From Ignavibacteriota bacterium (GTDB lineage: Bacteria > Bacteroidota > Ignavibacteria > Ignavibacteriales > Melioribacteraceae): 64,000 nucleotides of DNA. The DNA lies in assembly GCA_002698995.1 (NCBI GenBank), contig PAAX01000015.1:1-64000 (forward strand). The letters are read 5' to 3'. Every line of letters begins with the position of its first letter. The first letter of the stretch is position 1. The notes beneath the pieces were generated by a model. It was not told where the DNA came from. It ran no database searches and saw only the letters and a list, made by a program, of their open reading frames with translations. This document shows positions 1 through 64,000 of this stretch, one piece after another. A program made the position numbers and the translations under genes.

Positions 1-117
1 AATTCCTTATATTTTTTATAACAAGAAACTTATAAATGCTAATAAAATAAAAAATATAATGAAAATTTGAATTGATTAATTTATTTAGTGGAGATAAAAA
101 AAAGATTAGATTATTTA

Positions 118-277
118 ATTGCCGTCCGATTTATCAGATGGACTGATTGGCAAGAAAACAAAAAGGGCTTTAGCCCAAACGAAGATTGACAGAAAAAATA
201 AGATTTGTTTATTTGGACTAAAGTCCAATTGAGATTTTTTGATTTAATCTGATCCGTTGGCTGAAGCCAACGGCAAT
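118..277. repeat. Palindrome cluster bounded by 8-bp inverted repeats
   Basis: The first 332 bases contain no credible gene. Within them, ATTGCCGT at 118-125 and its exact reverse complement ACGGCAAT at 270-277 enclose four short palindromes: GTCC/GGAC arms at 124-127 and 140-143, a 5-bp stem with a 2-nt loop at 165-176, a 7-bp stem with a 2-nt loop at 213-228, and a perfect 9-bp stem (CCGTTGGCT/AGCCAACGG) at 254-273. The layout resembles REP/BIME-like or MITE-like intergenic repeats. Family assignment is inference; the stems are read directly. Confidence 0.6.
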
Positions 278-332
278 ATTGATGATTTGTTTTTTACAAT
301 AAATGTTATTGAAATAAATGAACAAAAAGTTG

Positions 333-419
333 CGGAAAGAGAGGGATTCGAACCCTCGATACCCTTGCGAGTATACTTGCTTTCCAGGCAAGCCAGTTCA
401 ACCACTCCTGCACCTTTCC
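333..419 (-). tRNA. tRNA-Ser(GGA)
   Basis: An 87-nt class II tRNA on the minus strand. The acceptor arm GGAAAGG pairs with TCTTTCC, followed by discriminator G. The anticodon stem CTTGC/GCAAG closes loop CTGGAAA with anticodon GGA. A long variable arm typical of tRNA-Ser is present, and the T-arm GAGGG-TTCGAAT-CCCTC is perfect. CCA is not encoded. It reads UCC/UCU serine codons. Confidence 0.95.
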
Positions 420-483
420 GAAAACGAAGTTCCAAATATAAGAAGATTAGGACTTAGAATTCATAAAAAATCAAAAAAAATAA

Positions 484-532
484 TGCGGAAAGAGAGGGAT
501 TCTCCCGAAGGGATGCCAATGGCAGAACCCTC
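484..532 (-). repeat. tRNA-Ser 3'-end copy with twin-hairpin insert (copy 1)
   Basis: This stretch copies the acceptor 3' strand and T-arm of the neighbouring tRNA-Ser genes, but the T-loop is split by 22 bp at 503-524. The insert forms two tiny hairpins, TCCC-GAA-GGGA and TGCC-AAT-GGCA. The sequence on each side of the insert (ggattc before, gaaccctc after) matches the intact tRNA exactly. The D-arm, anticodon arm and 5' acceptor strand are absent, so it is not a functional tRNA. Confidence 0.75.
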
Positions 533-580
533 AGGAAATTAAAATCGTAGAGTAAATATTTCCAAAATCAAATTAGTCCA

Positions 581-630
581 TGCGGAAAGAGAGGGATTCT
601 CCCAAAGGGATGCCTATGGCAGAACCCTCG
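581..630 (-). repeat. tRNA-Ser 3'-end copy with twin-hairpin insert (copy 2)
   Basis: A second copy of the same element lies 97 bp further on in the same orientation. The 22-bp insert at 600-621 sits at the identical T-loop position. Both 4-bp stems are unchanged from copy 1, while both loops differ (AAA for GAA, TAT for AAT). Stem conservation with loop drift suggests that the hairpins matter, or that copying was recent. Flanks beyond the T-arm diverge. Confidence 0.75.
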
Positions 631-664
631 GAAAATTAATATTTGCTGAATTAGACTAATACAG

Positions 665-752
665 CGGAAAGAGAGGGATTCGAACCCTCGGATCGGCAAT
701 GCCGATCAACGGTTTTCGAGACCGCCCCGTTCAACCACTCCGGCATCTTTCC
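665..752 (-). tRNA. tRNA-Ser(CGA)
   Basis: An 88-nt class II tRNA on the minus strand. The acceptor GGAAAGA pairs perfectly with TCTTTCC, then discriminator G. The anticodon loop CTCGAAA gives anticodon CGA for UCG codons. A GATCGGC-ATT-GCCGATC variable arm and a T-arm identical to the tRNA-Ser(GGA) gene follow. CCA is not encoded. Confidence 0.95.
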
Positions 753-810
753 TTTTTTAAGGTAACAAATATACTAAGTTTATTTTTTAGTACATAGAAA
801 GAGGAGCAGC

Positions 811-1029
811 TTACTGTCTTTTCTTTAGAATTTTATAAATATTCCAAAGAATTAATGAGGTCATGTAAATAAATCCGGGAATTACAAAAACATATAAAAT
901 AAAATCAGATTTGTAATCATTTAGGAAGTAGTAAAAAATTGCTGCAGGAAAAACTGCAGTAAAAACAAACAGCAGATTGTTAATTACAATAAATTTTCTA
1001 ATGGATTTGTTTTCATCTTTATTTTGCAT
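811..1029 (-). CDS. Small two-TM membrane protein, unknown function
   Basis: I do not recognise a family for this 72-residue protein. It has a charged N-terminus (residues 1-12), two hydrophobic segments at about 13-37 and 43-65, and a basic tail ending KILKKRQ, so both ends are probably cytoplasmic. It lies downstream of thioredoxin on the same strand, but the thioredoxin terminator separates them, so it may have its own promoter. No strong ribosome binding site is seen before the ATG. It is short enough that expression is not certain. Confidence 0.55.
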   Translation of the reverse strand: MQNKDENKSIRKFIVINNLLFVFTAVFPAAIFYYFLNDYKSDFILYVFVIPGFIYMTSLILWNIYKILKKRQ

Positions 1030-1060
1030 TCTTAAAAATACAACCGAATTTTCTCATTTA

Positions 1061-1091
1061 AAATAAAAAACCCGGCAGATGGTACCGGGTT
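1061..1091 (-). terminator. Rho-independent terminator of the thioredoxin gene
   Basis: The stem AACCCGG (1069-1075) pairs with CCGGGTT (1085-1091) around a 9-nt loop. On the minus strand it is followed by a T-rich run. It lies about 30 bases after the thioredoxin stop codon. Confidence 0.8.
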
Positions 1092-1119
1092 AGAGAGAGT
1101 GCTAAATAAGAATAAACTC

Positions 1120-1488
1120 TTAATTATTTCCAACATTCTTTAATAAAACAGATTCAATTGCTTCTTTGAAAGCATCTTTTGGTAAAGCTCCTTGCGCCAT
1201 TTGAGGTTTATCTGTTGTTGGGCAGAATAATAATGATGGAATACTTCTAATTCCAAATACTGACGCCAATTCCTGCTCTACTTCAGTATCAATCTTATAA
1301 ATATTTATTTTGCCGTCATACTCAACAGCTAATTCTTCCAATATTGGAGCAACCATTTTACAGGGACTGCACCAATCAGCATAAAAATCTATAATACATG
1401 GGAGTTCACCTTGATAATTCCATTCTTTGTTATTTTCATAATCAAATACTTTTGATAAAAAAGTTTCTTTTGTTAAATGCTCTACCAT
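1120..1488 (-). CDS. trxA: Thioredoxin family protein
   Basis: A 122-residue cytoplasmic thioredoxin that reduces protein disulfides. The redox site is WCSPCK, with Cys40 and Cys43; serine replaces the usual glycine of WCGPC. The strand motif IIDFYADW and the cis-proline at Pro84 (SIPS) fit the fold. An extra Cys89 follows the cis-Pro loop. The N-terminus is some 15 residues longer than E. coli thioredoxin. A clear AAAGGAG lies just upstream of the ATG, and a rho-independent terminator follows. It appears to be a single-gene unit. The substrate cannot be told from sequence, and the symbol is by family only. Confidence 0.9.
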   Translation of the reverse strand: MVEHLTKETFLSKVFDYENNKEWNYQGELPCIIDFYADWCSPCKMVAPILEELAVEYDGKINIYKIDTEVEQELASVFGIRSIPSLLFCPTTDKPQMAQGALPKDAFKEAIESVLLKNVGNN

Positions 1489-1599
1489 TTATTTCTCCTT
1501 TTTAATATGTCAATAAGATGCAATCTACCCGATTTGGATTCTACAATACCAAATTTTTTTTTAATTTGCGCCGACATTTATTAATCAAAGGAAATTATC

Positions 1600-2985
1600 T
1601 TGAAAAATATCTCGAAATATTTCATTCTGGCTTCGCTAATTATTTTAGTTAATGCTTGCTCAACACAAACTCAAACAGCAAATAAAGAACTAATTACTTT
1701 TAATATTAATATTGATTCATCTACAGAAACGTTAACTAATTTTGCCGGATTTGGAGCTGAATGGGACAGCAGAAATTATCTTGCATACGGAGTAGATAAA
1801 AATGATTTTGAATTAATAAAAGAAAGATTGGATTGGTTGGAAATTCCAATTGTTAGAATAATGATGCAGACAAACTGGTTCTTTAAGCAGGGTGTTGGTT
1901 ATACTCCAAATTCTCCCGATATGCAGTCTTTATACAGACACTTAGATTACTGCCAGGATAATAATGTTGATGTGATTTTAACCGATTGGGGAATTGAACC
2001 GGATTGGTTAAAAGTTTCGGGTTTGCAAAAAGTTGATGATAAAAAATATGCAGAGATAATTGCAGATTATTTGGATTACCTCTATAACGATCAAGGTTAT
2101 ACATGCATTAAATATTTTGTTTTAGTAAATGAACCAAATTATGAAGTGGGAGATTTTAGCAGATGGGGAGAAGGAATTAGAAATGTTTATCAAGAAATGA
2201 AAAGAAAAGGTTTGACTGATAAAATAATGCTGGCTGGTTCAGGACAAAGCAATGCAGACGATTGGCACATTAATGCAGTTGATCATTTCCATGGAATATT
2301 CGGAGGTTATACTTTTCACAGATATGAATGGAATGAGTTTATTAGAAATCAAAAATTTATTTCTTATGTAAGAAATTTAATAGATTATGTTAAAGAGAAA
2401 GATCCGGAATGGAAAAGTAAACAAGTTATTATCTCTGAAGCCGGAATGAGAGATGGACAATCTACTGCAATAAATACAAATATTGATAAGTTTGAATACG
2501 GTATGTTTATGGCAGATTATGCAATTCAAGCGCTTCAAGGAGGCGCACACGGCGTTTTAGCCTGGATGCTTGATGATAATAGTCATCCCGATTTTGAATG
2601 GGGTTTATGGAAGAATAAAGAGAATAACTTTGAAATTAGAAAATGGTTTTATTCTTGGGGATTATTTATCAAATATTTCAAAAGAGATTCAGAAATGTTT
2701 CTTCCTGTTACAAGATCAGTTAATTTACGTACGATGGCTGCTAAATCACCTGATGATGAATGGAGTTATGCTTTTATAAATTATGAAAACTTTGATGTTT
2801 ATATCAATGTGAATAATGACTTTATGGGAAATGAAGATTTGTTGAAATTCATATATAAAGAAGGGATGATTAAAATAGATGAAGATGGATTTCCAAAAAG
2901 TAATGATGAAATAGAATCAGAAGAAGGAAAGTTTACTTTTGTTTTGCCTGCTAATTCAACAGTTGTAATAACATCTATTGATTAA
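1600..2985 (+). CDS. Lipoprotein glycoside hydrolase, clan GH-A-like
   Basis: A 461-residue secreted lipoprotein: a hydrophobic signal ends in the lipobox LVNAC with Cys20. The body looks like a (beta/alpha)8 retaining glycosidase. LVNEPN supplies the probable acid/base Glu178 and ISEAG the probable nucleophile Glu280, in the order and spacing seen in clan GH-A. Aromatic residues (WGIEPDW, YTFHRYEW) could line a sugar cleft. The family and substrate are not clear; GH5-like is my best guess. It starts with TTG, supported by AAAGGAAA upstream. The stop overlaps the stop of the convergent lipoprotein gene by four bases. Confidence 0.7.
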   Translation: MKNISKYFILASLIILVNACSTQTQTANKELITFNINIDSSTETLTNFAGFGAEWDSRNYLAYGVDKNDFELIKERLDWLEIPIVRIMMQTNWFFKQGVGYTPNSPDMQSLYRHLDYCQDNNVDVILTDWGIEPDWLKVSGLQKVDDKKYAEIIADYLDYLYNDQGYTCIKYFVLVNEPNYEVGDFSRWGEGIRNVYQEMKRKGLTDKIMLAGSGQSNADDWHINAVDHFHGIFGGYTFHRYEWNEFIRNQKFISYVRNLIDYVKEKDPEWKSKQVIISEAGMRDGQSTAINTNIDKFEYGMFMADYAIQALQGGAHGVLAWMLDDNSHPDFEWGLWKNKENNFEIRKWFYSWGLFIKYFKRDSEMFLPVTRSVNLRTMAAKSPDDEWSYAFINYENFDVYINVNNDFMGNEDLLKFIYKEGMIKIDEDGFPKSNDEIESEEGKFTFVLPANSTVVITSID

Positions 2986-4403
2986 TTGTTTTTGAATTTA
3001 TAAAGTCCGCCGCCGTCGGTAACAATCCAAATTTCATTTTTGGAATTTGTTACTGCGGCATTAATCAAATTAACAGAAAGAGGTGAATTACTTTTATCAA
3101 TCAATTGAATTGAATTTGGATTTTGAAAAATATATAATCCATCGGGAGTAGATAAATATTTCTTATTGTTTTTATCTATGTAAAAATCTGAAACATAATT
3201 TCTATTAATTAATGAAGTAAATTTAATCCATTCGGTTCCATTAAAATATGATATTCCTCCGATGCTGCCCGATTTGGGTCTATGGGTTACCCAAATTTCA
3301 TTTCCATAATTTTCAACCGTTTGAATATCTAATCCGAGCTCAATAATATCTGTAATTTGTACAAAATTAATTCCGTCATATTTAACTAAACCATTATCTG
3401 ATGTACCAATCCAAACGTTATTGTTATCATCTACTGAAATATCATTTACATTTTTTATAAGTGATGAAGTGGATTCATTATAAAAAGTAAAACTGCTTCC
3501 GTTATATTTTGCAATTCCACTTGCTTTAAAGCCAAACCATATTTCACTATTATTCCCGTCAATTGAAGTGATTATATCATTTGGAAAATTAGTTGTATTG
3601 GCTGAATAAGCGGTAAATGAATTTCCATCAAATTTATAAATATCATTTTCAGCTGCAATCCAGCTTTCATTTTGATAAGAATAAATATCATAAATCTTAT
3701 TTGAAGAAAATGATTGGAAATCAGAATTAATATGAGAGAATGAATGATTCTCAAATTTTAATAATCCACTGCCTAAAGTACCAATCAGTAAAATACCATC
3801 TTTACGTGATGAAACAGTTGTGAGGTTTTTTTCAAGTAGTTCAAAATCATTTTTAAAGTAAGGAACCCATACGGAGGTATCGGTAAGATTCATAAATGAT
3901 CTAGTTTGCGAATTGCTTCTAACAACAAAGTTATTTGTTAATCCCTTAAAATTAGGAAAAAGATATTTTACAGTGTAAGTGCCTGGTATTAAATTTCTAA
4001 ATGTGTAAGGAGTTTTAAACTCAGTTAAAGAATCATTTAAAACTATCTGTGAATTATTTGGAATTGATTCACAAAGTAAAGAACCTAGCATTCGAGGATT
4101 TTCATGTAAATCAATTGTCAGTTCAATTTTAGAGTCATCGGAAATATTAAGTAAAAAAGTTGTATCTCTATATAAATCTTTCTTTAATGTTATTAAATAA
4201 CTTCCAAGTTCAAGTCTGTTAATCTCTGCCGGAGTATTTTTCCCGATGTAAAAACCATCCTTAAAGATTTTCATATCACTAGGAACAGAATTTACAACTA
4301 CAGAAGAATTTGTCGGATCTAAATTCTCAGGTGAAGTTGATATTTCTTTTTCACAACCAACAAAAAAGATTATACACAGAAGAAAAACTAAATACATTTT
4401 CAT
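2982..4403 (-). CDS. PEGA-domain/propeller lipoprotein
   Basis: A 473-residue lipoprotein with signal and lipobox FFVGC. Two PEGA modules follow (about residues 37-80 and 108-155), small beta-domains common in surface proteins. From about 185 to the end there are repeated blades of the type WIGT...GLVKYDG, matching the two-component-regulator propeller (Reg_prop) repeat. It is the last gene of a five-gene minus-strand operon headed by a TonB receptor, and it abuts its upstream paralogue with no gap. No kinase or output domain is attached, so a structural or ligand-binding surface role is more likely than signalling. The ligand is unknown. Confidence 0.75.
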   Translation of the reverse strand: MKMYLVFLLCIIFFVGCEKEISTSPENLDPTNSSVVVNSVPSDMKIFKDGFYIGKNTPAEINRLELGSYLITLKKDLYRDTTFLLNISDDSKIELTIDLHENPRMLGSLLCESIPNNSQIVLNDSLTEFKTPYTFRNLIPGTYTVKYLFPNFKGLTNNFVVRSNSQTRSFMNLTDTSVWVPYFKNDFELLEKNLTTVSSRKDGILLIGTLGSGLLKFENHSFSHINSDFQSFSSNKIYDIYSYQNESWIAAENDIYKFDGNSFTAYSANTTNFPNDIITSIDGNNSEIWFGFKASGIAKYNGSSFTFYNESTSSLIKNVNDISVDDNNNVWIGTSDNGLVKYDGINFVQITDIIELGLDIQTVENYGNEIWVTHRPKSGSIGGISYFNGTEWIKFTSLINRNYVSDFYIDKNNKKYLSTPDGLYIFQNPNSIQLIDKSNSPLSVNLINAAVTNSKNEIWIVTDGGGLYKFKNN

Positions 4404-5894
4404 TTATTTAGAAACTTCACCTTTATATTTAACAACACCGCCTCCAAAGGTTGAAATCCATACAGTACCATTAGCATCTTGAGTAATATCAGTTATATAA
4501 TTGCTCATTAAATTAGAATTATATGTTTGATATTCCTTTCTGCCGGCGTAGTTTTCAAAAATTACAATACCGGATTCAGTGCCTACATATTTAATATTAT
4601 TTGGAGAAATATGAATAACATTTATATAGTTTGATGGAAGTCCGCTTATATATTGAACAAATTCACCATTTACAAGATTTGTTAAACCTCCTGGTTCATG
4701 AATTGTGGAATAAGAGAAATAATAAGTGAAAGGGGAATGTGCAAACCATACAGTACCATCGGGTGCTGCTTCAACCGCAGTTAATTTATTGCTTGGTAAA
4801 AATTTAGTAGTATATGGAGGATTATTATAAGTTCTGGTCCATTTGCTTTGGGAATATTCGTAAATTGCGTCATCGTAATCGGCAACCCACTTATTGTTAT
4901 AAATATCTACTGCAATATCTCTTGGACTGACAGGGAGTTCATCAATATAAATACTTGGTTTATATACTGCCCATTTGTCGTTTGAGATTCTTACAACTCC
5001 TCTTCCAGTTGCAATCCAAACATCTCCTTCAAGGTCAATCTCTATATCTTCAATATTATTGTTAGGTAATCGAGAATTGTAAATATTGAAAACAGTCCAA
5101 ATATTATTCTGCATTTTTGCAATACCTGCCGCAGTACCAACCCATAATGTTTGATCGTTTCCAAAAGCTAAGGCAGTTACTTTATTGCTTGGAATTCTTG
5201 AATTTGATTGTGAATATTTTTTCCATTCAATTCCGTTAAAGAAAAATAAACCGTAACCATCGCTTCCAACCCACAAGTTATTTTTATCATCCGTAACAAC
5301 TGCATTGATGTAATCAGTTTCCAAACCTGAGTTTAGAACTCTATGGTCAACCCAAATTGTTGTATCCTGCATTCTTCTTTCGTATTGGGTAACTCTATTG
5401 CTGTTAACAATTATTTCAGTATCAAAATCTCTAAAACCTTCCAACTCGTATCTGATTTTATATTTACCCGGAACTATATTTTGGAGTATTACAGGGGCAA
5501 CTTTTCCTGTTGCCGAATCATTTAGAAAAATTTGTGCACCTGTCGGTCTAGATTCACAATTAATTTTTCCAAGCATTCCAGGATTCTCTAAATAATTAAC
5601 AAATATATTTTGAGGTTCATCTTTTGATGCATCAACAAGAAAAGTAGTATCTCTAAAGAAAGGTTTCTTTAATGTAATTTCATAAACATCATATTCTAGA
5701 TGCACCATACTGTCAGGTGAATAATTTCCAGTAAATATTCCGTCCTGCCAAATTTCAGCACCTTGAGGATAAGAATTAATGTAATAAAATCCTTCCGGAG
5801 CCGGACCTTCAGGTGGAGTTACAGAAACTTCCTTTTCGCATGAAGATAGAACAATTAAGAATGCTAATACCGGTATAATAAATATTTTTTTCAT
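4404..5894 (-). CDS. PEGA-domain/propeller lipoprotein (paralogue)
   Basis: A 496-residue paralogue of the next gene downstream. The lipobox is VLSSC, then a Pro-rich linker, two PEGA modules (about 38-85 and 113-160) and Reg_prop blades (LWVGSDGYGLFFFNG, LWVGTAAGIAKMQNN, VWIATGRGVVRISND and more) to the C-terminus, predicted to form a beta-propeller. The pair probably arose by tandem duplication, since domain order and the lipidation motif CEKE are shared. It is co-transcribed with DUF4249 and TonB receptor genes (9-70 bp gap depending on the start of the upstream gene; 9 bp to its stop). Surface or periplasmic location is inferred from the lipobox. Confidence 0.75.
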   Translation of the reverse strand: MKKIFIIPVLAFLIVLSSCEKEVSVTPPEGPAPEGFYYINSYPQGAEIWQDGIFTGNYSPDSMVHLEYDVYEITLKKPFFRDTTFLVDASKDEPQNIFVNYLENPGMLGKINCESRPTGAQIFLNDSATGKVAPVILQNIVPGKYKIRYELEGFRDFDTEIIVNSNRVTQYERRMQDTTIWVDHRVLNSGLETDYINAVVTDDKNNLWVGSDGYGLFFFNGIEWKKYSQSNSRIPSNKVTALAFGNDQTLWVGTAAGIAKMQNNIWTVFNIYNSRLPNNNIEDIEIDLEGDVWIATGRGVVRISNDKWAVYKPSIYIDELPVSPRDIAVDIYNNKWVADYDDAIYEYSQSKWTRTYNNPPYTTKFLPSNKLTAVEAAPDGTVWFAHSPFTYYFSYSTIHEPGGLTNLVNGEFVQYISGLPSNYINVIHISPNNIKYVGTESGIVIFENYAGRKEYQTYNSNLMSNYITDITQDANGTVWISTFGGGVVKYKGEVSK

Positions 5895-5903
5895 AATCTT
5901 TCT

Positions 5904-6833
5904 TTAATTAGTTTTTATACTGTAACCAAAAGAATTGATAAATTCTTCTGTCATATACATAAAATAGTTTTGCTGAATAAAAGATCCGAAAATTCCAATT
6001 CCTCCTTCAACATTAGAAAATTCTGATTCACCTAATCTAACTGAATAATTATCCAATACATTATTTGTAATCAAGTAATAAGATGTAAGATTTTGATCTA
6101 AAATAATCAATTCAAATCGAAGTGCTTTACTTATATAATAATCTTGTTTTCTATATTGATCATCATAGATATTTTTTAATGTTTTTTCTAATGCGCTCAA
6201 TTCAAAACCAACTCCAATTTGATTTGAAACAGAAGGATAAATAGGAGTTTCTTTTCCTTCATTTTTTACATATTTAATTGGTACTTCAATCATATTTCTC
6301 TTAAAAACGCCATCGATATTTATATAATATTCCAATGTTAATTTTGGAACAAAGTTTACATCTCTTTCAAATGACTGCCATGCAACACTATAAATATTTC
6401 CTCCGTAATCGGGAGGAATAAATTGGTTGCTTTCTCCCCTAAACGAAACTTGTTTTGGGGTTTTAGTATAACTTCTAATCCACCTTCCATCGGGTAGCAG
6501 CGCCTCAATTTTAAGTATTTTATCAAAAGGAAGTTGAAAACCGCCAGCTTCATATTTAGTAATATCATTCTGTAATTCATTAAAAACAAAAGCTGTATCA
6601 TCATATGCAACAGTAACTTCAGCACCTTTAATCCAAAGATTTTTTACTGTTTTATTTTCAGATAGATTCTCAATCATATACGATTTTGAAATTGTTATTG
6701 TCTGTACTGCTGTATCACCATTTAATACTGCCGACAAAATATATTTATCCTCAAATTCTCCAATTGGACTGAAACTATCATCACAAGAATAAAATGATGC
6801 AATAATAATTAATACAGTTAAAAATCTTTTCAT
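5904..6833 (-). CDS. DUF4249 family lipoprotein
   Basis: I place the start at the ATG giving MKRFLTVL, because it begins a clean lipoprotein signal (lipobox ASFYSC) immediately after the stop of the upstream gene; an earlier in-frame ATG at 6869 would overlap that gene and spoil the signal. The 309-residue protein matches DUF4249: the region after the lipidated Cys (SFSPIGEFEDKYILSAVLNG), an immunoglobulin-like strand pattern, and the C-terminal NVEGGIGIFGSF motif. DUF4249 genes commonly accompany TonB receptors in Bacteroidetes. The role is unknown; a receptor-associated surface lipoprotein is likely. Confidence 0.8.
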   Translation of the reverse strand: MKRFLTVLIIIASFYSCDDSFSPIGEFEDKYILSAVLNGDTAVQTITISKSYMIENLSENKTVKNLWIKGAEVTVAYDDTAFVFNELQNDITKYEAGGFQLPFDKILKIEALLPDGRWIRSYTKTPKQVSFRGESNQFIPPDYGGNIYSVAWQSFERDVNFVPKLTLEYYINIDGVFKRNMIEVPIKYVKNEGKETPIYPSVSNQIGVGFELSALEKTLKNIYDDQYRKQDYYISKALRFELIILDQNLTSYYLITNNVLDNYSVRLGESEFSNVEGGIGIFGSFIQQNYFMYMTEEFINSFGYSIKTN

Positions 6834-6834
6834 T

Positions 6835-7794
6835 TTAGAAACTTGTTTCCGTATAACCAAATGATTCAATGTAATCGGGATAAAGTCTTAATTCCAATTC
6901 TTGTTTAACAAATGATCCAAATAAACCTATTCCGTTTTCAACATTTGAATAATCAGATTGATTTAATCTTACTGAAAATCCATCTAAAACATCATTATTA
7001 CTTTGGTAATAGCTTGCAAGATTTTGATCAAGCACAACTATTTCCAGTTTAACTCTATTTCTAATCCAGTAATCACTTTTAGCTAATCCTGATTCCGAAA
7101 TAGAATTCATTATTTTATCAAGTATAGATTTTTTTAATGACATACCGGTTTGATTTGAAGGTCTTGGATAGATCGGATATTCAACCCCGTCAACAGTTAC
7201 AAAATCTAAAGGAATTATTTTTTGGTGTCTAATTCTGTTGCCGTTTATAATTTCATAATATGTTAATGTAAGTTTGGTTGTAAACCAAACATTTTGATCT
7301 GTAGTAGTCCAATTTACAGAAATTGCAGATTTATTAACCGGCGGAATAACTCTATCTGATGTAGAAGCAATAGAAACAGAGTCGGGAATTTTAGTTTCAG
7401 CTCTTACTCTTTTTCCATTTGGCAAAAGAACTTCAACATTTAGAAAAGAATTAAAAATTGGACGATAGTCCTTAACAAAATAATATTTGAAAGGGGAATT
7501 GTATCTTATTTGGTCAGATCCATCAACAGTTGTATCCTGCAAAAAATGAATATTACTACCGTCCCAAATTCTTATATCTGCACCTTGAATCGAAGGATCG
7601 ATAGTATTAGTAAACGGATCAATTCCATCAGCCACATAACTTTTTGAAATTACCGCAGTCTGATAATTTGTATCTGCATTAACTATTGAATAAAAAACAA
7701 ACTTATCTCTAGGTTCACCTACGGGACTAAAATTTTCTTCACATCCTAAGAGATACAAAACAGCTATTATTGAAATAAATAATATTTTTTTCAT
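6835..7794 (-). CDS. DUF4249 family lipoprotein (paralogue)
   Basis: A 319-residue lipoprotein with lipobox YLLGC. It shares with its downstream neighbour the post-lipidation segment (EENFSPVGEPRDKFVF), the mid-protein SNQTGMSLKKSILDK region and the C-terminal NVENGIGLFGSF motif, so the two are tandem duplicates of DUF4249. The start lies 2 bp after the TonB receptor stop, so translation is probably coupled. The duplicates differ most in the central region, which may mean different partners or different positions around one receptor. No enzyme motif is visible. Confidence 0.8.
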   Translation of the reverse strand: MKKILFISIIAVLYLLGCEENFSPVGEPRDKFVFYSIVNADTNYQTAVISKSYVADGIDPFTNTIDPSIQGADIRIWDGSNIHFLQDTTVDGSDQIRYNSPFKYYFVKDYRPIFNSFLNVEVLLPNGKRVRAETKIPDSVSIASTSDRVIPPVNKSAISVNWTTTDQNVWFTTKLTLTYYEIINGNRIRHQKIIPLDFVTVDGVEYPIYPRPSNQTGMSLKKSILDKIMNSISESGLAKSDYWIRNRVKLEIVVLDQNLASYYQSNNDVLDGFSVRLNQSDYSNVENGIGLFGSFVKQELELRLYPDYIESFGYTETSF

Positions 7795-7796
7795 AA

Positions 7797-10016
7797 TTAA
7801 ATTTCTAATTTTATTGTTGCAGTTGGCATAAACGGAAGCATATTAACTTTCTCACCGGTATCACGTTTGAAATAGAAAATGTTCTGTCTATTGTAAACGT
7901 TTACAATGCTTACGTCAAAAGTAAATTTAGCAAATCCAATTTCTAAAGATTTAGAAAGACTCAAATCAAGACGATGATAATCAGGCAATCTGCCTAAATT
8001 TCTATCACCAAGAATTGTAAATGGTGCATAGTAACCGAGCTTATCCCAAACACCAAAAAAGTCTTCTATGAAATATTTATCATAGAACCCGGTTAATTCT
8101 GTGAAAGGAAGACCTGTTCTATAGTTCCAGATAGCACTTGCGGTAAATCCAAGTCCAATATTATATTCAAGAGAAACATTTAAATTATGTCTTGAATCAT
8201 ATTTGGGATAATAAGTCCAGCCTTCAACTTCTTTATAAGACCAGCTTAAAGAATAACCTGTAGTAAATCTAAAAGGATCAACATTCATTTTAGTTGAAAA
8301 TTCATAACCGTAAGATTCTCCTTTACCTGCAACTAAATCCGGATCACCTGTAGTACTTTTATTTTCATTAATTGCATGAAGATTCTCAATCTTCTTATAG
8401 TAAGTTTCAACTTCAAACGAGATATTTTCAGTTAAATAATAATCAAATCCTAATACATAATGAGTTGCTTTAGAAGGAGATAAATATTCAGGAGTAACAA
8501 TCCAAGGTTCAAATAGAGAAATAACTTCATTCTCATCTGTTACGGTTGTAATTTCCTGTTGATATACGCCGAATGCTCCTTTAATGGAGAAGACCGCCCA
8601 AGGTCTGTATGTTAAACTAATTCTTGGTTCAAGAGTAAATTGAGCATCTGGAGTAAATGAAGTAACATTAAATCTTGTTCCAATATCGGCGCCAAATGAT
8701 TCCCATCTTAGTATTTTATATTTACCGTAAACTGAGAAATGACCGCCAAAACTGCTGATATCAGAAACTGCTCCTTGAAGATTTTCCGTATAAAGTTCTG
8801 AGTTAAATGTTTTGAAAGCAAAACCTAATCCAATTTCATCCTTTGAATCGAAGAGATAATTAAAATCAAGACTCATATTAAAATCTTTAATTTCATTTTT
8901 TCTTGGTTTGGCATTGCTTAGATTAGGTACTACTTCTCCGGCAAATTGACTTAATGATAAACCTAAAGTAGTAAAGAGGGGAGAATCATAAACTTGAACC
9001 CATTGGAATCCGAAAATATTATTTTCCCAGTTAAAATCTTCTTTAAAAGGATTATTATTCTTTAAATCATCTCTGCTCAAAAATCCGAAAAAGTGGAATC
9101 TTCCATTTGGAATAAAAGGATTTTCAACATTTAATTTTACCGAAGCATCATAAAAATCTATAGGCACATTTTGATCATTTAAGAATTTCTTAAGAATATC
9201 TTGTGAATAACTTTTTCTTCCGGTAATCATAAAAGAACCGGTTGGAATTGGACCTTCAACCATTACTTTACCGGTTAGAAAACTTGAAGCGGCAGTAGTG
9301 CTGAATTGATTTTTGTTACCGTCTTTTGTGATGATATCCATTACAGATGATAATCTGCCTCCATACTCTGCAGAAAAACCACCTTTATAAAATTCAACGG
9401 TGTTAATCATTTCCGGATCAATTACAGAAAAAAGTCCTAAAGCATGAAAAGGATTATAAATGGTAGCACCATTTAACAAGACCAAATTCTGATTACTGGA
9501 ACCACCTCTTACATAATATCTTGCAGAAACGTCGCCAGTAGTTTGAACACCGGGAATTGACTGAAGTGATCTAAACACATCAGTTTCAACACCTTTAGGA
9601 AGGGTTTCTAAGTTTTTAATGCTTATTCTTTCCAATCCAAGGTCGGTAGCATTTCTTTCAATAACTTTTTCACCAATTTTTTCAACAGTTTGAAGTTCAA
9701 TTCCGGTAGTAACTAAACCAACATCAATTTGAGTAATTTTATTTGCTCCAATAAAAACATCAAGTTCTTTAGTCTCATAACCGATATAGGAGAATAATAC
9801 TTTATAAGTTTTGTTAGCGGGAATATTATTAATAATATAGTAGCCTCTGTTGTTGGTTGAGGCACCAATATTTAATTCCTCAATAAAAACATTGCCGAAT
9901 GCCAATGCTTCACTGCTTGTTGAATCTGTTAAAAATCCTCTTAGTTTGCCGTACTGCTGAGCGTTTAAGGAGGAAATAGTAAGTAAGAAAATAATTAAGT
10001 AGAACAAGTTTTTCAT
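7797..10016 (-). CDS. TonB-dependent outer-membrane receptor
   Basis: A 739-residue outer-membrane transporter. It has a signal peptide (about 1-19), a carboxypeptidase-regulatory-like beta-sandwich (about 22-105, with the GYYIINNIP core), a plug domain (about 125-235, VRGGSSNQNLVLLNG and EFYKGGFSAEYGGRLSSV) and a beta-barrel to the C-terminus. It heads the minus-strand operon with two DUF4249 and two PEGA/propeller lipoproteins. No SusD homologue is present, so this is not a standard SusCD polysaccharide system. The substrate is unknown. The 273 bases upstream (10017-10289) show no B12 box or other riboswitch that I can recognise. Confidence 0.9.
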   Translation of the reverse strand: MKNLFYLIIFLLTISSLNAQQYGKLRGFLTDSTSSEALAFGNVFIEELNIGASTNNRGYYIINNIPANKTYKVLFSYIGYETKELDVFIGANKITQIDVGLVTTGIELQTVEKIGEKVIERNATDLGLERISIKNLETLPKGVETDVFRSLQSIPGVQTTGDVSARYYVRGGSSNQNLVLLNGATIYNPFHALGLFSVIDPEMINTVEFYKGGFSAEYGGRLSSVMDIITKDGNKNQFSTTAASSFLTGKVMVEGPIPTGSFMITGRKSYSQDILKKFLNDQNVPIDFYDASVKLNVENPFIPNGRFHFFGFLSRDDLKNNNPFKEDFNWENNIFGFQWVQVYDSPLFTTLGLSLSQFAGEVVPNLSNAKPRKNEIKDFNMSLDFNYLFDSKDEIGLGFAFKTFNSELYTENLQGAVSDISSFGGHFSVYGKYKILRWESFGADIGTRFNVTSFTPDAQFTLEPRISLTYRPWAVFSIKGAFGVYQQEITTVTDENEVISLFEPWIVTPEYLSPSKATHYVLGFDYYLTENISFEVETYYKKIENLHAINENKSTTGDPDLVAGKGESYGYEFSTKMNVDPFRFTTGYSLSWSYKEVEGWTYYPKYDSRHNLNVSLEYNIGLGFTASAIWNYRTGLPFTELTGFYDKYFIEDFFGVWDKLGYYAPFTILGDRNLGRLPDYHRLDLSLSKSLEIGFAKFTFDVSIVNVYNRQNIFYFKRDTGEKVNMLPFMPTATIKLEI

Positions 10017-10289
10017 TAAGTATCTCTTATATTAAAACAAAGTTTGCAAAATCCAATTTATTTATAATGATTTCAAGTGAAAATTAATTGAACAAAATAT
10101 TTTTATTTGTAATTAGGGAAAGTTGTGAAAAGAATTCAACAACATACTTATGCGGTTTTTTTGAAGATTGATAATCACTCTAGTAAAATAATTTGAAACA
10201 AGAAACTATTAACAATTACAATAAGGTTACAAAGTTACATTTAATTTGGAATCTTTCTAAATATTTTTTTATCAGTGTAAAATATAATT

Positions 10290-10439
10290 ATGAAAAAGGA
10301 AAATTTACCTAAAAAGATTTGCATTGTTTGCGGTAGAGAATTTACATGGAGAAAAAAATGGAATAAGGTATGGGCAGAAGTAAAATATTGTTCTGATAAA
10401 TGTCGAATAAATAAAAAGAAGTTATTTGATAAAAAATAA
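10290..10439 (+). CDS. DUF2256 mini-protein (zinc-ribbon-like)
   Basis: A 49-residue protein that fits DUF2256: [14 protein letters not shown] followed by YCSDKCR. The four cysteines, Cys11, Cys14, Cys34 and Cys38, form a probable zinc-binding C-x2-C...C-x3-C site. The protein is highly basic with a lysine-rich tail. It stands alone between the divergent TonB operon and the next plus-strand gene. In other bacteria DUF2256 genes are often near photolyase or cryptochrome genes, but none is visible here. Its function is not known. Confidence 0.85.
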
Positions 10440-10517
10440 GCTTAGAAAAAAAATATTAGTTCTTCAACAGGAAATATTTATTAATTCTTCTCTATATTTT
10501 GAATAAAAAATAATCGG

Positions 10518-11219
10518 ATGATGGAAAACAACCAAATATTTATTGTGTTAGTAAGATTAAAATCCTATTTAATGAGTATTATTGATAATAGAGAGGATGG
10601 AATGGATGATCCTCTTCATTATACTAAAGAATATCTTGAAAGAAAATATCAGGATGAAATGTTTGATATTCTTGAGGTTATTACTTCTAATGGAATTTCC
10701 AGTGATCTGCAAATTGCTTTTGACGAAGATATACATGTTAAATTTCAAGAATTGATTGAGGATATGAATCACCAAGTTGACTTAATTTCTCTCCTAGAAA
10801 ATCTAAAAATAAATGCAGAAGAATTTCAGCAGAGAGAAAAGCATTTAGATGAAATTAAAAATAAAAGAGCAGAAGATTTAAAGCGAATAATCACTATCAT
10901 TTTTCAAATGGCAAAGTTTTGGACTCGTCATCAAAAGATTGAAGATGATGTTGAAGATTACAGCAGACTTGAAGATGAAGATATGATAAGACCCGAAGAG
11001 GAAAAGAAACTTCTTTATTTAGATAAAACTGCTTTCCTTTCGTTTGATAATATTGCACAACTGACAAAAATATATTTAGAACTTCTTACCGAATATTACT
11101 TCAATTACGGCGGAAATATAAATCTTGAAAAATTCTTAAAAGAACTTGATGGAATAAAAACCGAAGTTGAAGAAAAATACAACTCCCTTCTTAAAAAATT
11201 CGGATTAGATGAGATTTGA
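10518..11219 (+). CDS. Acidic helical protein, unknown function
   Basis: A 233-residue soluble protein that I do not recognise. It is rich in Glu, Asp and Lys and predicted to be almost all helix, with possible coiled-coil stretches at about 95-125 (LLENLKINAEEFQQREKHL) and 205-230. There is no signal peptide, membrane segment or Cys motif. It starts ATG-ATG without a good Shine-Dalgarno, 78 bp after the DUF2256 gene, and ends 16 bp before the convergent PEP carboxylase stop. Its acidic helical composition recalls kleisin/ScpA proteins, but I see no diagnostic ScpA motif. Confidence 0.6.
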   Translation: MMENNQIFIVLVRLKSYLMSIIDNREDGMDDPLHYTKEYLERKYQDEMFDILEVITSNGISSDLQIAFDEDIHVKFQELIEDMNHQVDLISLLENLKINAEEFQQREKHLDEIKNKRAEDLKRIITIIFQMAKFWTRHQKIEDDVEDYSRLEDEDMIRPEEEKKLLYLDKTAFLSFDNIAQLTKIYLELLTEYYFNYGGNINLEKFLKELDGIKTEVEEKYNSLLKKFGLDEI

Positions 11220-11235
11220 TTTTGGGTTAATCTTA

Positions 11236-13983
11236 TTAACCAGTATTTCTAATTCCTGCTGCAATTCCATTTACGGTAGATCTTAAAAGTGATAGAATTT
11301 CATTTTTCTTACTCTCACTTTTACTGTTTCTAAATTCTTTTATAAATTTTAACTGAATAAAACTAATTGGATCGATATAGGGATTTCTTAATAAAATTGA
11401 CCGCTGTAATGATTTATTGTTATCCATTAAATAATTTTGTCCGGTAATTTCTAAAAGAACCGCAACTGATTTTTCGAATTCGCTTTTTATATTATTAAAA
11501 ATCAATCTGGAGTTTGGGTTTGATAATTCCGAATACTTTTCTGCAATTATCATATCGGTTTTCAAAAGAACCATTTCAATATTCTCAATCATAACGGTGA
11601 AAAATTTCCATTCCTTGTACATCTTCTTTAGTAGTTTTATATTTACTGTTTTTGTATTAATCAAATTAGTAATTGCTGAACCAAAGCCGAACCAACCGGA
11701 GATAGTCTGCCTGTTTTGTGTCCATGAAAAAACCCAAGGAATTGCCCTCAGCATTGTAATATCATTTCCTTTTTTTCTTGAAGAAGGACGCGAACCAATT
11801 TCAATTTTTTCAATAATATCTATTGGAGTTGCAGTTCTAAAATAATCGATAAAATTAGGATGACTTACTAATTCTTTATAAACCTTGAATGCTTCCTCAG
11901 AAATTAAGGAAAGTGCTTCAATAAACTTAGTATCTACAGCATTCTTTTTATTGGAGCTTTCGCTGGCTAATAAAACAGCGGACGTTATTAATTCAAGGCT
12001 TCTATTAGCAATTTGAGGTACAAGATATTTTGAAGAAATCATTTCACCTTGTTCGGTAATTTTTATTTTTCCTTTAATTGAATTATTTGGCTGAGCCAGA
12101 ATTGACTTGTGCAAAGGTCCGCCTCCTCTGCTTATGCTGCCTCCTCTGCCATGAAAAAGTACTAGATCAATTTTATACTTTGAAGTAAGTTCAGTAATTC
12201 TTTTTTGTGCACTGAATAACTCAAAATTAGAAGTTACAATTCCTCCGTCTTTATTACTATCCGAATAACCAAGCATAACTTTCTGAATTTTATTTCTTGA
12301 TTTTAGATGAGATTTATAAGCATCGTTTTCAAATAACTCTTTCAGAACTAAATCGCAGCTTCTTAAATCTTCTATTGTTTCAAAAAGAGGAAGAATATTT
12401 AAAGATGATTCTATCTCGTCTTCTTCGGTTAAAAAAGAGACACCGGCTTCCTTACTTAATAATAGGAGCCCGAGAATATCAGAAACATTTGAACTGTTGC
12501 TGATAATAAAATCTTCACAAGCATCTTTTGAAATATTCTTTTGAGCAAAATTAATTAGCTGAATTTCGTTTATTACTTTTGAAGTTGAATCTGATAGTTT
12601 AGTATAATTGTTTGTTAAAGGTCTTCTACTCAATATTTCTTGGGTGAGGATTTTAATTTTTACATCCTCATTTTGTTTATTGAATTCATTACATACGGAA
12701 GCAACTCTTAATACTTCTTCAACTGCATTATTAATTTCCTTTGAGTTTTGTCTTATATCTAATTTGATAAAATGGAAACCAAAGGTTTTCACCTTGTAAT
12801 TAAAGGGGAGAAGTACTTCCTTGTATATTATTTCTCCTTTGTTTTCTTGCAAACTCTCTTTAATCAAATCAAGATCGTCTATAAATTCATCTATGTTATT
12901 ATAACCAAATGAATCATTTTTCAAAGTAAGTTTAAGTTTTTCGGCTATCAGAAGTAATTTATGTCTATATAATTCAGTTGGTTCGCGTAATAAGCTGTTT
13001 GTTATTTCCAAATTTAAATTCTTTTTATCCCACTCAATTGATTTCTTTAATTTTTTAGAAACATTTACGATGGAAATTGACTGACTTAAAAATGAATAAA
13101 GTAAATCGAGTTCTTTCATATATAGTTCGATAATAGTTTCTTTTTGATACTTAAAAGTTTCTTTTGATAAGTCAATCGTAACGTAAGGATGTCCGTCTCT
13201 ATCTCCACCCATCCAACTGCCAAGCTTAATTATTGGGGGAGAAAGAATATCTTTCTTAAAATTACTTTCGATAGCATGATTTAGTTTTGAGTATAATTTC
13301 GGAACTTCATCAAATATAATATCCTTAAAGAAAAATAAGCCTCTTTGTATTTCATCACGAACAGTAATTTTGCTGAATCTAATATCAGTCGATTGCCATA
13401 TTAATGTTATTTGTGTTTTTAACTTTTTCTTGAATTCAATGAAGTTGAAATCGGATTCGTTACTCAGTTCTTTTTCTAAAAGGATTTTTGAGATGTTTAA
13501 AATTTTTCTCAGAATTGTTTGTCTTGTTGCTTCAGTAGGATGTGCTGTAAATACTGGAATTATTTCCAAATTATTCAGAAGCTGAGTAAAATGTTTTGCA
13601 GTAGTTTTGTTTGCAATTAATTCTTTAATTACAAAATCAAAATTATCTTTAGAAAGATTTTCATCTTCATTTTTAAGCCGATGAATTTCATCTGCAGCAT
13701 TAACAAGAATAAAATAAATCGAAAATGATCTAACTACTTTATGAGCTTTATCAATGGAAAGATTATCAATTATTTTTTCAATTTCGGTTATGGTTTTTTC
13801 ATTAAAAGTTGTTCTTAAATCTTTTGTTAATGATCTTAACTGCTCAACAATATCAAATAAAAATTTACCTTCCTGCTCAATTAATACTTCTCCCAGAATA
13901 TGGCCAAGTAGTCTAACAGAATCTCTCAAACTTTTATCTTTAGGTGAAGTTTCTAAATAGGCTAAACTTCTTTTGTAATTCAT
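11236..13983 (-). CDS. ppc: Phosphoenolpyruvate carboxylase
   Basis: A 915-residue enzyme converting PEP and bicarbonate to oxaloacetate, an anaplerotic entry to the TCA cycle. Family signatures are all present: FTAHPTEATRQT with catalytic His148, GSWMGGDRDGHPYVT, MLGYSDSNKDGG, FHGRGGSISRGGGP, and the C-terminal RNTG that reaches the active site. Length is normal. It is transcribed alone, divergent from glutamate dehydrogenase across 270 bases. The nearby glutamate dehydrogenase and PEP/pyruvate-binding genes suggest a small carbon/nitrogen node. A 7-bp hairpin (11225-11241) covers its stop codon. Confidence 0.97.
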   Translation of the reverse strand: MNYKRSLAYLETSPKDKSLRDSVRLLGHILGEVLIEQEGKFLFDIVEQLRSLTKDLRTTFNEKTITEIEKIIDNLSIDKAHKVVRSFSIYFILVNAADEIHRLKNEDENLSKDNFDFVIKELIANKTTAKHFTQLLNNLEIIPVFTAHPTEATRQTILRKILNISKILLEKELSNESDFNFIEFKKKLKTQITLIWQSTDIRFSKITVRDEIQRGLFFFKDIIFDEVPKLYSKLNHAIESNFKKDILSPPIIKLGSWMGGDRDGHPYVTIDLSKETFKYQKETIIELYMKELDLLYSFLSQSISIVNVSKKLKKSIEWDKKNLNLEITNSLLREPTELYRHKLLLIAEKLKLTLKNDSFGYNNIDEFIDDLDLIKESLQENKGEIIYKEVLLPFNYKVKTFGFHFIKLDIRQNSKEINNAVEEVLRVASVCNEFNKQNEDVKIKILTQEILSRRPLTNNYTKLSDSTSKVINEIQLINFAQKNISKDACEDFIISNSSNVSDILGLLLLSKEAGVSFLTEEDEIESSLNILPLFETIEDLRSCDLVLKELFENDAYKSHLKSRNKIQKVMLGYSDSNKDGGIVTSNFELFSAQKRITELTSKYKIDLVLFHGRGGSISRGGGPLHKSILAQPNNSIKGKIKITEQGEMISSKYLVPQIANRSLELITSAVLLASESSNKKNAVDTKFIEALSLISEEAFKVYKELVSHPNFIDYFRTATPIDIIEKIEIGSRPSSRKKGNDITMLRAIPWVFSWTQNRQTISGWFGFGSAITNLINTKTVNIKLLKKMYKEWKFFTVMIENIEMVLLKTDMIIAEKYSELSNPNSRLIFNNIKSEFEKSVAVLLEITGQNYLMDNNKSLQRSILLRNPYIDPISFIQLKFIKEFRNSKSESKKNEILSLLRSTVNGIAAGIRNTG

Positions 13984-14253
13984 TGGTAAACCCTTATTTA
14001 TTAAACAAAAGACTGTATATCAAATTATAAAATAAGTTATGCTTAACTTCAAAGAAAAATTAAGAAAATGAGAAAAAAAATGAAAAAAATGAAAAGAAAT
14101 ACGGTTTTATTTGCGGAAATATTTCTCTATACATATTTTAGGACATGTAGATTCTTTAATGTTCTTCAAATTTTGAATGTACATTAAAAATTGTTTTCGT
14201 ATTACTAAATGATACAAATTTTTTTAACAATTATACTTCTAATGAGGTGAGTT

Positions 14254-15543
14254 ATGAGCAGCAGTAAATCTTTTAATCCTTTCGCAATGGCACAAGCACA
14301 GTTTGATAAAGTTGCTGAAATATTAGGATTGGACGAAGGAACTAAAGAAATTCTAAGAAATCCTTTAAGAGAATTTTCTTTTAGTATTCCTGTTAAAATG
14401 GATGACGGTACAACAAAAGTATTTAGAGGTTTTAGAGTTCAGCATAATGATGCAAGAGGTCCAAGTAAAGGTGGTATAAGATTCCATCCGCAAGAAACAG
14501 TTGATACAGTAAGAGCTTTAGCTATGTGGATGACTTGGAAATGCGCAGTTGTTAATATTCCTTTGGGCGGTGGTAAAGGAGGAGTAATTTGTGATCCTCA
14601 TAATTTAAGCATGAAAGAACAAGAACAAATTTGTAGAGGCTGGGCTCGTCAAATGGCTAAAAATGTTGGTCCGTTAAATGACGTTCCTGCTCCGGATGTA
14701 ATGACAAATGCTCAGCATATGTTATGGATGTTGGATGAATTTGAAGTTATAAGCGGCGGTAAATATCCTGGATTTATAACCGGTAAACCGGTTGGAATGG
14801 GTGGTTCACTAGGTAGAACAGAAGCTACAGGTTATGGTGTTATTTATACTGTTAGAGAAGCATTAAAAGAAATGGGTATTAAACCTGAAGATACAACAGC
14901 TTCAGTTCAAGGTTTTGGCAATGTGGCTCAATATGCGATTAGACTTTATAATGAATTAGGTGGTAAAGTCGTTGCAGTATCAAGCTGGGATAATAAAGAT
15001 CAAAAATCGTATTCCTTCATTAAAAAAGAAGGTGTTAACATTGACGAACTATTGAAAATTACTGATCGCTTTGGCGGTATCGATAAAGTTAAAGCTAAAG
15101 ATTTAGGTTACTCAGTTGAGGATGGTAATGCTTGGATTCAACAAGAAGTTGATATTTTAATTCCTGCTGCTTTAGAAAATCAAGTTAATGCAGAAACCGT
15201 AACTTTAATAAAAGACACTGTAAAAATTGTTGCCGAAGGTGCTAACGGTCCTACTACTCCTGATGCTGATAAAGTTCTTATTGAAAAAGGAATTTTTGTG
15301 ATTCCCGACTTTTTAGCAAATGCAGGTGGCGTTACTTGCAGCTATTTTGAACAAGTACAATCGAATATGAATTACTATTGGGAAAAAGAAGAAGTACTGG
15401 AAAAATTAGATCAAAAAATGACTTCTGCTTATTTAGCTGTAAGTGAATTAGCTAGAAAGAAAAATATTTTTATGCGTGATGCTGCTTATATGATTTCAAT
15501 TCAAAGAGTGGCTGAAGCTTGCAAAGATAGAGGCTGGGTATAA
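14254..15543 (+). CDS. gdhA: Glutamate dehydrogenase (Glu/Leu/Phe/Val family)
   Basis: A 429-residue hexameric-type enzyme interconverting glutamate and 2-oxoglutarate plus ammonia with NAD(P). Substrate and catalytic lysines lie in MTWKCAVVNIPLGGGKGG (Lys96 and Lys108) and the conserved Asp148 in PAPDVMT. The Rossmann motif is GFGNVAQ near residue 226. Length fits the roughly 420-residue class. GAGGTGA precedes the ATG at good spacing. The 270 bases between it and ppc contain the divergent promoters but no other gene. A strong terminator follows. Cofactor preference cannot be read safely. Confidence 0.95.
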   Translation: MSSSKSFNPFAMAQAQFDKVAEILGLDEGTKEILRNPLREFSFSIPVKMDDGTTKVFRGFRVQHNDARGPSKGGIRFHPQETVDTVRALAMWMTWKCAVVNIPLGGGKGGVICDPHNLSMKEQEQICRGWARQMAKNVGPLNDVPAPDVMTNAQHMLWMLDEFEVISGGKYPGFITGKPVGMGGSLGRTEATGYGVIYTVREALKEMGIKPEDTTASVQGFGNVAQYAIRLYNELGGKVVAVSSWDNKDQKSYSFIKKEGVNIDELLKITDRFGGIDKVKAKDLGYSVEDGNAWIQQEVDILIPAALENQVNAETVTLIKDTVKIVAEGANGPTTPDADKVLIEKGIFVIPDFLANAGGVTCSYFEQVQSNMNYYWEKEEVLEKLDQKMTSAYLAVSELARKKNIFMRDAAYMISIQRVAEACKDRGWV

Positions 15544-15563
15544 AAATAAACTTTCGTTATATT

Positions 15564-15604
15564 AAAGTAGGTTTCTCATTTATTTGGGAACCTACTTTTT
15601 TTAT
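15564..15604 (+). terminator. Rho-independent terminator after gdhA
   Basis: The arm AAAGTAGGTTTC (15564-15575) pairs with the arm at 15587-15598, then a run of T residues. It lies 20 bases after the gdhA stop. Confidence 0.9.
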
Positions 15605-15639
15605 TTTAAACCGATTTAAAAAATAAACTTGGCAGAATA

Positions 15640-18600
15640 ATGGCAAAGAATAAACAGTTAAGTGAAATTGTTAACGACCTTGATGAAAGGGCAAAAGAAC
15701 TTAGATGCTTGTATAAGGTCGAAAACATTCTTAATAATAATGAATTAAAAGTTGAGGAACTTTTTCTTGCGTTAATTAATGTAATTCCTTCCGGCTGGCA
15801 GTATCCTCACTTATGCCAAGTAAAAATCATTATTCGCGATATGACTATCAAATCGGAGAATTATGAAGAATCAAAAATAATTATCACTAAAAATATTAGT
15901 GTTAGAGGTAAAGTAATTGGAGAAATTGCAGTTTCATATACAGCACATCCGTATGATTATGATAGGGAAGCATTCCTTTCAGAAGAAAGTAATTTACTAA
16001 AAACTATTGCCGATAGAATTGGTCATTATGTGCTTCATCATGATCTTAATCTCATCTTTAAAAAATTTCAAAATGTGAGTCTACCCGAAGTTCAAGAAAA
16101 TGCAGGTGAATGGAAAATAATTCTAGACATGCTTAGAAAAACCGATCCAATATTATTTATGAGTATTTTAAGAAAACTGCTTCATAACTTAGTATTGAGA
16201 GGGAGTGAGGAAGCCGAAATTTTGATGAGCCAATCTTCTATCTCCATTAAAGCCGGAGATGAAAGAGTTCATGTTGATGAAAATCGCCCGTTAAAGAAAA
16301 AAATAATCAACAATTATGATGAATATATAAATGCAATTCTAAAATTAACAAGTGAAAATTTTGAGAAAGATGAAATTCTTTTAAGAATTCAAAAGTGGAT
16401 GCAGGAAGAAAAATCAATTCCGCTTGTAAGAATTCTTGAAGCTAGAGAGTCTACTCTTGCAGAAATTAGTGATGCTATTAGAAAATATTATCACCTTGCA
16501 CCGGAAAAATTTGAGCTTTCTCCTTCAATAATAAAGGGATTGCGTGTTTCTTTAGTAAGAAGATTTTTTACAGAAGATCTTAATTATATTGGCATTGCTA
16601 AAGAGTTTGTTAAGTTAACCGATTTTTATAAACTTATTGATAAGATGATTTATCAGCCAACAAGTCAAGGTAAGCTTGGCGGCAAAAGTTCAGGTGTATT
16701 TATTGCTTCAAATATTTTAGAAAAGCGTGCTGAAGATGTTGAAATTCTTAGGAATATTAAAATTCCTAAGACTTGGTTTGTTGCTTCAGATTGCGTGCTT
16801 TCATTTATGCGATACAATAATTTGGAAGAAGTATTAGAACAGAAATACAAAGAATTAAATGAACTTCGTTTGGAATATCCTTTATTGGTTCAGTTATTTA
16901 AGAATTCTGAATTTCCTCCTGAAATTGAAAAAGGTTTAGCCGCTGCTTTGGATGATTTTGGTGATACTCCATTAATAGTTAGAAGTTCTTCATTGTTGGA
17001 AGACCAAATGGGTGCTTCTTTTTCCGGAAAGTACAAAAGTCTATTCCTTGCCAATCAAGGATCAAAAGAAGACAGGCTTGATGCATTAAAAGATGCAGTT
17101 GCAGAAGTATATGCTTCTACTTTTGCTCCTGATCCTATTGAATATAGAGCCGAAAGAGGACTGCTTGATTTTCATGAAGAAATGGGAGTAATGATTCAAG
17201 AGGTTGTCGGTAATAAAATTGGTAAGTACTATTTTCCATCTTATGCCGGTGTTGCATTTAGCAACAATGAATTTAGATGGTCTACTAGGATTAAAAGAGA
17301 AGACGGTTTAGTAAGAATTGTACCTGGATTAGGAACGCGTGCCGTTGATAGAGTTGGTGATGATTATCCAATATTACTGGCTCCGGGTCAACCCGATTTA
17401 AGTGTAAATATGACACTCGAAGATTCGCTTAAATATTCTCCGAAAAGAATGGATGTTATTAATCTTGAATCAAATGAATTTGAGACCATTTCCATTGATA
17501 AAATGGTTAAAGAATATGCCGAAAATTATCCTGGATTGAAGCAAATAATTTCTATTGTAGATCAACATAGAGTAAGACAGCCGAATGTCATGGATGATAT
17601 TGCTTCAAGCGATTATGTGGTAACTTTTGACGGGCTTGTTAAAAACACAAGATTTGTAAAGAAGATGAATGAAATTCTTAAAACACTTCAAGATAGTTTA
17701 ACAACTCCGGTTGATATTGAGTTTGCATCAGACGGAAAAGATTTTTATATACTTCAATGCCGTCCGCAAAGCAAAGGAAGTGATTTGGCACCCGACACTA
17801 TTCCAACAAACATTCCTGACGACAAGGTAATATTCTCGGCAAATAAACATATCTCTAACGGTAAAGTACCAGAAATTACACACATCGTTTATGTTGATCC
17901 TGTAAAGTATGGAGAGATACCCGATATAGAAAATATGAAAAAAGTTGGTAGAGCTGTTGGGAAATTAAATACATTATTACCTCGAAAGAAATTTATTTTA
18001 ATGGGTCCCGGCAGATGGGGAAGCAGAGGTGATATTAAACTTGGAGTAAATGTTACATATTCGGATATTTCCAATTCTGCAGTCCTATTGGAGATTGCTA
18101 AAAAGAAAGGTAATTATGTACCAGATCTTTCATTCGGTACACACTTCTTTCAAGATTTGGTAGAAGCATCTATAAGATACATACCATTATATCCTGATGA
18201 CAAGGGGATAAAGTTTAATGAAGAGTTTTTAACTTCTTCAAAAAATATTTTTGAAGAGTTAATTCCCGATTACAAAAAACTTGCTGAAGTAATTAAAGTA
18301 ATTGATGTTCCCAATTCTACAAAAGGCAAAATTCTTAAAATTATGGTAAATGCCGATAATAATGAAGCATTAGCATTTATAAGTGAACCCGGAGCAGATC
18401 TTGTGATTACCGACCATGTAGCTGATAATAAATCCGATCATTGGAAATGGCGATTGACAATGGTTGAAAATTTAGCTTCAAGAATTGACGGAGATAAATT
18501 TGGAATAAAAGAAATGTATGTGTTCGGTAGTACTTTTGAAGGAACTGCCGGACCTGGCAGCGATATAGACTTAGTATTTCATGTTGATCAAAATGAGTTC

Positions 18601-18810
18601 AAAAAAGATGAATTTAGTTGGTGGGTTACTGGTTGGAGCGATGCTTTAAGTGAAATGAATTATATTAGAACAGGTTATAAATCTAATGGGCTTTTGGATA
18701 TTCATTATGTTAATGATGAAGATATTAAGAAAAAAAATAGTTACGCAGTTTATATTAAATCCGGTGCATATAAATCAAAAAAATTAAAAATGATGTCCGA
18801 ATTTAAATAG
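15640..18810 (+). CDS. PEP/pyruvate-binding protein fused to a nucleotidyltransferase domain
   Basis: A 1056-residue multidomain cytoplasmic protein. Residues about 45-135 look like a GAF-like sensor domain. Residues about 340-710 form a PPDK/PEP-synthase ATP-grasp (KLGGKSSGVF near 345, VRSSSLLEDQMGASFSGKY from 447, ILQCRPQSKG near 705). A further segment has GPGRWGSRGD near 789. Near the C-terminus, VFGSTFEGTAGPGSDIDL (from 961) is a nucleotidyltransferase GS...DxD motif with Asp975 and Asp977. The phosphohistidine swivel and PEP-binding TIM barrel of true PEP synthase are missing, so this is not PEP synthase. Function is unknown; ATP-dependent phosphoryl or nucleotidyl transfer is inferred. 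Confidence 0.75.
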   Translation: MAKNKQLSEIVNDLDERAKELRCLYKVENILNNNELKVEELFLALINVIPSGWQYPHLCQVKIIIRDMTIKSENYEESKIIITKNISVRGKVIGEIAVSYTAHPYDYDREAFLSEESNLLKTIADRIGHYVLHHDLNLIFKKFQNVSLPEVQENAGEWKIILDMLRKTDPILFMSILRKLLHNLVLRGSEEAEILMSQSSISIKAGDERVHVDENRPLKKKIINNYDEYINAILKLTSENFEKDEILLRIQKWMQEEKSIPLVRILEARESTLAEISDAIRKYYHLAPEKFELSPSIIKGLRVSLVRRFFTEDLNYIGIAKEFVKLTDFYKLIDKMIYQPTSQGKLGGKSSGVFIASNILEKRAEDVEILRNIKIPKTWFVASDCVLSFMRYNNLEEVLEQKYKELNELRLEYPLLVQLFKNSEFPPEIEKGLAAALDDFGDTPLIVRSSSLLEDQMGASFSGKYKSLFLANQGSKEDRLDALKDAVAEVYASTFAPDPIEYRAERGLLDFHEEMGVMIQEVVGNKIGKYYFPSYAGVAFSNNEFRWSTRIKREDGLVRIVPGLGTRAVDRVGDDYPILLAPGQPDLSVNMTLEDSLKYSPKRMDVINLESNEFETISIDKMVKEYAENYPGLKQIISIVDQHRVRQPNVMDDIASSDYVVTFDGLVKNTRFVKKMNEILKTLQDSLTTPVDIEFASDGKDFYILQCRPQSKGSDLAPDTIPTNIPDDKVIFSANKHISNGKVPEITHIVYVDPVKYGEIPDIENMKKVGRAVGKLNTLLPRKKFILMGPGRWGSRGDIKLGVNVTYSDISNSAVLLEIAKKKGNYVPDLSFGTHFFQDLVEASIRYIPLYPDDKGIKFNEEFLTSSKNIFEELIPDYKKLAEVIKVIDVPNSTKGKILKIMVNADNNEALAFISEPGADLVITDHVADNKSDHWKWRLTMVENLASRIDGDKFGIKEMYVFGSTFEGTAGPGSDIDLVFHVDQNEFKKDEFSWWVTGWSDALSEMNYIRTGYKSNGLLDIHYVNDEDIKKKNSYAVYIKSGAYKSKKLKMMSEFK

Positions 18811-18825
18811 AATTCAAGTTTATGC

Positions 18826-18856
18826 TTGACAATAAATAAATAGAAGTTAATATTTG
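18826..18856 (+). promoter_or_regulatory. Predicted promoter of the his operon
   Basis: A perfect TTGACA (18826-18831), a 16-bp spacer and TAATAT (18848-18853) extended by TTG. The predicted start is near 18860, only about 8 bases before the leader peptide ATG. Confidence 0.6.
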
Positions 18857-18867
18857 TATTCAAAATT

Positions 18868-18933
18868 ATGAAAAATATACCGGCTACATATCATTTACAT
18901 CATCATCATTTTAACTCTAAGAGAGCCGGGTAG
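18868..18933 (+). CDS. hisL: His operon leader peptide
   Basis: A 21-codon open frame starts with ATG 8-15 bases after the predicted promoter and ends with TAG just before the attenuator. It contains five histidine codons in six positions (HLHHHH, codons 9-14), the hallmark of a his attenuator leader. No Shine-Dalgarno precedes it, so translation may begin on a near-leaderless mRNA. Its last codons form the anti-terminator strand. The peptide itself probably has no function beyond sensing charged tRNA-His. Confidence 0.85.
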   Translation: MKNIPATYHLHHHHFNSKRAG

Positions 18934-18973
18934 AACTATAAATAAAAATTAATTGTTATTTAAAACCCCGGCT
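18880..18973 (+). promoter_or_regulatory. His attenuator: alternative 1:2 and 2:3 pairing
   Basis: Segment 1 CCGGCT (18880-18885) can pair with segment 2 AGCCGG (18924-18929). Segment 2 AGCCGGG (18924-18930) can instead pair with segment 3 CCCGGCT (18967-18973), which is part of the 5' arm and loop of the terminator. A ribosome stalled on the His codons (18892-18909) would cover the region between and favour 2:3 pairing, that is, read-through. This is classical transcription attenuation, inferred from complementary segments. Confidence 0.8.
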
Positions 18974-18988
18974 TGTTCGGGGTTTTTT
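18962..18988 (+). terminator. His attenuator terminator
   Basis: AAAACCCCG (18962-18970) pairs with CGGGGTTTT (18978-18986) around a 7-nt loop, followed by T residues. It lies between the leader peptide and hisG, so it is a regulated terminator. Confidence 0.9.
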
Positions 18989-19008
18989 CATTTTAAACGG
19001 AAATATGT

Positions 19009-19878
19009 ATGAACGGAAATAACTTAAAGTTAGCAATACAGAAAAAGGGAAGATTAACTGATAAAACTCTTTCACTCCTTAGATCATCCGGAATTGATAT
19101 TGATAATTATTCTGACAGATTAACAGTTTCAGCAAGAAATTTTGATTTAGATATTCTTTTTCTTCGTGATGATGATATTCCTGAATATGTTCAGGACGGA
19201 GTTGCTGATATTGGTGTTGTTGGAGAAAATGTACTTCTTGAAAAACAATCAGATGTTTCATTAATTAAAAAACTTGGTTACAGTAGATGCAGATTAATGA
19301 TTGCATCACCAAATGATTTTATTTATGAAAATTTGATACAGCTTGAAGATAAACGAATAGCGACTTCTTATCCAAATATTTTAAAAAAATATCTTACAGA
19401 AAATAATGTAAATGCTAAAATAATAGATATCAGCGGTTCTGTAGAAATAGCACCTGCTCTTGGAATTGCAGATTTTATTTGTGATATAGTTTCAACCGGA
19501 AATACTCTGAAATTACACAAATTGAAAACTATCGAAAAAGTAATTGATTCGGAAGCTGTTCTTATTTCAAGAAATAATATTACTAAGGATTCAACAAAAA
19601 ATGAATTGCTTAGTAAATTGGTACAGAGAATAGAATCTTCAATAACTGCAAAATCTTCAAAATATTTGATGATGAATATTCCAGCTTCATCATTAGAAAA
19701 TATAAAGAAGATAATTCCGGCACTTAAAAGTCCTACAGTGCTGCCTCTAGCAGATGAAGGAATGCTTGCTGTACATGCTGTTATTCCAAATGATCTTTTC
19801 TGGGATATTGTTGATAAACTAAAATCCGAAGGAGCGTCGGGAATATTAATTTTTCCAATAGAGAATTTAATACCATGA
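19009..19878 (+). CDS. hisG: ATP phosphoribosyltransferase (long form)
   Basis: A 289-residue enzyme making phosphoribosyl-ATP from ATP and PRPP, the first and feedback-controlled step of histidine synthesis. The N-terminus LKLAIQKKGRL, the GVADIGVVGENVL segment and DIVSTGNTLK (PRPP loop) are diagnostic. The roughly 75-residue C-terminal extension ending ASGILIFPIENLI is the regulatory ACT-like domain of the long HisG form, so no HisZ partner is needed. It is the first structural gene after the attenuator, and its stop overlaps hisD by ATGA. Confidence 0.97.
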   Translation: MNGNNLKLAIQKKGRLTDKTLSLLRSSGIDIDNYSDRLTVSARNFDLDILFLRDDDIPEYVQDGVADIGVVGENVLLEKQSDVSLIKKLGYSRCRLMIASPNDFIYENLIQLEDKRIATSYPNILKKYLTENNVNAKIIDISGSVEIAPALGIADFICDIVSTGNTLKLHKLKTIEKVIDSEAVLISRNNITKDSTKNELLSKLVQRIESSITAKSSKYLMMNIPASSLENIKKIIPALKSPTVLPLADEGMLAVHAVIPNDLFWDIVDKLKSEGASGILIFPIENLIP

Positions 19879-21164
19879 AAAAATACAACTATTCAAAACT
19901 TACAAATGATGAAATAAATAATTTATTGAAAAGACCTTCAATAAGAATTGAAGATACTTTTGAAGTTGTTAAACCGATGCTTGATAATATAAAGAAGAAC
20001 GGTTTGAGTGCAGTAAAATCTTATGCTGAAAAATTTGATAATTTTTCTGCGAAAGAACTAAAAGTATCTCAAGAGGAATTTGAATCAGCAGAAAGTGAAT
20101 TAAGTAATGAAATTAAAAATGCGATTGAATCTGCATATAAGAACATATATAAATTTCATGAATTACAGTTCCCAAAATCATATGAAGTTGAAACACAGAA
20201 TGGAATCTTTTGCAAAAGAGAATTTAAAGCTATTGAAAATGTTGGATTGTATATTCCAGGTGGAACAGCAATTCTACCTTCAACAATGTTAATGTTGGGA
20301 ATACCGGCTAAAATAGCGGGTTGTAAGAGAATAGTTGCAGTTTCACCTGCAAGTGAAAAAATTCATCCGGCAATTTTGTATGCTGCAAACCTTTGCGGTA
20401 TTAAAGAATTTTACAAAGTTGGGGGATCTCAAGCAATCGGATTGTTGGCTTTTGGTACAAAAGAAATTTCAAAAGTGGATAAAATATTTGGTCCTGGAAA
20501 TCAGTTTGTTACAGCATCAAAAATGATTGTATCTATGGATGCTGACGGCTGTGCGGTAGATATGCCCGCTGGTCCAAGTGAAGTTCTTGTAATTGCTGAT
20601 GCAAATGCCAATCCTAATTTTATTGCTGCTGATCTTCTATCACAAGCAGAACATGGGAACGATTCTCAAGTGATTTTATTAACTAATTCTGATTCATTAA
20701 TAGATGCAGTTGAACAAGTATTATTATTCCAATTAGAAAATCTTGATAGAAAATTATTTGCTTCCGAAGCATTGAAAAATTCTTTCTCTTTACTGTTTGA
20801 AGATATTAATAAAGCCATTGATTTCAGCAATCAATATGCACCTGAGCACTTGATAATAAATTGTAAAAATGCGGATGAAATTGCAGTCAAAATAATTAAT
20901 GCCGGTTCGGTATTTGTTGGTGAATATTCACCTGAAAGTGTTGGTGATTATGCATCAGGTACAAATCATAGTTTACCGACATATGGTTTTGCAAAAGCAT
21001 ACAGCGGTTTATCTGTAGAAGCTTTTATGAAATCAATTACATTTCAGAAACTTACTTTTGAAGGACTTAAGAGTATATCAAAAACAGTAATTACATTAGC
21101 TGAAACTGAAAAATTAGATGCCCACGCAAACGCAGTTAAAATTAGGATTCAAAATGGAAATTAA
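19875..21164 (+). CDS. hisD: Histidinol dehydrogenase
   Basis: A 429-residue zinc enzyme that oxidises histidinol to histidine in two NAD-dependent steps. Signatures include GLYIPGGTAILPSTMLM, GPGNQFVTASK, AGPSEVLVIAD, SQAEHG and APEHL, with the usual Glu/His/Asp zinc and catalytic residues. Length is typical. It overlaps hisG by four bases and hisC by eleven, implying coupled translation. In this operon it performs the last two pathway steps, although gene order places it second, as in many bacteria. Confidence 0.97.
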   Translation: MKKYNYSKLTNDEINNLLKRPSIRIEDTFEVVKPMLDNIKKNGLSAVKSYAEKFDNFSAKELKVSQEEFESAESELSNEIKNAIESAYKNIYKFHELQFPKSYEVETQNGIFCKREFKAIENVGLYIPGGTAILPSTMLMLGIPAKIAGCKRIVAVSPASEKIHPAILYAANLCGIKEFYKVGGSQAIGLLAFGTKEISKVDKIFGPGNQFVTASKMIVSMDADGCAVDMPAGPSEVLVIADANANPNFIAADLLSQAEHGNDSQVILLTNSDSLIDAVEQVLLFQLENLDRKLFASEALKNSFSLLFEDINKAIDFSNQYAPEHLIINCKNADEIAVKIINAGSVFVGEYSPESVGDYASGTNHSLPTYGFAKAYSGLSVEAFMKSITFQKLTFEGLKSISKTVITLAETEKLDAHANAVKIRIQNGN

Positions 21165-22212
21165 TTCTTTGGTAAGAGAAAATATTAAGAAGCTTAAACC
21201 GTATACTTCTGCACGTCAAGGTTATTTAAGTGGAATTCTTCTTGATGCAAATGAAAACAGCTTTGGAAGTGTTGTTGAAAGTAACCTTCAGTTAAATCGT
21301 TATCCTGATCCAAATCAAAATATACTTAGGGATAAGTTAAGTAATTATTTAAAAATCAAAAAAGAAAATTTATTTGTTGGTGTCGGCTCTGATGAGATAA
21401 TAGATTTATTAGTGAGAATATTCTGCGAACCTAGAATTGATAATGTAATTATTACAGAACCTACTTATGGAATGTATAAAGTTGCCTGCGATATAAGCAA
21501 TGTAGCGGCCAAAACTGTTCCTCTTAATAATGAGTTTCAACTCGATATCAATTCAATCAAAAATTCAGTTGATGAAAATACTAAACTTGTTTTCTGCTGT
21601 TCCCCTAATAATCCAACGGGCAATCTGCTTTATAAAAAAAATATATTAGAAACTGCAAAATCAATAAATGGATTGCTGATTGTTGACGAAGCTTATGTTG
21701 ATTTTATCGAATCAGGTTCTTCAATAGATTTAATAAATGAACAAAATAATATTATAGTAATGAGAACTTTTTCCAAAGCATGGGGATTAGCCGGAATTAG
21801 AGCCGGATACTGTATTGCTGATAAAAGTATTATCGATTATCTGTTCAAAATAAAATCACCATACAACCTGAATAAAATGACTTCTGATATAATTTTAAGT
21901 GCATTAGATAATATTCAGAAGAAAAATTATTTTATTGAGCAGATTAATCAACAGAAAGAATTATTAATCAATCAGTTAAAGAAAAACAAATATGTTGATA
22001 AGATATTTCCTTCCGATGCAAATTTTGTGTTAGTAAAATTCAAAAACGGAAAATATCTTTATGATGAGCTTGTGAAGAAAGGAATAATTTTAAGAGATAG
22101 AAGCGGACAATTAAATTTGCAGAACTGTATTAGAATTACGATTGGAAATGAAGAAGAAAATAATATTCTTATAAAAGAATTGGAAAGGTTTAATGAAGAA
22201 AATATTTATTGA
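21154..22212 (+). CDS. hisC: Histidinol-phosphate aminotransferase
   Basis: A 352-residue fold-type I PLP enzyme converting imidazole acetol phosphate to histidinol phosphate. RYPDPNQNILRDKLSNY near the N-terminus, CSPNNPTGN, VDEAYVDF, and RTFSKAWGLAGIRAGY with the PLP lysine (SKAW) are clear. I start it at the ATG giving MEINSLV, with AGGA about 7 bases upstream; an in-frame start 36 bases earlier lies deeper in hisD and has no binding site. It overlaps hisD by 11 bases and hisB by 20. Confidence 0.95.
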   Translation: MEINSLVRENIKKLKPYTSARQGYLSGILLDANENSFGSVVESNLQLNRYPDPNQNILRDKLSNYLKIKKENLFVGVGSDEIIDLLVRIFCEPRIDNVIITEPTYGMYKVACDISNVAAKTVPLNNEFQLDINSIKNSVDENTKLVFCCSPNNPTGNLLYKKNILETAKSINGLLIVDEAYVDFIESGSSIDLINEQNNIIVMRTFSKAWGLAGIRAGYCIADKSIIDYLFKIKSPYNLNKMTSDIILSALDNIQKKNYFIEQINQQKELLINQLKKNKYVDKIFPSDANFVLVKFKNGKYLYDELVKKGIILRDRSGQLNLQNCIRITIGNEEENNILIKELERFNEENIY

Positions 22213-23050
22213 TAAAGAAATATTGGATTTTGATAATCCATTAAGTAAAAACTTGATTGCATCTTTGATAAAATTAAGTCAAAAAGGATTTCAGTTATTC
22301 AGTAATCTTGAAGATGAAAAAGCATTATTGGTTATATCAAATGAAGATATTGTAGTTAATCAGAGTGAACCTAGTTATGATTATCTGCTTAGCAGCAATA
22401 AAAATAAAATTATCCTTGATAATAAAAGAGAATTTGATTCTTTTAAATCAGCTGTTACTGAAATATGCTCAAGAAAAATAAGTTATGAAAGAAGTACAAA
22501 CGAGACAAGGATAAAACTTAATATTAATATTGACGGAAATGGGACTTATGATATAAAAACGGGAATTGGTTTTTTCGATCATATGCTCGAGCAGCTTTCA
22601 AAGCATTCCAATATTGATATCTTTTTAAGCTGTAAAGGAGATCTTAATGTTGATGAACATCATACTGTTGAAGATGTTGGAATAGCTCTAGGTGAAGCTA
22701 TTAAAGATGCTCTTGGAAACAAACTTGGAATTAAAAGATTTGGATTCTTTCTTCCAATGGATGATTCTATCTCAGCATGTGCTATTGATTTGAGCGGTAG
22801 ATCTCAGCTTAATTATAAAGTGAAATTTGAAAGAGAGAAAATTGGTGAGCTCCCTACAGATTTGATTGAAGAATTTTTTAAGGGGTTTTCTCTCGGCTCA
22901 AAATCTAATATTTATATTAGAGCAAAAGGAAAAAATGAACATCACAAAGTGGAAGCAATGTTTAAATGTTTTGCTAAATCATTAAATGAAGCATGCTCAT
23001 TAGATCAAAGAAGTGAAAGAAGGCTTCCAACAACAAAAGGTTTGTTATGA
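22193..23050 (+). CDS. hisB: Imidazoleglycerol-phosphate dehydratase with vestigial N-terminal domain
   Basis: A 285-residue protein. Residues about 94-285 form a complete IGP dehydratase with the metal-binding motifs FFDHMLEQLSKH, DEHHTVEDVG and HHKVEAMFK. Residues 1-93 are extra. They begin MKKIFIDKE, which resembles the FIDRDGT start of the HisB histidinol-phosphatase (HAD) domain, but lack the DxD pair and are about 70 residues shorter than that domain. The phosphatase activity is therefore probably lost. No other histidinol phosphatase lies in the operon. Confidence 0.9.
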   Translation: MKKIFIDKEILDFDNPLSKNLIASLIKLSQKGFQLFSNLEDEKALLVISNEDIVVNQSEPSYDYLLSSNKNKIILDNKREFDSFKSAVTEICSRKISYERSTNETRIKLNINIDGNGTYDIKTGIGFFDHMLEQLSKHSNIDIFLSCKGDLNVDEHHTVEDVGIALGEAIKDALGNKLGIKRFGFFLPMDDSISACAIDLSGRSQLNYKVKFEREKIGELPTDLIEEFFKGFSLGSKSNIYIRAKGKNEHHKVEAMFKCFAKSLNEACSLDQRSERRLPTTKGLL

Positions 23051-23634
23051 TTGCATTAATTGATTATGGTGCAGGAAACACAGCTTCCGTTGCGAATGCA
23101 CTTGAAGATATTGGAACAGATTTCAAAATTGTTAAATCGGAAATACCAATCTGCAATGCTGATAAAATAATACTTCCCGGAGTTGGTGAAGCATCATTTG
23201 CGATGCAGAAAATTCATATGCTTAATCTTTTTAGCTTGTTAAGGTTATTGAAAAAACCTTTCCTTGGTATTTGTTTGGGAATGCAGATTCTTTGCGAAAA
23301 GTCAAAAGAAGGAGATGTTGCTTGTCTTGGAATTTTTGATTCAACAGTTGAAAAATTTGATAACTCTAAATTAAATGTTCCGCATATGGGTTGGAATAAA
23401 GTTGAGTTTGTAAAAGAATCTAAGCTGTTTGAAGGCATTCCAAATAAAACTGATTTTTATTTTGCTAATTCTTTTTATGTCCCGATTATCAACTATACAA
23501 TAGCTTCATCTGAATACGGAATTGAATTTTCTGCAGCTATTGAAAAAGATAATTTTTATGGAGTACAATTTCATCCTGAAAAATCGGGAGAAGCCGGACT
23601 TAAAATACTAAAAAATTTCGTGGAAAAATGTTAG
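23047..23634 (+). CDS. hisH: Imidazole glycerol phosphate synthase, glutaminase subunit
   Basis: A 195-residue class I glutamine amidotransferase that supplies ammonia to HisF. The nucleophile Cys76 lies in GICLGMQ, and the His/Glu pair of the triad in GVQFHPEKSG near the C-terminus. The N-terminus IALIDYGAGN is typical. It overlaps hisB by ATGA and hisA by seven bases. HisF is encoded two genes later, so the two subunits can be made together. Confidence 0.97.
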   Translation: MIALIDYGAGNTASVANALEDIGTDFKIVKSEIPICNADKIILPGVGEASFAMQKIHMLNLFSLLRLLKKPFLGICLGMQILCEKSKEGDVACLGIFDSTVEKFDNSKLNVPHMGWNKVEFVKESKLFEGIPNKTDFYFANSFYVPIINYTIASSEYGIEFSAAIEKDNFYGVQFHPEKSGEAGLKILKNFVEKC

Positions 23635-24347
23635 TCATACCTGCAATTGATATTATTGATAATAAGGTTGTAAGACTTACCAAAGGGGATTACAATACCT
23701 CTAAAATATACTCTGATAATCCAATAGATTTAGTCGAAAAGTTTATCCAACATGGAATAAAAAGAATTCATATTGTTGATTTAGAAGCATCAAAACTTGG
23801 ATCATTTACTTGTCTAAACTTACTAAGTAGAATAAAGAAGAATTACAATACAGAAATTGAATTTGGCGGTGGTATTAGAAATTTAGATGATATTAAAACC
23901 CTTTCTGATATTGGTATAGATTTTTTTATTCTTGGTTCAATCACCGTTAAAGATGAAAATGAAGTTTCTGAAATGATCCAAATGCTTGATAAAAAGAGAT
24001 TCATTTTTGCTGCAGATGTTCTTAATAATGAAATCAAAATCAGCGGTTGGACAGAATCATCTAATATTACTATTGAGGATTATATTTCAAAATGGCTTGC
24101 TAATGGAATAAGTAATTATCTTTGTACAGATATTAGTAAAGATGGAATGTTAGTCGGACCGAATTTTAATCTTTACAAAGATATTATGAAAAAATATCCG
24201 GAGGTTGATTTAATAGCTTCCGGTGGTATTAGCGGAGTAAATGATTTAATTCAATTAGAAAATAATAGTCTTAAGTATGCCGTTGTTGGAAAAGCATTTT
24301 ACGAAGGGAAAATATCATTAGAGGAGATGAGCAAATTTGCTAAGTAA
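23628..24347 (+). CDS. hisA: ProFAR isomerase (HisA)
   Basis: A 239-residue (beta/alpha)8 isomerase acting before HisHF. The N-terminus [19 protein letters not shown] carries catalytic Asp8; the second-half Asp lies in CTDISKDGM. The phosphate-binding loops FGGGIRN and ASGGISG are present. This is the canonical copy; a more divergent HisA-like gene lies at 50017-50769. It overlaps hisH by seven bases and hisF by eleven. Confidence 0.96.
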
Positions 24348-25092
24348 AAGAATAATACCCTGCCTTGATATTAAAGAGGGAAGAGTTGTAAAAGGTACAA
24401 ATTTTATAAATCTTAGAGATGCCGGTTCCGCAGTTGAATTAGCTGAGAGATACTATCATGAGAAAGCTGATGAACTTGTATTTCTTGATATTACTGCAAC
24501 AGAGGAGAAAAGAAAGACTTTAGTAGAACTTGTTAAGGAGATTTCAAAAGTAATTAGAATCCCTTTTACTGTTGGGGGTGGAATATCATCAATTGAAGAT
24601 ATTGATGCACTTCTAAAAGCTGGTGCGGATAAAGTTTCCCTGAACAGCTCGATTGTAAGAAATCCAAGATTGATTGAAGAAGGAGCTAAGAGATTTGGGA
24701 GTCAAGCCATAGTAGCCGCAATTGATGTAAAAAAAATAGGAAATGATTATTCAGTTTTTATAAAAGGTGGAAAAGAGAAAACTGAATTAGAAGGATTCTT
24801 ATGGTGCAAACAATCAGAAGAACTTGGAGCGGGAGAAATTCTTTTAACCTCCATGGACAAAGATGGTACAAAGGATGGTTATGATCTGGAGTTCCTTAAA
24901 AAACTAACTGATCAAGTGAGAATACCAGTCATTGCTTCTGGAGGAGCGGGAACTAAAGAGCATTTTCTTGACGCATTTAAAAATGCTAATGTTGATGCAT
25001 GTTTAGCAGCAAGTCTCTTCCATTTTAAGGAATTGGAAATTAATGATTTGAAAAATTATTTAAAAGAAAACGGAATTCAAATTAGAGGTTAA
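24337..25092 (+). CDS. hisF: Imidazole glycerol phosphate synthase, cyclase subunit
   Basis: A 251-residue (beta/alpha)8 cyclase producing imidazole glycerol phosphate and AICAR with HisH. The start [19 protein letters not shown] contains catalytic Asp11; FTVGGGIS and IASGGAG are the phosphate loops, and VAAIDVK and [13 protein letters not shown] are also conserved. The start codon is TTG at 24337, with GAGGAGA upstream at 24321-24327, inside the end of hisA. Forty-seven bases separate it from hisIE. Confidence 0.96.
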
Positions 25093-25139
25093 TAGATAAC
25101 TTCATAAAGATCAAAGTATTCCATTTTATTGAGGAAAGT

Positions 25140-25745
25140 ATGATTGACATAAACAAAATTAATTTTGATAAGATGAATGGACTGGTTCCGGTTATTGTAA
25201 CAGATAATATTACCGGACAAGTTTTGATGCTCGGATTTATGAACAGGGAAGCAGTTCATAAAACGGTTGCTGAAAATAAAGTTACTTTTTACAGCCGTTC
25301 AAAAGAAAGATTATGGACCAAAGGAGAGACTTCTGGTAATTATCTTGAATTAGTTGATATAAAAATTGACTGCGATAATGATACACTGTTAATTACAGCA
25401 AATCCTAAAGGAAATACTTGTCATTTAGATCAATATTCTTGTTTTGGTTTAGAAAAAGAGAATTACAAATTTCTTCAGTACTTAGATGATCTTATAAAAT
25501 TTAGAAAAAAAGAACTTCCCGAAAATTCTTATACAACAAAATTATTCAAGCAAGGGGAAAATAGAATAATTCAGAAAGTTGGCGAAGAAGCAATTGAAAC
25601 CGTTATTGCCGCAAAGAATAATGATAGAGAAGAGTTAATAAATGAATCAGCCGACTTGCTGTTTCACTTGCTAGTTATGCTTAATCAAAAGGAAATTCCA
25701 TTTAATGATGTAATCTCAGAATTAGAGAAAAGACATCGCAAGTAA
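25140..25745 (+). CDS. hisIE: Bifunctional PR-AMP cyclohydrolase / PR-ATP pyrophosphatase
   Basis: A 201-residue fusion catalysing steps two and three of histidine synthesis. The HisI half (about 1-110) has FYSRSKERLWTKGETSGN and the zinc ligands in DCDNDTLL and GNTCH. The HisE half (about 115-201) has a MazG-like helical motif GEEAIETVIAA and ESADLLFHLLVML. GAGGAAAG precedes the ATG. It is the last gene of the operon; the 154 bases after it separate it from convergent trpA and show no strong terminator. Confidence 0.96.
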   Translation: MIDINKINFDKMNGLVPVIVTDNITGQVLMLGFMNREAVHKTVAENKVTFYSRSKERLWTKGETSGNYLELVDIKIDCDNDTLLITANPKGNTCHLDQYSCFGLEKENYKFLQYLDDLIKFRKKELPENSYTTKLFKQGENRIIQKVGEEAIETVIAAKNNDREELINESADLLFHLLVMLNQKEIPFNDVISELEKRHRK

Positions 25746-25899
25746 TGGCATGGTTTGTAGAGCTTTGTTAAACCTGATTTAGCTGACCATAACTTCTATT
25801 TTTTTTGATATTGAGTTAATATCCTCCTAGTTACAAACGATATACTTGATTAATGATAGAAACGAATATTCCTCATTAAATTATAATAATGATTTATTA

Positions 25900-26691
25900 T
25901 TAAAGAGAATCTTCTCTACATGCAGAAGAAAGTTCACTTACTAATTTTAATGTATTTGTAAACTTATCATCATCTGCTCTCAAGGATTTAATTACAGCGC
26001 TGCCGACTATAAATCCATCTGTATAATTTTTATAATCTTTAATATTCTCGGGAGATGATATTCCAAATCCAAGCATCATTTTATTATTCGAAATAATTTT
26101 ATAAGTCCTTTCTAAATTATGTTTTACATCATTTGTGAAAGTCTGTCTAATACCTGTTGTTCCTGTTACGCTGACACAGTATACAAACCCTGAACTTAAC
26201 TCATCAATCTTTTTTATTCTTTCTTCCGATGAAGTTGGAGTTGTTAAGAGAATTACTTCAAAATCTGAAAACTTGTTTTGGAAGAAATCTGAGTATTCTT
26301 CAAGAGGAATATCCGGTATAATCAATCCATCTATTTTACTTTCTTTTGCATCAATAATAAATTTATCAATTCCATATCTTTTAATAGGATTAGCGTAACC
26401 CATAAGGATTAGAGGCCTATCAATCTTTTCTTTTATCTTACCGGCTAATTCAAGTGAAAAATTTAAAGATACTCCATTAGACAAAGCTGCTTCGGAAGAT
26501 TTTTGAATTATTGGTCCATCTGCTAATGGATCACTGAATGGAATTCCAAGTTCTATTATATCAGCTCCTGCTTCATAAACTTTGTATGCAAGATCAACAA
26601 AATTATCTATTTTTGGATAACCGGCAGTTAAGAATATAGATAGCGCTTTTTGATTTTTATCGTTTAATTGTTTTATAGATTCGTTGATCAT
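25900..26691 (-). CDS. trpA: Tryptophan synthase alpha chain
   Basis: A 263-residue TIM barrel that cleaves indole-3-glycerol phosphate and passes indole to TrpB. Catalytic Glu47 is in [18 protein letters not shown] and Asp58 in the same stretch. The C-terminal phosphate region [13 protein letters not shown] and GFIVGSAVI is normal. It is the last gene of the trp operon, and its ATG overlaps the trpB stop by four bases, consistent with equal synthesis of the two subunits. Confidence 0.97.
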
Positions 26692-27896
26692 ATATCTTCA
26701 CCAATATTTTGAATAATTGTATTAATATCTTTATCACCTCTCCCGCTTATATTCACAACAATAATATCATCGTTATTTGTACTAGGCATTAACTCATTTA
26801 AATATGCAACTGCATGTGCTGTTTCTAACGCAGGTAAAATCCCTTCTGTTTTGGTTAGTAGTTTAATACCTCCTAATGCCTTGGAATCTGTTACTGAATG
26901 ATACTCAGCTCTTTTAATATCCTTTAATAATGAATGTTCCGGTCCAACACCTGGATAATCTAATCCCGCAGAGATTGAATGAACTTCAGAAATCTGTCCA
27001 TTTTGATCTTGAAGCAAATAAGTCATCATCCCTTGAAAAATTCCTTCAGACCCAACAGTTAATGTAGCGCAATGTTTACCTGAATCAATACCAAATCCTT
27101 CAGCTTCAATTCCAATCAACTTTACTGAGTCATCATTTATAAATGGATAAAAAATACCCATAGCATTTGAGCCTCCGCCGACACATGCAATTATATGACT
27201 AGGAAGTTTTCCTTCTTTAGCAAGAATTTGTTCCTTGGTTTCATTTCCAATTATTGATTGAAAATCTCTAACAAGCATTGGATAAGGATGTGGACCAACA
27301 ACAGATCCGATAATATAATGTGTTGTATCAACATTAGTTACCCAGTCTCTAATTGCTTCATTGGTTGCATCTTTCAAAGTCTTGCTTCCGCTTTCTACCG
27401 GAATTACTTCTGCTCCCAAAAGTTTCATTCTGAACACGTTAAGCTTTTGTCTCTCAACATCAACCGCTCCCATATAAACAACACATTCTAAACCAAATTT
27501 TGCACAGACAGTAGCTGTTGCAACACCATGTTGTCCGGCACCGGTTTCTGCAATTATTCTTTTTTTACCAAGCTTCTTTGCCAAAAGAATTTGTCCTAGT
27601 GCATTATTCATTTTATGCGCGCCAGTATGATTTAGATCCTCTCTTTTAAGATAGATCTTACCTTTACCAAAATAATCGGTTAATCTTTTTGCAAAGGTTA
27701 GGGGAGTGGGTCTACCATTATAATCTCTTTGAAGTTCTTCCAGCTCGTGTAAGAACTCATTATTATTTTTTATTTCTGAATATGTTCTCTCCAATTCATG
27801 TAAAGCAGACATAAGAGTTTCGGGAACATATCTACCACCAAAAATTCCAAACTTTCCATTTTGATCAGGATAATTATAAAGAGTTTTTTTTTCCAT
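26688..27896 (-). CDS. trpB: Tryptophan synthase beta chain
   Basis: A 402-residue PLP enzyme that joins indole and serine. The PLP lysine is in [15 protein letters not shown], followed by [10 protein letters not shown] and the phosphate-binding [12 protein letters not shown]. The N-terminus [11 protein letters not shown] is standard for the TrpB1 class. It lies 2 bp after aroF and overlaps trpA by four bases. Length is typical. Confidence 0.98.
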
Positions 27897-27898
27897 GA

Positions 27899-28912
27899 CT
27901 AAATCTCTCTTTCCATTATTGGTGCAAGCTGCCTTAATTTTTCTAACAAAGTTTTTAATTTCTTTGGTTTTAAGGATTGATATCCATCCGATAATGCATC
28001 TTCGGGAGAATTATGAGCTTCAATCATCAAACCATCTGCACCAGCTGCTATTGAAGCCATTGCCATATTAGGGACATTCTCCCACATCCCGATTCCATGA
28101 GAGGGATCAACAATTACGGGGAGGTGTGTCTCTTTTTTTAATACCGGAACGGCATTTAGATCCAATGTATTTCTTGTAGCAGTTTCAAAAGTTCTTATTC
28201 CTCTTTCACAAAGAATAATGTTATAATTATTTTGTGAAACAATATACTCCGCACTTAAAAGTAAGTCCTCAATTGTAGCAGACATTCCTCTCTTCAGCAT
28301 TATTGGTTTCCCGGTTTTACCTGCTTGTTCAAGTAAAGTAAAGTTCTGCATATTTCTTGCACCAATTTGAATTATATCTGCAACTTCACTAACTGCATCT
28401 ATTGTTTCAGTATTCAACAGTTCGGTTACAATATTAAGTCCAAATTCTTTTTTAACATCAGCTAAATATTCAAGTCCTTTTTCTTTTAGACCTTGAAATG
28501 CATAAGGACTGGAGCGGGGTTTATAAGCTCCACCACGTAAAAATTTAATTCCTAATTCTTTTAATGAGCCGGCTATCTCAAATATCTGATCTTTACTTTC
28601 TACCGAACAAGGTCCGGCAATTAATAATAATTCCTTACCACCAATACTAGTTCCGTTAACATTAATAATTGTATCATCTTGTTTCATCATACGGCTTACA
28701 AGTTTATACTTTTTTGTTACTCTTACTACATCTTGAACGGAAGGAAGCAATCGGAATTCTTCTTCTTTTAATATATTAGTTGGACCTGTAATTCCGATTG
28801 CAAGTTTTGTGCTTCCGGGAATTTCATGAGGAGTACAGCCGAAACTAATTATTTTTGCTTTTACCTTTTCTATTCTATCTCTGGGTGCGTCCAGACCCAT
28901 AATTATCAACAT
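27899..28912 (-). CDS. aroF: DAHP synthase (AroF/AroA-I-beta type)
   Basis: A 337-residue 3-deoxy-7-phosphoheptulonate synthase, the entry step to the shikimate pathway. Residues 1-70 form the ferredoxin-like N-terminal regulatory domain typical of Thermotoga-type enzymes; the barrel follows, with [48 protein letters not shown] and VDPSHGIG. Its position between trpF and trpB, with a 0-bp and a 2-bp gap, places supply of chorismate precursor under the trp attenuator. It may also be feedback-controlled through the N-terminal domain. Confidence 0.95.
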
Positions 28913-29539
28913 TTAATAACCTCTTAGTTTTCTATATTCAATAAAGAATTCAGTTAGTATTTTATGATCCTTAATTCCAGGTGAAACTTCTACACCTGAA
29001 GATAAATCTATTCCTTCAGGTTTTATTTGAGAAAAAATAAATTCTAAATCATTAACCTTAATTCCGCCCGAAAGTATTACTCTCTTTTTTATTTTTTCCG
29101 GAATAAAATTCCAATTAAACTTTTTACCTGTACCTCCTAATTCATTATTTGAAAAAGCATCAAGTAAAATTTTACAGTTTTTATAATTATTAATCTGATT
29201 TAAATCAGATTCGTCACTAATTCTTAGTGCTTTTATAACCGGTAGATTTATTTTCTCTATATCTGATTGAGTCTCATTACCATGTAATTGAACAGCAGTT
29301 AATCCTATTAATTTTGAAGTGTGATTAATAGTATTAATTGATTCATCAACAAAAACTCCGACTTTATGAATGAAAAAGGGGAGAGCATCAATAATTGATT
29401 TTGCTGAGTCATATTCAATGAATCGTTTACTCTTTTTATAAAAGATAAATCCAATTGCATCAGCACCAAGTTCAGCACAAAGAATTGCATCTTCAATCCT
29501 TGTTATTCCGCAGATTTTAACTCTCACTTTACACACCAT
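28913..29539 (-). CDS. trpF: Phosphoribosylanthranilate isomerase
   Basis: A 208-residue (beta/alpha)8 isomerase. VKICGITR near the N-terminus carries the catalytic Cys (position 10), and the catalytic Asp lies in ILLDAFS. LSGGIKVND and GIDLSSGVE form the phosphate site. The ATG lies inside the end of trpC, overlapping by 16 bases; the next downstream in-frame alternatives are GTG codons 2 and 5. With a real TrpF here, the second HisA of the window need not act as a PriA-type dual isomerase. Confidence 0.95.
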   Translation of the reverse strand: MVCKVRVKICGITRIEDAILCAELGADAIGFIFYKKSKRFIEYDSAKSIIDALPFFIHKVGVFVDESINTINHTSKLIGLTAVQLHGNETQSDIEKINLPVIKALRISDESDLNQINNYKNCKILLDAFSNNELGGTGKKFNWNFIPEKIKKRVILSGGIKVNDLEFIFSQIKPEGIDLSSGVEVSPGIKDHKILTEFFIEYRKLRGY

Positions 29540-30309
29540 TCTCTCATTTGCATTACAGAACTCTTAATCTCTTTACTTCTCATAAAATGTTCACCAATCA
29601 ATAATCCATTAGCAAATCCTTTAACTTGGTTAACATCTGTTTTAGAACTAAATCCACTTTCGGAGATTAATAAAATATCATCAGGTAATTTCTCTCTAAT
29701 TTTTAATGTTGTATCAAGATTTACATTGAAGGTCTTCAAATCTCTATTATTAACTCCGATCAACTTATTGTCTGCAAAATTAATTTTTTCAATCTGCTCT
29801 TCGCTGTGAAGTTCTAAAAGTACTTCCATTCCAAATTCGACTGCAGCAGCAGTAAATTCATTAATTTGACTACTTGTTAATATTTCACAAATAAGAAGAA
29901 TTAAATCCGCTCCATTCGCTTTTGCTTCTAAAATTTGGAATTCATCAATTATAAAATCTTTACGAAGAAGTGGTACTTCTTTAATCTTTGCAATTTCATT
30001 CAGATAATTTATATCTCCCATGAAAAATAATTTATCGGTCAAAACTGATATTGCATTTACGTTACAATTCATGTATGTCTCTGCAATATTGAGATGATTA
30101 AAATTATCTCTAATAATTCCTTTAGAAGGACTAGCTTTTTTAATCTCGGCAATAATCCCTAAATCATCAGACTTTTTTAATGACTCAACAAGACTTAATT
30201 TTTTCTCGTTGAAAAACTGAAAGTCGTTAAATGAACTTTGTGAATACTTCTTCCTCAGTATTTTTACTTCTTCTTTTTTGACTTCAATAATATCTTCAAG
30301 TATACTCAT
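29524..30309 (-). CDS. trpC: Indole-3-glycerol phosphate synthase
   Basis: A 261-residue (beta/alpha)8 enzyme closing the indole ring from CdRP. Signatures: IIAEIKKASPSKGII (catalytic Lys), LRKDFIIDEFQI, GVNNRDLKTF and SESGFSS. It begins with the family-typical N-terminal helix (ILEDIIEVKKEEV). It overlaps trpD by four bases and trpF by 16. It is monofunctional, unlike the TrpC-TrpF fusion of enterobacteria. Confidence 0.97.
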   Translation of the reverse strand: MSILEDIIEVKKEEVKILRKKYSQSSFNDFQFFNEKKLSLVESLKKSDDLGIIAEIKKASPSKGIIRDNFNHLNIAETYMNCNVNAISVLTDKLFFMGDINYLNEIAKIKEVPLLRKDFIIDEFQILEAKANGADLILLICEILTSSQINEFTAAAVEFGMEVLLELHSEEQIEKINFADNKLIGVNNRDLKTFNVNLDTTLKIREKLPDDILLISESGFSSKTDVNQVKGFANGLLIGEHFMRSKEIKSSVMQMREWCVK

Positions 30310-31325
30310 TTATATTTATCCCCGAATTCTTTAAGCTGATTTAGTTTTTCGAGAGTTTTACCAGATTGTATCGACTCTTCAGCAATTAATGCACATTCTT
30401 TTATATCATCTGAAATGCCTGCGGTTTTTAAAGCTAATGCAGCATTAGCTACTACAACGAAATAGGCATCATTCTTCTCTTTTTCAAAAAACAACTTATG
30501 GATAATCTCAGCATTTTCTTTTGCAGAACCACCTTGAAGATTTTTTAGATCGACTTTAGGAAAATTTAATGAAGTATTATTCAATTCATATAAATACATT
30601 GAGTTATCTTTTTGAATTTCTATAATTTTTGAGGGGTGTGAAAGAGTAATCTCATCATAACAATTGTTGGTACAGACAAAACTAACTTTTTCCATTTCCA
30701 GCATTCTTATTGCCTCAGACATAAGTCTTGATGTTGATTCATTAAAAGTTCCGATTAATTGTCTTTTCATGCCGGCTGGATTAGTTAATGGTCCAAGTAT
30801 ATTAAAAATCGAACGAAATTCTAATTCCTTTCTAATTGGTGCAACATGCTTCATAGCAGGATGATAAAGCGGAGCAAATAAAAATGCAATACCTATTTCA
30901 TTGAGAGCTTTTTCTGAAAGTTCGGGACTTAACTGTACATCAATTCCTAATTCATGAAGAACATCAGAGCTTCCGCTTTTACTTGAAATAGAACGATTAC
31001 CATGTTTAGCAACTTTAACTCCAGCACCCGCGGCAACAAATCCCACTGCAGTTGATATATTGAATGTACCTGAACCATCACCTCCGGTTCCGCAAACATC
31101 AATAAGTTTATCATAATCACAATTTATTTTAATTACTTTTTCTCTCATTGCTTTAACAAAACCGGCTACTTCTTCCGCAGTTTCCCCCTTAATTTTTAAG
31201 GCTGTAAGAAGGGATGCAATTTTTGAATTATTTTCGCTGCCGCTCATTATTGAATACATAACTTTATATGCTTCATCAAAGTTAAGATTATCTCCTTCAA
31301 TAACTTTTTCCAATTCTTCTTTCAT
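30306..31325 (-). CDS. trpD: Anthranilate phosphoribosyltransferase
   Basis: A 339-residue enzyme transferring phosphoribose from PRPP to anthranilate. DVCGTGGDGSGTFNIST is the PRPP/pyrophosphate loop, KHGNRSISSKSGSSD the anthranilate region, and NILGPLTNPAG is also conserved. It is a stand-alone TrpD, not fused to TrpG. A 21-bp gap to trpG is the largest inside this operon; the trpC start overlaps its stop by four bases. Confidence 0.97.
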   Translation of the reverse strand: MKEELEKVIEGDNLNFDEAYKVMYSIMSGSENNSKIASLLTALKIKGETAEEVAGFVKAMREKVIKINCDYDKLIDVCGTGGDGSGTFNISTAVGFVAAGAGVKVAKHGNRSISSKSGSSDVLHELGIDVQLSPELSEKALNEIGIAFLFAPLYHPAMKHVAPIRKELEFRSIFNILGPLTNPAGMKRQLIGTFNESTSRLMSEAIRMLEMEKVSFVCTNNCYDEITLSHPSKIIEIQKDNSMYLYELNNTSLNFPKVDLKNLQGGSAKENAEIIHKLFFEKEKNDAYFVVVANAALALKTAGISDDIKECALIAEESIQSGKTLEKLNQLKEFGDKYK

Positions 31326-31346
31326 TAATACTCCATATTAAAATAT

Positions 31347-31913
31347 TTATTCATCAATCCAATTTTTAATCAGATTAGAACCTTCTGCTGTAAGAACAGA
31401 CTCCGGATGAAACTGTATTCCTTCAATAGGATAATTTTTATGTTTTACACCCATAATAATTCCGTCTTCAGTTTCAGAAGTAATTTCCAAAACATCCGGA
31501 AGTGTATCTCTCTCAATTACCAATGAATGATACCTCGCTGCTTCAAATCTTTGAGGTATTTTTTTATATATACCGGAATTATTATGTAAAATTTCTGAAA
31601 CCTTTCCGTGCATCAGTTCAGGAGCATTTATAACTTTTCCTCCGAAAGAAATACCAATTCCTTGATGCCCCAAACACACTCCTAATACAGGTTTAACTTT
31701 ACCCAGTTCAGTAATTATTTTTAGAGAAATATTGGAATCTTCCGGTTTACCTGGGCCAGGTGAGATTACAATTTTATCAGGATTGAGTTGATTAATTTCT
31801 TCAATAGTAATTTTGTCATTCCTTGCAACTATTATATCAGTTGTAAATCTGCCTATTAACTGAACAAGGTTATAAGTAAAGGAATCATAATTATCAATCA
31901 TTAATATTTTCAT
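31347..31913 (-). CDS. trpG: Anthranilate synthase, glutaminase component
   Basis: A 188-residue class I glutamine amidotransferase. KILMIDNYDSFTYNLVQ is the typical start, GVCLGHQG holds the nucleophilic Cys, and IQFHPES the His/Glu pair. I choose the ATG at 31913; one codon earlier a TTG is in frame, but a GAGG about 6 bases upstream suits the ATG better. The start lies inside the end of trpE, overlapping it by about 20 bases, so the two subunits are translationally coupled. Confidence 0.95.
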   Translation of the reverse strand: MKILMIDNYDSFTYNLVQLIGRFTTDIIVARNDKITIEEINQLNPDKIVISPGPGKPEDSNISLKIITELGKVKPVLGVCLGHQGIGISFGGKVINAPELMHGKVSEILHNNSGIYKKIPQRFEAARYHSLVIERDTLPDVLEITSETEDGIIMGVKHKNYPIEGIQFHPESVLTAEGSNLIKNWIDE

Positions 31914-33372
31914 CAATAACCTCAGCGTATTTTAAAGCGTTGACTAATGCAGCAGATTTATTCTTAATTTCCTTTGCTTCAAGTTCCGGTTTGCTGTCGG
32001 CAACAATACCGGCTCCGGCTTGCCAGAATATTTTCTTATCTTTTGAAAAAAGAGTCCTTATTGCAATACATAAATCTAAGTTCCCTCCAAAATCTACGTA
32101 ACCAATTGCACCAGCATAAACATTTCTTCTAAGATTTTCATAATCATTCAAAAGTTGAATTGCTCTTATTTTTGGAGCACCGGTTACTGTTCCTGCCGGA
32201 AAGCTCGCTTTTAAAGCATCAATACAATCTTTATTTTCAAGTAGTTCTCCTTCAACTCTAGAGACAATATGCATTACATGTGAAAATCTATGTACTTTCA
32301 TTTCCTCAACAACTTTTACACTGTCATACTTGCAAACTCTCCCTAAATCATTTCTCGCAAGATCAACAAGCATTACATGTTCAGCTTTTTCTTTAGGGTC
32401 TGATAGTAGTTCTATTTCATATTTTTTATCATCTGCTTCAGTGTTCCCTCGTTTTCTTGTCCCGGCAATAGGGAGGATTGCGGCTTTTCCATTTTTAACT
32501 TTTAGTAAATCCTCAGGTGAAGTACCGATTATCTTAAAGTCATTTTCAAATTCTATAAAATACATATAAGGGGAAGGATTGATAATTCTTAATGCACGAT
32601 ATACATTAAACGGATCACCATTAAACTCTGCATCAAATCTATTTGATAATACAATTTGAAAAACATCTCCTTCATAAATATTTTGTTTGCACTGTTTTAC
32701 TTTATTGTAGAATAGGTCAATATTTTTTATCTCAGAATTTATGGTTGTTAAATCGAAGTTTGATTTATATTCAATACTTTTTGAGAGAAGTTCTTTTAGA
32801 TTTTTGATTTTACTTTTAGCTTCATTATAAGTTTTTTCAAAATCACTATTTTCATTTAAATGAACATTACTAATTATCTGCACTTGGTGTTTGTAGTGAT
32901 CAAAGGCAATTATATCGTTAAATTCACCAAGAATGCTGTCCGGTGTATCAAGAGGATGATTCTCAGAAAAGTGAATTACATCTTCAATTAATCCAACTGT
33001 TTCATAACCAAAATAACCAACTATACCTCCGGCAAAATCTGGTAGATTTTCATCTCTGTAGAATTTTTTGTTATGCAGTTCTGACTTCAAATAATCGAAC
33101 AAATTTTGCTTTATAACTACTACTTTCTGGTTTTGAGTAATTGTTAAAGAATTTTCTTTTACTTCAATAATCTTGGAAGGATTTTTACCTATGAAAGAAT
33201 ATCTGGCTAATCTTCCGATACTTTCAACTGATTCAAGTAAAAAACTGTTTCTATGTTCTTCTCTTATTTTTAGATAAGCCAGAACCGGTGTATATAAATC
33301 GGCAGTTACTTTTTCATAAACTGGAATTACATTAAATGATTTTGATAGTTCTACAAACTTAGAAAATTCCAT
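31894..33372 (-). CDS. trpE: Anthranilate synthase, chorismate-binding component
   Basis: A 492-residue enzyme that converts chorismate and ammonia to anthranilate. The feedback site for tryptophan is visible as FLLESVESIGRLARYSF near residues 44-60. The catalytic core has PSPYMYFIEF, GTSPEDLL, PIAGTRKRG, DPKEKAEHVMLVDLARND and FPAGTVTGAPK. It is the first structural gene of the operon, directly downstream of the leader peptide and attenuator, so tryptophan controls it at both transcription and enzyme level. Confidence 0.98.
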   Translation of the reverse strand: MEFSKFVELSKSFNVIPVYEKVTADLYTPVLAYLKIREEHRNSFLLESVESIGRLARYSFIGKNPSKIIEVKENSLTITQNQKVVVIKQNLFDYLKSELHNKKFYRDENLPDFAGGIVGYFGYETVGLIEDVIHFSENHPLDTPDSILGEFNDIIAFDHYKHQVQIISNVHLNENSDFEKTYNEAKSKIKNLKELLSKSIEYKSNFDLTTINSEIKNIDLFYNKVKQCKQNIYEGDVFQIVLSNRFDAEFNGDPFNVYRALRIINPSPYMYFIEFENDFKIIGTSPEDLLKVKNGKAAILPIAGTRKRGNTEADDKKYEIELLSDPKEKAEHVMLVDLARNDLGRVCKYDSVKVVEEMKVHRFSHVMHIVSRVEGELLENKDCIDALKASFPAGTVTGAPKIRAIQLLNDYENLRRNVYAGAIGYVDFGGNLDLCIAIRTLFSKDKKIFWQAGAGIVADSKPELEAKEIKNKSAALVNALKYAEVIDENIND

Positions 33373-33390
33373 TTTGTCCTCTATAAAACA

Positions 33391-33425
33391 AAAAACCCTT
33401 CTCAGTGCTACTAAGAAGGGTTTTT
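33391..33425 (-). terminator. Trp attenuator terminator
   Basis: A 12-bp stem pairs 33414-33425 with 33391-33402 around an 11-nt loop; on the minus strand it is followed by T residues. It lies between the trp leader peptide and trpE, so it is a regulated terminator. Confidence 0.9.
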
Positions 33426-33458
33426 GGGAAATTTATTATTTATCTTCAATTCACTGAG
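33401..33458 (-). promoter_or_regulatory. Trp anti-terminator pairing
   Basis: On the minus strand CTCAGTG (33458-33452), which covers the leader stop codon, is complementary to CACTGAG (33407-33401), which covers the loop and the first bases of the terminator 3' arm. Three more base pairs follow after one mismatch. The pairing excludes the terminator. A ribosome that reaches the stop codon would block it; a ribosome stalled on the Trp codons would allow it. Confidence 0.65.
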
Positions 33459-33534
33459 CAGACGTATTATTAGGAATAAGCCACCACCATGCCCATGCAA
33501 AATTGAAGTTATATGTTTTATTCTTTGTTATCAT
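33451..33534 (-). CDS. trpL: Trp operon leader peptide
   Basis: A 27-codon open frame ends with TGA 26 bases before the terminator stem. Codons 13-18 encode AWAWWW, giving four tryptophan codons in five positions; such density is otherwise seen only in trp leader peptides. It is read on the same strand as trpE. No Shine-Dalgarno precedes the ATG, and the predicted promoter -10 ends 8 bases upstream, so the mRNA may be leaderless or nearly so. The peptide probably serves only to sense charged tRNA-Trp. Confidence 0.88.
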   Translation of the reverse strand: MITKNKTYNFNFAWAWWWLIPNNTSAQ

Positions 33535-33540
33535 TGGATG

Positions 33541-33572
33541 CAAACATAAAAAATAATTAACAACTTTGTCAA
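33541..33572 (-). promoter_or_regulatory. Predicted promoter of the trp operon
   Basis: On the minus strand a perfect TTGACA (33572-33567), an 18-bp spacer and TATGTT (33548-33543) extended to TATGTTTG. The extended form also fits the Bacteroidetes TAnnTTTG element. The predicted start is near 33536, two or three bases before the leader ATG. Confidence 0.6.
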
Positions 33573-33576
33573 GATA

Positions 33577-35061
33577 TTAATTACTGTTTGATAAAAAATT
33601 AAACCAGCTTTCAATATTATTTAGTTCATATTGATCAATATTCTTGTGATAAAATTCATTGGTTTTAGGCGAATAATTATAATCCAATGAATAAGTTTTT
33701 ATGTTGCTTATAATATCTTCAATTGAATTGAGAATGTATTTTAATTCTTCATCTGTCATTGTAGGATGCAGTGAAAGCCTAATCCATCCCGGTTTTTCGG
33801 AAAGGTCTCCTTGGTTTATTAAATTAGTAATTCTTTTTGATCTTGTAGGATCAACATGAAGAAGATAATGCCCGTATGTTCCGGCACAAGAACATCCTCC
33901 ACGTACTTGAATTCCATATAAGTCATTCAGTAATTTAACCATTAGGTTATAATGAATATCTTCAACATAAAACGAAATTACACCTAATCTTTCTTCAATA
34001 TCTTGAGCAAGAAGATGAACAGTCTGCATTTTATTAAATCTTTCAAATGCTATTTTTAATAACTCATTTTCTCTTTCTCGTATTTTATCAGTTCCGATTT
34101 CTTCCTTTAATTTTACAGCTAAAGCTGTTTTAATTGTTTGTAGAAATCCGGGAGTACCACCATCTTCTCTAGCTTCAATATCATTAATGTATTTATGTTC
34201 TCCCCAAGGATTGGTCCAATCAACGGTTCCACCGCCAGGATGATCAGGAACTCTTAACTTATAAAGTCTTGAATCAAAAATTAAAACACCAGCAGTTCCC
34301 GGTCCTCCCAAAAATTTATGAGGTGAGAAAAAGATAGCATCAAGTTTTTCTAATGGATCCTTTGGGTGCATATTTATATCAACATAAGGAGCCGAAGCAG
34401 CAAAATCTACAAAACAATAACCGCCATGATCGTGCATTATCTTTGCTAAAAGATGATAATCAGTTTCTATTCCGGTTACATTTGAAGCCGCACTGAATGA
34501 TCCAATTTTTAAATTCCGATCCTTATACAAATCAAGTAAATGATTTAGATGATCATAATTAATCAATCCTTTATTGTTTGGTTCTATTATTACTACATCA
34601 GCTATTGTTTCAAGCCATGAAGTTTGATTGGAATGATGTTCCATATGGGTTATAAAAACAACCGGACGATTCTCTTTTGGAATATTTAAGAATTCACTAA
34701 GTTGTTCGCATACTCTCAATCCAAGAATTCTTTGGAATTTATTTATTACTCCGGTCATCCCGGTTCCTTGAGTAATAATTACATCATTCGGCCCGGCATT
34801 TACATGATCTTTTATTATTTTCTGAGCTTTGTGATAAGCTTTTGTCATTGCAGTACCGGTAACACTGGATTCGGAATGTGTATTACCAACAAAGGGTGCA
34901 AAATTATTTACTATTGTATCTTCAATAGGTTTATACAATCTACCGCTGGCTATCCAGTCAGCATAAATAATTTTTTTGATTCCATAAGGTGATTGAAATT
35001 CCTTTTCTATACCGATAATATTCTTTCTGTAATTATCAAAATATTTTTCTAATGATGACAT
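33577..35061 (-). CDS. Class V aminotransferase / cysteine desulfurase-like
   Basis: A 494-residue fold-type I PLP enzyme. The PLP lysine is in FFSPHKFLGGPGTAG, preceded by the PLP Asp region FVDFAASAPY. RGGCSCAGTYGHYLL contains cysteines near the site used by cysteine desulfurases, but the sequence context differs from SufS and IscS and the protein is about 90 residues longer than SufS. THSESSVTG and HMEHHSNQTSW are typical of the class V group. The substrate is unknown. It ends 5 bases before the trp promoter -35 and is transcribed in the same direction. Confidence 0.75.
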   Translation of the reverse strand: MSSLEKYFDNYRKNIIGIEKEFQSPYGIKKIIYADWIASGRLYKPIEDTIVNNFAPFVGNTHSESSVTGTAMTKAYHKAQKIIKDHVNAGPNDVIITQGTGMTGVINKFQRILGLRVCEQLSEFLNIPKENRPVVFITHMEHHSNQTSWLETIADVVIIEPNNKGLINYDHLNHLLDLYKDRNLKIGSFSAASNVTGIETDYHLLAKIMHDHGGYCFVDFAASAPYVDINMHPKDPLEKLDAIFFSPHKFLGGPGTAGVLIFDSRLYKLRVPDHPGGGTVDWTNPWGEHKYINDIEAREDGGTPGFLQTIKTALAVKLKEEIGTDKIRERENELLKIAFERFNKMQTVHLLAQDIEERLGVISFYVEDIHYNLMVKLLNDLYGIQVRGGCSCAGTYGHYLLHVDPTRSKRITNLINQGDLSEKPGWIRLSLHPTMTDEELKYILNSIEDIISNIKTYSLDYNYSPKTNEFYHKNIDQYELNNIESWFNFLSNSN

Positions 35062-35233
35062 TAAATCTCCACTTAAAAAGATTACTGTGTATAAAAATAC
35101 TATTTACAAAAATAAAAATGGAATTTGAAATTTAGTTTTATGAAAAAAATTGGTTAAAATAAGAACTCCATTTTAGTGAATTGATTTTATTATTTTTTGT
35201 TGACTAATTGTAAACTCAAAAATTAGGAGAGTA

Positions 35234-35566
35234 ATGAAAAAAGCTAGAATATCTTTTGAAATAGAATTGGATGAAAAAAGTATTCCCAATAAAATATTTT
35301 GGGATGCCACAGATTCTCAAATTAAAGGGGGAAAAGAGGCAAAAGCTATTGCGGTTTCTATATGGGATAAATTTGAAAATCAAACATTAAGTATTGACTT
35401 ATGGACAAATGAAATGCTGGTGCAAGATATGAATATTTTTACTTATCAATCATTAGTGAAAATTGCCGATACATATCAGAACTCAACCAACAATCCTCAA
35501 ATAGCTCAAGAGATCAAAGATTTCGCAAATTATTTATCTGAGAAATTGGAAATATTCAAAAAATAA
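35234..35566 (+). CDS. gldC: Gliding-motility-associated protein GldC
   Basis: A 110-residue cytoplasmic protein that matches GldC along its length: an N-terminal beta-strand (ISFEIELDE), KIFWDATDSQ, AIAVSIWDK and LSIDLWTNEMLVQDM. GldC is a small accessory protein found widely in Bacteroidetes, not itself part of the type IX secretion core. No other gld or spr genes lie in this window. TAGGAGAG precedes the ATG. It is followed 25 bp later by the DUF2911 gene. Confidence 0.9.
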   Translation: MKKARISFEIELDEKSIPNKIFWDATDSQIKGGKEAKAIAVSIWDKFENQTLSIDLWTNEMLVQDMNIFTYQSLVKIADTYQNSTNNPQIAQEIKDFANYLSEKLEIFKK

Positions 35567-35591
35567 TTTTTTATAAAAAAGGATAAGCACA

Positions 35592-36662
35592 ATGCTAAAG
35601 TATAAATTTTCATTATTATTTCTTTTCTTATCATTTAGTTTGACTGCACAAAATATTACAATGCCAAGAGTCAGTCCACAAGCGGAAGTAAAGCAGATAA
35701 TAGGAGTAACAGAAATTACAATAAATTATTCCAGACCGGCAGTAAAGGGGAGAACTATATGGGGAGAATTGGTTCCTTACGGATTAAATAAAATTTCATT
35801 TGGTAATGGTAATGCAGCTCCTTGGCGTGCGGGTGCAAATGAAAATACAACTATTGAATTCTCAACCGATGTAATGATAAACGGAAGTAAGATTCCAAAA
35901 GGGAAGTATGGATTATTTATGGAAGTTGGAAAAGATGAATGGAAAGTAATTTTTAATAAAGTAAATACAGCCTGGGGAAATTATTTTTATAATTCCAATG
36001 AGAATATTTTAGTTGTTTCTGCAGTTCCAGTCGAAAATCAACATACAGAATGGCTCGAATATTCATTTGAGAATATTAAACCTAATGGAGTTGATGCAGT
36101 ACTCAAATGGGAAAAACTAAAAGTACCATTTACTATTGAAGTTGACTTAACCGCAACAATATTAAATGACATTAGAAATCAATTAGTTTCATCAAAGGGA
36201 TTTAATTACCAATCTTATATTCAAGCAGTAAATTTTTGTTTAAGAAATAATGTGAATTTAGATGAAGCTCTTGAATGGATTAATAAATCGATTTCTATTC
36301 AAGAAACTTTGGTAAATCTTTCATTAAAGGCCGCAGTACTAGCTACCTTAGGAAGAAATGGTGAAATTGATCAGATGAAAGATCAGCTCAATAATAGAAT
36401 GGAAATATCGAATGAAAATGATATTAATCTTTATGGATATACGTTAGTAAATCTCGGTAGAATTGATGAAGCATTAACTGTATTTAAGTATAATGTTGAT
36501 CATCATCCTGAATCATGGAATGTTTATGATAGTTATGCAGAAGCATTTGCATTAAAAGGGGAGAAGGAAAAAGCTAAAAAGTATTACGAGGAGGCAATTC
36601 AAAAAGCTCCTGAAGATCAAAAGGAGCGACTCAGAAATTTAATAGATCAATTGGAAAAATGA
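35592..36662 (+). CDS. DUF2911 domain protein with TPR-like C-terminus
   Basis: A 356-residue exported protein with signal peptide (cleavage likely after FSLTAQ). Residues about 22-190 match DUF2911: PRVSPQAEV, ITINYSRPAVKGRTIWG, WRAGANENTTIEFS and IPKGKYGLFM. Residues about 200-355 are helical with tetratricopeptide-like repeats (NLGRIDEALTVFKYNV, LKGEKEKAKKYYEEAI). DUF2911 proteins are common in Bacteroidetes; the function is unknown. The TPR part suggests a protein-binding role in the periplasm. A bidirectional terminator follows. Confidence 0.85.
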   Translation: MLKYKFSLLFLFLSFSLTAQNITMPRVSPQAEVKQIIGVTEITINYSRPAVKGRTIWGELVPYGLNKISFGNGNAAPWRAGANENTTIEFSTDVMINGSKIPKGKYGLFMEVGKDEWKVIFNKVNTAWGNYFYNSNENILVVSAVPVENQHTEWLEYSFENIKPNGVDAVLKWEKLKVPFTIEVDLTATILNDIRNQLVSSKGFNYQSYIQAVNFCLRNNVNLDEALEWINKSISIQETLVNLSLKAAVLATLGRNGEIDQMKDQLNNRMEISNENDINLYGYTLVNLGRIDEALTVFKYNVDHHPESWNVYDSYAEAFALKGEKEKAKKYYEEAIQKAPEDQKERLRNLIDQLEK

Positions 36663-36681
36663 ATTAAGCTGATTTAAAACA

Positions 36682-36710
36682 AAAAATCCCGGTATGAAAC
36701 CGGGATTTTT
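36682..36710. terminator. Bidirectional terminator between DUF2911 gene and rpoD
   Basis: A 12-bp stem (36682-36693 with 36699-36710) with a 5-nt loop, flanked by A and T runs on both sides. It serves both convergent genes. Confidence 0.9.
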
Positions 36711-36711
36711 T

Positions 36712-37572
36712 TTAGCCTAAATATGCGGCAAGATTTTTACTTCTGGAGTTATGTCTCAATCTCCTTAAAGCTTTTTCTTTAATTTGTCTTACTCTTTCTC
36801 TGGTAAGGTTTAATATTTCACCAATTTCTTCAAGAGTAGCAGAGTATTCAGTTCCGATACCAAAGTATAAACGAATAACAGTAGCTTCTTTTTCGGTTAA
36901 AGTAGAAAGAGCTTGTTCAATATCCTTTTTCAAAGAATCTTCCATAATATTTGAATCCGGAGAAGGCTGATGATCATTAGCCATAATATCTAAAAGACTA
37001 TTCTTGTTATCTTCTCCTTGTTTAATAGGAGCATCAACAGAAACGTGTCTACCAGAATTTTGAAGAGCATTAGAAACATCTTCAACAGACATATCCAATT
37101 CAATTGCTAATTCTTCAATTGAAGGTTTTCTTTCCAGCTCTTGTTCCATTCTGCTGGCAACTTTCATAATTTTATTTAAATCGCCCACTCTGTTAAGTGG
37201 TAATCTAACCATTCTGGATTGATCGGCAATCGCTTGCAAAATGGATTGTCTAATCCACCAAACTGCGTAGGAAATAAATTTAAATCCACGAGTTTCATCA
37301 AATCTTTTTGCGGCTTTTATTAAGCCGTAATTTCCCTCATTTATGAGGTCACTTAACGGTAATCCGTTATTCTGATATTGTTTTGCTACAGAAACCACAA
37401 ATCTAAGATTTGCTTTAGTAAGTTTTTCAAGAGCAGATTGATCACCATCTCTAATTAATTCGGCTAATCTAATTTCCTCATCAGGAGTAATAAGATCAAC
37501 TTTACCAATTTCTTGTAAATACTTATCTAAGCTTTGGTTTTCACGATTTGTGTATTGTTTTGTGATTTTCAA
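36712..37572 (-). CDS. rpoD: Primary sigma factor, RpoD/SigA family
   Basis: A 286-residue sigma-70 factor without region 1.1 and without the long spacer, the form typical of Bacteroidetes. Regions in order: 1.2 (about 13-45), 2.1-2.4 (about 55-125; [14 protein letters not shown] and [15 protein letters not shown]), 3 (about 135-200; [10 protein letters not shown]) and 4 (about 225-285; [20 protein letters not shown]). The start is TTG with GAGGTGG about 5 bases upstream. A hairpin-bounded element lies in the 5' region. It probably recognises the TTGACA/TAnnTTTG-type promoters seen here. Confidence 0.95.
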
Positions 37573-37624
37573 CTAAACCACCTCACTTTTTGTGATTTAT
37601 TTTTATTAATTTTATTTTTGAAAA

Positions 37625-37735
37625 AAGACGGAAGCAGCTAACAATAATTGAAAATAATACTTGGAATATTCGAGGAGAATCCCCCGAAAAGAGAAGAATA
37701 ATAAACCGTCTTTGCTTGATTGATTTTCAAATGTA
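37625..37735 (-). promoter_or_regulatory. Structured region and candidate promoter upstream of rpoD
   Basis: On the minus strand TACATTTG (37735-37728) fits the Bacteroidetes -7 element. About 15 bases later AAAGACGG (37713-37706) is matched by CCGTCTTT (37632-37625), which runs into TTTTTTC. The arms enclose 73 bases with an internal TTCG/CGAA hairpin. It could be an rpoD leader attenuator or a small RNA. The remaining 37573-37854 sequence shows no gene. Confidence 0.35.
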
Positions 37736-37854
37736 CGATATTCATAGAATCTAAACCACCAAATTTAGATTAAAAGTTCCATAAAATCAAGAAAAATATC
37801 AAATTTATAGATATCTTGACATTAGATTAATTTGATGGGAGAAAAGTTTCATAA

Positions 37855-38151
37855 ATGAACGAATTAGAAAAATTTTTGACCGAAAATAAGAATAATGAAA
37901 TATTAATTTTTAAGTTCAGCCCGATTTGCGGTATCAGCAGATAGGTTGAAAGAGAATTTAAAAACTTTAGAATTAAAAACAATTATCCTATTTTAGAAGT
38001 TGATGTTATTAATCAAAGACAATTAAGCAGTTTTATTGCAGATTATTTTCATGTGATTCATGAATCACCTCAACTTATTTATCTTGATTCCGATCACAAA
38101 GTAAAAAAACATTTTTCGCATTATTCAATATTAGATTTTTTTGAAGAATAA
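37855..38151 (+). pseudogene. ytxJ: YtxJ-like bacilliredoxin gene with in-frame TAG
   Basis: The frame encodes a YtxJ-like (DUF2847) thioredoxin-fold protein of about 98 residues, possibly linked to bacillithiol redox. The first 29 codons end ILIFKFSPICGISR with the redox Cys25, then comes TAG (37942-37944). The same frame continues VEREFKNF...VDVINQRQLS...HESPQLIYL to a TAA at 38149. There is no frameshift, and the sequence on both sides fits the family, so a single base change made the stop. It could be a pseudogene, a sequencing error or read-through. It lies 39 bp before the cytochrome operon. Confidence 0.7.
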
Positions 38152-38190
38152 ATTTACTTACAAATTATAGAAATTTCTTAATTCGGACTT

Positions 38191-39048
38191 ATGACTAAAT
38201 TACAGCACAAAATTTATCTCTTTGTTTTAACCTCTATTCCTATTTTTGCTTTCTTCTTTTTACTTTTCTGGGGTTTCTCTTACTATGTTTCTCCATTGGA
38301 TCAAAGATTTTATCACGATCTGCACAAAGTTTTAAAGCCAAACGGATTGATTGGACATGGACTTGGAATTATTGGCTCTTTGTTAATGCTTTTGGGAGTT
38401 GGCATTTATATGTTAAGAAAAAGAGTAAAAGCTTTTTATAGACTAGGAGTTTTAAAACACTGGCTTGAACTTCATATTTTTATGTGTACACTTGGTCCGA
38501 TATTAGTACTTTTCCATACAAGCTTTAAATTCGGCGGAATTGTTTCTATTAGTTTTTGGAGTATGGTTGCTGTTGTATTAAGCGGAGTTATTGGGAGGTT
38601 TATATATGTTCAAATACCAAGAACTATTCAAGGGGAAGAATTATCATTAAATCAATTGAGAGAATTAACCGATAAAATTCACGACAATATGATTTCTAAT
38701 TTTCAATTGACTTCTGAAGTAATAAATAAAATTGAAGAAAAGAATAAAGTTGAATACAAATTGAATTTTACTATTTTTATCAAGGAATTTTTGAAAGGAT
38801 TTTTCATCAATTATGAAGTAAAAAATTACCTCAAAAAATTAAATGTAAGCAGTAAAACAATAGAGGAAATTTCAAAAAGTATTAAGCAGCAGTTTATTAT
38901 TAATAGAAAAATTAAGTATCTAAGAACTATGCAGAAATATTTTAGGTATTGGCATATTTTGCATCTTCCGTTTGCCATAATTATGCTAATTATAATGATA
39001 ATTCATGTTATCGTTTCCATAGTGTTTGGATACACGTGGATTTTTTAA
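38191..39048 (+). CDS. Cytochrome b-like integral membrane protein
   Basis: A 285-residue inner-membrane protein with about five hydrophobic segments (10-33, 54-74, 92-110, 117-140, 257-282) and a long charged loop (145-250). Histidines placed within or at the edge of the segments, His56, His90, His95, His109, His255, His258 and His272, could bind two or more b-type hemes, though exact ligands cannot be assigned. It heads an operon with an Fe-S/FAD oxidoreductase and two giant cytochromes c, so it probably moves electrons across or out of the membrane quinone pool. I do not recognise a named family. Confidence 0.7.
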   Translation: MTKLQHKIYLFVLTSIPIFAFFFLLFWGFSYYVSPLDQRFYHDLHKVLKPNGLIGHGLGIIGSLLMLLGVGIYMLRKRVKAFYRLGVLKHWLELHIFMCTLGPILVLFHTSFKFGGIVSISFWSMVAVVLSGVIGRFIYVQIPRTIQGEELSLNQLRELTDKIHDNMISNFQLTSEVINKIEEKNKVEYKLNFTIFIKEFLKGFFINYEVKNYLKKLNVSSKTIEEISKSIKQQFIINRKIKYLRTMQKYFRYWHILHLPFAIIMLIIMIIHVIVSIVFGYTWIF

Positions 39049-39067
39049 TTTAGGAGAACTACTATTT

Positions 39068-39658
39068 ATGAAAGTAAAACCATTTTATTTATATATAGGA
39101 CTTTTTATAGCAGCATTAGTGTTGTTGATTTTATTTTATCAGCAAGATGATCCTAATCAAATCGCTGAAGTTAATCCAAATACACAAATGCCTAATGACG
39201 AGATACACAAAGGAATTGAAGGAAAAACACCTTCTGCCGGAAATGTATCCGAAGGCTTCAAGAAAAAAATGAATGATCTAAAGGAGCAAGTTGAATCGAA
39301 TCCAAATGATACAGCAAAAGTGAAAGAGTATGCCGACTTACTTTCGGCATCTCATAAGCCTGATGAAGCAATAGAACAGTTTGAAAGCATATTAGTAAAG
39401 GATGGGAAAAGAATTGATATTTTACTTCCTTTAGTCTATTTATATTTTACGAAACAAAACATTCCAAAAGCTGAAGAATATACAAGAAGAGTTTTAGCAA
39501 TTAATCCAGATCATGCACAAGCTCATTATAATTTGGGAGCTTTGGAGGCAACAAAAGGAAATTCTGATAAAGCCAAAGAAATTTGGGAAATGATTGTTAA
39601 GAAATATCCGAATACTGAAGCAGCACATATAGCCGAGCAATCACTAAAACAATTGTAG
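39068..39658 (+). CDS. Membrane-anchored TPR protein
   Basis: A 196-residue protein. I start it at the ATG giving MKVKPFYLY, because it begins a clean N-terminal membrane anchor (about 6-24) and AGGAGA lies about 11 bases upstream; an earlier in-frame ATG overlaps the cytochrome b gene. The rest is periplasmic by charge rule: a Pro/Asn-rich linker, then three TPR repeats (about 80-190; HYNLGALEATKGNSDKAKEIWE). Located between the cytochrome b and oxidoreductase genes, it may organise or assemble the electron-transfer complex, like CcmI/NrfG-type TPR proteins in cytochrome maturation. Confidence 0.75.
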   Translation: MKVKPFYLYIGLFIAALVLLILFYQQDDPNQIAEVNPNTQMPNDEIHKGIEGKTPSAGNVSEGFKKKMNDLKEQVESNPNDTAKVKEYADLLSASHKPDEAIEQFESILVKDGKRIDILLPLVYLYFTKQNIPKAEEYTRRVLAINPDHAQAHYNLGALEATKGNSDKAKEIWEMIVKKYPNTEAAHIAEQSLKQL

Positions 39659-39664
39659 GTAGTT

Positions 39665-41005
39665 TTGGATTCTTTTACTGAAGTCTTAATAGAAAATTTA
39701 CTCAGCTACTTTTTAATTTTTATTATTGGATTGTGGGTAGTAATATATTATTTAAGAAACAGTAAGAAAAAATCGAAAAGTGTTGAAGAAAAAATTGAGA
39801 AGGCAAAAGAGTTTGGATTTTATGAGCCTGTTTCACTTTCTCCAAAAATAAATTATGATATCTGCATAGGAAGCGGTGCCTGTGTTGCTGCCTGTCCTGA
39901 AAAAGATATTCTTGGTTTGGTAAACGGAAGAGCAGCTACAATCAATGCGTCACGATGTGTTGGTCATGGTGCATGTTTTCATGCTTGTCCCGTTCAAGCT
40001 ATTACATTAGTAATTGGTACTGAAAAAAGGGGAGTTGATCTTCCTCATGTTAAACCGACTTATGAAACAAATGTACCCGGAATTTATATTGCTGGGGAAT
40101 TAGGGGGCATGGGTTTAATTAAAAATGCTGCTGAACAAGGAAAGCAAGCTGTTAATAATATTTACAAATCTTTATCCGATAAAAAAAACAATGATTACGA
40201 TTTGGTAATTATTGGTGCTGGACCTGCCGGAATATCTGCAAGTTTAACTGCAAAAAAACTTGGATTAAAATTTATTACAATAGATCAAGATTCACTTGGA
40301 GGAACTGTTTTTACTTTTCCAAGATCTAAGGTAGTTATGACTAAGCCAATGGAATTAGATCTTTACGGAAAATTAAAATTAGTTGAAACATCTAAATCAG
40401 AATTGATTTCCATTTGGAATGAAGTCCTGTCTAAGAACAATATTTCCATAAATGAAAATGAAAAAGTAATTGATATTAAAAAAGATAATTATGGATTTAA
40501 CGTAGTAACAAGCAAATCAAAGTATAATGCTTCTAAAGTAATACTGGCAATAGGAAGGAGAGGATCGCCAAGAAAATTAAATGTACCGGGAGAAGGAAAA
40601 GAAAAAGTTTTTTACAGATTATTGGAACCTGAATTACTAAAAGAAAAAAATGTTTTAATAGTTGGAGGTGGCGATTCTGCTGTTGAATCTGCTCTGCTTT
40701 TATCAGAAGAAAATAATGTTACAATATCATATAGAAATAATTCTTTCAGCAGATTGAAACCAAAAAATCATGAAAAAATATTAGAAGCGATTGATAGTAA
40801 TAAGTTGAAAGTAATATACGAATCCAATGTAATAGAAATTTGTGATAACGAAGTGAAATTGAGAGTCAATGAAAATGAAATAGTAATTGCGAATGATTTA
40901 GTTTATATTTTTGCCGGCGGTGAACTTCCAAATACTTTTTTGGAAAAGATTGGCATTGATATTTCAAAAAAATTTGGTGAAGCAATATTAAAACATCATT
41001 CTTAA
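39665..41005 (+). CDS. Membrane-anchored Fe-S/FAD pyridine-nucleotide oxidoreductase, permuted
   Basis: A 446-residue protein starting with TTG. An N-terminal membrane segment (10-30) followed by KKKSKS puts the rest in the cytoplasm. A two-cluster ferredoxin domain follows, with C67-x2-S70-x2-C73-x3-C77 and C98-x2-H101-x2-C104-x3-C108: in both, the second cysteine is replaced. Next comes TNVPGIYIAGELGGMG, normally the C-terminal FAD motif of this family, then the FAD Rossmann (VIIGAGPAG, 181-189) and the NAD Rossmann (IVGGGDSA, near 332). The domain order is thus rearranged. It probably links NAD(P)H to the membrane cytochrome. Confidence 0.8.
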   Translation: MDSFTEVLIENLLSYFLIFIIGLWVVIYYLRNSKKKSKSVEEKIEKAKEFGFYEPVSLSPKINYDICIGSGACVAACPEKDILGLVNGRAATINASRCVGHGACFHACPVQAITLVIGTEKRGVDLPHVKPTYETNVPGIYIAGELGGMGLIKNAAEQGKQAVNNIYKSLSDKKNNDYDLVIIGAGPAGISASLTAKKLGLKFITIDQDSLGGTVFTFPRSKVVMTKPMELDLYGKLKLVETSKSELISIWNEVLSKNNISINENEKVIDIKKDNYGFNVVTSKSKYNASKVILAIGRRGSPRKLNVPGEGKEKVFYRLLEPELLKEKNVLIVGGGDSAVESALLLSEENNVTISYRNNSFSRLKPKNHEKILEAIDSNKLKVIYESNVIEICDNEVKLRVNENEIVIANDLVYIFAGGELPNTFLEKIGIDISKKFGEAILKHHS

Positions 41006-41448
41006 TATTATTCTTAATTTTTTCAATCTCGGTATTTGCCCAAATATCTCCGGGTGATCTAAGTAAAGCACATGCTGATTTGGAAGGCTTAAGCAATTGT
41101 ACTAAATGTCATGAACTTGGTGAAGATGTTAAGAATGATAAATGCATGGATTGTCACACGGAAATAAAAGATCAACTCACAAGCAATAAAGGGTTTCATT
41201 CCACTCAAAATATTCCCTCAAAATTATGTTATGAATGCCATAGTGAACATCACGGTAGAAATTTCAAACTGATTAAATTTGATAAAGAGAATTTCGATCA
41301 CGATAAAGTCGGCTTTAAATTAACCGGAAGACATTCTGAAATTAATTGTGTTGATTGCCATAAATCAGAATTTAGAAGCGATGATAAAGTTGATGAAAGA
41401 CCGGATTCATTTTTAGGATTAGACCAAACTTGTACATCATGCCATTAA
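40987..41448 (+). CDS. Multiheme cytochrome c, N-terminal part (5 hemes) before in-frame TAA
   Basis: This is the first part of a 20-heme cytochrome split by a TAA. The signal peptide KTSFLILFLIFSISVFAQ is in frame but has no ATG, GTG or TTG before it after the stop at 40978; ATT at 40987, with GGTGA 6 bases upstream, is the only plausible start. If ATT is not used, the next ATG (41080) would leave no signal peptide. Five CxxCH motifs follow, the last immediately before the stop (TSCH). It overlaps the oxidoreductase gene by 19 bases. The product as it stands would be 153 residues. Confidence 0.65.
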   Translation: MKTSFLILFLIFSISVFAQISPGDLSKAHADLEGLSNCTKCHELGEDVKNDKCMDCHTEIKDQLTSNKGFHSTQNIPSKLCYECHSEHHGRNFKLIKFDKENFDHDKVGFKLTGRHSEINCVDCHKSEFRSDDKVDERPDSFLGLDQTCTSCH

Positions 41449-42561
41449 GATGTACATAGAAAAACCTTAGGAAACAGCTGCGAAAATTGTCATAATACAA
41501 AAACTTTTAAACCTCCTTCATTTTTTAGTCATAACCAAACTAAATTTAAATTGACCGGTTCTCACCAAAATGTTGAATGTCAGAAATGTCATAAAATTGA
41601 AGAGATTGATGGAAAGAAATTTCAACATTTTACCGGAATAAAATTTAATTCTTGTTCTAATTGTCATAACGATGTTCATAAAGGAAAGTTTGGACCAGAC
41701 TGCCAAAGTTGTCATCAAACAAACTCATTCACAGAAATCAATAATAAAAACCGTTTCGATCATTCAATTACAAATTTTCCTCTCTTAGGAAAGCACAATA
41801 ACGTAAAGTGCGAAAGTTGTCATAAGGGGAAATTAACGGATAAATTGGTTCATAATCAATGTATTGATTGTCATGAAGATTATCATAAAAAACAGTTTTT
41901 AACTAATGCTACTACTACTGACTGCAAAACATGCCATACTGTTGAGGGATTTAAACCGTCAAGTTTTTCGATTGAAGATCATGATAAACTGAATTTTAAA
42001 TTAACCGGAAGTCATTTGGCTCTTCCTTGTCAAGCTTGTCATTTAAAAAATTCAGAATGGAAATTTAGAATAAGTGGGGATAAGTGTATTGATTGTCATG
42101 TTAATTTTCATGAAGATGAAATAAGCAACAAGTTTATGGGAGAAAATAATTGTGCCGGATGTCATACTACAAATGCTTGGAAAGAAGTAGTTTTCAATCA
42201 CACTAATACCGGTTTCGAATTACTTGGAAAGCATGAAAATACTTCATGCAGAGATTGTCATTTCGATGATTCTCAATTAGTAGTTATTCAGAAATTTAAG
42301 TCACTTAGTTCTGATTGCATAGTCTGCCATGCTGATATTCATAAAGGGCAATTTGAAAAAGAAGGAAAAACTATTTGCCAAGACTGTCACACATTCTATA
42401 ATTGGAAACCTAATAAGTTTAATCATTCTAAAACGAGATTCCCGTTAGACGGCGCTCATAAGAAAGTGGAATGCAGTAAATGCCATAAATCATCAGACGA
42501 TGATAGTTACATAGTATTTAAAATTAGCGGTGATATAAAATGTACAAACTGCCATTCATAA
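41449..42561 (+). CDS. Multiheme cytochrome c, C-terminal part (15 hemes) after in-frame TAA
   Basis: The frame continues directly after the TAA with DVHRKTLGNSCENCH, which completes the repeat CH-x-DVHxxxLGxxCxxCH found elsewhere in the protein. Fifteen CxxCH motifs follow. The first credible independent start would be TTG at 41551, which would drop one heme motif and has no signal peptide. The two parts therefore represent one 524-codon gene with 20 hemes, interrupted by a single nonsense codon, or read through it. The stop overlaps the start of the 37-heme gene by 22 bases. Confidence 0.7.
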   Translation, partial: DVHRKTLGNSCENCHNTKTFKPPSFFSHNQTKFKLTGSHQNVECQKCHKIEEIDGKKFQHFTGIKFNSCSNCHNDVHKGKFGPDCQSCHQTNSFTEINNKNRFDHSITNFPLLGKHNNVKCESCHKGKLTDKLVHNQCIDCHEDYHKKQFLTNATTTDCKTCHTVEGFKPSSFSIEDHDKLNFKLTGSHLALPCQACHLKNSEWKFRISGDKCIDCHVNFHEDEISNKFMGENNCAGCHTTNAWKEVVFNHTNTGFELLGKHENTSCRDCHFDDSQLVVIQKFKSLSSDCIVCHADIHKGQFEKEGKTICQDCHTFYNWKPNKFNHSKTRFPLDGAHKKVECSKCHKSSDDDSYIVFKISGDIKCTNCHS

Positions 42562-45389
42562 TTTTGTTTTATCTTTTTGCGGGAATAATTGTCTCGGCTC
42601 AATCTCCGCATGGTAATGGATTTGAAATTGACTGCAGTAATTGTCATACTTCCGAGAATTGGAAGGTTGATACTCAAAAATTAGATTTTAATCACACCGA
42701 AACCGGATTTGAATTAATTGGAATTCATAAGCAGACGGATTGTAAATCATGCCACACAAACTTGGAATTTTCAAAGGTAAAGCAAGAGTGTTTTGAATGT
42801 CATACTGATGTGCATGAAAATACATTAGGGAAAGATTGTGAATCTTGTCATAACTCTTTTTCTTGGGTAGTTTCTTCAATTTCGGAGATTCATCAGATGA
42901 GACGATTTCCATTGCTGGGGGAGCATGTTTCAGCTGATTGTAACCAATGTCATATTTCTTCATCAAATTTAAGATATGAACCGCTTGGTGTTGAGTGTAT
43001 TGACTGCCATAGAAATGAATATAACTCTACTCAAAATCCAAATCACATTACAGCGGGATTTTCAACAGATTGTAATGAATGTCATAGTATGAATCAAACA
43101 GTTTGGAGCTTCTCTTCATTTGGTCATGATTTCTTCCCGTTAACCGGCGGGCATGCAATTAGTAATTGTTTTGATTGTCATAACAACGGAACATTTGAGG
43201 GCTTAAATCAAGATTGTTACAGTTGTCATAAATCAAATTATGAAACAGCTCAATCTCCTAATCATATTGAACTTAATTTCCCCACTAATTGTCAAGAATG
43301 TCATACAACAAATCCTGGTTGGAGACCGGCTGAATTTACAAGACATAATGAGATTTATCCACTTCTTGGAGCTCATGAATTAATTAAGAATGATTGTCAA
43401 AGCTGCCATACAAACGGATTTGAAAATACACCAAATCAATGTTTTGGATGTCATCAAGAAAATTACAATGCGGCTTCAAATCCTTCGCATACTCAATTAA
43501 ATTTTTCAACAGATTGTGAAACATGCCATAATACAAATGCATGGAAGCCAGCCTCGTTTAATCACGATAATGAATTTTTCCCAATCTATTCCGGTGAACA
43601 TAATGGGGAATGGAATAATTGTTCTGATTGTCATGTAGATCCAAATAATTATGCAAGATTTGAATGTATTAATTGTCATGAACATAATCAAAGTTCAATG
43701 GATTCTGAACACAGCGATGTAAACGGATATATTTATAACAGTGAAGCTTGTTTATCATGTCATCCAACCGGAAGTAGTGAAGGTGCTTTTAATCATAGTT
43801 CTTCTAATTATCCTCTTATTGGAGGGCATAGTAATCAGCAGTGCGCTGATTGTCATTCTACCGGTTATCAAGGAACAAGTTCAGAATGTATTTCATGCCA
43901 TCAAACAAATTATGATCAGACTGACAATCCTAATCATTCTCGATTATCATTTTCTAAAGTTTGTTCAGATTGCCATTCTGTAAATCCGGGTTGGGAATTA
44001 ACACAGTTCACAATTCATAATGATTTTTATCTACTGACCGGTGCACACATCAACATTGCTAATGATTGTGCAAATTGCCATGAAGGTTCTTATAACTCAT
44101 CTTCAAACAGAATATGTTTTGACTGTCATTCATCCGATTTTACACAAACTTCAAATCCGCCTCATCAAACAAGCGGATTCTCAAATGATTGTGAATCGTG
44201 CCATAATACAACTGCATGGCAGCCTTCTACATATGATCATGACGGGCAATATTTCCCGATATACAGCGGTAAACATAATAACGAATGGAATTTATGTTCT
44301 GATTGTCATACTAATCAACAAGACTTTGGACTTTTCTCATGTATTGATTGTCATGAACATAATAAAACCGATATGGATTCTGAACATCAAGGTGTAAGCG
44401 GTTATATCTATGAAAGTAAAGAATGTTTTGCTTGTCATCCGAACGGAGATAGTGAAGGAGCTTTTAATCATAATAATTCAGATTTTCTTTTAACCGGTGC
44501 ACATAATGGAGTTGAATGCAGCAGTTGTCATATAAACGGATATTTAAATACTTCAAGTGATTGCGTCTCATGTCATCAAAATAATTTTAATCAAACTACT
44601 AATCCTGATCATGTGAAGTTAAGTTTTGGTGATAACTGCAGTGAATGCCACAGCACAGATTCTGGTTGGCAGTTAACCTCTTTTACTATTCATGATAAAT
44701 TTTACATTTTACTTGGTGCACATCAAGAAGTTCAAAATGATTGTAATAGCTGCCATAACAGTAATTACAATACCAAGTTTGATTTATGTGTTGACTGCCA
44801 TAATGCAGATTTTAATAATGCAGCAGATCCTAATCATATTCAGTTAAGCTTTTCTAATAATTGTGATGATTGCCATAATACTAATAGAGGCTGGGAATTA
44901 ACCTCATTTTCAATTCATAATCAGTTTTATGTTTTAACCGGTGCGCATTCAGCTATTGCAAATAATTGTATCGATTGTCACAGTAATGGTTATAATAATA
45001 CAACTGATGTTTGTTATGACTGCCACACTGTCGATTATCAAACTGCTGCTAATCCTTCTCATGCCGGAAGTTCATTCCCAACAGATTGCGAAACTTGTCA
45101 TACAACTTCTGCCTGGGATCCATCAACTTTTAATCATGATGGACAGTATTTCCCGATCTACAGTGGTAAACATAATAACGAATGGAATTTATGTTCTGAT
45201 TGTCATACTAATCAACAAGATTATGGAATATTTTCATGCATCGATTGTCATGAGCACAGCAAATCCGAAATGGATGCTGAACATCTGGGTGAAGTAAGTA
45301 ATTATATTTATGAAAGTAATGCTTGTTATGAATGTCATCCAAACGGTGAAGGGGATAAAATGATGAATAAAGCTAGAAGAGTAAAATGA
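42540..45389 (+). CDS. 37-heme cytochrome c
   Basis: A 949-residue exported protein with a signal peptide (cleavage likely after IIVSAQ). I count 37 CxxCH motifs, about one per 26 residues, with many extra His residues (HNEFF, GAHE, NHxxL) as sixth ligands. A module of YFPIYSGKHNNEW...CSDCHTNQQD...CIDCHEH...CHPNG recurs three times, and a 56-base stretch is identical at 44268-44323 and 45165-45220. It resembles paired-CxxCH cytochromes. In this operon it probably forms a periplasmic or outer-membrane wire to the beta-barrel encoded next. Confidence 0.9.
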   Translation: MYKLPFIILFYLFAGIIVSAQSPHGNGFEIDCSNCHTSENWKVDTQKLDFNHTETGFELIGIHKQTDCKSCHTNLEFSKVKQECFECHTDVHENTLGKDCESCHNSFSWVVSSISEIHQMRRFPLLGEHVSADCNQCHISSSNLRYEPLGVECIDCHRNEYNSTQNPNHITAGFSTDCNECHSMNQTVWSFSSFGHDFFPLTGGHAISNCFDCHNNGTFEGLNQDCYSCHKSNYETAQSPNHIELNFPTNCQECHTTNPGWRPAEFTRHNEIYPLLGAHELIKNDCQSCHTNGFENTPNQCFGCHQENYNAASNPSHTQLNFSTDCETCHNTNAWKPASFNHDNEFFPIYSGEHNGEWNNCSDCHVDPNNYARFECINCHEHNQSSMDSEHSDVNGYIYNSEACLSCHPTGSSEGAFNHSSSNYPLIGGHSNQQCADCHSTGYQGTSSECISCHQTNYDQTDNPNHSRLSFSKVCSDCHSVNPGWELTQFTIHNDFYLLTGAHINIANDCANCHEGSYNSSSNRICFDCHSSDFTQTSNPPHQTSGFSNDCESCHNTTAWQPSTYDHDGQYFPIYSGKHNNEWNLCSDCHTNQQDFGLFSCIDCHEHNKTDMDSEHQGVSGYIYESKECFACHPNGDSEGAFNHNNSDFLLTGAHNGVECSSCHINGYLNTSSDCVSCHQNNFNQTTNPDHVKLSFGDNCSECHSTDSGWQLTSFTIHDKFYILLGAHQEVQNDCNSCHNSNYNTKFDLCVDCHNADFNNAADPNHIQLSFSNNCDDCHNTNRGWELTSFSIHNQFYVLTGAHSAIANNCIDCHSNGYNNTTDVCYDCHTVDYQTAANPSHAGSSFPTDCETCHTTSAWDPSTFNHDGQYFPIYSGKHNNEWNLCSDCHTNQQDYGIFSCIDCHEHSKSEMDAEHLGEVSNYIYESNACYECHPNGEGDKMMNKARRVK

Positions 45390-46993
45390 AAAAGTTAATT
45401 CTTTTTTTCTTTTTATTGATTAGTATTTCTGCGCAATCTAATAAGATGGTTCTTATTGGAGAATCCACATATGAATCATCTCAATTTACTTACGTAAGAT
45501 TTTCTGGGAATTTCAATCTTAGTATAGGTGATACTCTATTCTATCAAAATAATAATGATAAAATAGCGGGATTAGTTATAAAGCATTTATCATCATCTTC
45601 TGCAGCGTGTTTAAGAATAAATGATATTACTTCATTTAAGGAAGGAACATCTTTCTACGGTTATGATAGAAAGATTGAAACTGTAAAAGAGAATAATGAA
45701 ATAAAAATTGAAGACAATAAACCGGTTATAAAAACTACTAATACATTTATGAATGATAGCAAAACTATTTCAAATAAAATTTCCAATGAAGAAAATATAA
45801 GCGGCAGGTTCTCGATCTCTTCTTACTCTAATACAACAAACAGCGGTTCAAACAATTATCAAAGATGGCGTTACAGACTTTCATTAAACGGTAACAATTT
45901 TTTCGATTCAACATTAAGCTTCAGTAGTTATGTTACTTTTGCTTACAGAGCGGATAGATGGAATCTGACTTCATCTCAACTAAATCGTGCAATAAGAATA
46001 TACGATTTGAGCGGAACATATAAGTTTGATGAAACTTATTCTTTAACTTTTGGTAGGACTGTTAATTCTAAAGTTACAAATCTAAGTGCTATCGACGGTT
46101 TACAATTTACAGCAAACTATTCATTTGCTAATCTTGGAGTAATTATCGGTTCGCGTCCAAATTTTTCAGATTATGGATACAATGTAAAATTGTTTGAATA
46201 TGGATTTTATCTTAATCGTTCTGATCTATTTAATAATTCTTACTTTGAAAATACTCTGGCTTATTTGGAGCAGACAAATAATTTCAAGACCGACAGAAGA
46301 TTTTTTTATTTACAGCACAGCAACAACCTTGTTAAAAATGTAAATCTTTTTCTTTCAAGTGAAATTGATATTTACAAACGAGAAAAGGGACACAGCAAAG
46401 GAGATTTTCGTTTTACCAGTTTTTATGTTTCCGCAAGATATTCTCCATCTAGAATTATTAATTTTTCTGCATCTTATGATGCGAGAAAAAACGTAGTTTA
46501 TTATGAAACTTATCAATCATTTGCGGATAGTTTAATAGATGTTTCAACAAGACAAGGATTTAAGTTTAGAACAAACATAAGGCCTTTTCCAAATATGTAC
46601 ATTAATGCTTCTTATGGATACAGATATCGCGGTGAAGATAGCAAACCCGCCAATAATTACTCTGCCACTGTTGGATATAGTAGAATTCCATTTATAGAAT
46701 CTGCTCTTTCTGTCGGATACAATTATCTTAGCACAAATTACCTAGTTGGAAATATTTATAATGCAAGAATTTCGAAATATATTTTTGAGGGATCGTTAAA
46801 TGCCAGTTTAGGTTACAGAAGAATAAATTACAACTTCGAGTATTCAACCGAAGAACTTATTCAAAATGAAATTCTATTTGATTTGGGTTACAATATTTCC
46901 AGAATGTTTACAGCTTCATTTAGTTATGAAGGAACATTTGAAAAAGTAAGATCGTATGGAAGAATTTATATAAATATAAATACTAGGTTTTAG
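45386..46993 (+). CDS. Outer-membrane beta-barrel, putative porin of the cytochrome conduit
   Basis: A 535-residue protein with a signal peptide (about 1-18, ending ISISAQS). Residues about 20-95 form a small non-barrel domain of unknown type, then a Ser/Asn-rich linker. From about 135 to the end alternate aromatic/polar strands (RWRYRLSLNG, FSSYVTFAYRAD, YNATVGYS-like) suggest a barrel of many strands, ending in Phe (YININTRF) as outer-membrane proteins do. It overlaps the 37-heme gene by ATGA. By analogy with porin-cytochrome systems it may insulate the cytochrome through the outer membrane; this is inference from context. Confidence 0.75.
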   Translation: MKKLILFFFLLISISAQSNKMVLIGESTYESSQFTYVRFSGNFNLSIGDTLFYQNNNDKIAGLVIKHLSSSSAACLRINDITSFKEGTSFYGYDRKIETVKENNEIKIEDNKPVIKTTNTFMNDSKTISNKISNEENISGRFSISSYSNTTNSGSNNYQRWRYRLSLNGNNFFDSTLSFSSYVTFAYRADRWNLTSSQLNRAIRIYDLSGTYKFDETYSLTFGRTVNSKVTNLSAIDGLQFTANYSFANLGVIIGSRPNFSDYGYNVKLFEYGFYLNRSDLFNNSYFENTLAYLEQTNNFKTDRRFFYLQHSNNLVKNVNLFLSSEIDIYKREKGHSKGDFRFTSFYVSARYSPSRIINFSASYDARKNVVYYETYQSFADSLIDVSTRQGFKFRTNIRPFPNMYINASYGYRYRGEDSKPANNYSATVGYSRIPFIESALSVGYNYLSTNYLVGNIYNARISKYIFEGSLNASLGYRRINYNFEYSTEELIQNEILFDLGYNISRMFTASFSYEGTFEKVRSYGRIYININTRF

Positions 46994-48187
46994 TCAATTT
47001 ACATTCTGATGCAGATCATTCATTATCTTGTTTAAGTAATGCCCAATTTGATTAAAAACTTTATCATAGTTTTTTTTGATTTTCTCAGTGTACACTAAAA
47101 CATCTTCATTGCCGTTTGTGATTTCGTTTAATTTCTTTACTGCACAGTTAATATTTTCATATTGTTTAATATCTTTTATAAATCCTCTTAACTCAGAGAT
47201 GGTAGAATGTTTTGTTTCCCAAACAATCATATTTTGTGCTGTGTATAAGTCATCATAAAGTTTACGCATATCATCAACTTTTCTTTTTCTTTCTTCATGA
47301 AGCATAACATTTTCCATAGCAATTGCAGTACTGGACGAGATAGCGCTTAAGAATAATTCATCATCTTTAGTAAATCTCCCATCCTTTTTATTTAATAATT
47401 GAAAAGCACCTACAACTTCACCATTAAGATTTTTCATGGGTACACATAATAGATTTTTAGTTTTAAATCCGGAATTTTCATCAAACTTTTTATTAAAAAG
47501 GGGATTATTATAAGGATCATCAGTAATAATTGAAGTACATTTCATTACAACTTCTCCGGCAATGCCCTCAGTTTTTGGAAAGCGGATTTCTTCTTTCTTC
47601 AAACCGGTTCCCATTCTCGACCATAATTCATCAGTTAATTTATCAAGGACAAAAACTGTAGCTCTTTCACAATTTAAAGCGTCCGAAGCAATCCTTATTA
47701 TTGTATTTAACAGAATATCAAAATCTGTAATGGAAGTTAAACTTTTCGATATTTCATATAGAAAAGATAATCTTCTGGCAGTATCTTCAATTTCATCTTT
47801 ATTACTGTTAGATAATTCGGTTTCCGGATTAATTACACTTTTTACTGTATTAAAAAGTTTTTCCATAGTTAATGGTTTTGCAATAAAATCACTTATCCTA
47901 TTTCCAAAAATTGTATTTCTTGTTTCATTGAAATATTCGGAAACAATTACTATTGGTAGATAATTATTCAATTGATATAAACTATCGATAAATTTTATTT
48001 CAGAATATAAAGGCTGCGAAATTTCTACAATTATTAAATCAAATTTACCGAATGAAAGCTTTCTTATTCCTTCTTCATCCTTTGTAGCAAAATGAATAAA
48101 GTAGTCTCCAATATTTACAAATGATTTGATAAGATTTGCACTCTCTTTGTTATCTGTATAAACTAATATATCCGGACTTGCAGACAT
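46994..48187 (-). CDS. Receiver-like domain plus GAF domain protein
   Basis: A 397-residue soluble protein. Residues 1-120 resemble a response-regulator receiver (ILVYTDNKE; FIAKPL with the conserved Lys), but the phospho-acceptor position in DLIIVEIS is Glu55, not Asp. Residues about 140-300 form a GAF domain (FDILLNTIIRIASDAL, LCVPMKNLNGEVVGAFQLLNK). The C-terminus is helical and may be a dimerisation or signalling helix. There is no output or kinase domain. It is convergent with the cytochrome operon and ends one base after it, so a shared role is possible but not shown. Confidence 0.8.
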   Translation of the reverse strand: MSASPDILVYTDNKESANLIKSFVNIGDYFIHFATKDEEGIRKLSFGKFDLIIVEISQPLYSEIKFIDSLYQLNNYLPIVIVSEYFNETRNTIFGNRISDFIAKPLTMEKLFNTVKSVINPETELSNSNKDEIEDTARRLSFLYEISKSLTSITDFDILLNTIIRIASDALNCERATVFVLDKLTDELWSRMGTGLKKEEIRFPKTEGIAGEVVMKCTSIITDDPYNNPLFNKKFDENSGFKTKNLLCVPMKNLNGEVVGAFQLLNKKDGRFTKDDELFLSAISSSTAIAMENVMLHEERKRKVDDMRKLYDDLYTAQNMIVWETKHSTISELRGFIKDIKQYENINCAVKKLNEITNGNEDVLVYTEKIKKNYDKVFNQIGHYLNKIMNDLHQNVN

Positions 48188-48220
48188 TCCACCCTCAAAT
48201 TTATTTAAGGTAAGATAAAA

Positions 48221-48991
48221 TTAATCAGTGATAATTTTTGTGATGAGTGATGAATCTATCTCTTCAAAATAATTATTAGTGATTTGTATCAATTTATTCC
48301 CAGTTTGATAGATTTCTTCGATAGGTTTTTCATCTTCAATAAATTTATTCTCATCGGTTAATTTATTTTTTGTAGAAACGACATAAAACGGTTTATTGTA
48401 ATATGCAGAACAAATAGCAATTAATTTAGAACCGACTTTATTTACAACATTTCCATTACTTAGAATTTTGTCTGCACCAACAATTGCACAGTCGCAATTA
48501 AATATTGAAATTGGAATTTGAGCTTCTGTTATTAGTCTTGTTTTGATTCCAGCACAGCTTAATTTTTCAGTAAGAATTCTGCCTTCCAATATTGGTCTGG
48601 ATTCGCAAACTGTAACTTCAAGCTTAGGATTATTTTCAAATAATTTTTCAATTACTTTTTGAATCGTATAACTGTTGGAAATAGTTAGTAGGGAAGAGGG
48701 AATTATCTCAATTATAAAATTCTTATAAATCCGTTCAATTTCATTATTAAAATTAGATAGATAATTGTTAATGAAATCAAATCTAGAATTTTCTTCAATA
48801 AGTATTATCTTATTCAAGAAATTCTGAATAGCAGCAAAGTTATTCAATTCATTTTTTAAGGATAATAATAACTCATCATTTTTCAATAATGAAATATCAT
48901 CAAGAAAAATGGTTAATAATTTTTCAAGAAGTTCAGAACTACCGGAGAAATTATTCTCTACTAACTCTATAATTTTATCAGGATAATTCAA
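48221..48991 (-). CDS. eIF2B-like sugar-phosphate isomerase family protein
   Basis: A 256-residue protein of the eIF2B alpha/beta/delta, ribose-1,5-bisphosphate isomerase and methylthioribose-1-phosphate isomerase superfamily. CESRPILEGR and CDCAIVGADKILSNGNVVNKVGS carry the conserved catalytic-site elements (Cys and Asp), and FYVVSTKNK follows. The N-terminal roughly 90 residues are helical and weakly conserved. It is shorter than MtnA. The substrate is not clear. It lies 2 bases before the universal stress protein gene on the minus strand and probably shares its transcript. Confidence 0.8.
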   Translation of the reverse strand: MNYPDKIIELVENNFSGSSELLEKLLTIFLDDISLLKNDELLLSLKNELNNFAAIQNFLNKIILIEENSRFDFINNYLSNFNNEIERIYKNFIIEIIPSSLLTISNSYTIQKVIEKLFENNPKLEVTVCESRPILEGRILTEKLSCAGIKTRLITEAQIPISIFNCDCAIVGADKILSNGNVVNKVGSKLIAICSAYYNKPFYVVSTKNKLTDENKFIEDEKPIEEIYQTGNKLIQITNNYFEEIDSSLITKIITD

Positions 48992-48992
48992 A

Positions 48993-49460
48993 TTACTTAT
49001 TGAACTTAAACCCTTTTATTGGTTCTCTTAATGTTAATACAGGACAAGGAGCTTTACGAACAACTTTTTCAGCAGTGCTGCCAAACAATAGATGTTCCAT
49101 TCCAGTATGTCCATGTGTGGCAATTATAACCAAATCGGCATCAACTTCAGATGCTGTGGAATTAATTTCAAAAAAAGGTTTACCCATTTTAATTATAATA
49201 TTCCACTTTAATGATTCACCTATCATTTGCTTTGCTAAATCTGTTAATTCATTATGTGCTCTTTCTGAAAGATCTTCATCTACAGAAGGATAAGCAATTT
49301 GTCCCATACTAAAATCAGCCGGATAAACAGCAGGTTCAATAACATAAACCAGATGAATTTCTGCTTTAAAGTGATGCGCAAAATCAATTGCATATCTTAA
49401 CGCATTTTTAGAATAATCAGAAAAATCGATAGGGACTAAAATTGTTTTAATCATTTGCAT
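48993..49460 (-). CDS. Universal stress protein, UspA family
   Basis: A 155-residue ATP-binding-type Usp. KTILVPIDFSDYSKNAL begins the fold, and VIIATHGHTGMEHLLFGSTAEKVVRKAPCPVL carries the G-x2-G-x9-G(S/T) nucleotide loop. I choose the ATG at 49460 because GGAGGTGA, inside the end of the upstream gene, lies 5 bases before it; an ATG six bases later is also possible. An ATG at 49472 lies ahead of that binding site. It overlaps the cyclic-nucleotide-binding gene by 14 bases. Confidence 0.9.
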   Translation of the reverse strand: MQMIKTILVPIDFSDYSKNALRYAIDFAHHFKAEIHLVYVIEPAVYPADFSMGQIAYPSVDEDLSERAHNELTDLAKQMIGESLKWNIIIKMGKPFFEINSTASEVDADLVIIATHGHTGMEHLLFGSTAEKVVRKAPCPVLTLREPIKGFKFNK

Positions 49461-50007
49461 GTTCACCTCCATTTATTTGTTGGAGTTTTTTTAGAAGTAC
49501 TAAATAATCTTCATTTACAGTACGCAATCTGGTTGCAACTATTTGTGAAATTCCTTTTGCAATTTTTATTCCTTCTTGAGGAAAATTATCCATAAATTCA
49601 TCGAGATCGGGTTTAAAGAGAACAACAATTCTAGAATCTTTTTTTGCAATTGCAGAAGCCGATCTTGGCGAATCATCAAGCAAAGCTAATTCACCAAAAA
49701 AATCTCCTTTTGTTAATTCGGCTAAAACTTGTCTGCCGCCGTCTTTACCTTCTTGAACTATTACTACTTCACCTTCATGAATTATGTATAAACCAATCCC
49801 AGGATCATGCTGATGAAAAATCATTTCACCATCTGAATAAACTCTGTTATGAGTAAGCTTAATCAATTCCTTTAAATATTTTTTTCTCACTTTACTAAAA
49901 GTTGGTATTGCTTTGAATATTTCCAAAATATCATTTTTAGCAGTAGGTGATTTGAATAAGTTATTCCAGTAACTGCTTCCTTTAATTTTAGGACTAATTT
50001 TTTGCAT
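49447..50007 (-). CDS. Cyclic nucleotide-binding domain protein
   Basis: A 186-residue protein with one cNMP-binding (CAP_ED) domain at about 35-150. The phosphate-binding cassette reads GDFFGELALLDDSPRSASA, with Glu and Arg at the ligand positions. No DNA-binding helix-turn-helix follows; the C-terminus is one long helix (about 150-180). It may sense a nucleotide and act through protein contact. It is co-directional and overlapping with the universal stress protein, suggesting a stress or energy-sensing pair. The partner is unknown. Confidence 0.85.
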   Translation of the reverse strand: MQKISPKIKGSSYWNNLFKSPTAKNDILEIFKAIPTFSKVRKKYLKELIKLTHNRVYSDGEMIFHQHDPGIGLYIIHEGEVVIVQEGKDGGRQVLAELTKGDFFGELALLDDSPRSASAIAKKDSRIVVLFKPDLDEFMDNFPQEGIKIAKGISQIVATRLRTVNEDYLVLLKKLQQINGGEHAND

Positions 50008-50016
50008 AATTATCTC

Positions 50017-50769
50017 TTAATTAAAAATTCCGGATTCGGCTACACGCCAAATCTTTTGACAAGGAAATTTATTTTCGTATAAAGCTCTTCCTATAATTAC
50101 CGAATCTACATGATTTACAGTATCTTCTTTAACTTTTATTAAATCTTTATAACCGCTAATTCCACCGGAAAGAGTAACTTTTAATCCGGTTGAATCAGCA
50201 ATTCTATTTGATAAATTGCAATTAGGACCAAGCATCATTCCATTAGTTTTTACATCTGTCACAATAATTCTTTCGGCTCCTAAATCTTTTAATTTAACTG
50301 CGTAATTATCTGCATTTATTTTTTGAACAGATTTTCTTCCTCTTATTGCCACACTATCATCAACAACATCAATAGCAGCAACAATTTTACTAGGACCAAA
50401 ATTTTCTAATATTTTAACAAATTCTTTTGGATTCTCGAAAGCTAATGTTCCAATTACAAGTCTGCATATTCCCAAATCCATTAATTCTTTAGCATCTTCA
50501 AAACTTCTAACACCGCCGCCATATTGCACTGGAATTACAACGGACTCACAAATTTCTCTAATAACATCAAAGTTTTTATGCGAATGATCGGTTGCTGCAT
50601 CAAAATCAACAACATGAATCATTTTAGCATTTTCAGTTCTCCAAATCATTGCCATATCAACAGGATTGTTTCCATATTCCTTACAATTTAATTCCGGAAT
50701 TCCCTGAACAACTCTAACTGTCTTCCCATCTTGAATATCTATTGATGGTATAATTAAAAAATTGTGCAT
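50017..50769 (-). CDS. HisA-like isomerase, second copy
   Basis: A 250-residue (beta/alpha)8 protein of the HisA family. Both catalytic Asp regions are kept (IIPSIDIQDGKTVRVVQG; VTDVKTNGMMLGP), as are QYGGGVRSFED and LSGGISG. It is clearly more divergent than the operon copy: it has longer loops (PELNCKEYGNN, TDHSHKNFD) and an odd C-terminus. It is 9 bases from the cNMP gene and 1 base from the acyl-CoA dehydrogenase, outside the his operon. It may be a redundant HisA or act on a different aminosugar phosphate. Confidence 0.85.
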   Translation of the reverse strand: MHNFLIIPSIDIQDGKTVRVVQGIPELNCKEYGNNPVDMAMIWRTENAKMIHVVDFDAATDHSHKNFDVIREICESVVIPVQYGGGVRSFEDAKELMDLGICRLVIGTLAFENPKEFVKILENFGPSKIVAAIDVVDDSVAIRGRKSVQKINADNYAVKLKDLGAERIIVTDVKTNGMMLGPNCNLSNRIADSTGLKVTLSGGISGYKDLIKVKEDTVNHVDSVIIGRALYENKFPCQKIWRVAESGIFN

Positions 50770-50770
50770 T

Positions 50771-51916
50771 TTAGATAAACCATTTCCCGTTATTTTTAAT
50801 TGTTTTCCTGCTTATTATAAGCTTCTGTATTTCACTTGTTCCTTCAAAAATTCTTAATATTCTAGCATCTCTATAAAATCTTTCAACTGGCAACTCTGCA
50901 GAAAATCCCATTCCGCCATGAATTTGCAGAGCTTTGTCGGCTACTTCAGAAACAGCTTCCGAGCAATATAGTTTTACCATTGCTGCTTCTTGTGATACAT
51001 CTTCTCCTTTATCAAACTTGAAAGCTGTTCTGTAAAGCATACTTTCCATTGCATAAATTAAAGTTGTCATTTCAGCAATCATAAATTGTATAGCTTGAAA
51101 TTTAGCAATTGGCTGATCAAATTGCTTTCTTTGATTTGCATATTGAACAGACATTTCTAATAGTTCTTTAGCTGCACCAAGAGCACAGGCACCAATTCCT
51201 AATCTTCCTGTATCCAAAGTTTTCATTGCAATTAAAAATCCACGGCCGTCAACTCCAATAATATTATCCTGCGGAATTTCAACGTTTTCAAAATTAATTG
51301 TATTAGTAACAGAGGCTTTAATTCCTAATTTTTTTTCATTCGGACCAACAGTTACTCCGGGAAAATCTCTTTCAACAACAAATCCGGTTATGCCTTTATC
51401 TGTTCTGGCAAACACAGAAAATAAATCTGCAACTGCACCATTTGTGATCCAAATTTTTTCTCCATTTAAGATCCATTTCCCATCTTTTAATTCTGCTTTA
51501 GTCTTTAAATTAAATGCGTCTGAACCTGCACCGGCTTCAGTTAATGCAAATGCCGCAATTTTTTCTCCGGAAGTTATAGAAGGTAAATATTTCTTTTTTA
51601 ATTCTTCCGATCCGCCGATATAAATTGCATTTGCACCAATTGATTGATGCGCACCAATAAACGCTGCTGTAGAACTGCATCCTCTGGTAACTTCTTCTTG
51701 AGCAATACAATAACCAACTTCTCCAAATCCGCCACCTCCATATTCTTCTGGAAATGAAGTACCGAGCAGACCATTTTCTGCTAATTTATTCTTCAAACTA
51801 TCCGGGATATGTTCTTCTTTATCCATTTTTTGTGCAATCGGTTTTATTTCTTTGTTTGTGAAATCTCTGACCATTTCTCTTAACATTTTTTGATCATCAG
51901 AAAAGGTAAAATCCAT
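50771..51916 (-). CDS. Acyl-CoA dehydrogenase
   Basis: A 381-residue FAD enzyme of the short/medium-chain (Bcd-like) class, introducing a 2,3-double bond into acyl-CoA. AFALTEAGAGSDA and WITNGAVADLFSVFA bind FAD; the catalytic base is Glu358 in IFEGTSEIQ. Electrons would pass to electron-transfer flavoprotein. The Fe-S oxidoreductase at 53579 could receive them for the quinone pool. The start is clear (MDFTFSDDQ). The divergent gap to the hydrolase gene (51917-52134) has no other gene. The exact chain length is not known. Confidence 0.95.
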   Translation of the reverse strand: MDFTFSDDQKMLREMVRDFTNKEIKPIAQKMDKEEHIPDSLKNKLAENGLLGTSFPEEYGGGGFGEVGYCIAQEEVTRGCSSTAAFIGAHQSIGANAIYIGGSEELKKKYLPSITSGEKIAAFALTEAGAGSDAFNLKTKAELKDGKWILNGEKIWITNGAVADLFSVFARTDKGITGFVVERDFPGVTVGPNEKKLGIKASVTNTINFENVEIPQDNIIGVDGRGFLIAMKTLDTGRLGIGACALGAAKELLEMSVQYANQRKQFDQPIAKFQAIQFMIAEMTTLIYAMESMLYRTAFKFDKGEDVSQEAAMVKLYCSEAVSEVADKALQIHGGMGFSAELPVERFYRDARILRIFEGTSEIQKLIISRKTIKNNGKWFI

Positions 51917-52134
51917 AAAAATCAGTTCCTTTAATATGTTATAGTAGTAAACGAAAATAATTAGTTAGAATAGCAAAAACAACTTATTTAGAAAATATAG
52001 GATAAATAGATGTTGTTTATTAAATTTATATCGAGAATTTATTCGTTATTTGTAATTGTTTCTTTGAAAATAGATATTCCTTTATTTTGAATTGATTTCT
52101 TGACTTTTGAAGCATCAATCCTGATATTTACTAA

Positions 52135-52968
52135 ATGCGTAAAGATTTCCAATTAGAATTTAAAGATAATGAGATAATCAACTGCACAGTTTTTTATCCT
52201 TCCCAAAAAGTAATTTCAAAAACTATAGTTTTTGTTCATGGCTTTAAAGGATTTAAAGATTGGGGATTTGGTCCTTATTTATCCGAATATTTTAGACAAA
52301 AGGGATTTTGTGTTGTTGCTTTTAATTTCTCTTTAAATGGAATTGGAAATGATTTCCAAAATTTTACTGAATTTGATAAATTTGCAAGAAATACTATCAG
52401 CAGAGAAATTGACGAACTCAATTTTATTATTGAACATGTTTCAAATAATACTTTTGCAGATTTATCAACTAGCAAAATTGGTTTATTAGGTCACAGCAGA
52501 GGAGGTGCGGTTTCTATTCTTACTGCTGCACAAAACAAACAAATTAATGCTTTGTGTACTTGGGCTGCTGTTTCAAAGTTTGATAGATTTTCAAAGAGAC
52601 AAAAAGAAGAATGGCAGAAGAAAAAGGTTCTTGAAGTAATTAATGCAAGAACAAATCAAGTAATGAAAATGAATTATTCTTATTTGAAAGATATTTTGGA
52701 AAATAAAGATGATAAACTAAATATTGAAAAAAGTTTATCCAGCTTACAAATTCCATTATTAATTTGCCATGGTGAACAAGATATAGCTGTTCCGGTAAAA
52801 GAAGGTGAAAAGCTTTATAGTTGGTCAATTAAAGAAAGAACCGAATTTTTCTCAATTCCTAAAACGGGACATACTTTTGATATTAAACATCCGTTTGAGG
52901 AAAGCAATGAAAAATTTGAAAAACTTCTTTCAAAAACATCAGATTTTTTTACTAAATTTTTGAATTAA
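52135..52968 (+). CDS. Alpha/beta hydrolase
   Basis: A 277-residue cytoplasmic serine hydrolase. The oxyanion segment FVHGFKGFKDWG precedes the nucleophile elbow LLGHSRGG (Ser121); the acid is probably Asp in CHGEQDIAVPV and the base His in KTGHTFD. No signal peptide is seen. The protein resembles dienelactone-hydrolase/prolyl-oligopeptidase-like carboxylesterases, but the substrate is unknown. It is followed 22 bp later by bioY on the same strand. Confidence 0.85.
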   Translation: MRKDFQLEFKDNEIINCTVFYPSQKVISKTIVFVHGFKGFKDWGFGPYLSEYFRQKGFCVVAFNFSLNGIGNDFQNFTEFDKFARNTISREIDELNFIIEHVSNNTFADLSTSKIGLLGHSRGGAVSILTAAQNKQINALCTWAAVSKFDRFSKRQKEEWQKKKVLEVINARTNQVMKMNYSYLKDILENKDDKLNIEKSLSSLQIPLLICHGEQDIAVPVKEGEKLYSWSIKERTEFFSIPKTGHTFDIKHPFEESNEKFEKLLSKTSDFFTKFLN

Positions 52969-52990
52969 CTTTTTAGGAGTAAGTTGAATT

Positions 52991-53566
52991 ATGTTAAAAG
53001 AAGCAGTTAAGCAATCGAAAACAATTAGTGTGATAAGCAATGTCAAATCTTCTCAATTATTATGGATATTAGCTTTTTCTTTTTTAATGGTTTTAGCAGC
53101 AAATGTAGCTGTTCCTGTTAAACCTGTACCGTTTACTTTACAGACAATGATTGTGCTATTATCTGGTGCATTTTTAGGTGCTAGAAATGGTGCTTTTTCT
53201 CAAATTATTTATTTGGCATTAGGTTTAATTGGTTTACCGGTTTTTGCAAATTTTAATTTTGGTCCGGCTGCTTTAATTGGTCCAACCGGCGGATATTTAC
53301 TTTCATGGCCATTTGCAGCTTATTTAGTTGGATATTTAGTTGAAAGAAATAAATCGACACTTAATATTTCTTTAGCAATGATAGTAGCTCACATTTTAAT
53401 ACTTTTAACTGGTGCATTATATTTATCAGTTTTCTTTAATGGTAATTTGGAAACTGCATTATTCAGTGGAGCAATTATATTTACTCCTTGGGATGCAATT
53501 AAAGTTGTTGCCGCAATTAGTATTTATAAAGTATTATCAAGCAGATATCCTAAACTTCCTAAATAA
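52991..53566 (+). CDS. bioY: Biotin transporter S component BioY
   Basis: A 191-residue integral membrane protein, the substrate-binding S component of an ECF biotin transporter. The BioY signature runs from VPVKPVPFTLQTMIVLLSG through GARNG and FGPAALIGPTGGYLLSWP; about six membrane segments. The N-terminal 25 residues are a polar extension. No EcfA/EcfT genes lie nearby, so it may use a shared module or act alone. AGGAGT precedes the start by about 13 bases. Confidence 0.95.
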   Translation: MLKEAVKQSKTISVISNVKSSQLLWILAFSFLMVLAANVAVPVKPVPFTLQTMIVLLSGAFLGARNGAFSQIIYLALGLIGLPVFANFNFGPAALIGPTGGYLLSWPFAAYLVGYLVERNKSTLNISLAMIVAHILILLTGALYLSVFFNGNLETALFSGAIIFTPWDAIKVVAAISIYKVLSSRYPKLPK

Positions 53567-53578
53567 TTAGAAGATTAA

Positions 53579-55579
53579 ATGGAATTAAAGAATATAATCT
53601 TTACAATAGTATTTTTATCAGCTTTTGGCTTTTTAGCTTTTAGTTTGAATAGAGTTATTGGTTATTTAAAACTTGGTCAAAAAGAAAACAGATTTGATAA
53701 TATTTCTTCAAGAATTAAAAATGTTCTTAAAATTGCTTTTGCCCAATCTAAGTTATTGAGAGATCCGGTTGCAGGAAGCGTTCATTTTATTATTTTTTGG
53801 GGATTTATGCTTTTTATTTCTGCTGTTATCGAAGCAATAATTCAAGGCTTTTATTCTCCGTTTACATTTGAGTTTTTAGGACCGTTTTTTTCAGTAATTA
53901 CTATTGTACAAGATTTGTTTGGAGTTCTTGTAGTTCTTTCGGTACTTTTTGCATTATATAGAAGATTTATTCAAAAAATTAAAAGATTAGAAGTATCTAA
54001 AGAAGGGCAGCTTGATGCCGCTTTTATTTTGCTGTTAATAATGTTTGTCGTGCTTTCGATGTTCGGTCAAAATATTTCTTTGGTAGCAAAGCATAATTTT
54101 GAATTAGCAGCTTTTGAAATAAGACCTATTTCTTATCCTCTTGCTAAACTGTTTTATTCTGATCCTTCAACGGCAGTTTTTCCTTTTGAGATATTTTGGT
54201 GGATTCACATTCTGCTTGTATTCGGATTTATGAATTATCTCCCTTATTCCAAACATTTTCATGTTATAACTTCAATTCCAAATGTATTTTTCTCAAAGTT
54301 TGATGAGAAAAAATATGCTTTAAAACCGCTCAACCTTGAAGATGAAAACATTGAGCAGTTTGGAGCTTCAGATGTTGAACATCTCACATGGAAACAAATG
54401 CTTGATGGATATGCTTGTACGGAATGCGGCAGATGTACTTCTGCATGTCCCGCAGCAAATACAGGCAAGCCCCTTTCACCAAGGAAAATTATTGTTGATA
54501 TAAGACGTAGAGTGGAAGAAAAAGCTCCTTTAATGGCGGCTGGTATTGAAGAAAAAGAGGGAATTACCGATAAAACTCTTGTAAATGATTTTATAACTCC
54601 GGAAGAACTTTGGGCTTGTACAAGCTGTAATGCTTGTGTTTATGAATGCCCGGTTAGTATTGAGCATTTAGATTCTATTATTGAAATGAGAAGAAATCTT
54701 GTTTTAATGGAATCGAATTTTCCTCAAGAACTTAATACTGTATTTAAAAATCTAGAAACTAATTTTTCACCTTGGGCTTTTAATCATCAAGATAGAGCAG
54801 CTTGGGCTGAAGGTATGGATATCAAAACTATGTCTGAAGACTCAAATGCAGAAGTTCTATTCTGGGTTGGATGTGCCGGTTCTTATGATTCAAGATACCA
54901 AAAAGTTACAAAAGCATTTGCAAATATTATGAAAGAAGCCGGAGTAAATTTTAGAATTCTTGGTACTGAAGAAAAATGTAATGGTGATACTGCAAGAAGA
55001 TTAGGAAATGAGTATCTTGCTCAAATGATGATGCAGGAAAATGTTGAAACTCTTAATGGTTATAATGTTAAAAAAATTGTAACAGGTTGTCCACATTGCT
55101 TTAATTCATTGAAGAATGAATATCCGCAGTTCGGAGGTAATTTTGAAGTTCAGCATCATTCGGAAATGATTGAAGAATTAATTGAAAAAGGTAAAATTCA
55201 ATTAAAAGATGAAGAAGTAAAATCAAAAACAACTTTTCATGATTCTTGTTATCTTGGCAGATATAATAATATTTATGATGAACCAAGAAATCCTCTCAAA
55301 CAAGTTAAAGGTTTAGAACTTGTTGAAATGGAAAGAAATAAGGATAAAGGATTTTGCTGCGGTGCAGGCGGCGGAAGAATGTTTATGGAAGAAACCATTG
55401 GAACCAGAATTAATGTAAACAGAACGGAAGAAGCTTTAAACACAGGTGCAGATACAATAGCTTCTGCTTGTCCTTTCTGTATGACGATGATGTCTGATGG
55501 GGTTAAATCATTTGAAAAACAAGACGAAGTCTCAGTTAAAGACATTGCAGAAATAGTCTGGGAAAACATACAAAAATAA
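53579..55579 (+). CDS. Membrane Fe-S oxidoreductase (HdrD/CCG type)
   Basis: A 666-residue protein with an N-terminal NarI-like membrane domain (about 1-245, five or six segments, His residues for hemes such as in SVHFIIFWGF and WWIHILLVFG). Two 4Fe-4S motifs follow (CTECGRCTSACP, CTSCNACVYECP). Two CCG domains complete it (VGCAG...CPHCFNS; DSCYLGRY...GFCCGAGGG...CPFC). The architecture matches proteins proposed to link electron-transfer flavoprotein to menaquinone. The acyl-CoA dehydrogenase 1.7 kb upstream on the other strand supports that link. No EtfAB genes are in the window. Confidence 0.85.
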   Translation: MELKNIIFTIVFLSAFGFLAFSLNRVIGYLKLGQKENRFDNISSRIKNVLKIAFAQSKLLRDPVAGSVHFIIFWGFMLFISAVIEAIIQGFYSPFTFEFLGPFFSVITIVQDLFGVLVVLSVLFALYRRFIQKIKRLEVSKEGQLDAAFILLLIMFVVLSMFGQNISLVAKHNFELAAFEIRPISYPLAKLFYSDPSTAVFPFEIFWWIHILLVFGFMNYLPYSKHFHVITSIPNVFFSKFDEKKYALKPLNLEDENIEQFGASDVEHLTWKQMLDGYACTECGRCTSACPAANTGKPLSPRKIIVDIRRRVEEKAPLMAAGIEEKEGITDKTLVNDFITPEELWACTSCNACVYECPVSIEHLDSIIEMRRNLVLMESNFPQELNTVFKNLETNFSPWAFNHQDRAAWAEGMDIKTMSEDSNAEVLFWVGCAGSYDSRYQKVTKAFANIMKEAGVNFRILGTEEKCNGDTARRLGNEYLAQMMMQENVETLNGYNVKKIVTGCPHCFNSLKNEYPQFGGNFEVQHHSEMIEELIEKGKIQLKDEEVKSKTTFHDSCYLGRYNNIYDEPRNPLKQVKGLELVEMERNKDKGFCCGAGGGRMFMEETIGTRINVNRTEEALNTGADTIASACPFCMTMMSDGVKSFEKQDEVSVKDIAEIVWENIQK

Positions 55580-55592
55580 AGGAGGAAGTACA

Positions 55593-55778
55593 ATGAGTGA
55601 AAAATATCAACAACTATTGGATCATGTAAAAAGTTTAGAACATGACGTAGAAAAATTCTATGTTAAAGGTCAAGCTGCTGCCGGAACTCGTTTGAGAAAA
55701 GGTTTAAGTGATCTAAAAAAATTAGCTCAAGATATTAGAAATGAAGTACAAGATATAAAAACACAAAGAAAAGCTTAA
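55593..55778 (+). CDS. Histone H1-like protein Hc1
   Basis: A 61-residue basic, helical, cytoplasmic protein matching the Hc1 family found in Bacteroidetes and Chlamydia: a helix with HVKSLEHDVEKFYVKGQAAAGTRLRKGL, then DLKKLAQDIRNEV and a Lys/Arg tail. It may bind DNA non-specifically. A strong AAAGGAGG precedes the ATG, and it lies 13 bp after the Fe-S gene but may have its own promoter. A hairpin with a T run follows. Confidence 0.85.
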   Translation: MSEKYQQLLDHVKSLEHDVEKFYVKGQAAAGTRLRKGLSDLKKLAQDIRNEVQDIKTQRKA

Positions 55779-55803
55779 AAAAATTCTGTAAAACTAATTT
55801 TTG

Positions 55804-55840
55804 AGGCTATCTTATCATAATTGTAGGATAGCCTTTTTTA
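55804..55840 (+). terminator. Rho-independent terminator after the Hc1 gene
   Basis: AGGCTATC (55804-55811) pairs with GATAGCCT (55827-55834), then a T run. It lies 25 bases after the stop and just before the CapA start. Confidence 0.85.
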
Positions 55841-55848
55841 ATATTTAT

Positions 55849-57090
55849 ATGATCAAATTAATCAAATCTATTTTTTTTATAATCGTTTTTTCTTTAATTC
55901 TAACTGCTCAGGAAAGAATTACAATTTCTGCAGTTGGCGATTTAATGGTTCATTCAACACAATTTAAATATGCTCAAGTTGATAAAGATAGTTTTGACTT
56001 TAATCCTGTATTCAAATATGTAAAACCTATTTTTGATAAATCAGATTTTGTGATTGGCAATCTTGAAACTGTTGTAGCAGGTTCAAAATATGGTTATTCA
56101 GGTTATCCTTTATTTAATACTCCAATTGATTTTCTAGATGGATTAATGTTTGCCGGATTCGATTACGTTAGTTTTGCAAATAATCATTCATTAGATAAAG
56201 GTTTACAAGGATTAATAAATTCATTGAGAAATCTTAGAGAAAAAGGGATACATTATTCCGGTGCAAATATTGATGAAAATGAGAAAGATTCATTAAAAAT
56301 TTATGAGATAAACAATATCAAGTTTGCAATTCTCAGCTATTCATACGGAAGTAATCTTAATCCACTAACTGATAGAAATGATTTTCATTTTAATTTTATT
56401 GATAAGAATGAAATTAAAACGGAAATCAAAAAATATAGAGATGCCGGTACTGATTTGATAATTATGTTTTACCATTTTGGAAATGAATATCAAAGAAAAC
56501 CTTCACCTTATCAAGTAGATATAGTAAATGCATCACTTGAATTTGGCGCCGATGTTATTATTGGTGCTCATCCACATGTACCTCAACCGATTGAAATAAA
56601 ACACTCATCCAAATCAAATATTGATTCTGTTCTTGTTGCATATTCATTAGGTAATTTTATTTCAAATCAAAGATGGCGTTATTCTGATGGCGGACCTATT
56701 GTAAACTTAACAGTAGAAAAAGACAACTCAACAAATAAATTAAAGTTGGTTTCAGTAGATGTCATTCCGACTTGGGTATTTAAAGGTAATACGGAAAATG
56801 GCTCCGAGTATATTATTTTTCCATCACAATTATCGTCAAAAGATTTTGAAATTGACTATTTTAGCAAGTCTGATTATTCTGAAATGAGTATAAGTTTTAA
56901 TGATATTAAAGAAATTATGATTCCACAAGAATCAAAAATTGTAAAGCTTTATTGGCCTTACAAATCAAATTTTAGTGAGATCTCATTTAAGTCTTTTGAA
57001 ATTGTAACTCCTCAAAGAGATTTCTCTAAAGAATTAACTTATGAACAAGAAAGCAAGTTTATCCATAATTTTTCTAACGGTATTTATTGA
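55849..57090 (+). CDS. CapA family (poly-gamma-glutamate synthesis-like) protein
   Basis: A 413-residue exported protein. I start it at the ATG giving MIKLIKSIFF, which begins a signal peptide (cleavage near LILTAQ); an earlier in-frame ATG lies in the preceding terminator. The metallophosphoesterase-like motifs of CapA are present: ISAVGDLMVHS, GNLETVV, FANNHSLDKG, IIMFYHFGNEY, GAHPHVPQ and YSLGNFISNQ. No CapB or CapC genes are nearby, so a role in poly-glutamate is not supported; a cell-envelope hydrolase is possible. It overlaps the MFS gene by 50 bases. Confidence 0.9.
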   Translation: MIKLIKSIFFIIVFSLILTAQERITISAVGDLMVHSTQFKYAQVDKDSFDFNPVFKYVKPIFDKSDFVIGNLETVVAGSKYGYSGYPLFNTPIDFLDGLMFAGFDYVSFANNHSLDKGLQGLINSLRNLREKGIHYSGANIDENEKDSLKIYEINNIKFAILSYSYGSNLNPLTDRNDFHFNFIDKNEIKTEIKKYRDAGTDLIIMFYHFGNEYQRKPSPYQVDIVNASLEFGADVIIGAHPHVPQPIEIKHSSKSNIDSVLVAYSLGNFISNQRWRYSDGGPIVNLTVEKDNSTNKLKLVSVDVIPTWVFKGNTENGSEYIIFPSQLSSKDFEIDYFSKSDYSEMSISFNDIKEIMIPQESKIVKLYWPYKSNFSEISFKSFEIVTPQRDFSKELTYEQESKFIHNFSNGIY

Positions 57091-58225
57091 CCTTCTGGGA
57101 TTTGGAATCCTTATTCCAATTTTACCAACTTTTGCAGCAAAAGATTTAGGTATTTCTGATTTTGGAATTGGAATTATTGTTGCAATCTTCTCATTTATTC
57201 AATTTATTTTCAATCCTTATCTCGGTAAAATGTCAGATAAATTTGGACGAAGACCTTTAATATTAATAACACTTTTAATTTCATCAATCTCTTATATTAT
57301 TTTTGCTTTTGCTCATTCATTTTGGATGCTTTTCTTTGCAAGACTTTTAGCCGGAGTAGGAGGAAGTAATATTGGTGTTGCTCAAGCTTATGTTGCAGAT
57401 GTAACTTCAAAGGAAAAACGATCTAAAGGAATGGGAATTATTGGTGCTGCATTTGGATTAGGTTTTGTTTTTGGTCCTATGATTGGAGGCATTCTGTCAA
57501 AATTCGGTTATTCTGCTGTTGGATTTGCAAGTGCATCTTTTTCTTTTTTGGCTTTTGCATTTGCTTATTTTCTTTTACCGGAATCAATTAAGGAAAAGTC
57601 AAAATCTGTTGAGAGAAAATTTGAAATTATAAATCTTAGTTTGGTAAAACGAATATTGACCGATAAAGTAGTTGGACTTTTTGTAATCATTTTTTTCATA
57701 ATAGTTTTTTCGATGGCTAATATTTACGGTACTTTTTCTTTAATGGGTTACAAGGTTTATAATTTTAGTGATTTAGAGATTGGTTATTTATTCGGAATTA
57801 TTGGGTTAATAGGTGCTGTAATTCAAGGTGGATTAATAAATAAATTAAACAAAATTTTTAGTGATAAATCATTAATTCTAATTGGAATATTTTTAATGAT
57901 TCCCGGTCTTGGCCTTTTACCGTATGGACAAAATTTCCTCGGTGTTGCAATTATAGCTTCAGTTCTTGCATTAGGAACAGGCTTACTGCAGCCTACTGTT
58001 TTAAGTATGATATCTAAATTTTCACCTGATAATGAACAAGGAAGTATTCTCGGGATGAATCAATCTTTTGCTTCTTTGGCCAGGGTTTTAGGTCCTCTTT
58101 GGGGAGGATTCGCTTATGATTTTATCGGGTTTCAATTCCCGTTTTTAACCGGAGCTGCTTTTACTTTAGTAACTTTTTTAATTGCTCTGGTATTATTAAA
58201 TTCATTAGTATTAAAAGAAAGTTAA
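57041..58225 (+). CDS. MFS transporter (TetA/DHA1-like)
   Basis: A 394-residue protein with about 12 membrane segments. LLGFGILIPILP and GKMSDKFGRRPLI (loop 2-3 motif A) are typical of the DHA1 drug:proton antiporters. The start lies 50 bases inside capA; no later ATG keeps the first helix, so this start is supported. The substrate is unknown. It ends 2 bp before the dihydrouridine synthase gene. Confidence 0.92.
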   Translation: MNKKASLSIIFLTVFIDLLGFGILIPILPTFAAKDLGISDFGIGIIVAIFSFIQFIFNPYLGKMSDKFGRRPLILITLLISSISYIIFAFAHSFWMLFFARLLAGVGGSNIGVAQAYVADVTSKEKRSKGMGIIGAAFGLGFVFGPMIGGILSKFGYSAVGFASASFSFLAFAFAYFLLPESIKEKSKSVERKFEIINLSLVKRILTDKVVGLFVIIFFIIVFSMANIYGTFSLMGYKVYNFSDLEIGYLFGIIGLIGAVIQGGLINKLNKIFSDKSLILIGIFLMIPGLGLLPYGQNFLGVAIIASVLALGTGLLQPTVLSMISKFSPDNEQGSILGMNQSFASLARVLGPLWGGFAYDFIGFQFPFLTGAAFTLVTFLIALVLLNSLVLKES

Positions 58226-58227
58226 CT

Positions 58228-59226
58228 ATGTGGAAAATAAATAACATTGAAATAAAAAATGCATTACTGCTTGCTCCAATGGAAGATGTAACTGATATTG
58301 GATTTAGAAAATTATTAAAAGAACTAGGTGCTGATATAGTTTATACTGAATTTGTGAATTCAGATGGATTAATTAGGAACAATAAGAAAACCGCAAAAAA
58401 GCTTGAAATTACTGAAGAAGAACGACCTGTTGGCATTCAAATTTACGGTAGTGATATAAAAGCAATGGTTGAAGCTGCAAAAATTGCAGAGGAGAAAAAC
58501 CCGGATATTATTGATATAAATGCAGGATGCTGGGTAAAAAAAGTTGCTAACAGAGGAGCTGGTGCCGGATTACTTAAAGATCCGTGCTATATGAAAGAAA
58601 TGGTGAAATCGATTGTTGAGGCAGTAAATATTCCTGTAACAGTAAAAACAAGATTAGGCTGGGATAATGATTCTATAATGATTGTTGAAGTTGCCCAAAT
58701 GCTTGAAGATGTTGGTGCTCAAGCACTTACAATTCATTGTAGAACAAGACAGCAAGGACACAGCGGCGAACCGGCTTGGGAATGGATTCCTAAAGTGAAA
58801 GAAAAAGTTAAAATTCCTGTTGCGGTTAACGGCGGAGTTTTTACAGGTTATGATTCAAAAAGGGCTTTTGATGAAACCGGTGCTGATGCTGTAATGATTG
58901 CAAGAGGAGCAATTGAAAATCCTTGGATTTTCAGAGAATCAAAAGAAGTTATGGAATATGGGTTTATTAAAACAGAATTAACTATTGATGAAAGAATTGA
59001 GACAGCTTTAAAACATTTGAGATATGAGATTGCAGTTAAAGATGAGGAGAGAAGAGCGGTAATACCTTTCAGAAAATATTATACTGGTTATCTTAAAGGA
59101 TTATACAATGCATCTTCAATAAGAAGGGAATTAATGAATTATGAATCTTACCAGCCTATTGAAGAGATTCTTTATAAATATCTCGATTTTCTAAAAAACT
59201 ATTATAATACTGAAGAAGCTGTTTAG
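58228..59226 (+). CDS. dus: tRNA-dihydrouridine synthase
   Basis: A 332-residue FMN enzyme that reduces uridine in the tRNA D-loop. LLAPMEDVTD binds FMN, and the catalytic Cys is in INAGCWVKKVANRGAGAG. Most Dus proteins have GCP at that point; here Pro is replaced by Trp. TVKTRLGWD, IHCRTRQQGHSG, VNGGV and GADAVMIARGAIENPW complete the fold. It is most like DusB. It is translated 2 bp after the MFS gene and 2 bp before the PAP2-like gene. Confidence 0.93.
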   Translation: MWKINNIEIKNALLLAPMEDVTDIGFRKLLKELGADIVYTEFVNSDGLIRNNKKTAKKLEITEEERPVGIQIYGSDIKAMVEAAKIAEEKNPDIIDINAGCWVKKVANRGAGAGLLKDPCYMKEMVKSIVEAVNIPVTVKTRLGWDNDSIMIVEVAQMLEDVGAQALTIHCRTRQQGHSGEPAWEWIPKVKEKVKIPVAVNGGVFTGYDSKRAFDETGADAVMIARGAIENPWIFRESKEVMEYGFIKTELTIDERIETALKHLRYEIAVKDEERRAVIPFRKYYTGYLKGLYNASSIRRELMNYESYQPIEEILYKYLDFLKNYYNTEEAV

Positions 59227-59228
59227 TT

Positions 59229-59816
59229 TTGAATTCTGGTTTTCTATATAAACTAGCAAGAATTACAACAAACATTTTTGTTCCTCCGGTAAATACTCTA
59301 ATTCTTTTTGTTATTATTATTTTTTATCAGTTCGAATCAAAACAAGATCAAATTCTTGCTCTTTCTGTTGCGTTTCTTTTTTCTTTTTTTCTTCCCATAT
59401 TATTTTTTATCTGGCTTCGTAGAAAAGATTTAGTTGCTGATGTGGATGCAACTAATAAAGAAGAACGAACAATTCCTTATTTATTCGGTATATTACTTTG
59501 CATTATCGCTCTTTTGATCAGCTATTATTTTTGGGGATTTACTTTATTTTCAAAAATATGGCTTATTTATTCCGTTAATACCATTTTGCTTATAACTATA
59601 AATAAATTTTGGAAAATTAGTGCACATGCAATAGGAATGTCTGCTCCTATTGGAGCACTATTTTTTGTTTTAGGGCAGCCTTCCCTAATAGCACTGGTTT
59701 TGTTGTTATATATTGGTTGGACAAGATTATACCTAAAAAAACACACCATTTCGCAAATTATAGCTGGTTCAATTTTCGGTTTCTTCTTAACTTACTTACA
59801 ATTATTAATTTATTAA
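59229..59816 (+). CDS. PAP2-like membrane protein
   Basis: A 195-residue protein with five or six membrane segments, starting with TTG. It has a reduced PAP2 (lipid phosphatase) pattern: KISAHAIGMSAPIGA resembles the SxHA motif 2, and RLYLKKHTISQIIAGSIFG the R-x5-H motif 3. The first motif (KxxxxxxRP) is only loosely matched by NKEERTIPYLF. It may act on a membrane lipid phosphate, or it may have lost activity. It is co-directional with dus and polX with tiny gaps. Confidence 0.75.
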   Translation: MNSGFLYKLARITTNIFVPPVNTLILFVIIIFYQFESKQDQILALSVAFLFSFFLPILFFIWLRRKDLVADVDATNKEERTIPYLFGILLCIIALLISYYFWGFTLFSKIWLIYSVNTILLITINKFWKISAHAIGMSAPIGALFFVLGQPSLIALVLLLYIGWTRLYLKKHTISQIIAGSIFGFFLTYLQLLIY

Positions 59817-59827
59817 GATGAGTTAAA

Positions 59828-61501
59828 ATGTCATTAAAGAAAGAACTAATTTCTCTACTTGAAGATATGTCGGAACTAATGGAGTTAAAGGGAGAAAATA
59901 AATTTAAAATAGCTGCATTTAAGAATGGTGCAAATATTTTAAGACAATTAGATAATTTAGAAGAACTTCTAAATCAAAATGAACTAAAAAATGTAAAGGG
60001 TATTGGCAAAGGTTTATTAGGAGTTATTAATGAATTTATTGATGAAGGAGAAGTAAAGGAGTTAAATGATTTACGGAGCACGACTCCAAACATTATGGTT
60101 GAAATGCTTCAAATAAGAGGAATGGGAGCAAAAAAGATAAAGTTAATTTACGATGAATTATCACCAAAAGATTTAAATGATTTAGAAGAATTATGCAGAC
60201 AAAATAAGATTCAAAATTTAAAGGGATTTAGTAAAAAAACTGAAGAATCGATTATAGATGAATTAAAAAGGATAAAGGAAAGCTCTTCAAAAATACTTTT
60301 GCATCATGCATTTATGATTGGAGAGCATATAAAAAATGATCTTAATGAGCTAAAATCCGTGCTCCAATGTGAATTTGTTGGAGAAATGAGAAGAATTAGG
60401 GAAGTAATTTCACAAATTGAGCTTATTTGCTTGGTAAACAGCGATAAAATATTTCACCAAGATTGCGTTAACATATTACATGAAAATGATTTAACGCTAA
60501 TCACCGAAGAAAATAATAAGCTTGTTTTCGTTGATTCTAGGAAAATTAGAATAGTAATACACTATTTTGATAACGAGATTGTTTTTATTAAGAATAAATT
60601 TCTCCTAACCGGTGATGAAAGTTTTGTGAATAATTTCGATTTGAGTAAAAATTATAAATCGGAGCAAGAAATATTTACTTCATCTAAAATTCAATTTATT
60701 ATTCCGGAAATGCGGGAGCACGAAATTATTGAGAAAAATGGAATTCAAAATTTTTCTAATTCTGATCTTGAATTGAAATCGTTTAGAGGTTTTTTTCATT
60801 TTCACTCAACTTGGTCCGATGGCAATAATTCAATTAAAGAAATGATAGATGAAGGGAGCAGACTTGGATTCAAATATTTTGCTCTATGCGATCATAGCAA
60901 ATCCGCTTATTATGCTAATGGATTAAATGAAAAAAGACTTATTGAACAGCATAAAGAAATAGATGAGATCAATAAAAATTCCGATTTTAGAGTTTATAAG
61001 GGAATTGAGTCAGATATACTGAAAGATGGTTTTTTGGATTATTCTGATGAAATTTTAAAGCAGTTTGAGTTTGTTGTGGCCTCAATTCACAGCATTTTTA
61101 ATCTTGAAGAAGATGAAATGACAAGAAGAATCATAAGTGCGATTGAAAATCCTTATACTGATTTACTTGCACATCCAACCGGAAGGTTGCTTTTAACACG
61201 TGATGGATATAAGGTAAATATTCACAAAGTTATAGATGCATGCTCCCAAAATGATGTTGCGATCGAAATAAATACAAATCCACATAGATTGGATTTGGAT
61301 TGGAGAAATATTTTGTATGCTAGAGAAAGAGGAGTAAAGTTTTCGATAAATCCTGATGCTCATTCAATAGATGGAATTCATGATATAAATTATGGGATCA
61401 TGATTGCCAGAAAAGGGGGAATTTTAGCATCTGAAGTAATTAATTGTTTTGAAGAAAAAGAGTTTCAAAAATATATAAATAGAAAAGTAAAAAGAATTTA
61501 A
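59828..61501 (+). CDS. polX: PolX-family protein: degenerate polymerase, intact PHP domain
   Basis: A 557-residue protein of the bacterial PolX type. Residues 1-150 carry the helix-hairpin-helix part (VKGIGKGLLGVINEF; IRGMGAKKIKLIY). The palm region has GEMRRIREVISQIEL (185-199) in place of GSxRRxxExxxDxD: Gln196 and Glu198 replace the catalytic aspartates. Residues about 318-550 form a PHP domain with its metal-binding motifs intact (HFHSTWSDG, CDHSKSA, ASIHS, LAHPTGR, EINTNPHR, NPDAHS). It is therefore likely to be a PHP nuclease or phosphatase, without polymerase activity. Confidence 0.9.
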   Translation: MSLKKELISLLEDMSELMELKGENKFKIAAFKNGANILRQLDNLEELLNQNELKNVKGIGKGLLGVINEFIDEGEVKELNDLRSTTPNIMVEMLQIRGMGAKKIKLIYDELSPKDLNDLEELCRQNKIQNLKGFSKKTEESIIDELKRIKESSSKILLHHAFMIGEHIKNDLNELKSVLQCEFVGEMRRIREVISQIELICLVNSDKIFHQDCVNILHENDLTLITEENNKLVFVDSRKIRIVIHYFDNEIVFIKNKFLLTGDESFVNNFDLSKNYKSEQEIFTSSKIQFIIPEMREHEIIEKNGIQNFSNSDLELKSFRGFFHFHSTWSDGNNSIKEMIDEGSRLGFKYFALCDHSKSAYYANGLNEKRLIEQHKEIDEINKNSDFRVYKGIESDILKDGFLDYSDEILKQFEFVVASIHSIFNLEEDEMTRRIISAIENPYTDLLAHPTGRLLLTRDGYKVNIHKVIDACSQNDVAIEINTNPHRLDLDWRNILYARERGVKFSINPDAHSIDGIHDINYGIMIARKGGILASEVINCFEEKEFQKYINRKVKRI

Positions 61502-61511
61502 CGGAGCAGAT

Positions 61512-62033
61512 ATGGAACTGAAAGATTTAATTAGAAGCGTCCCAAATTTTCCCAAAGAAGGAATTATATTTAAAGATATTACAACTTTACTAAAAGATCC
61601 AAACGGATATAAGGAAGCTCTTAATCAACTTGTAAAACTTGCTGAAAATAAAGAAGTTACTAAGGTTATCGGAATTGAATCAAGAGGATTTATTTTTGGG
61701 GGAGCATTAGCAGAAAAGTTAAATGCCGGATTTATACCAATCAGAAAACCGGGCAAATTACCAGCTGCAAAAGTAAGTGAATCTTATGTGTTGGAATACG
61801 GTACAGATTCTATTGAAATACATAAAGATGCAATTCAACCTGGAGATAAAATTTTATTACATGATGATCTTTTAGCTACAGGCGGCACAATGAAAGCTGC
61901 TTGCAATTTAGTCGAAAAATTGGGAGCAGAAGTTGTTCAAATATCCTTTTTGATTGAACTAACATTTTTAAATGGAAGAAGTAAATTTGAAAATTATGAT
62001 TTGCATTCGTTAATTCAGTATGATGCGGAATAA
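61512..62033 (+). CDS. apt: Adenine phosphoribosyltransferase
   Basis: A 173-residue purine-salvage enzyme making AMP from adenine and PRPP. IESRGFIFGGALA, FIPIRKPGKLP and the PRPP loop LLHDDLLATGGTMKA are diagnostic. Length is typical. ACGGAG lies 6-7 bases before the ATG, 10 bp after polX, so it may be the last gene of the dus-PAP2-polX-apt run. A hairpin follows. Confidence 0.97.
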   Translation: MELKDLIRSVPNFPKEGIIFKDITTLLKDPNGYKEALNQLVKLAENKEVTKVIGIESRGFIFGGALAEKLNAGFIPIRKPGKLPAAKVSESYVLEYGTDSIEIHKDAIQPGDKILLHDDLLATGGTMKAACNLVEKLGAEVVQISFLIELTFLNGRSKFENYDLHSLIQYDAE

Positions 62034-62045
62034 TTTTTATCAATT

Positions 62046-62079
62046 AAACTTTCGGGATATTTTGTTATCTCGAAAGTTT
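62046..62079. terminator. Hairpin between apt and rsmI
   Basis: AAACTTTCG (62046-62054) pairs with CGAAAGTTT (62071-62079), with GATA/TATC extending the stem inside. It lies between two convergent stop codons. The following T run is weak on both strands, so termination is likely but not certain. Confidence 0.5.
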
Positions 62080-62092
62080 GATGACTCAGATA

Positions 62093-62773
62093 CTAATCTT
62101 CTTTCCAATTAATTGGAGCAATCACAACTACAAACTCTCCTTTAGTTATTCTTTCATCAAAATCTGATAATATTTGAGATGGAATTCCTTTCCAGATTTC
62201 TTCAAACTTTTTTGTAAGTTCTCGGCAGACAGCAATTGTTCTTTCAGGCATATATTCATTTAATTCTTCAATCAATTTCTTAATTCTATAAGTTGATTCA
62301 TAAAGAACAATTGTTCTTTCTTCAATTGATAATTCTTTTAATTTTTTTTGTCTTCCTTTTTTCTGTGGAATAAATCCTTCAAAAACAAATGAGTCGGTAG
62401 GTAACCCTGCAATACTTAAAGCTAGAATTGCTGCATTTGCACCGGGAATTCCGACAATTTCAATATTTTCTTTTTCAGCAGCATTTACTAATCTAATTCC
62501 AGGATCAGAGATGCAAGGAGTTCCGGCATCTGTTACCAGCGCACATTTTTCTCCGTTTTTAATTCTGTTTAAAACAAGTGCAATTTTGTTTATTTCATTA
62601 GCAGCATTTAAGACAAACAATTCTTTCTTAATTTCATAAGTTGATAATAAAAAGGATGTGTTTCTTGTATCTTCGCATGCAATAAAATCTACTTCCTTTA
62701 AAGTTTCTAAGGCTCTTAAAGTTATATCTTTCAAGTTTCCGATCGGTGTGGCTACAATAAATAATTGACTCAA
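62093..62773 (-). CDS. rsmI: 16S rRNA 2'-O-ribose C1402 methyltransferase
   Basis: A 226-residue SAM-dependent tetrapyrrole-methylase-fold enzyme. LFIVATPIGNLKDIT, ACEDTRNT, LVTDAGTPCISDPG, VGIPGANAAI and FEGFIPQKKG are the RsmI signatures. It methylates C1402 in the decoding centre. Length is near the family norm, slightly short at the C-terminus. It stands alone and faces apt. Confidence 0.96.
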   Translation of the reverse strand: MSQLFIVATPIGNLKDITLRALETLKEVDFIACEDTRNTSFLLSTYEIKKELFVLNAANEINKIALVLNRIKNGEKCALVTDAGTPCISDPGIRLVNAAEKENIEIVGIPGANAAILALSIAGLPTDSFVFEGFIPQKKGRQKKLKELSIEERTIVLYESTYRIKKLIEELNEYMPERTIAVCRELTKKFEEIWKGIPSQILSDFDERITKGEFVVVIAPINWKED

Positions 62774-62912
62774 TTTATTTCTCGTTTTTATACAAAGATA
62801 AATACAATAAATAAATGTTGCTGTTTTATAATTTAATTCTTTTTACGTTTTTAGTAAATTGTTATTTACCCAGATTGAGAGTCATTTTTTGAGATTATCG
62901 AAAGGAGAAAAA

Positions 62913-63377
62913 ATGGATAGAACTTTATCAGTAAATCAGTTAATAAATATCAGAAAGAGTATTTTAGAAGCAATTAGTAATTTGAGTGATGATGACTTGT
63001 TAAAAATTCCAAATGGATTTAAGAATAATACTTTATGGAATTTAGGTCACATTATCGCTGTTCAGCAGAGTCTTCATTATATGTTATCCGGTTTGGAAAT
63101 GCAGATATCAAAAGATTTTCTAAAATCATTTCGAAAGGGAAGTTCTCCAAATGAATGGGGTGAAATCCCGAACATTGCAGAAGTTAAAAAACTTTTTATT
63201 GAGCTGCCGGAAATTCTATTAAATGATATTAACAGCAATAAATTTATCAAATATAGACCATATAAATCAGAGACAAATTTAATAATCAGTAATATTGACG
63301 AAGCACTTCTTTTTAATTTATTTCATGAAGGAATTCACTGCGGAATTATCCTAAGTCAGATTAAATTTCTTGATTAG
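62913..63377 (+). CDS. DinB-like protein
   Basis: A 154-residue DinB/YfiT-type four-helix protein. His residues in WNLGHIIAVQQS and FHEGIHCGII are placed to bind a metal. The ATG giving MDRTLSVNQ is preceded by AAAGGAG at good spacing; an in-frame start 54 bases earlier has no binding site. DinB-fold proteins include thiol transferases that use bacillithiol or mycothiol; a thiol link would suit the YtxJ-like gene in the window, but this is only a possibility. Confidence 0.85.
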   Translation: MDRTLSVNQLINIRKSILEAISNLSDDDLLKIPNGFKNNTLWNLGHIIAVQQSLHYMLSGLEMQISKDFLKSFRKGSSPNEWGEIPNIAEVKKLFIELPEILLNDINSNKFIKYRPYKSETNLIISNIDEALLFNLFHEGIHCGIILSQIKFLD

Positions 63378-63447
63378 ATTTATTCTCAAGAATTAGGAAC
63401 TAAATTAGACCTCAAAATCCACTTGCTGAAATCTAACTTTTTTTATA

Positions 63448-63466
63448 TGTTACACATACTGTAACA
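63448..63466. promoter_or_regulatory. Palindromic operator upstream of the Rrf2 gene
   Basis: TGTTACA (63448-63454) and its perfect inverse TGTAACA (63460-63466) flank a 5-base centre. The site lies 13 bases before the ATG of the Rrf2-family regulator, so autoregulation is likely. Confidence 0.7.
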
Positions 63467-63478
63467 ATTGGATTTATA

Positions 63479-63913
63479 ATGTCGGCATCAACAAAACTTT
63501 ATACGGCTGTAAGATCATTAGTTCACTTAGCAGAAACTCACCCTGCACCGCAGAGCAGTGCTCAAATTTCAGAAGTTACCGGTATTCACTCATCTAAAAT
63601 CAGAAAGCTTCTTTCTTTTATGGTAAAAGGAAATTTAGTTTCAAGTGAAAAGGGAAATAATGGTGGATTTATATTGAATAAAGCTCCTAAGCAGATTACT
63701 CTTCAGGAAATTTACTGTGATATTGAAGATCGAAAAGCTTTTCATTTGGATGTTTCGCAAAAATATAAAAAGAGTAAAGAAACGGAAGATTTTAATAAAT
63801 ATTTCTTAGGACTATTCTCAGATATTCAAATTCAAATTGAATCTAAAATGAGTAAAATAACATTGGCAGATATTCTAAAAAATTTTAACAAAACAACATC
63901 ATTCAAAAAATAG
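63479..63913 (+). CDS. Rrf2 family transcriptional regulator
   Basis: A 144-residue winged-helix repressor-type regulator. The N-terminal HTH (STKLYTAVRSLVHLAE, SSAQISEVTGIHSSKIRKLLSFM, wing GNNGGFIL) is clear. The Fe-S cysteine triplet of IscR/NsrR is absent; only one Cys (near 80, IYCDIED) remains, so a ligand other than an Fe-S cluster is likely. A palindrome lies just upstream. It is followed 9 bp later by an aldehyde dehydrogenase gene, a possible target. Confidence 0.92.
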   Translation: MSASTKLYTAVRSLVHLAETHPAPQSSAQISEVTGIHSSKIRKLLSFMVKGNLVSSEKGNNGGFILNKAPKQITLQEIYCDIEDRKAFHLDVSQKYKKSKETEDFNKYFLGLFSDIQIQIESKMSKITLADILKNFNKTTSFKK

Positions 63914-63922
63914 GGAGTGATT

Positions 63923-64000
63923 ATGGAATTCTTAAAAGAGTTAGGAATCAAAGAAGTAAATCAAGGTGCATCAACAGGATTAGAATGGTATGGTTCCGAA
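63923..64000 (+). CDS. Aldehyde dehydrogenase, N-terminal fragment (cut by window end)
   Basis: Only 26 codons are visible: an ATG after AGGGAGTG, then KELGIKEVNQGASTG and EWYGSE. This matches the N-terminus of the ALDH7 group (alpha-aminoadipic semialdehyde dehydrogenase-like). The catalytic Cys is outside the window. Its start is 9 bp after the Rrf2 stop, suggesting a common transcript and possible control by that regulator. Confidence 0.7.
   Translation, partial: MEFLKELGIKEVNQGASTGLEWYGSE

Follow-up and report, generated by a model that had tools for sequence, protein, structure and literature searches.

Near the start of the window, by which we mean the whole stretch of 64,000 nucleotides analysed here, lie two truncated tRNA-Ser copies, each broken in its T-loop by a 22-bp double hairpin. 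The reading we favour, with some reserve, is that this array belongs, as an ORF-less case, to a family of chromosomal, SegB-like tRNA-parasitic or homing units bounded by a palindrome-disrupted tRNA copy. In a full unit of the family, an intact tRNA gene is accompanied by a short GIY-YIG gene and by a direct, partial copy of that tRNA with stem-loops broken by palindromes. The loci described below display this architecture, its tandem arrays, the regular disruption of the copies and a match between nuclease clade and tRNA species. By comparison with them, the array in the window is probably the stripped remains of a selfish element living on tRNA genes. The features of the locus are as follows.

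332 to 419, minus strand: intact tRNA-Ser(GGA) (ARAGORN and Rfam)
485 to 532, minus strand: disrupted 3' copy 1 of tRNA-Ser, acceptor 3' strand and T-arm (sequence; alignment with the intact tRNA-Ser genes)
503 to 524, plus strand: 22-bp double hairpin TCCC-GAA-GGGA TGCC-AAT-GGCA in the T-loop at TTC^GAA (sequence; predicted three-way junction)
533 to 581, no strand: AT-rich spacer of 49 bp between copy 1 and copy 2, without an ORF (sequence)
582 to 631, minus strand: disrupted 3' copy 2 of tRNA-Ser (sequence; alignment with the intact tRNA-Ser genes)
600 to 621, plus strand: 22-bp double hairpin TCCC-AAA-GGGA TGCC-TAT-GGCA in the T-loop at TTC^GAA (sequence)
632 to 663, no strand: AT-rich spacer of 32 bp between copy 2 and tRNA-Ser(CGA), without an ORF (sequence)
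664 to 752, minus strand: intact tRNA-Ser(CGA) (ARAGORN and Rfam; alignment)

The first-pass annotation had described two tRNA-Ser tails between intact tRNA-Ser genes, sharing one insertion point, and the coordinates bear this out: the two inserts start 97 bp apart at the identical T-loop point, TTC^GAA. In copy 1 the tRNA 3' part (485–502) is followed by the insert TCCCGAAGGGATGCCAATGGCA (503–524) and then by GAACCCTC (525–532), and copy 2 has the same layout, with a 3' part at 582–599, the insert TCCCAAAGGGATGCCTATGGCA at 600–621 and GAACCCTCGG at 622–631. Read along the minus strand, the order is tRNA-Ser(CGA), the 32-bp spacer, the tail at 631–582, the 49-bp spacer, the tail at 532–485 and tRNA-Ser(GGA), and in this sense both inserts read TGCC-nnn-GGCA TCCC-nnn-GGGA. 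Which of the two genes gave rise to the tails? About 27 nt of the tRNA-derived parts of both tails align identically with the intact gene, and the flank TCCGAGGG of copy 2 has its best match in tRNA-Ser(CGA), which is probably the cognate gene of both copies and lies upstream of them in the tRNA sense. The double-hairpin pattern matches twice in the window against 0.02 matches expected from shuffles, and the 201-bp locus, used as a DNA query against the whole genome, found only itself. The array holds no GIY-YIG gene, as neither the 49-bp nor the 32-bp spacer has an ORF; the spacer at 632–663 is the position where this gene sits at other loci. Within positions 1–300, the left end of the window is a near-repeat of the end of contig C12, where a RAYT (Y1) transposase gene has its 5' region (L183); it is therefore probable that a RAYT gene adjoins the window on its left. 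REP-like hairpins follow the near-repeat (gccgtccgat.., gggctttagccc, ggactaaagtcc, gttggctgaagccaac).

Is the insert a local oddity or a family? It is a true family. Among the genomes compared, which are mostly MAGs, the 22-mer with at most one mismatch occurs in 33 of 97 relatives (the reversed-pattern control gave one match), and of 395 genomes sampled across the phylum 41 hold the exact 22-mer, with no match for the reversed control. In its own 4.23-Mb genome the exact sequence is confined to the window locus, but variants are found on two further contigs, one with a fully compensated second stem (TGGC/GCCA) inside a REP-like hairpin, and on the other two TTCC/GGAA forms. The T-loop form was recovered in 33 stretches of a GTDB genome scan, from Melioribacteraceae, Ignavibacteria, Balneolaceae and other Bacteroidota. 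The description of the insert as two hairpins with constant stems and variable loops holds across the family, with one refinement: the two 11-nt hairpins keep their 4-bp stems paired while both sides change (TTCC/GGAA, CTCC/GGAG, TGGC/GCCA, TGAC/GTCA, TACC/GGTG), and such two-sided changes are found in both stems. Of the T-loop inserts, 35 are 22 nt long, two 23 nt and two 44 nt; the 44-nt inserts, with four successive 11-nt hairpins, were seen in tRNA-Lys tails of genome G089 (L202). Complementarity from one hairpin loop to the other is weak (139 pairs against 127 expected, p ~0.03), and the tails are predicted to fold as a three-way junction or, with other loop variants, as one longer hairpin. 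The suggestion of a small palindromic element in tRNA-like sequence has likewise held up, since the 22-mer sits at TTC^GAA or TTC^AAA, in both orientations and in many genomes, in 3' copies of Ser, Lys, Glu, Pro, Thr, Cys, Arg, Val, Asn, Gly and Phe tRNAs. At one locus (L063:101-122 and 501-522) a second 22-nt double hairpin, of the TCCC/CTCC type, occupies the anticodon loop of a broken tRNA-Ser copy that also carries a T-loop insert.

How general is the breaking of tRNA copies? Loci chosen by the 22-mer would bias the answer, so the question was put to the 30 best-scoring tRNA loci of each of five genomes, 166 tRNAs in all, and all 25 tRNA-tail copies detected there have a palindrome in the T-arm. 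The single uninterrupted tail (L036) comes from the biased sample, and the sampled tRNA loci of genome G043, which lacks the 22-mer, showed no tails. Tails are direct repeats of the intact cognate gene, usually placed tens to a few hundred bp downstream of it; broken copies span at least a dozen tRNA species, and the set of tRNAs with tails differs from genome to genome. The longest block identical between a partial copy and its cognate tRNA is 14–26 nt; a single copy reaches 38. Among the palindromes that break these copies, the 22-bp double hairpin is the commonest. Others, for example TCCCGA..TCGGGA and TCCGCC..GGCGGA, interrupt 5' (head) copies and anticodon arms as well, some copies associated with GIY-YIG genes are interrupted outside the T-loop (L325, L329), and long GC-rich palindromes are present in 12 of 36 partial copies against 1.9% of control windows. 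A reading of the inserts as tRNA introns was rejected, because their removal restores a full tRNA in none of the copies. In two Balneolaceae tRNA-Asn tails (L039, L067) an inverted copy of the variable region and T-stem (aacgaccgatccgatcggtcgtt) directly precedes the tail, as template switching would leave.

What lies between an intact tRNA and its tail? At several loci the spacer contains an ORF of 80–100 codons encoding a GIY-YIG endonuclease of about 85 aa, in the order intact tRNA, GIY-YIG gene, broken tRNA copy; such genes were found for Ser, Lys, Asp, Asn, Pro, Leu and Met tRNAs. All 15 sampled proteins match PF01541 and share invariant residues of the catalytic type (Y, Y/G, R, H, E), as judged from sequence; their nearest solved relatives are UPF0213 proteins, followed by SLX1. 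Adjacency was assessed on the top-scoring PF01541 loci, taken regardless of tRNAs, with the sister subfamily as the only baseline: 15 of 18 subfamily-B genes have an intact tRNA no more than 170 bp away, but not one of about 11 subfamily-A genes does. The nuclease clade tracks tRNA identity, and does so across bacterial families. The nuclease tree needs 11 label changes for 11 tRNA identities, whereas 500 shuffles gave a mean of 22.7 and a minimum of 18; the clades for Asn, Ser(UGA), Lys and Leu are well supported, and those for Asn and Ser(UGA) mix hosts of Melioribacteraceae and Balneolaceae type. Units also form tandem arrays, one with five 450-bp units on tRNA-Leu, in which the T-arm of every copy contains CCTGCCTGCCGTCAGGCAGG (L358), and another, a mirror form with three 317-bp units on tRNA-Pro, in which the broken parts are 5' halves and lie upstream of the intact tRNA (L359). 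At two loci (L331, L350) the GIY-YIG frame runs on into the next tRNA copy or tRNA gene, so that the C-termini appear to be partly tRNA-encoded. The genome that holds the window has subfamily-B genes next to tRNA-Cys, tRNA-Met and tRNA-Arg, and the tail at the tRNA-Met locus is broken by a palindrome. The window array itself lacks an endonuclease gene, and therefore its descent from a full unit rests on analogy with these other loci; many ORF-less arrays were found.

The closest known system is the free-standing GIY-YIG homing endonuclease SegB of T-even phages (T4, T6). Its small gene adjoins tRNA genes, and the enzyme drives amplification of the tRNA–nuclease segment in tandem through recombination (PMC13096335). 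The present units share this arrangement but differ in being chromosomal (no close homologue of the nuclease was found in the phage or plasmid records searched), in being bounded by palindrome-disrupted partial tRNA copies and in covering many tRNA species, each with its own clade of nucleases of about 85 aa, for which cleavage is inferred. How could such a unit work? The nuclease would act as a free-standing homing endonuclease on the gene of its cognate tRNA. Repair of the break would duplicate part of the tRNA, and the unit could then spread or be amplified in tandem, as with phage SegB. A copy would survive only once a palindrome has broken its T-arm or anticodon arm, which may cut its identity with the working tRNA to about 15–25 bp, too short for efficient recombination, and may also or instead destroy the cleavage site; an unbroken direct repeat would recombine with the tRNA and the unit would be deleted. 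Exact blocks of no more than 26 bp, with the one exception of 38, are consistent with the idea of recombinational loss. Protection from cleavage alone fails to explain how the tRNA is spared, since the intact gene has the same T-arm. The window array would be an ORF-less derivative, possibly served in trans by nucleases encoded at other places in the genome. A wider version of this proposal, for which the chances seem to us slightly below even, is that selfish chromosomal units occur throughout the phylum, with nucleases of about 85 aa whose lineages correspond to tRNA species, that they home into tRNA genes and that their partial copies are silenced by palindromes, the insertion being an active or selected 'locking' against cleavage or recombinational loss.

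Could the double hairpin instead be the only mobile part, moved for example by a RAYT/HUH transposase acting on single strands, or as RNA, into TTC^ sites for which tRNA tails are merely tolerant targets? As an account of the whole locus this is unlikely. The 123 copies of the 22-mer reduce to 76 distinct contexts, most of them outside tRNA copies and mostly after TTC- or TTT-like sequence, so that on the favoured reading, too, the double hairpin counts as a very small mobile or copied sequence in its own right. Its insertion is exact, without target duplication, and filled tRNA and REP copies adjoin empty ones, the tRNA copies being duplicates rather than alleles. Occurrences outside tRNAs include one in the window's own genome (L003) and one in the loop of a REP that adjoins a RAYT gene and has empty REP copies as neighbours (L182); in genome G082 (L149–L162) the 22-mer is a fixed module of many dispersed repeats of about 75 bp (AAGTCTCTCTC..GAGAGAGATTA[22-mer]GAGAGAGTT), and related repeats occur in G070, G062 and G022. 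In 58 of the 76 contexts a C stands at −1, so that the left junction reads C^T. TnpAREP enzymes cut at CT or CA (PMC8266576), which makes mobilisation by RAYT possible. The 22-mer resembles REP/RAYT systems (TnpAREP; GTAG and CGTC superfamilies) in being short and palindromic, in this junction and in its occasional nesting in REPs. It differs in consisting of two 4-bp hairpins, in lacking an unpaired GTAG or CGTC tag at the foot of the hairpin (the insert is flanked by TTC and GAA) and in not lying systematically beside RAYT genes: among the copies listed, only one, nested in a REP, is near a Y1 transposase gene. Y1 genes are present in 85 of the 97 relatives but absent from three that carry the insert, and dependence on RAYT was rejected on this ground. 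General targeting of hairpin loops was rejected as well, the folding test giving 10 of 52 against ~19% of control positions; enrichment of the 22-mer in hairpin loops outside tRNAs is weak, with long stems (≥8 bp) around the 22-mer in three cases against 0.27 expected. Independent movement of the 22-mer predicts neither that every one of the 25 surveyed tails is interrupted nor that other palindromes serve the same purpose.

Elements of comparable size and shape have been described elsewhere. Cyanobacterial small dispersed repeats (SDR) are reportedly 21–27 nt long and hairpin-forming, with compensatory changes and exact insertion, also inside other repeats (Elhai and colleagues, 2008). The 22-nt insert is like them in each of these respects and differs in phylum, in sequence and in its strong tie to tRNA copies and GIY-YIG units. 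The tyrT (rtT) repeats of E. coli, tandem units that each begin with a tRNA-Tyr 3' end downstream of the intact tRNA, recall the arrangement of the tails; we know of no T-loop hairpin interruption or nuclease gene in them, nor of any association of mitochondrial double-hairpin elements with tRNA tails. Those elements, known from fungal mitochondria alongside the repetitive hairpin elements of sponge mtDNA, likewise join two adjacent hairpins into a mobile-looking unit, but they are longer and organellar (PMC2800124). SDRs are elsewhere cited as 'very small mobile repeated elements' (PMC3116915).

The tails had also been proposed to be attachment-site remnants, in the present terms the traces of islands or phages driven by an integrase. 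Direct-orientation duplicates of tRNA 3' parts downstream of an intact tRNA do look like attL and attR, but we consider this origin very improbable. Most copies lie tens to a few hundred bp from their intact cognate tRNA; in the loci read, these short spacers contain no integrase and at many loci hold a GIY-YIG gene. No single integrase specificity would explain a dozen or more tRNA species, and the mirror form at L359, whose 5' heads lie on the upstream side of the tRNA, speaks against it too. Spread by phage was rejected: the matches in 12 viral contigs are about what chance would give for a pattern of 16 fixed bases, by estimate, and are mostly in unrelated contexts. A function as RNA, in which the transcribed tail forms a three-way junction or long hairpin that regulates tRNA maturation, termination or the nuclease mRNA, would suit the conserved stems and free loops, the modelled folding of the tails, better than that of shuffles (z −1.6 to −3.4), and some arrays with identical tRNA parts but differing spacers. 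It is nevertheless improbable, as the tRNAs that bear tails vary by genome, many tails lie beyond a terminator (L037, L050, L067) and the palindromes differ between copies. Finally, the doubt that the copies might be an assembly artefact, or chance, had a natural basis in a window that begins at a contig end near repeats. Its probability is negligible: dozens of independent assemblies, among them the single- or few-contig genomes G067 and G069, have the structure at this very point of the T-loop, so it is no assembly artefact, and chance would supply only the 0.02 matches given above.

Units of tRNA and GIY-YIG gene in bacteria were not found described in the open-licence literature searched. 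If the reading as tRNA-homing units is true, homing endonucleases linked to tRNAs would be known from bacterial chromosomes as well as from phages, and a scattered class of 'tRNA pseudogene tails', along with short palindromes, would have an explanation. The units would also provide a natural system in which target specificity, that is, the tRNA species, can be read from the phylogeny of the nuclease.
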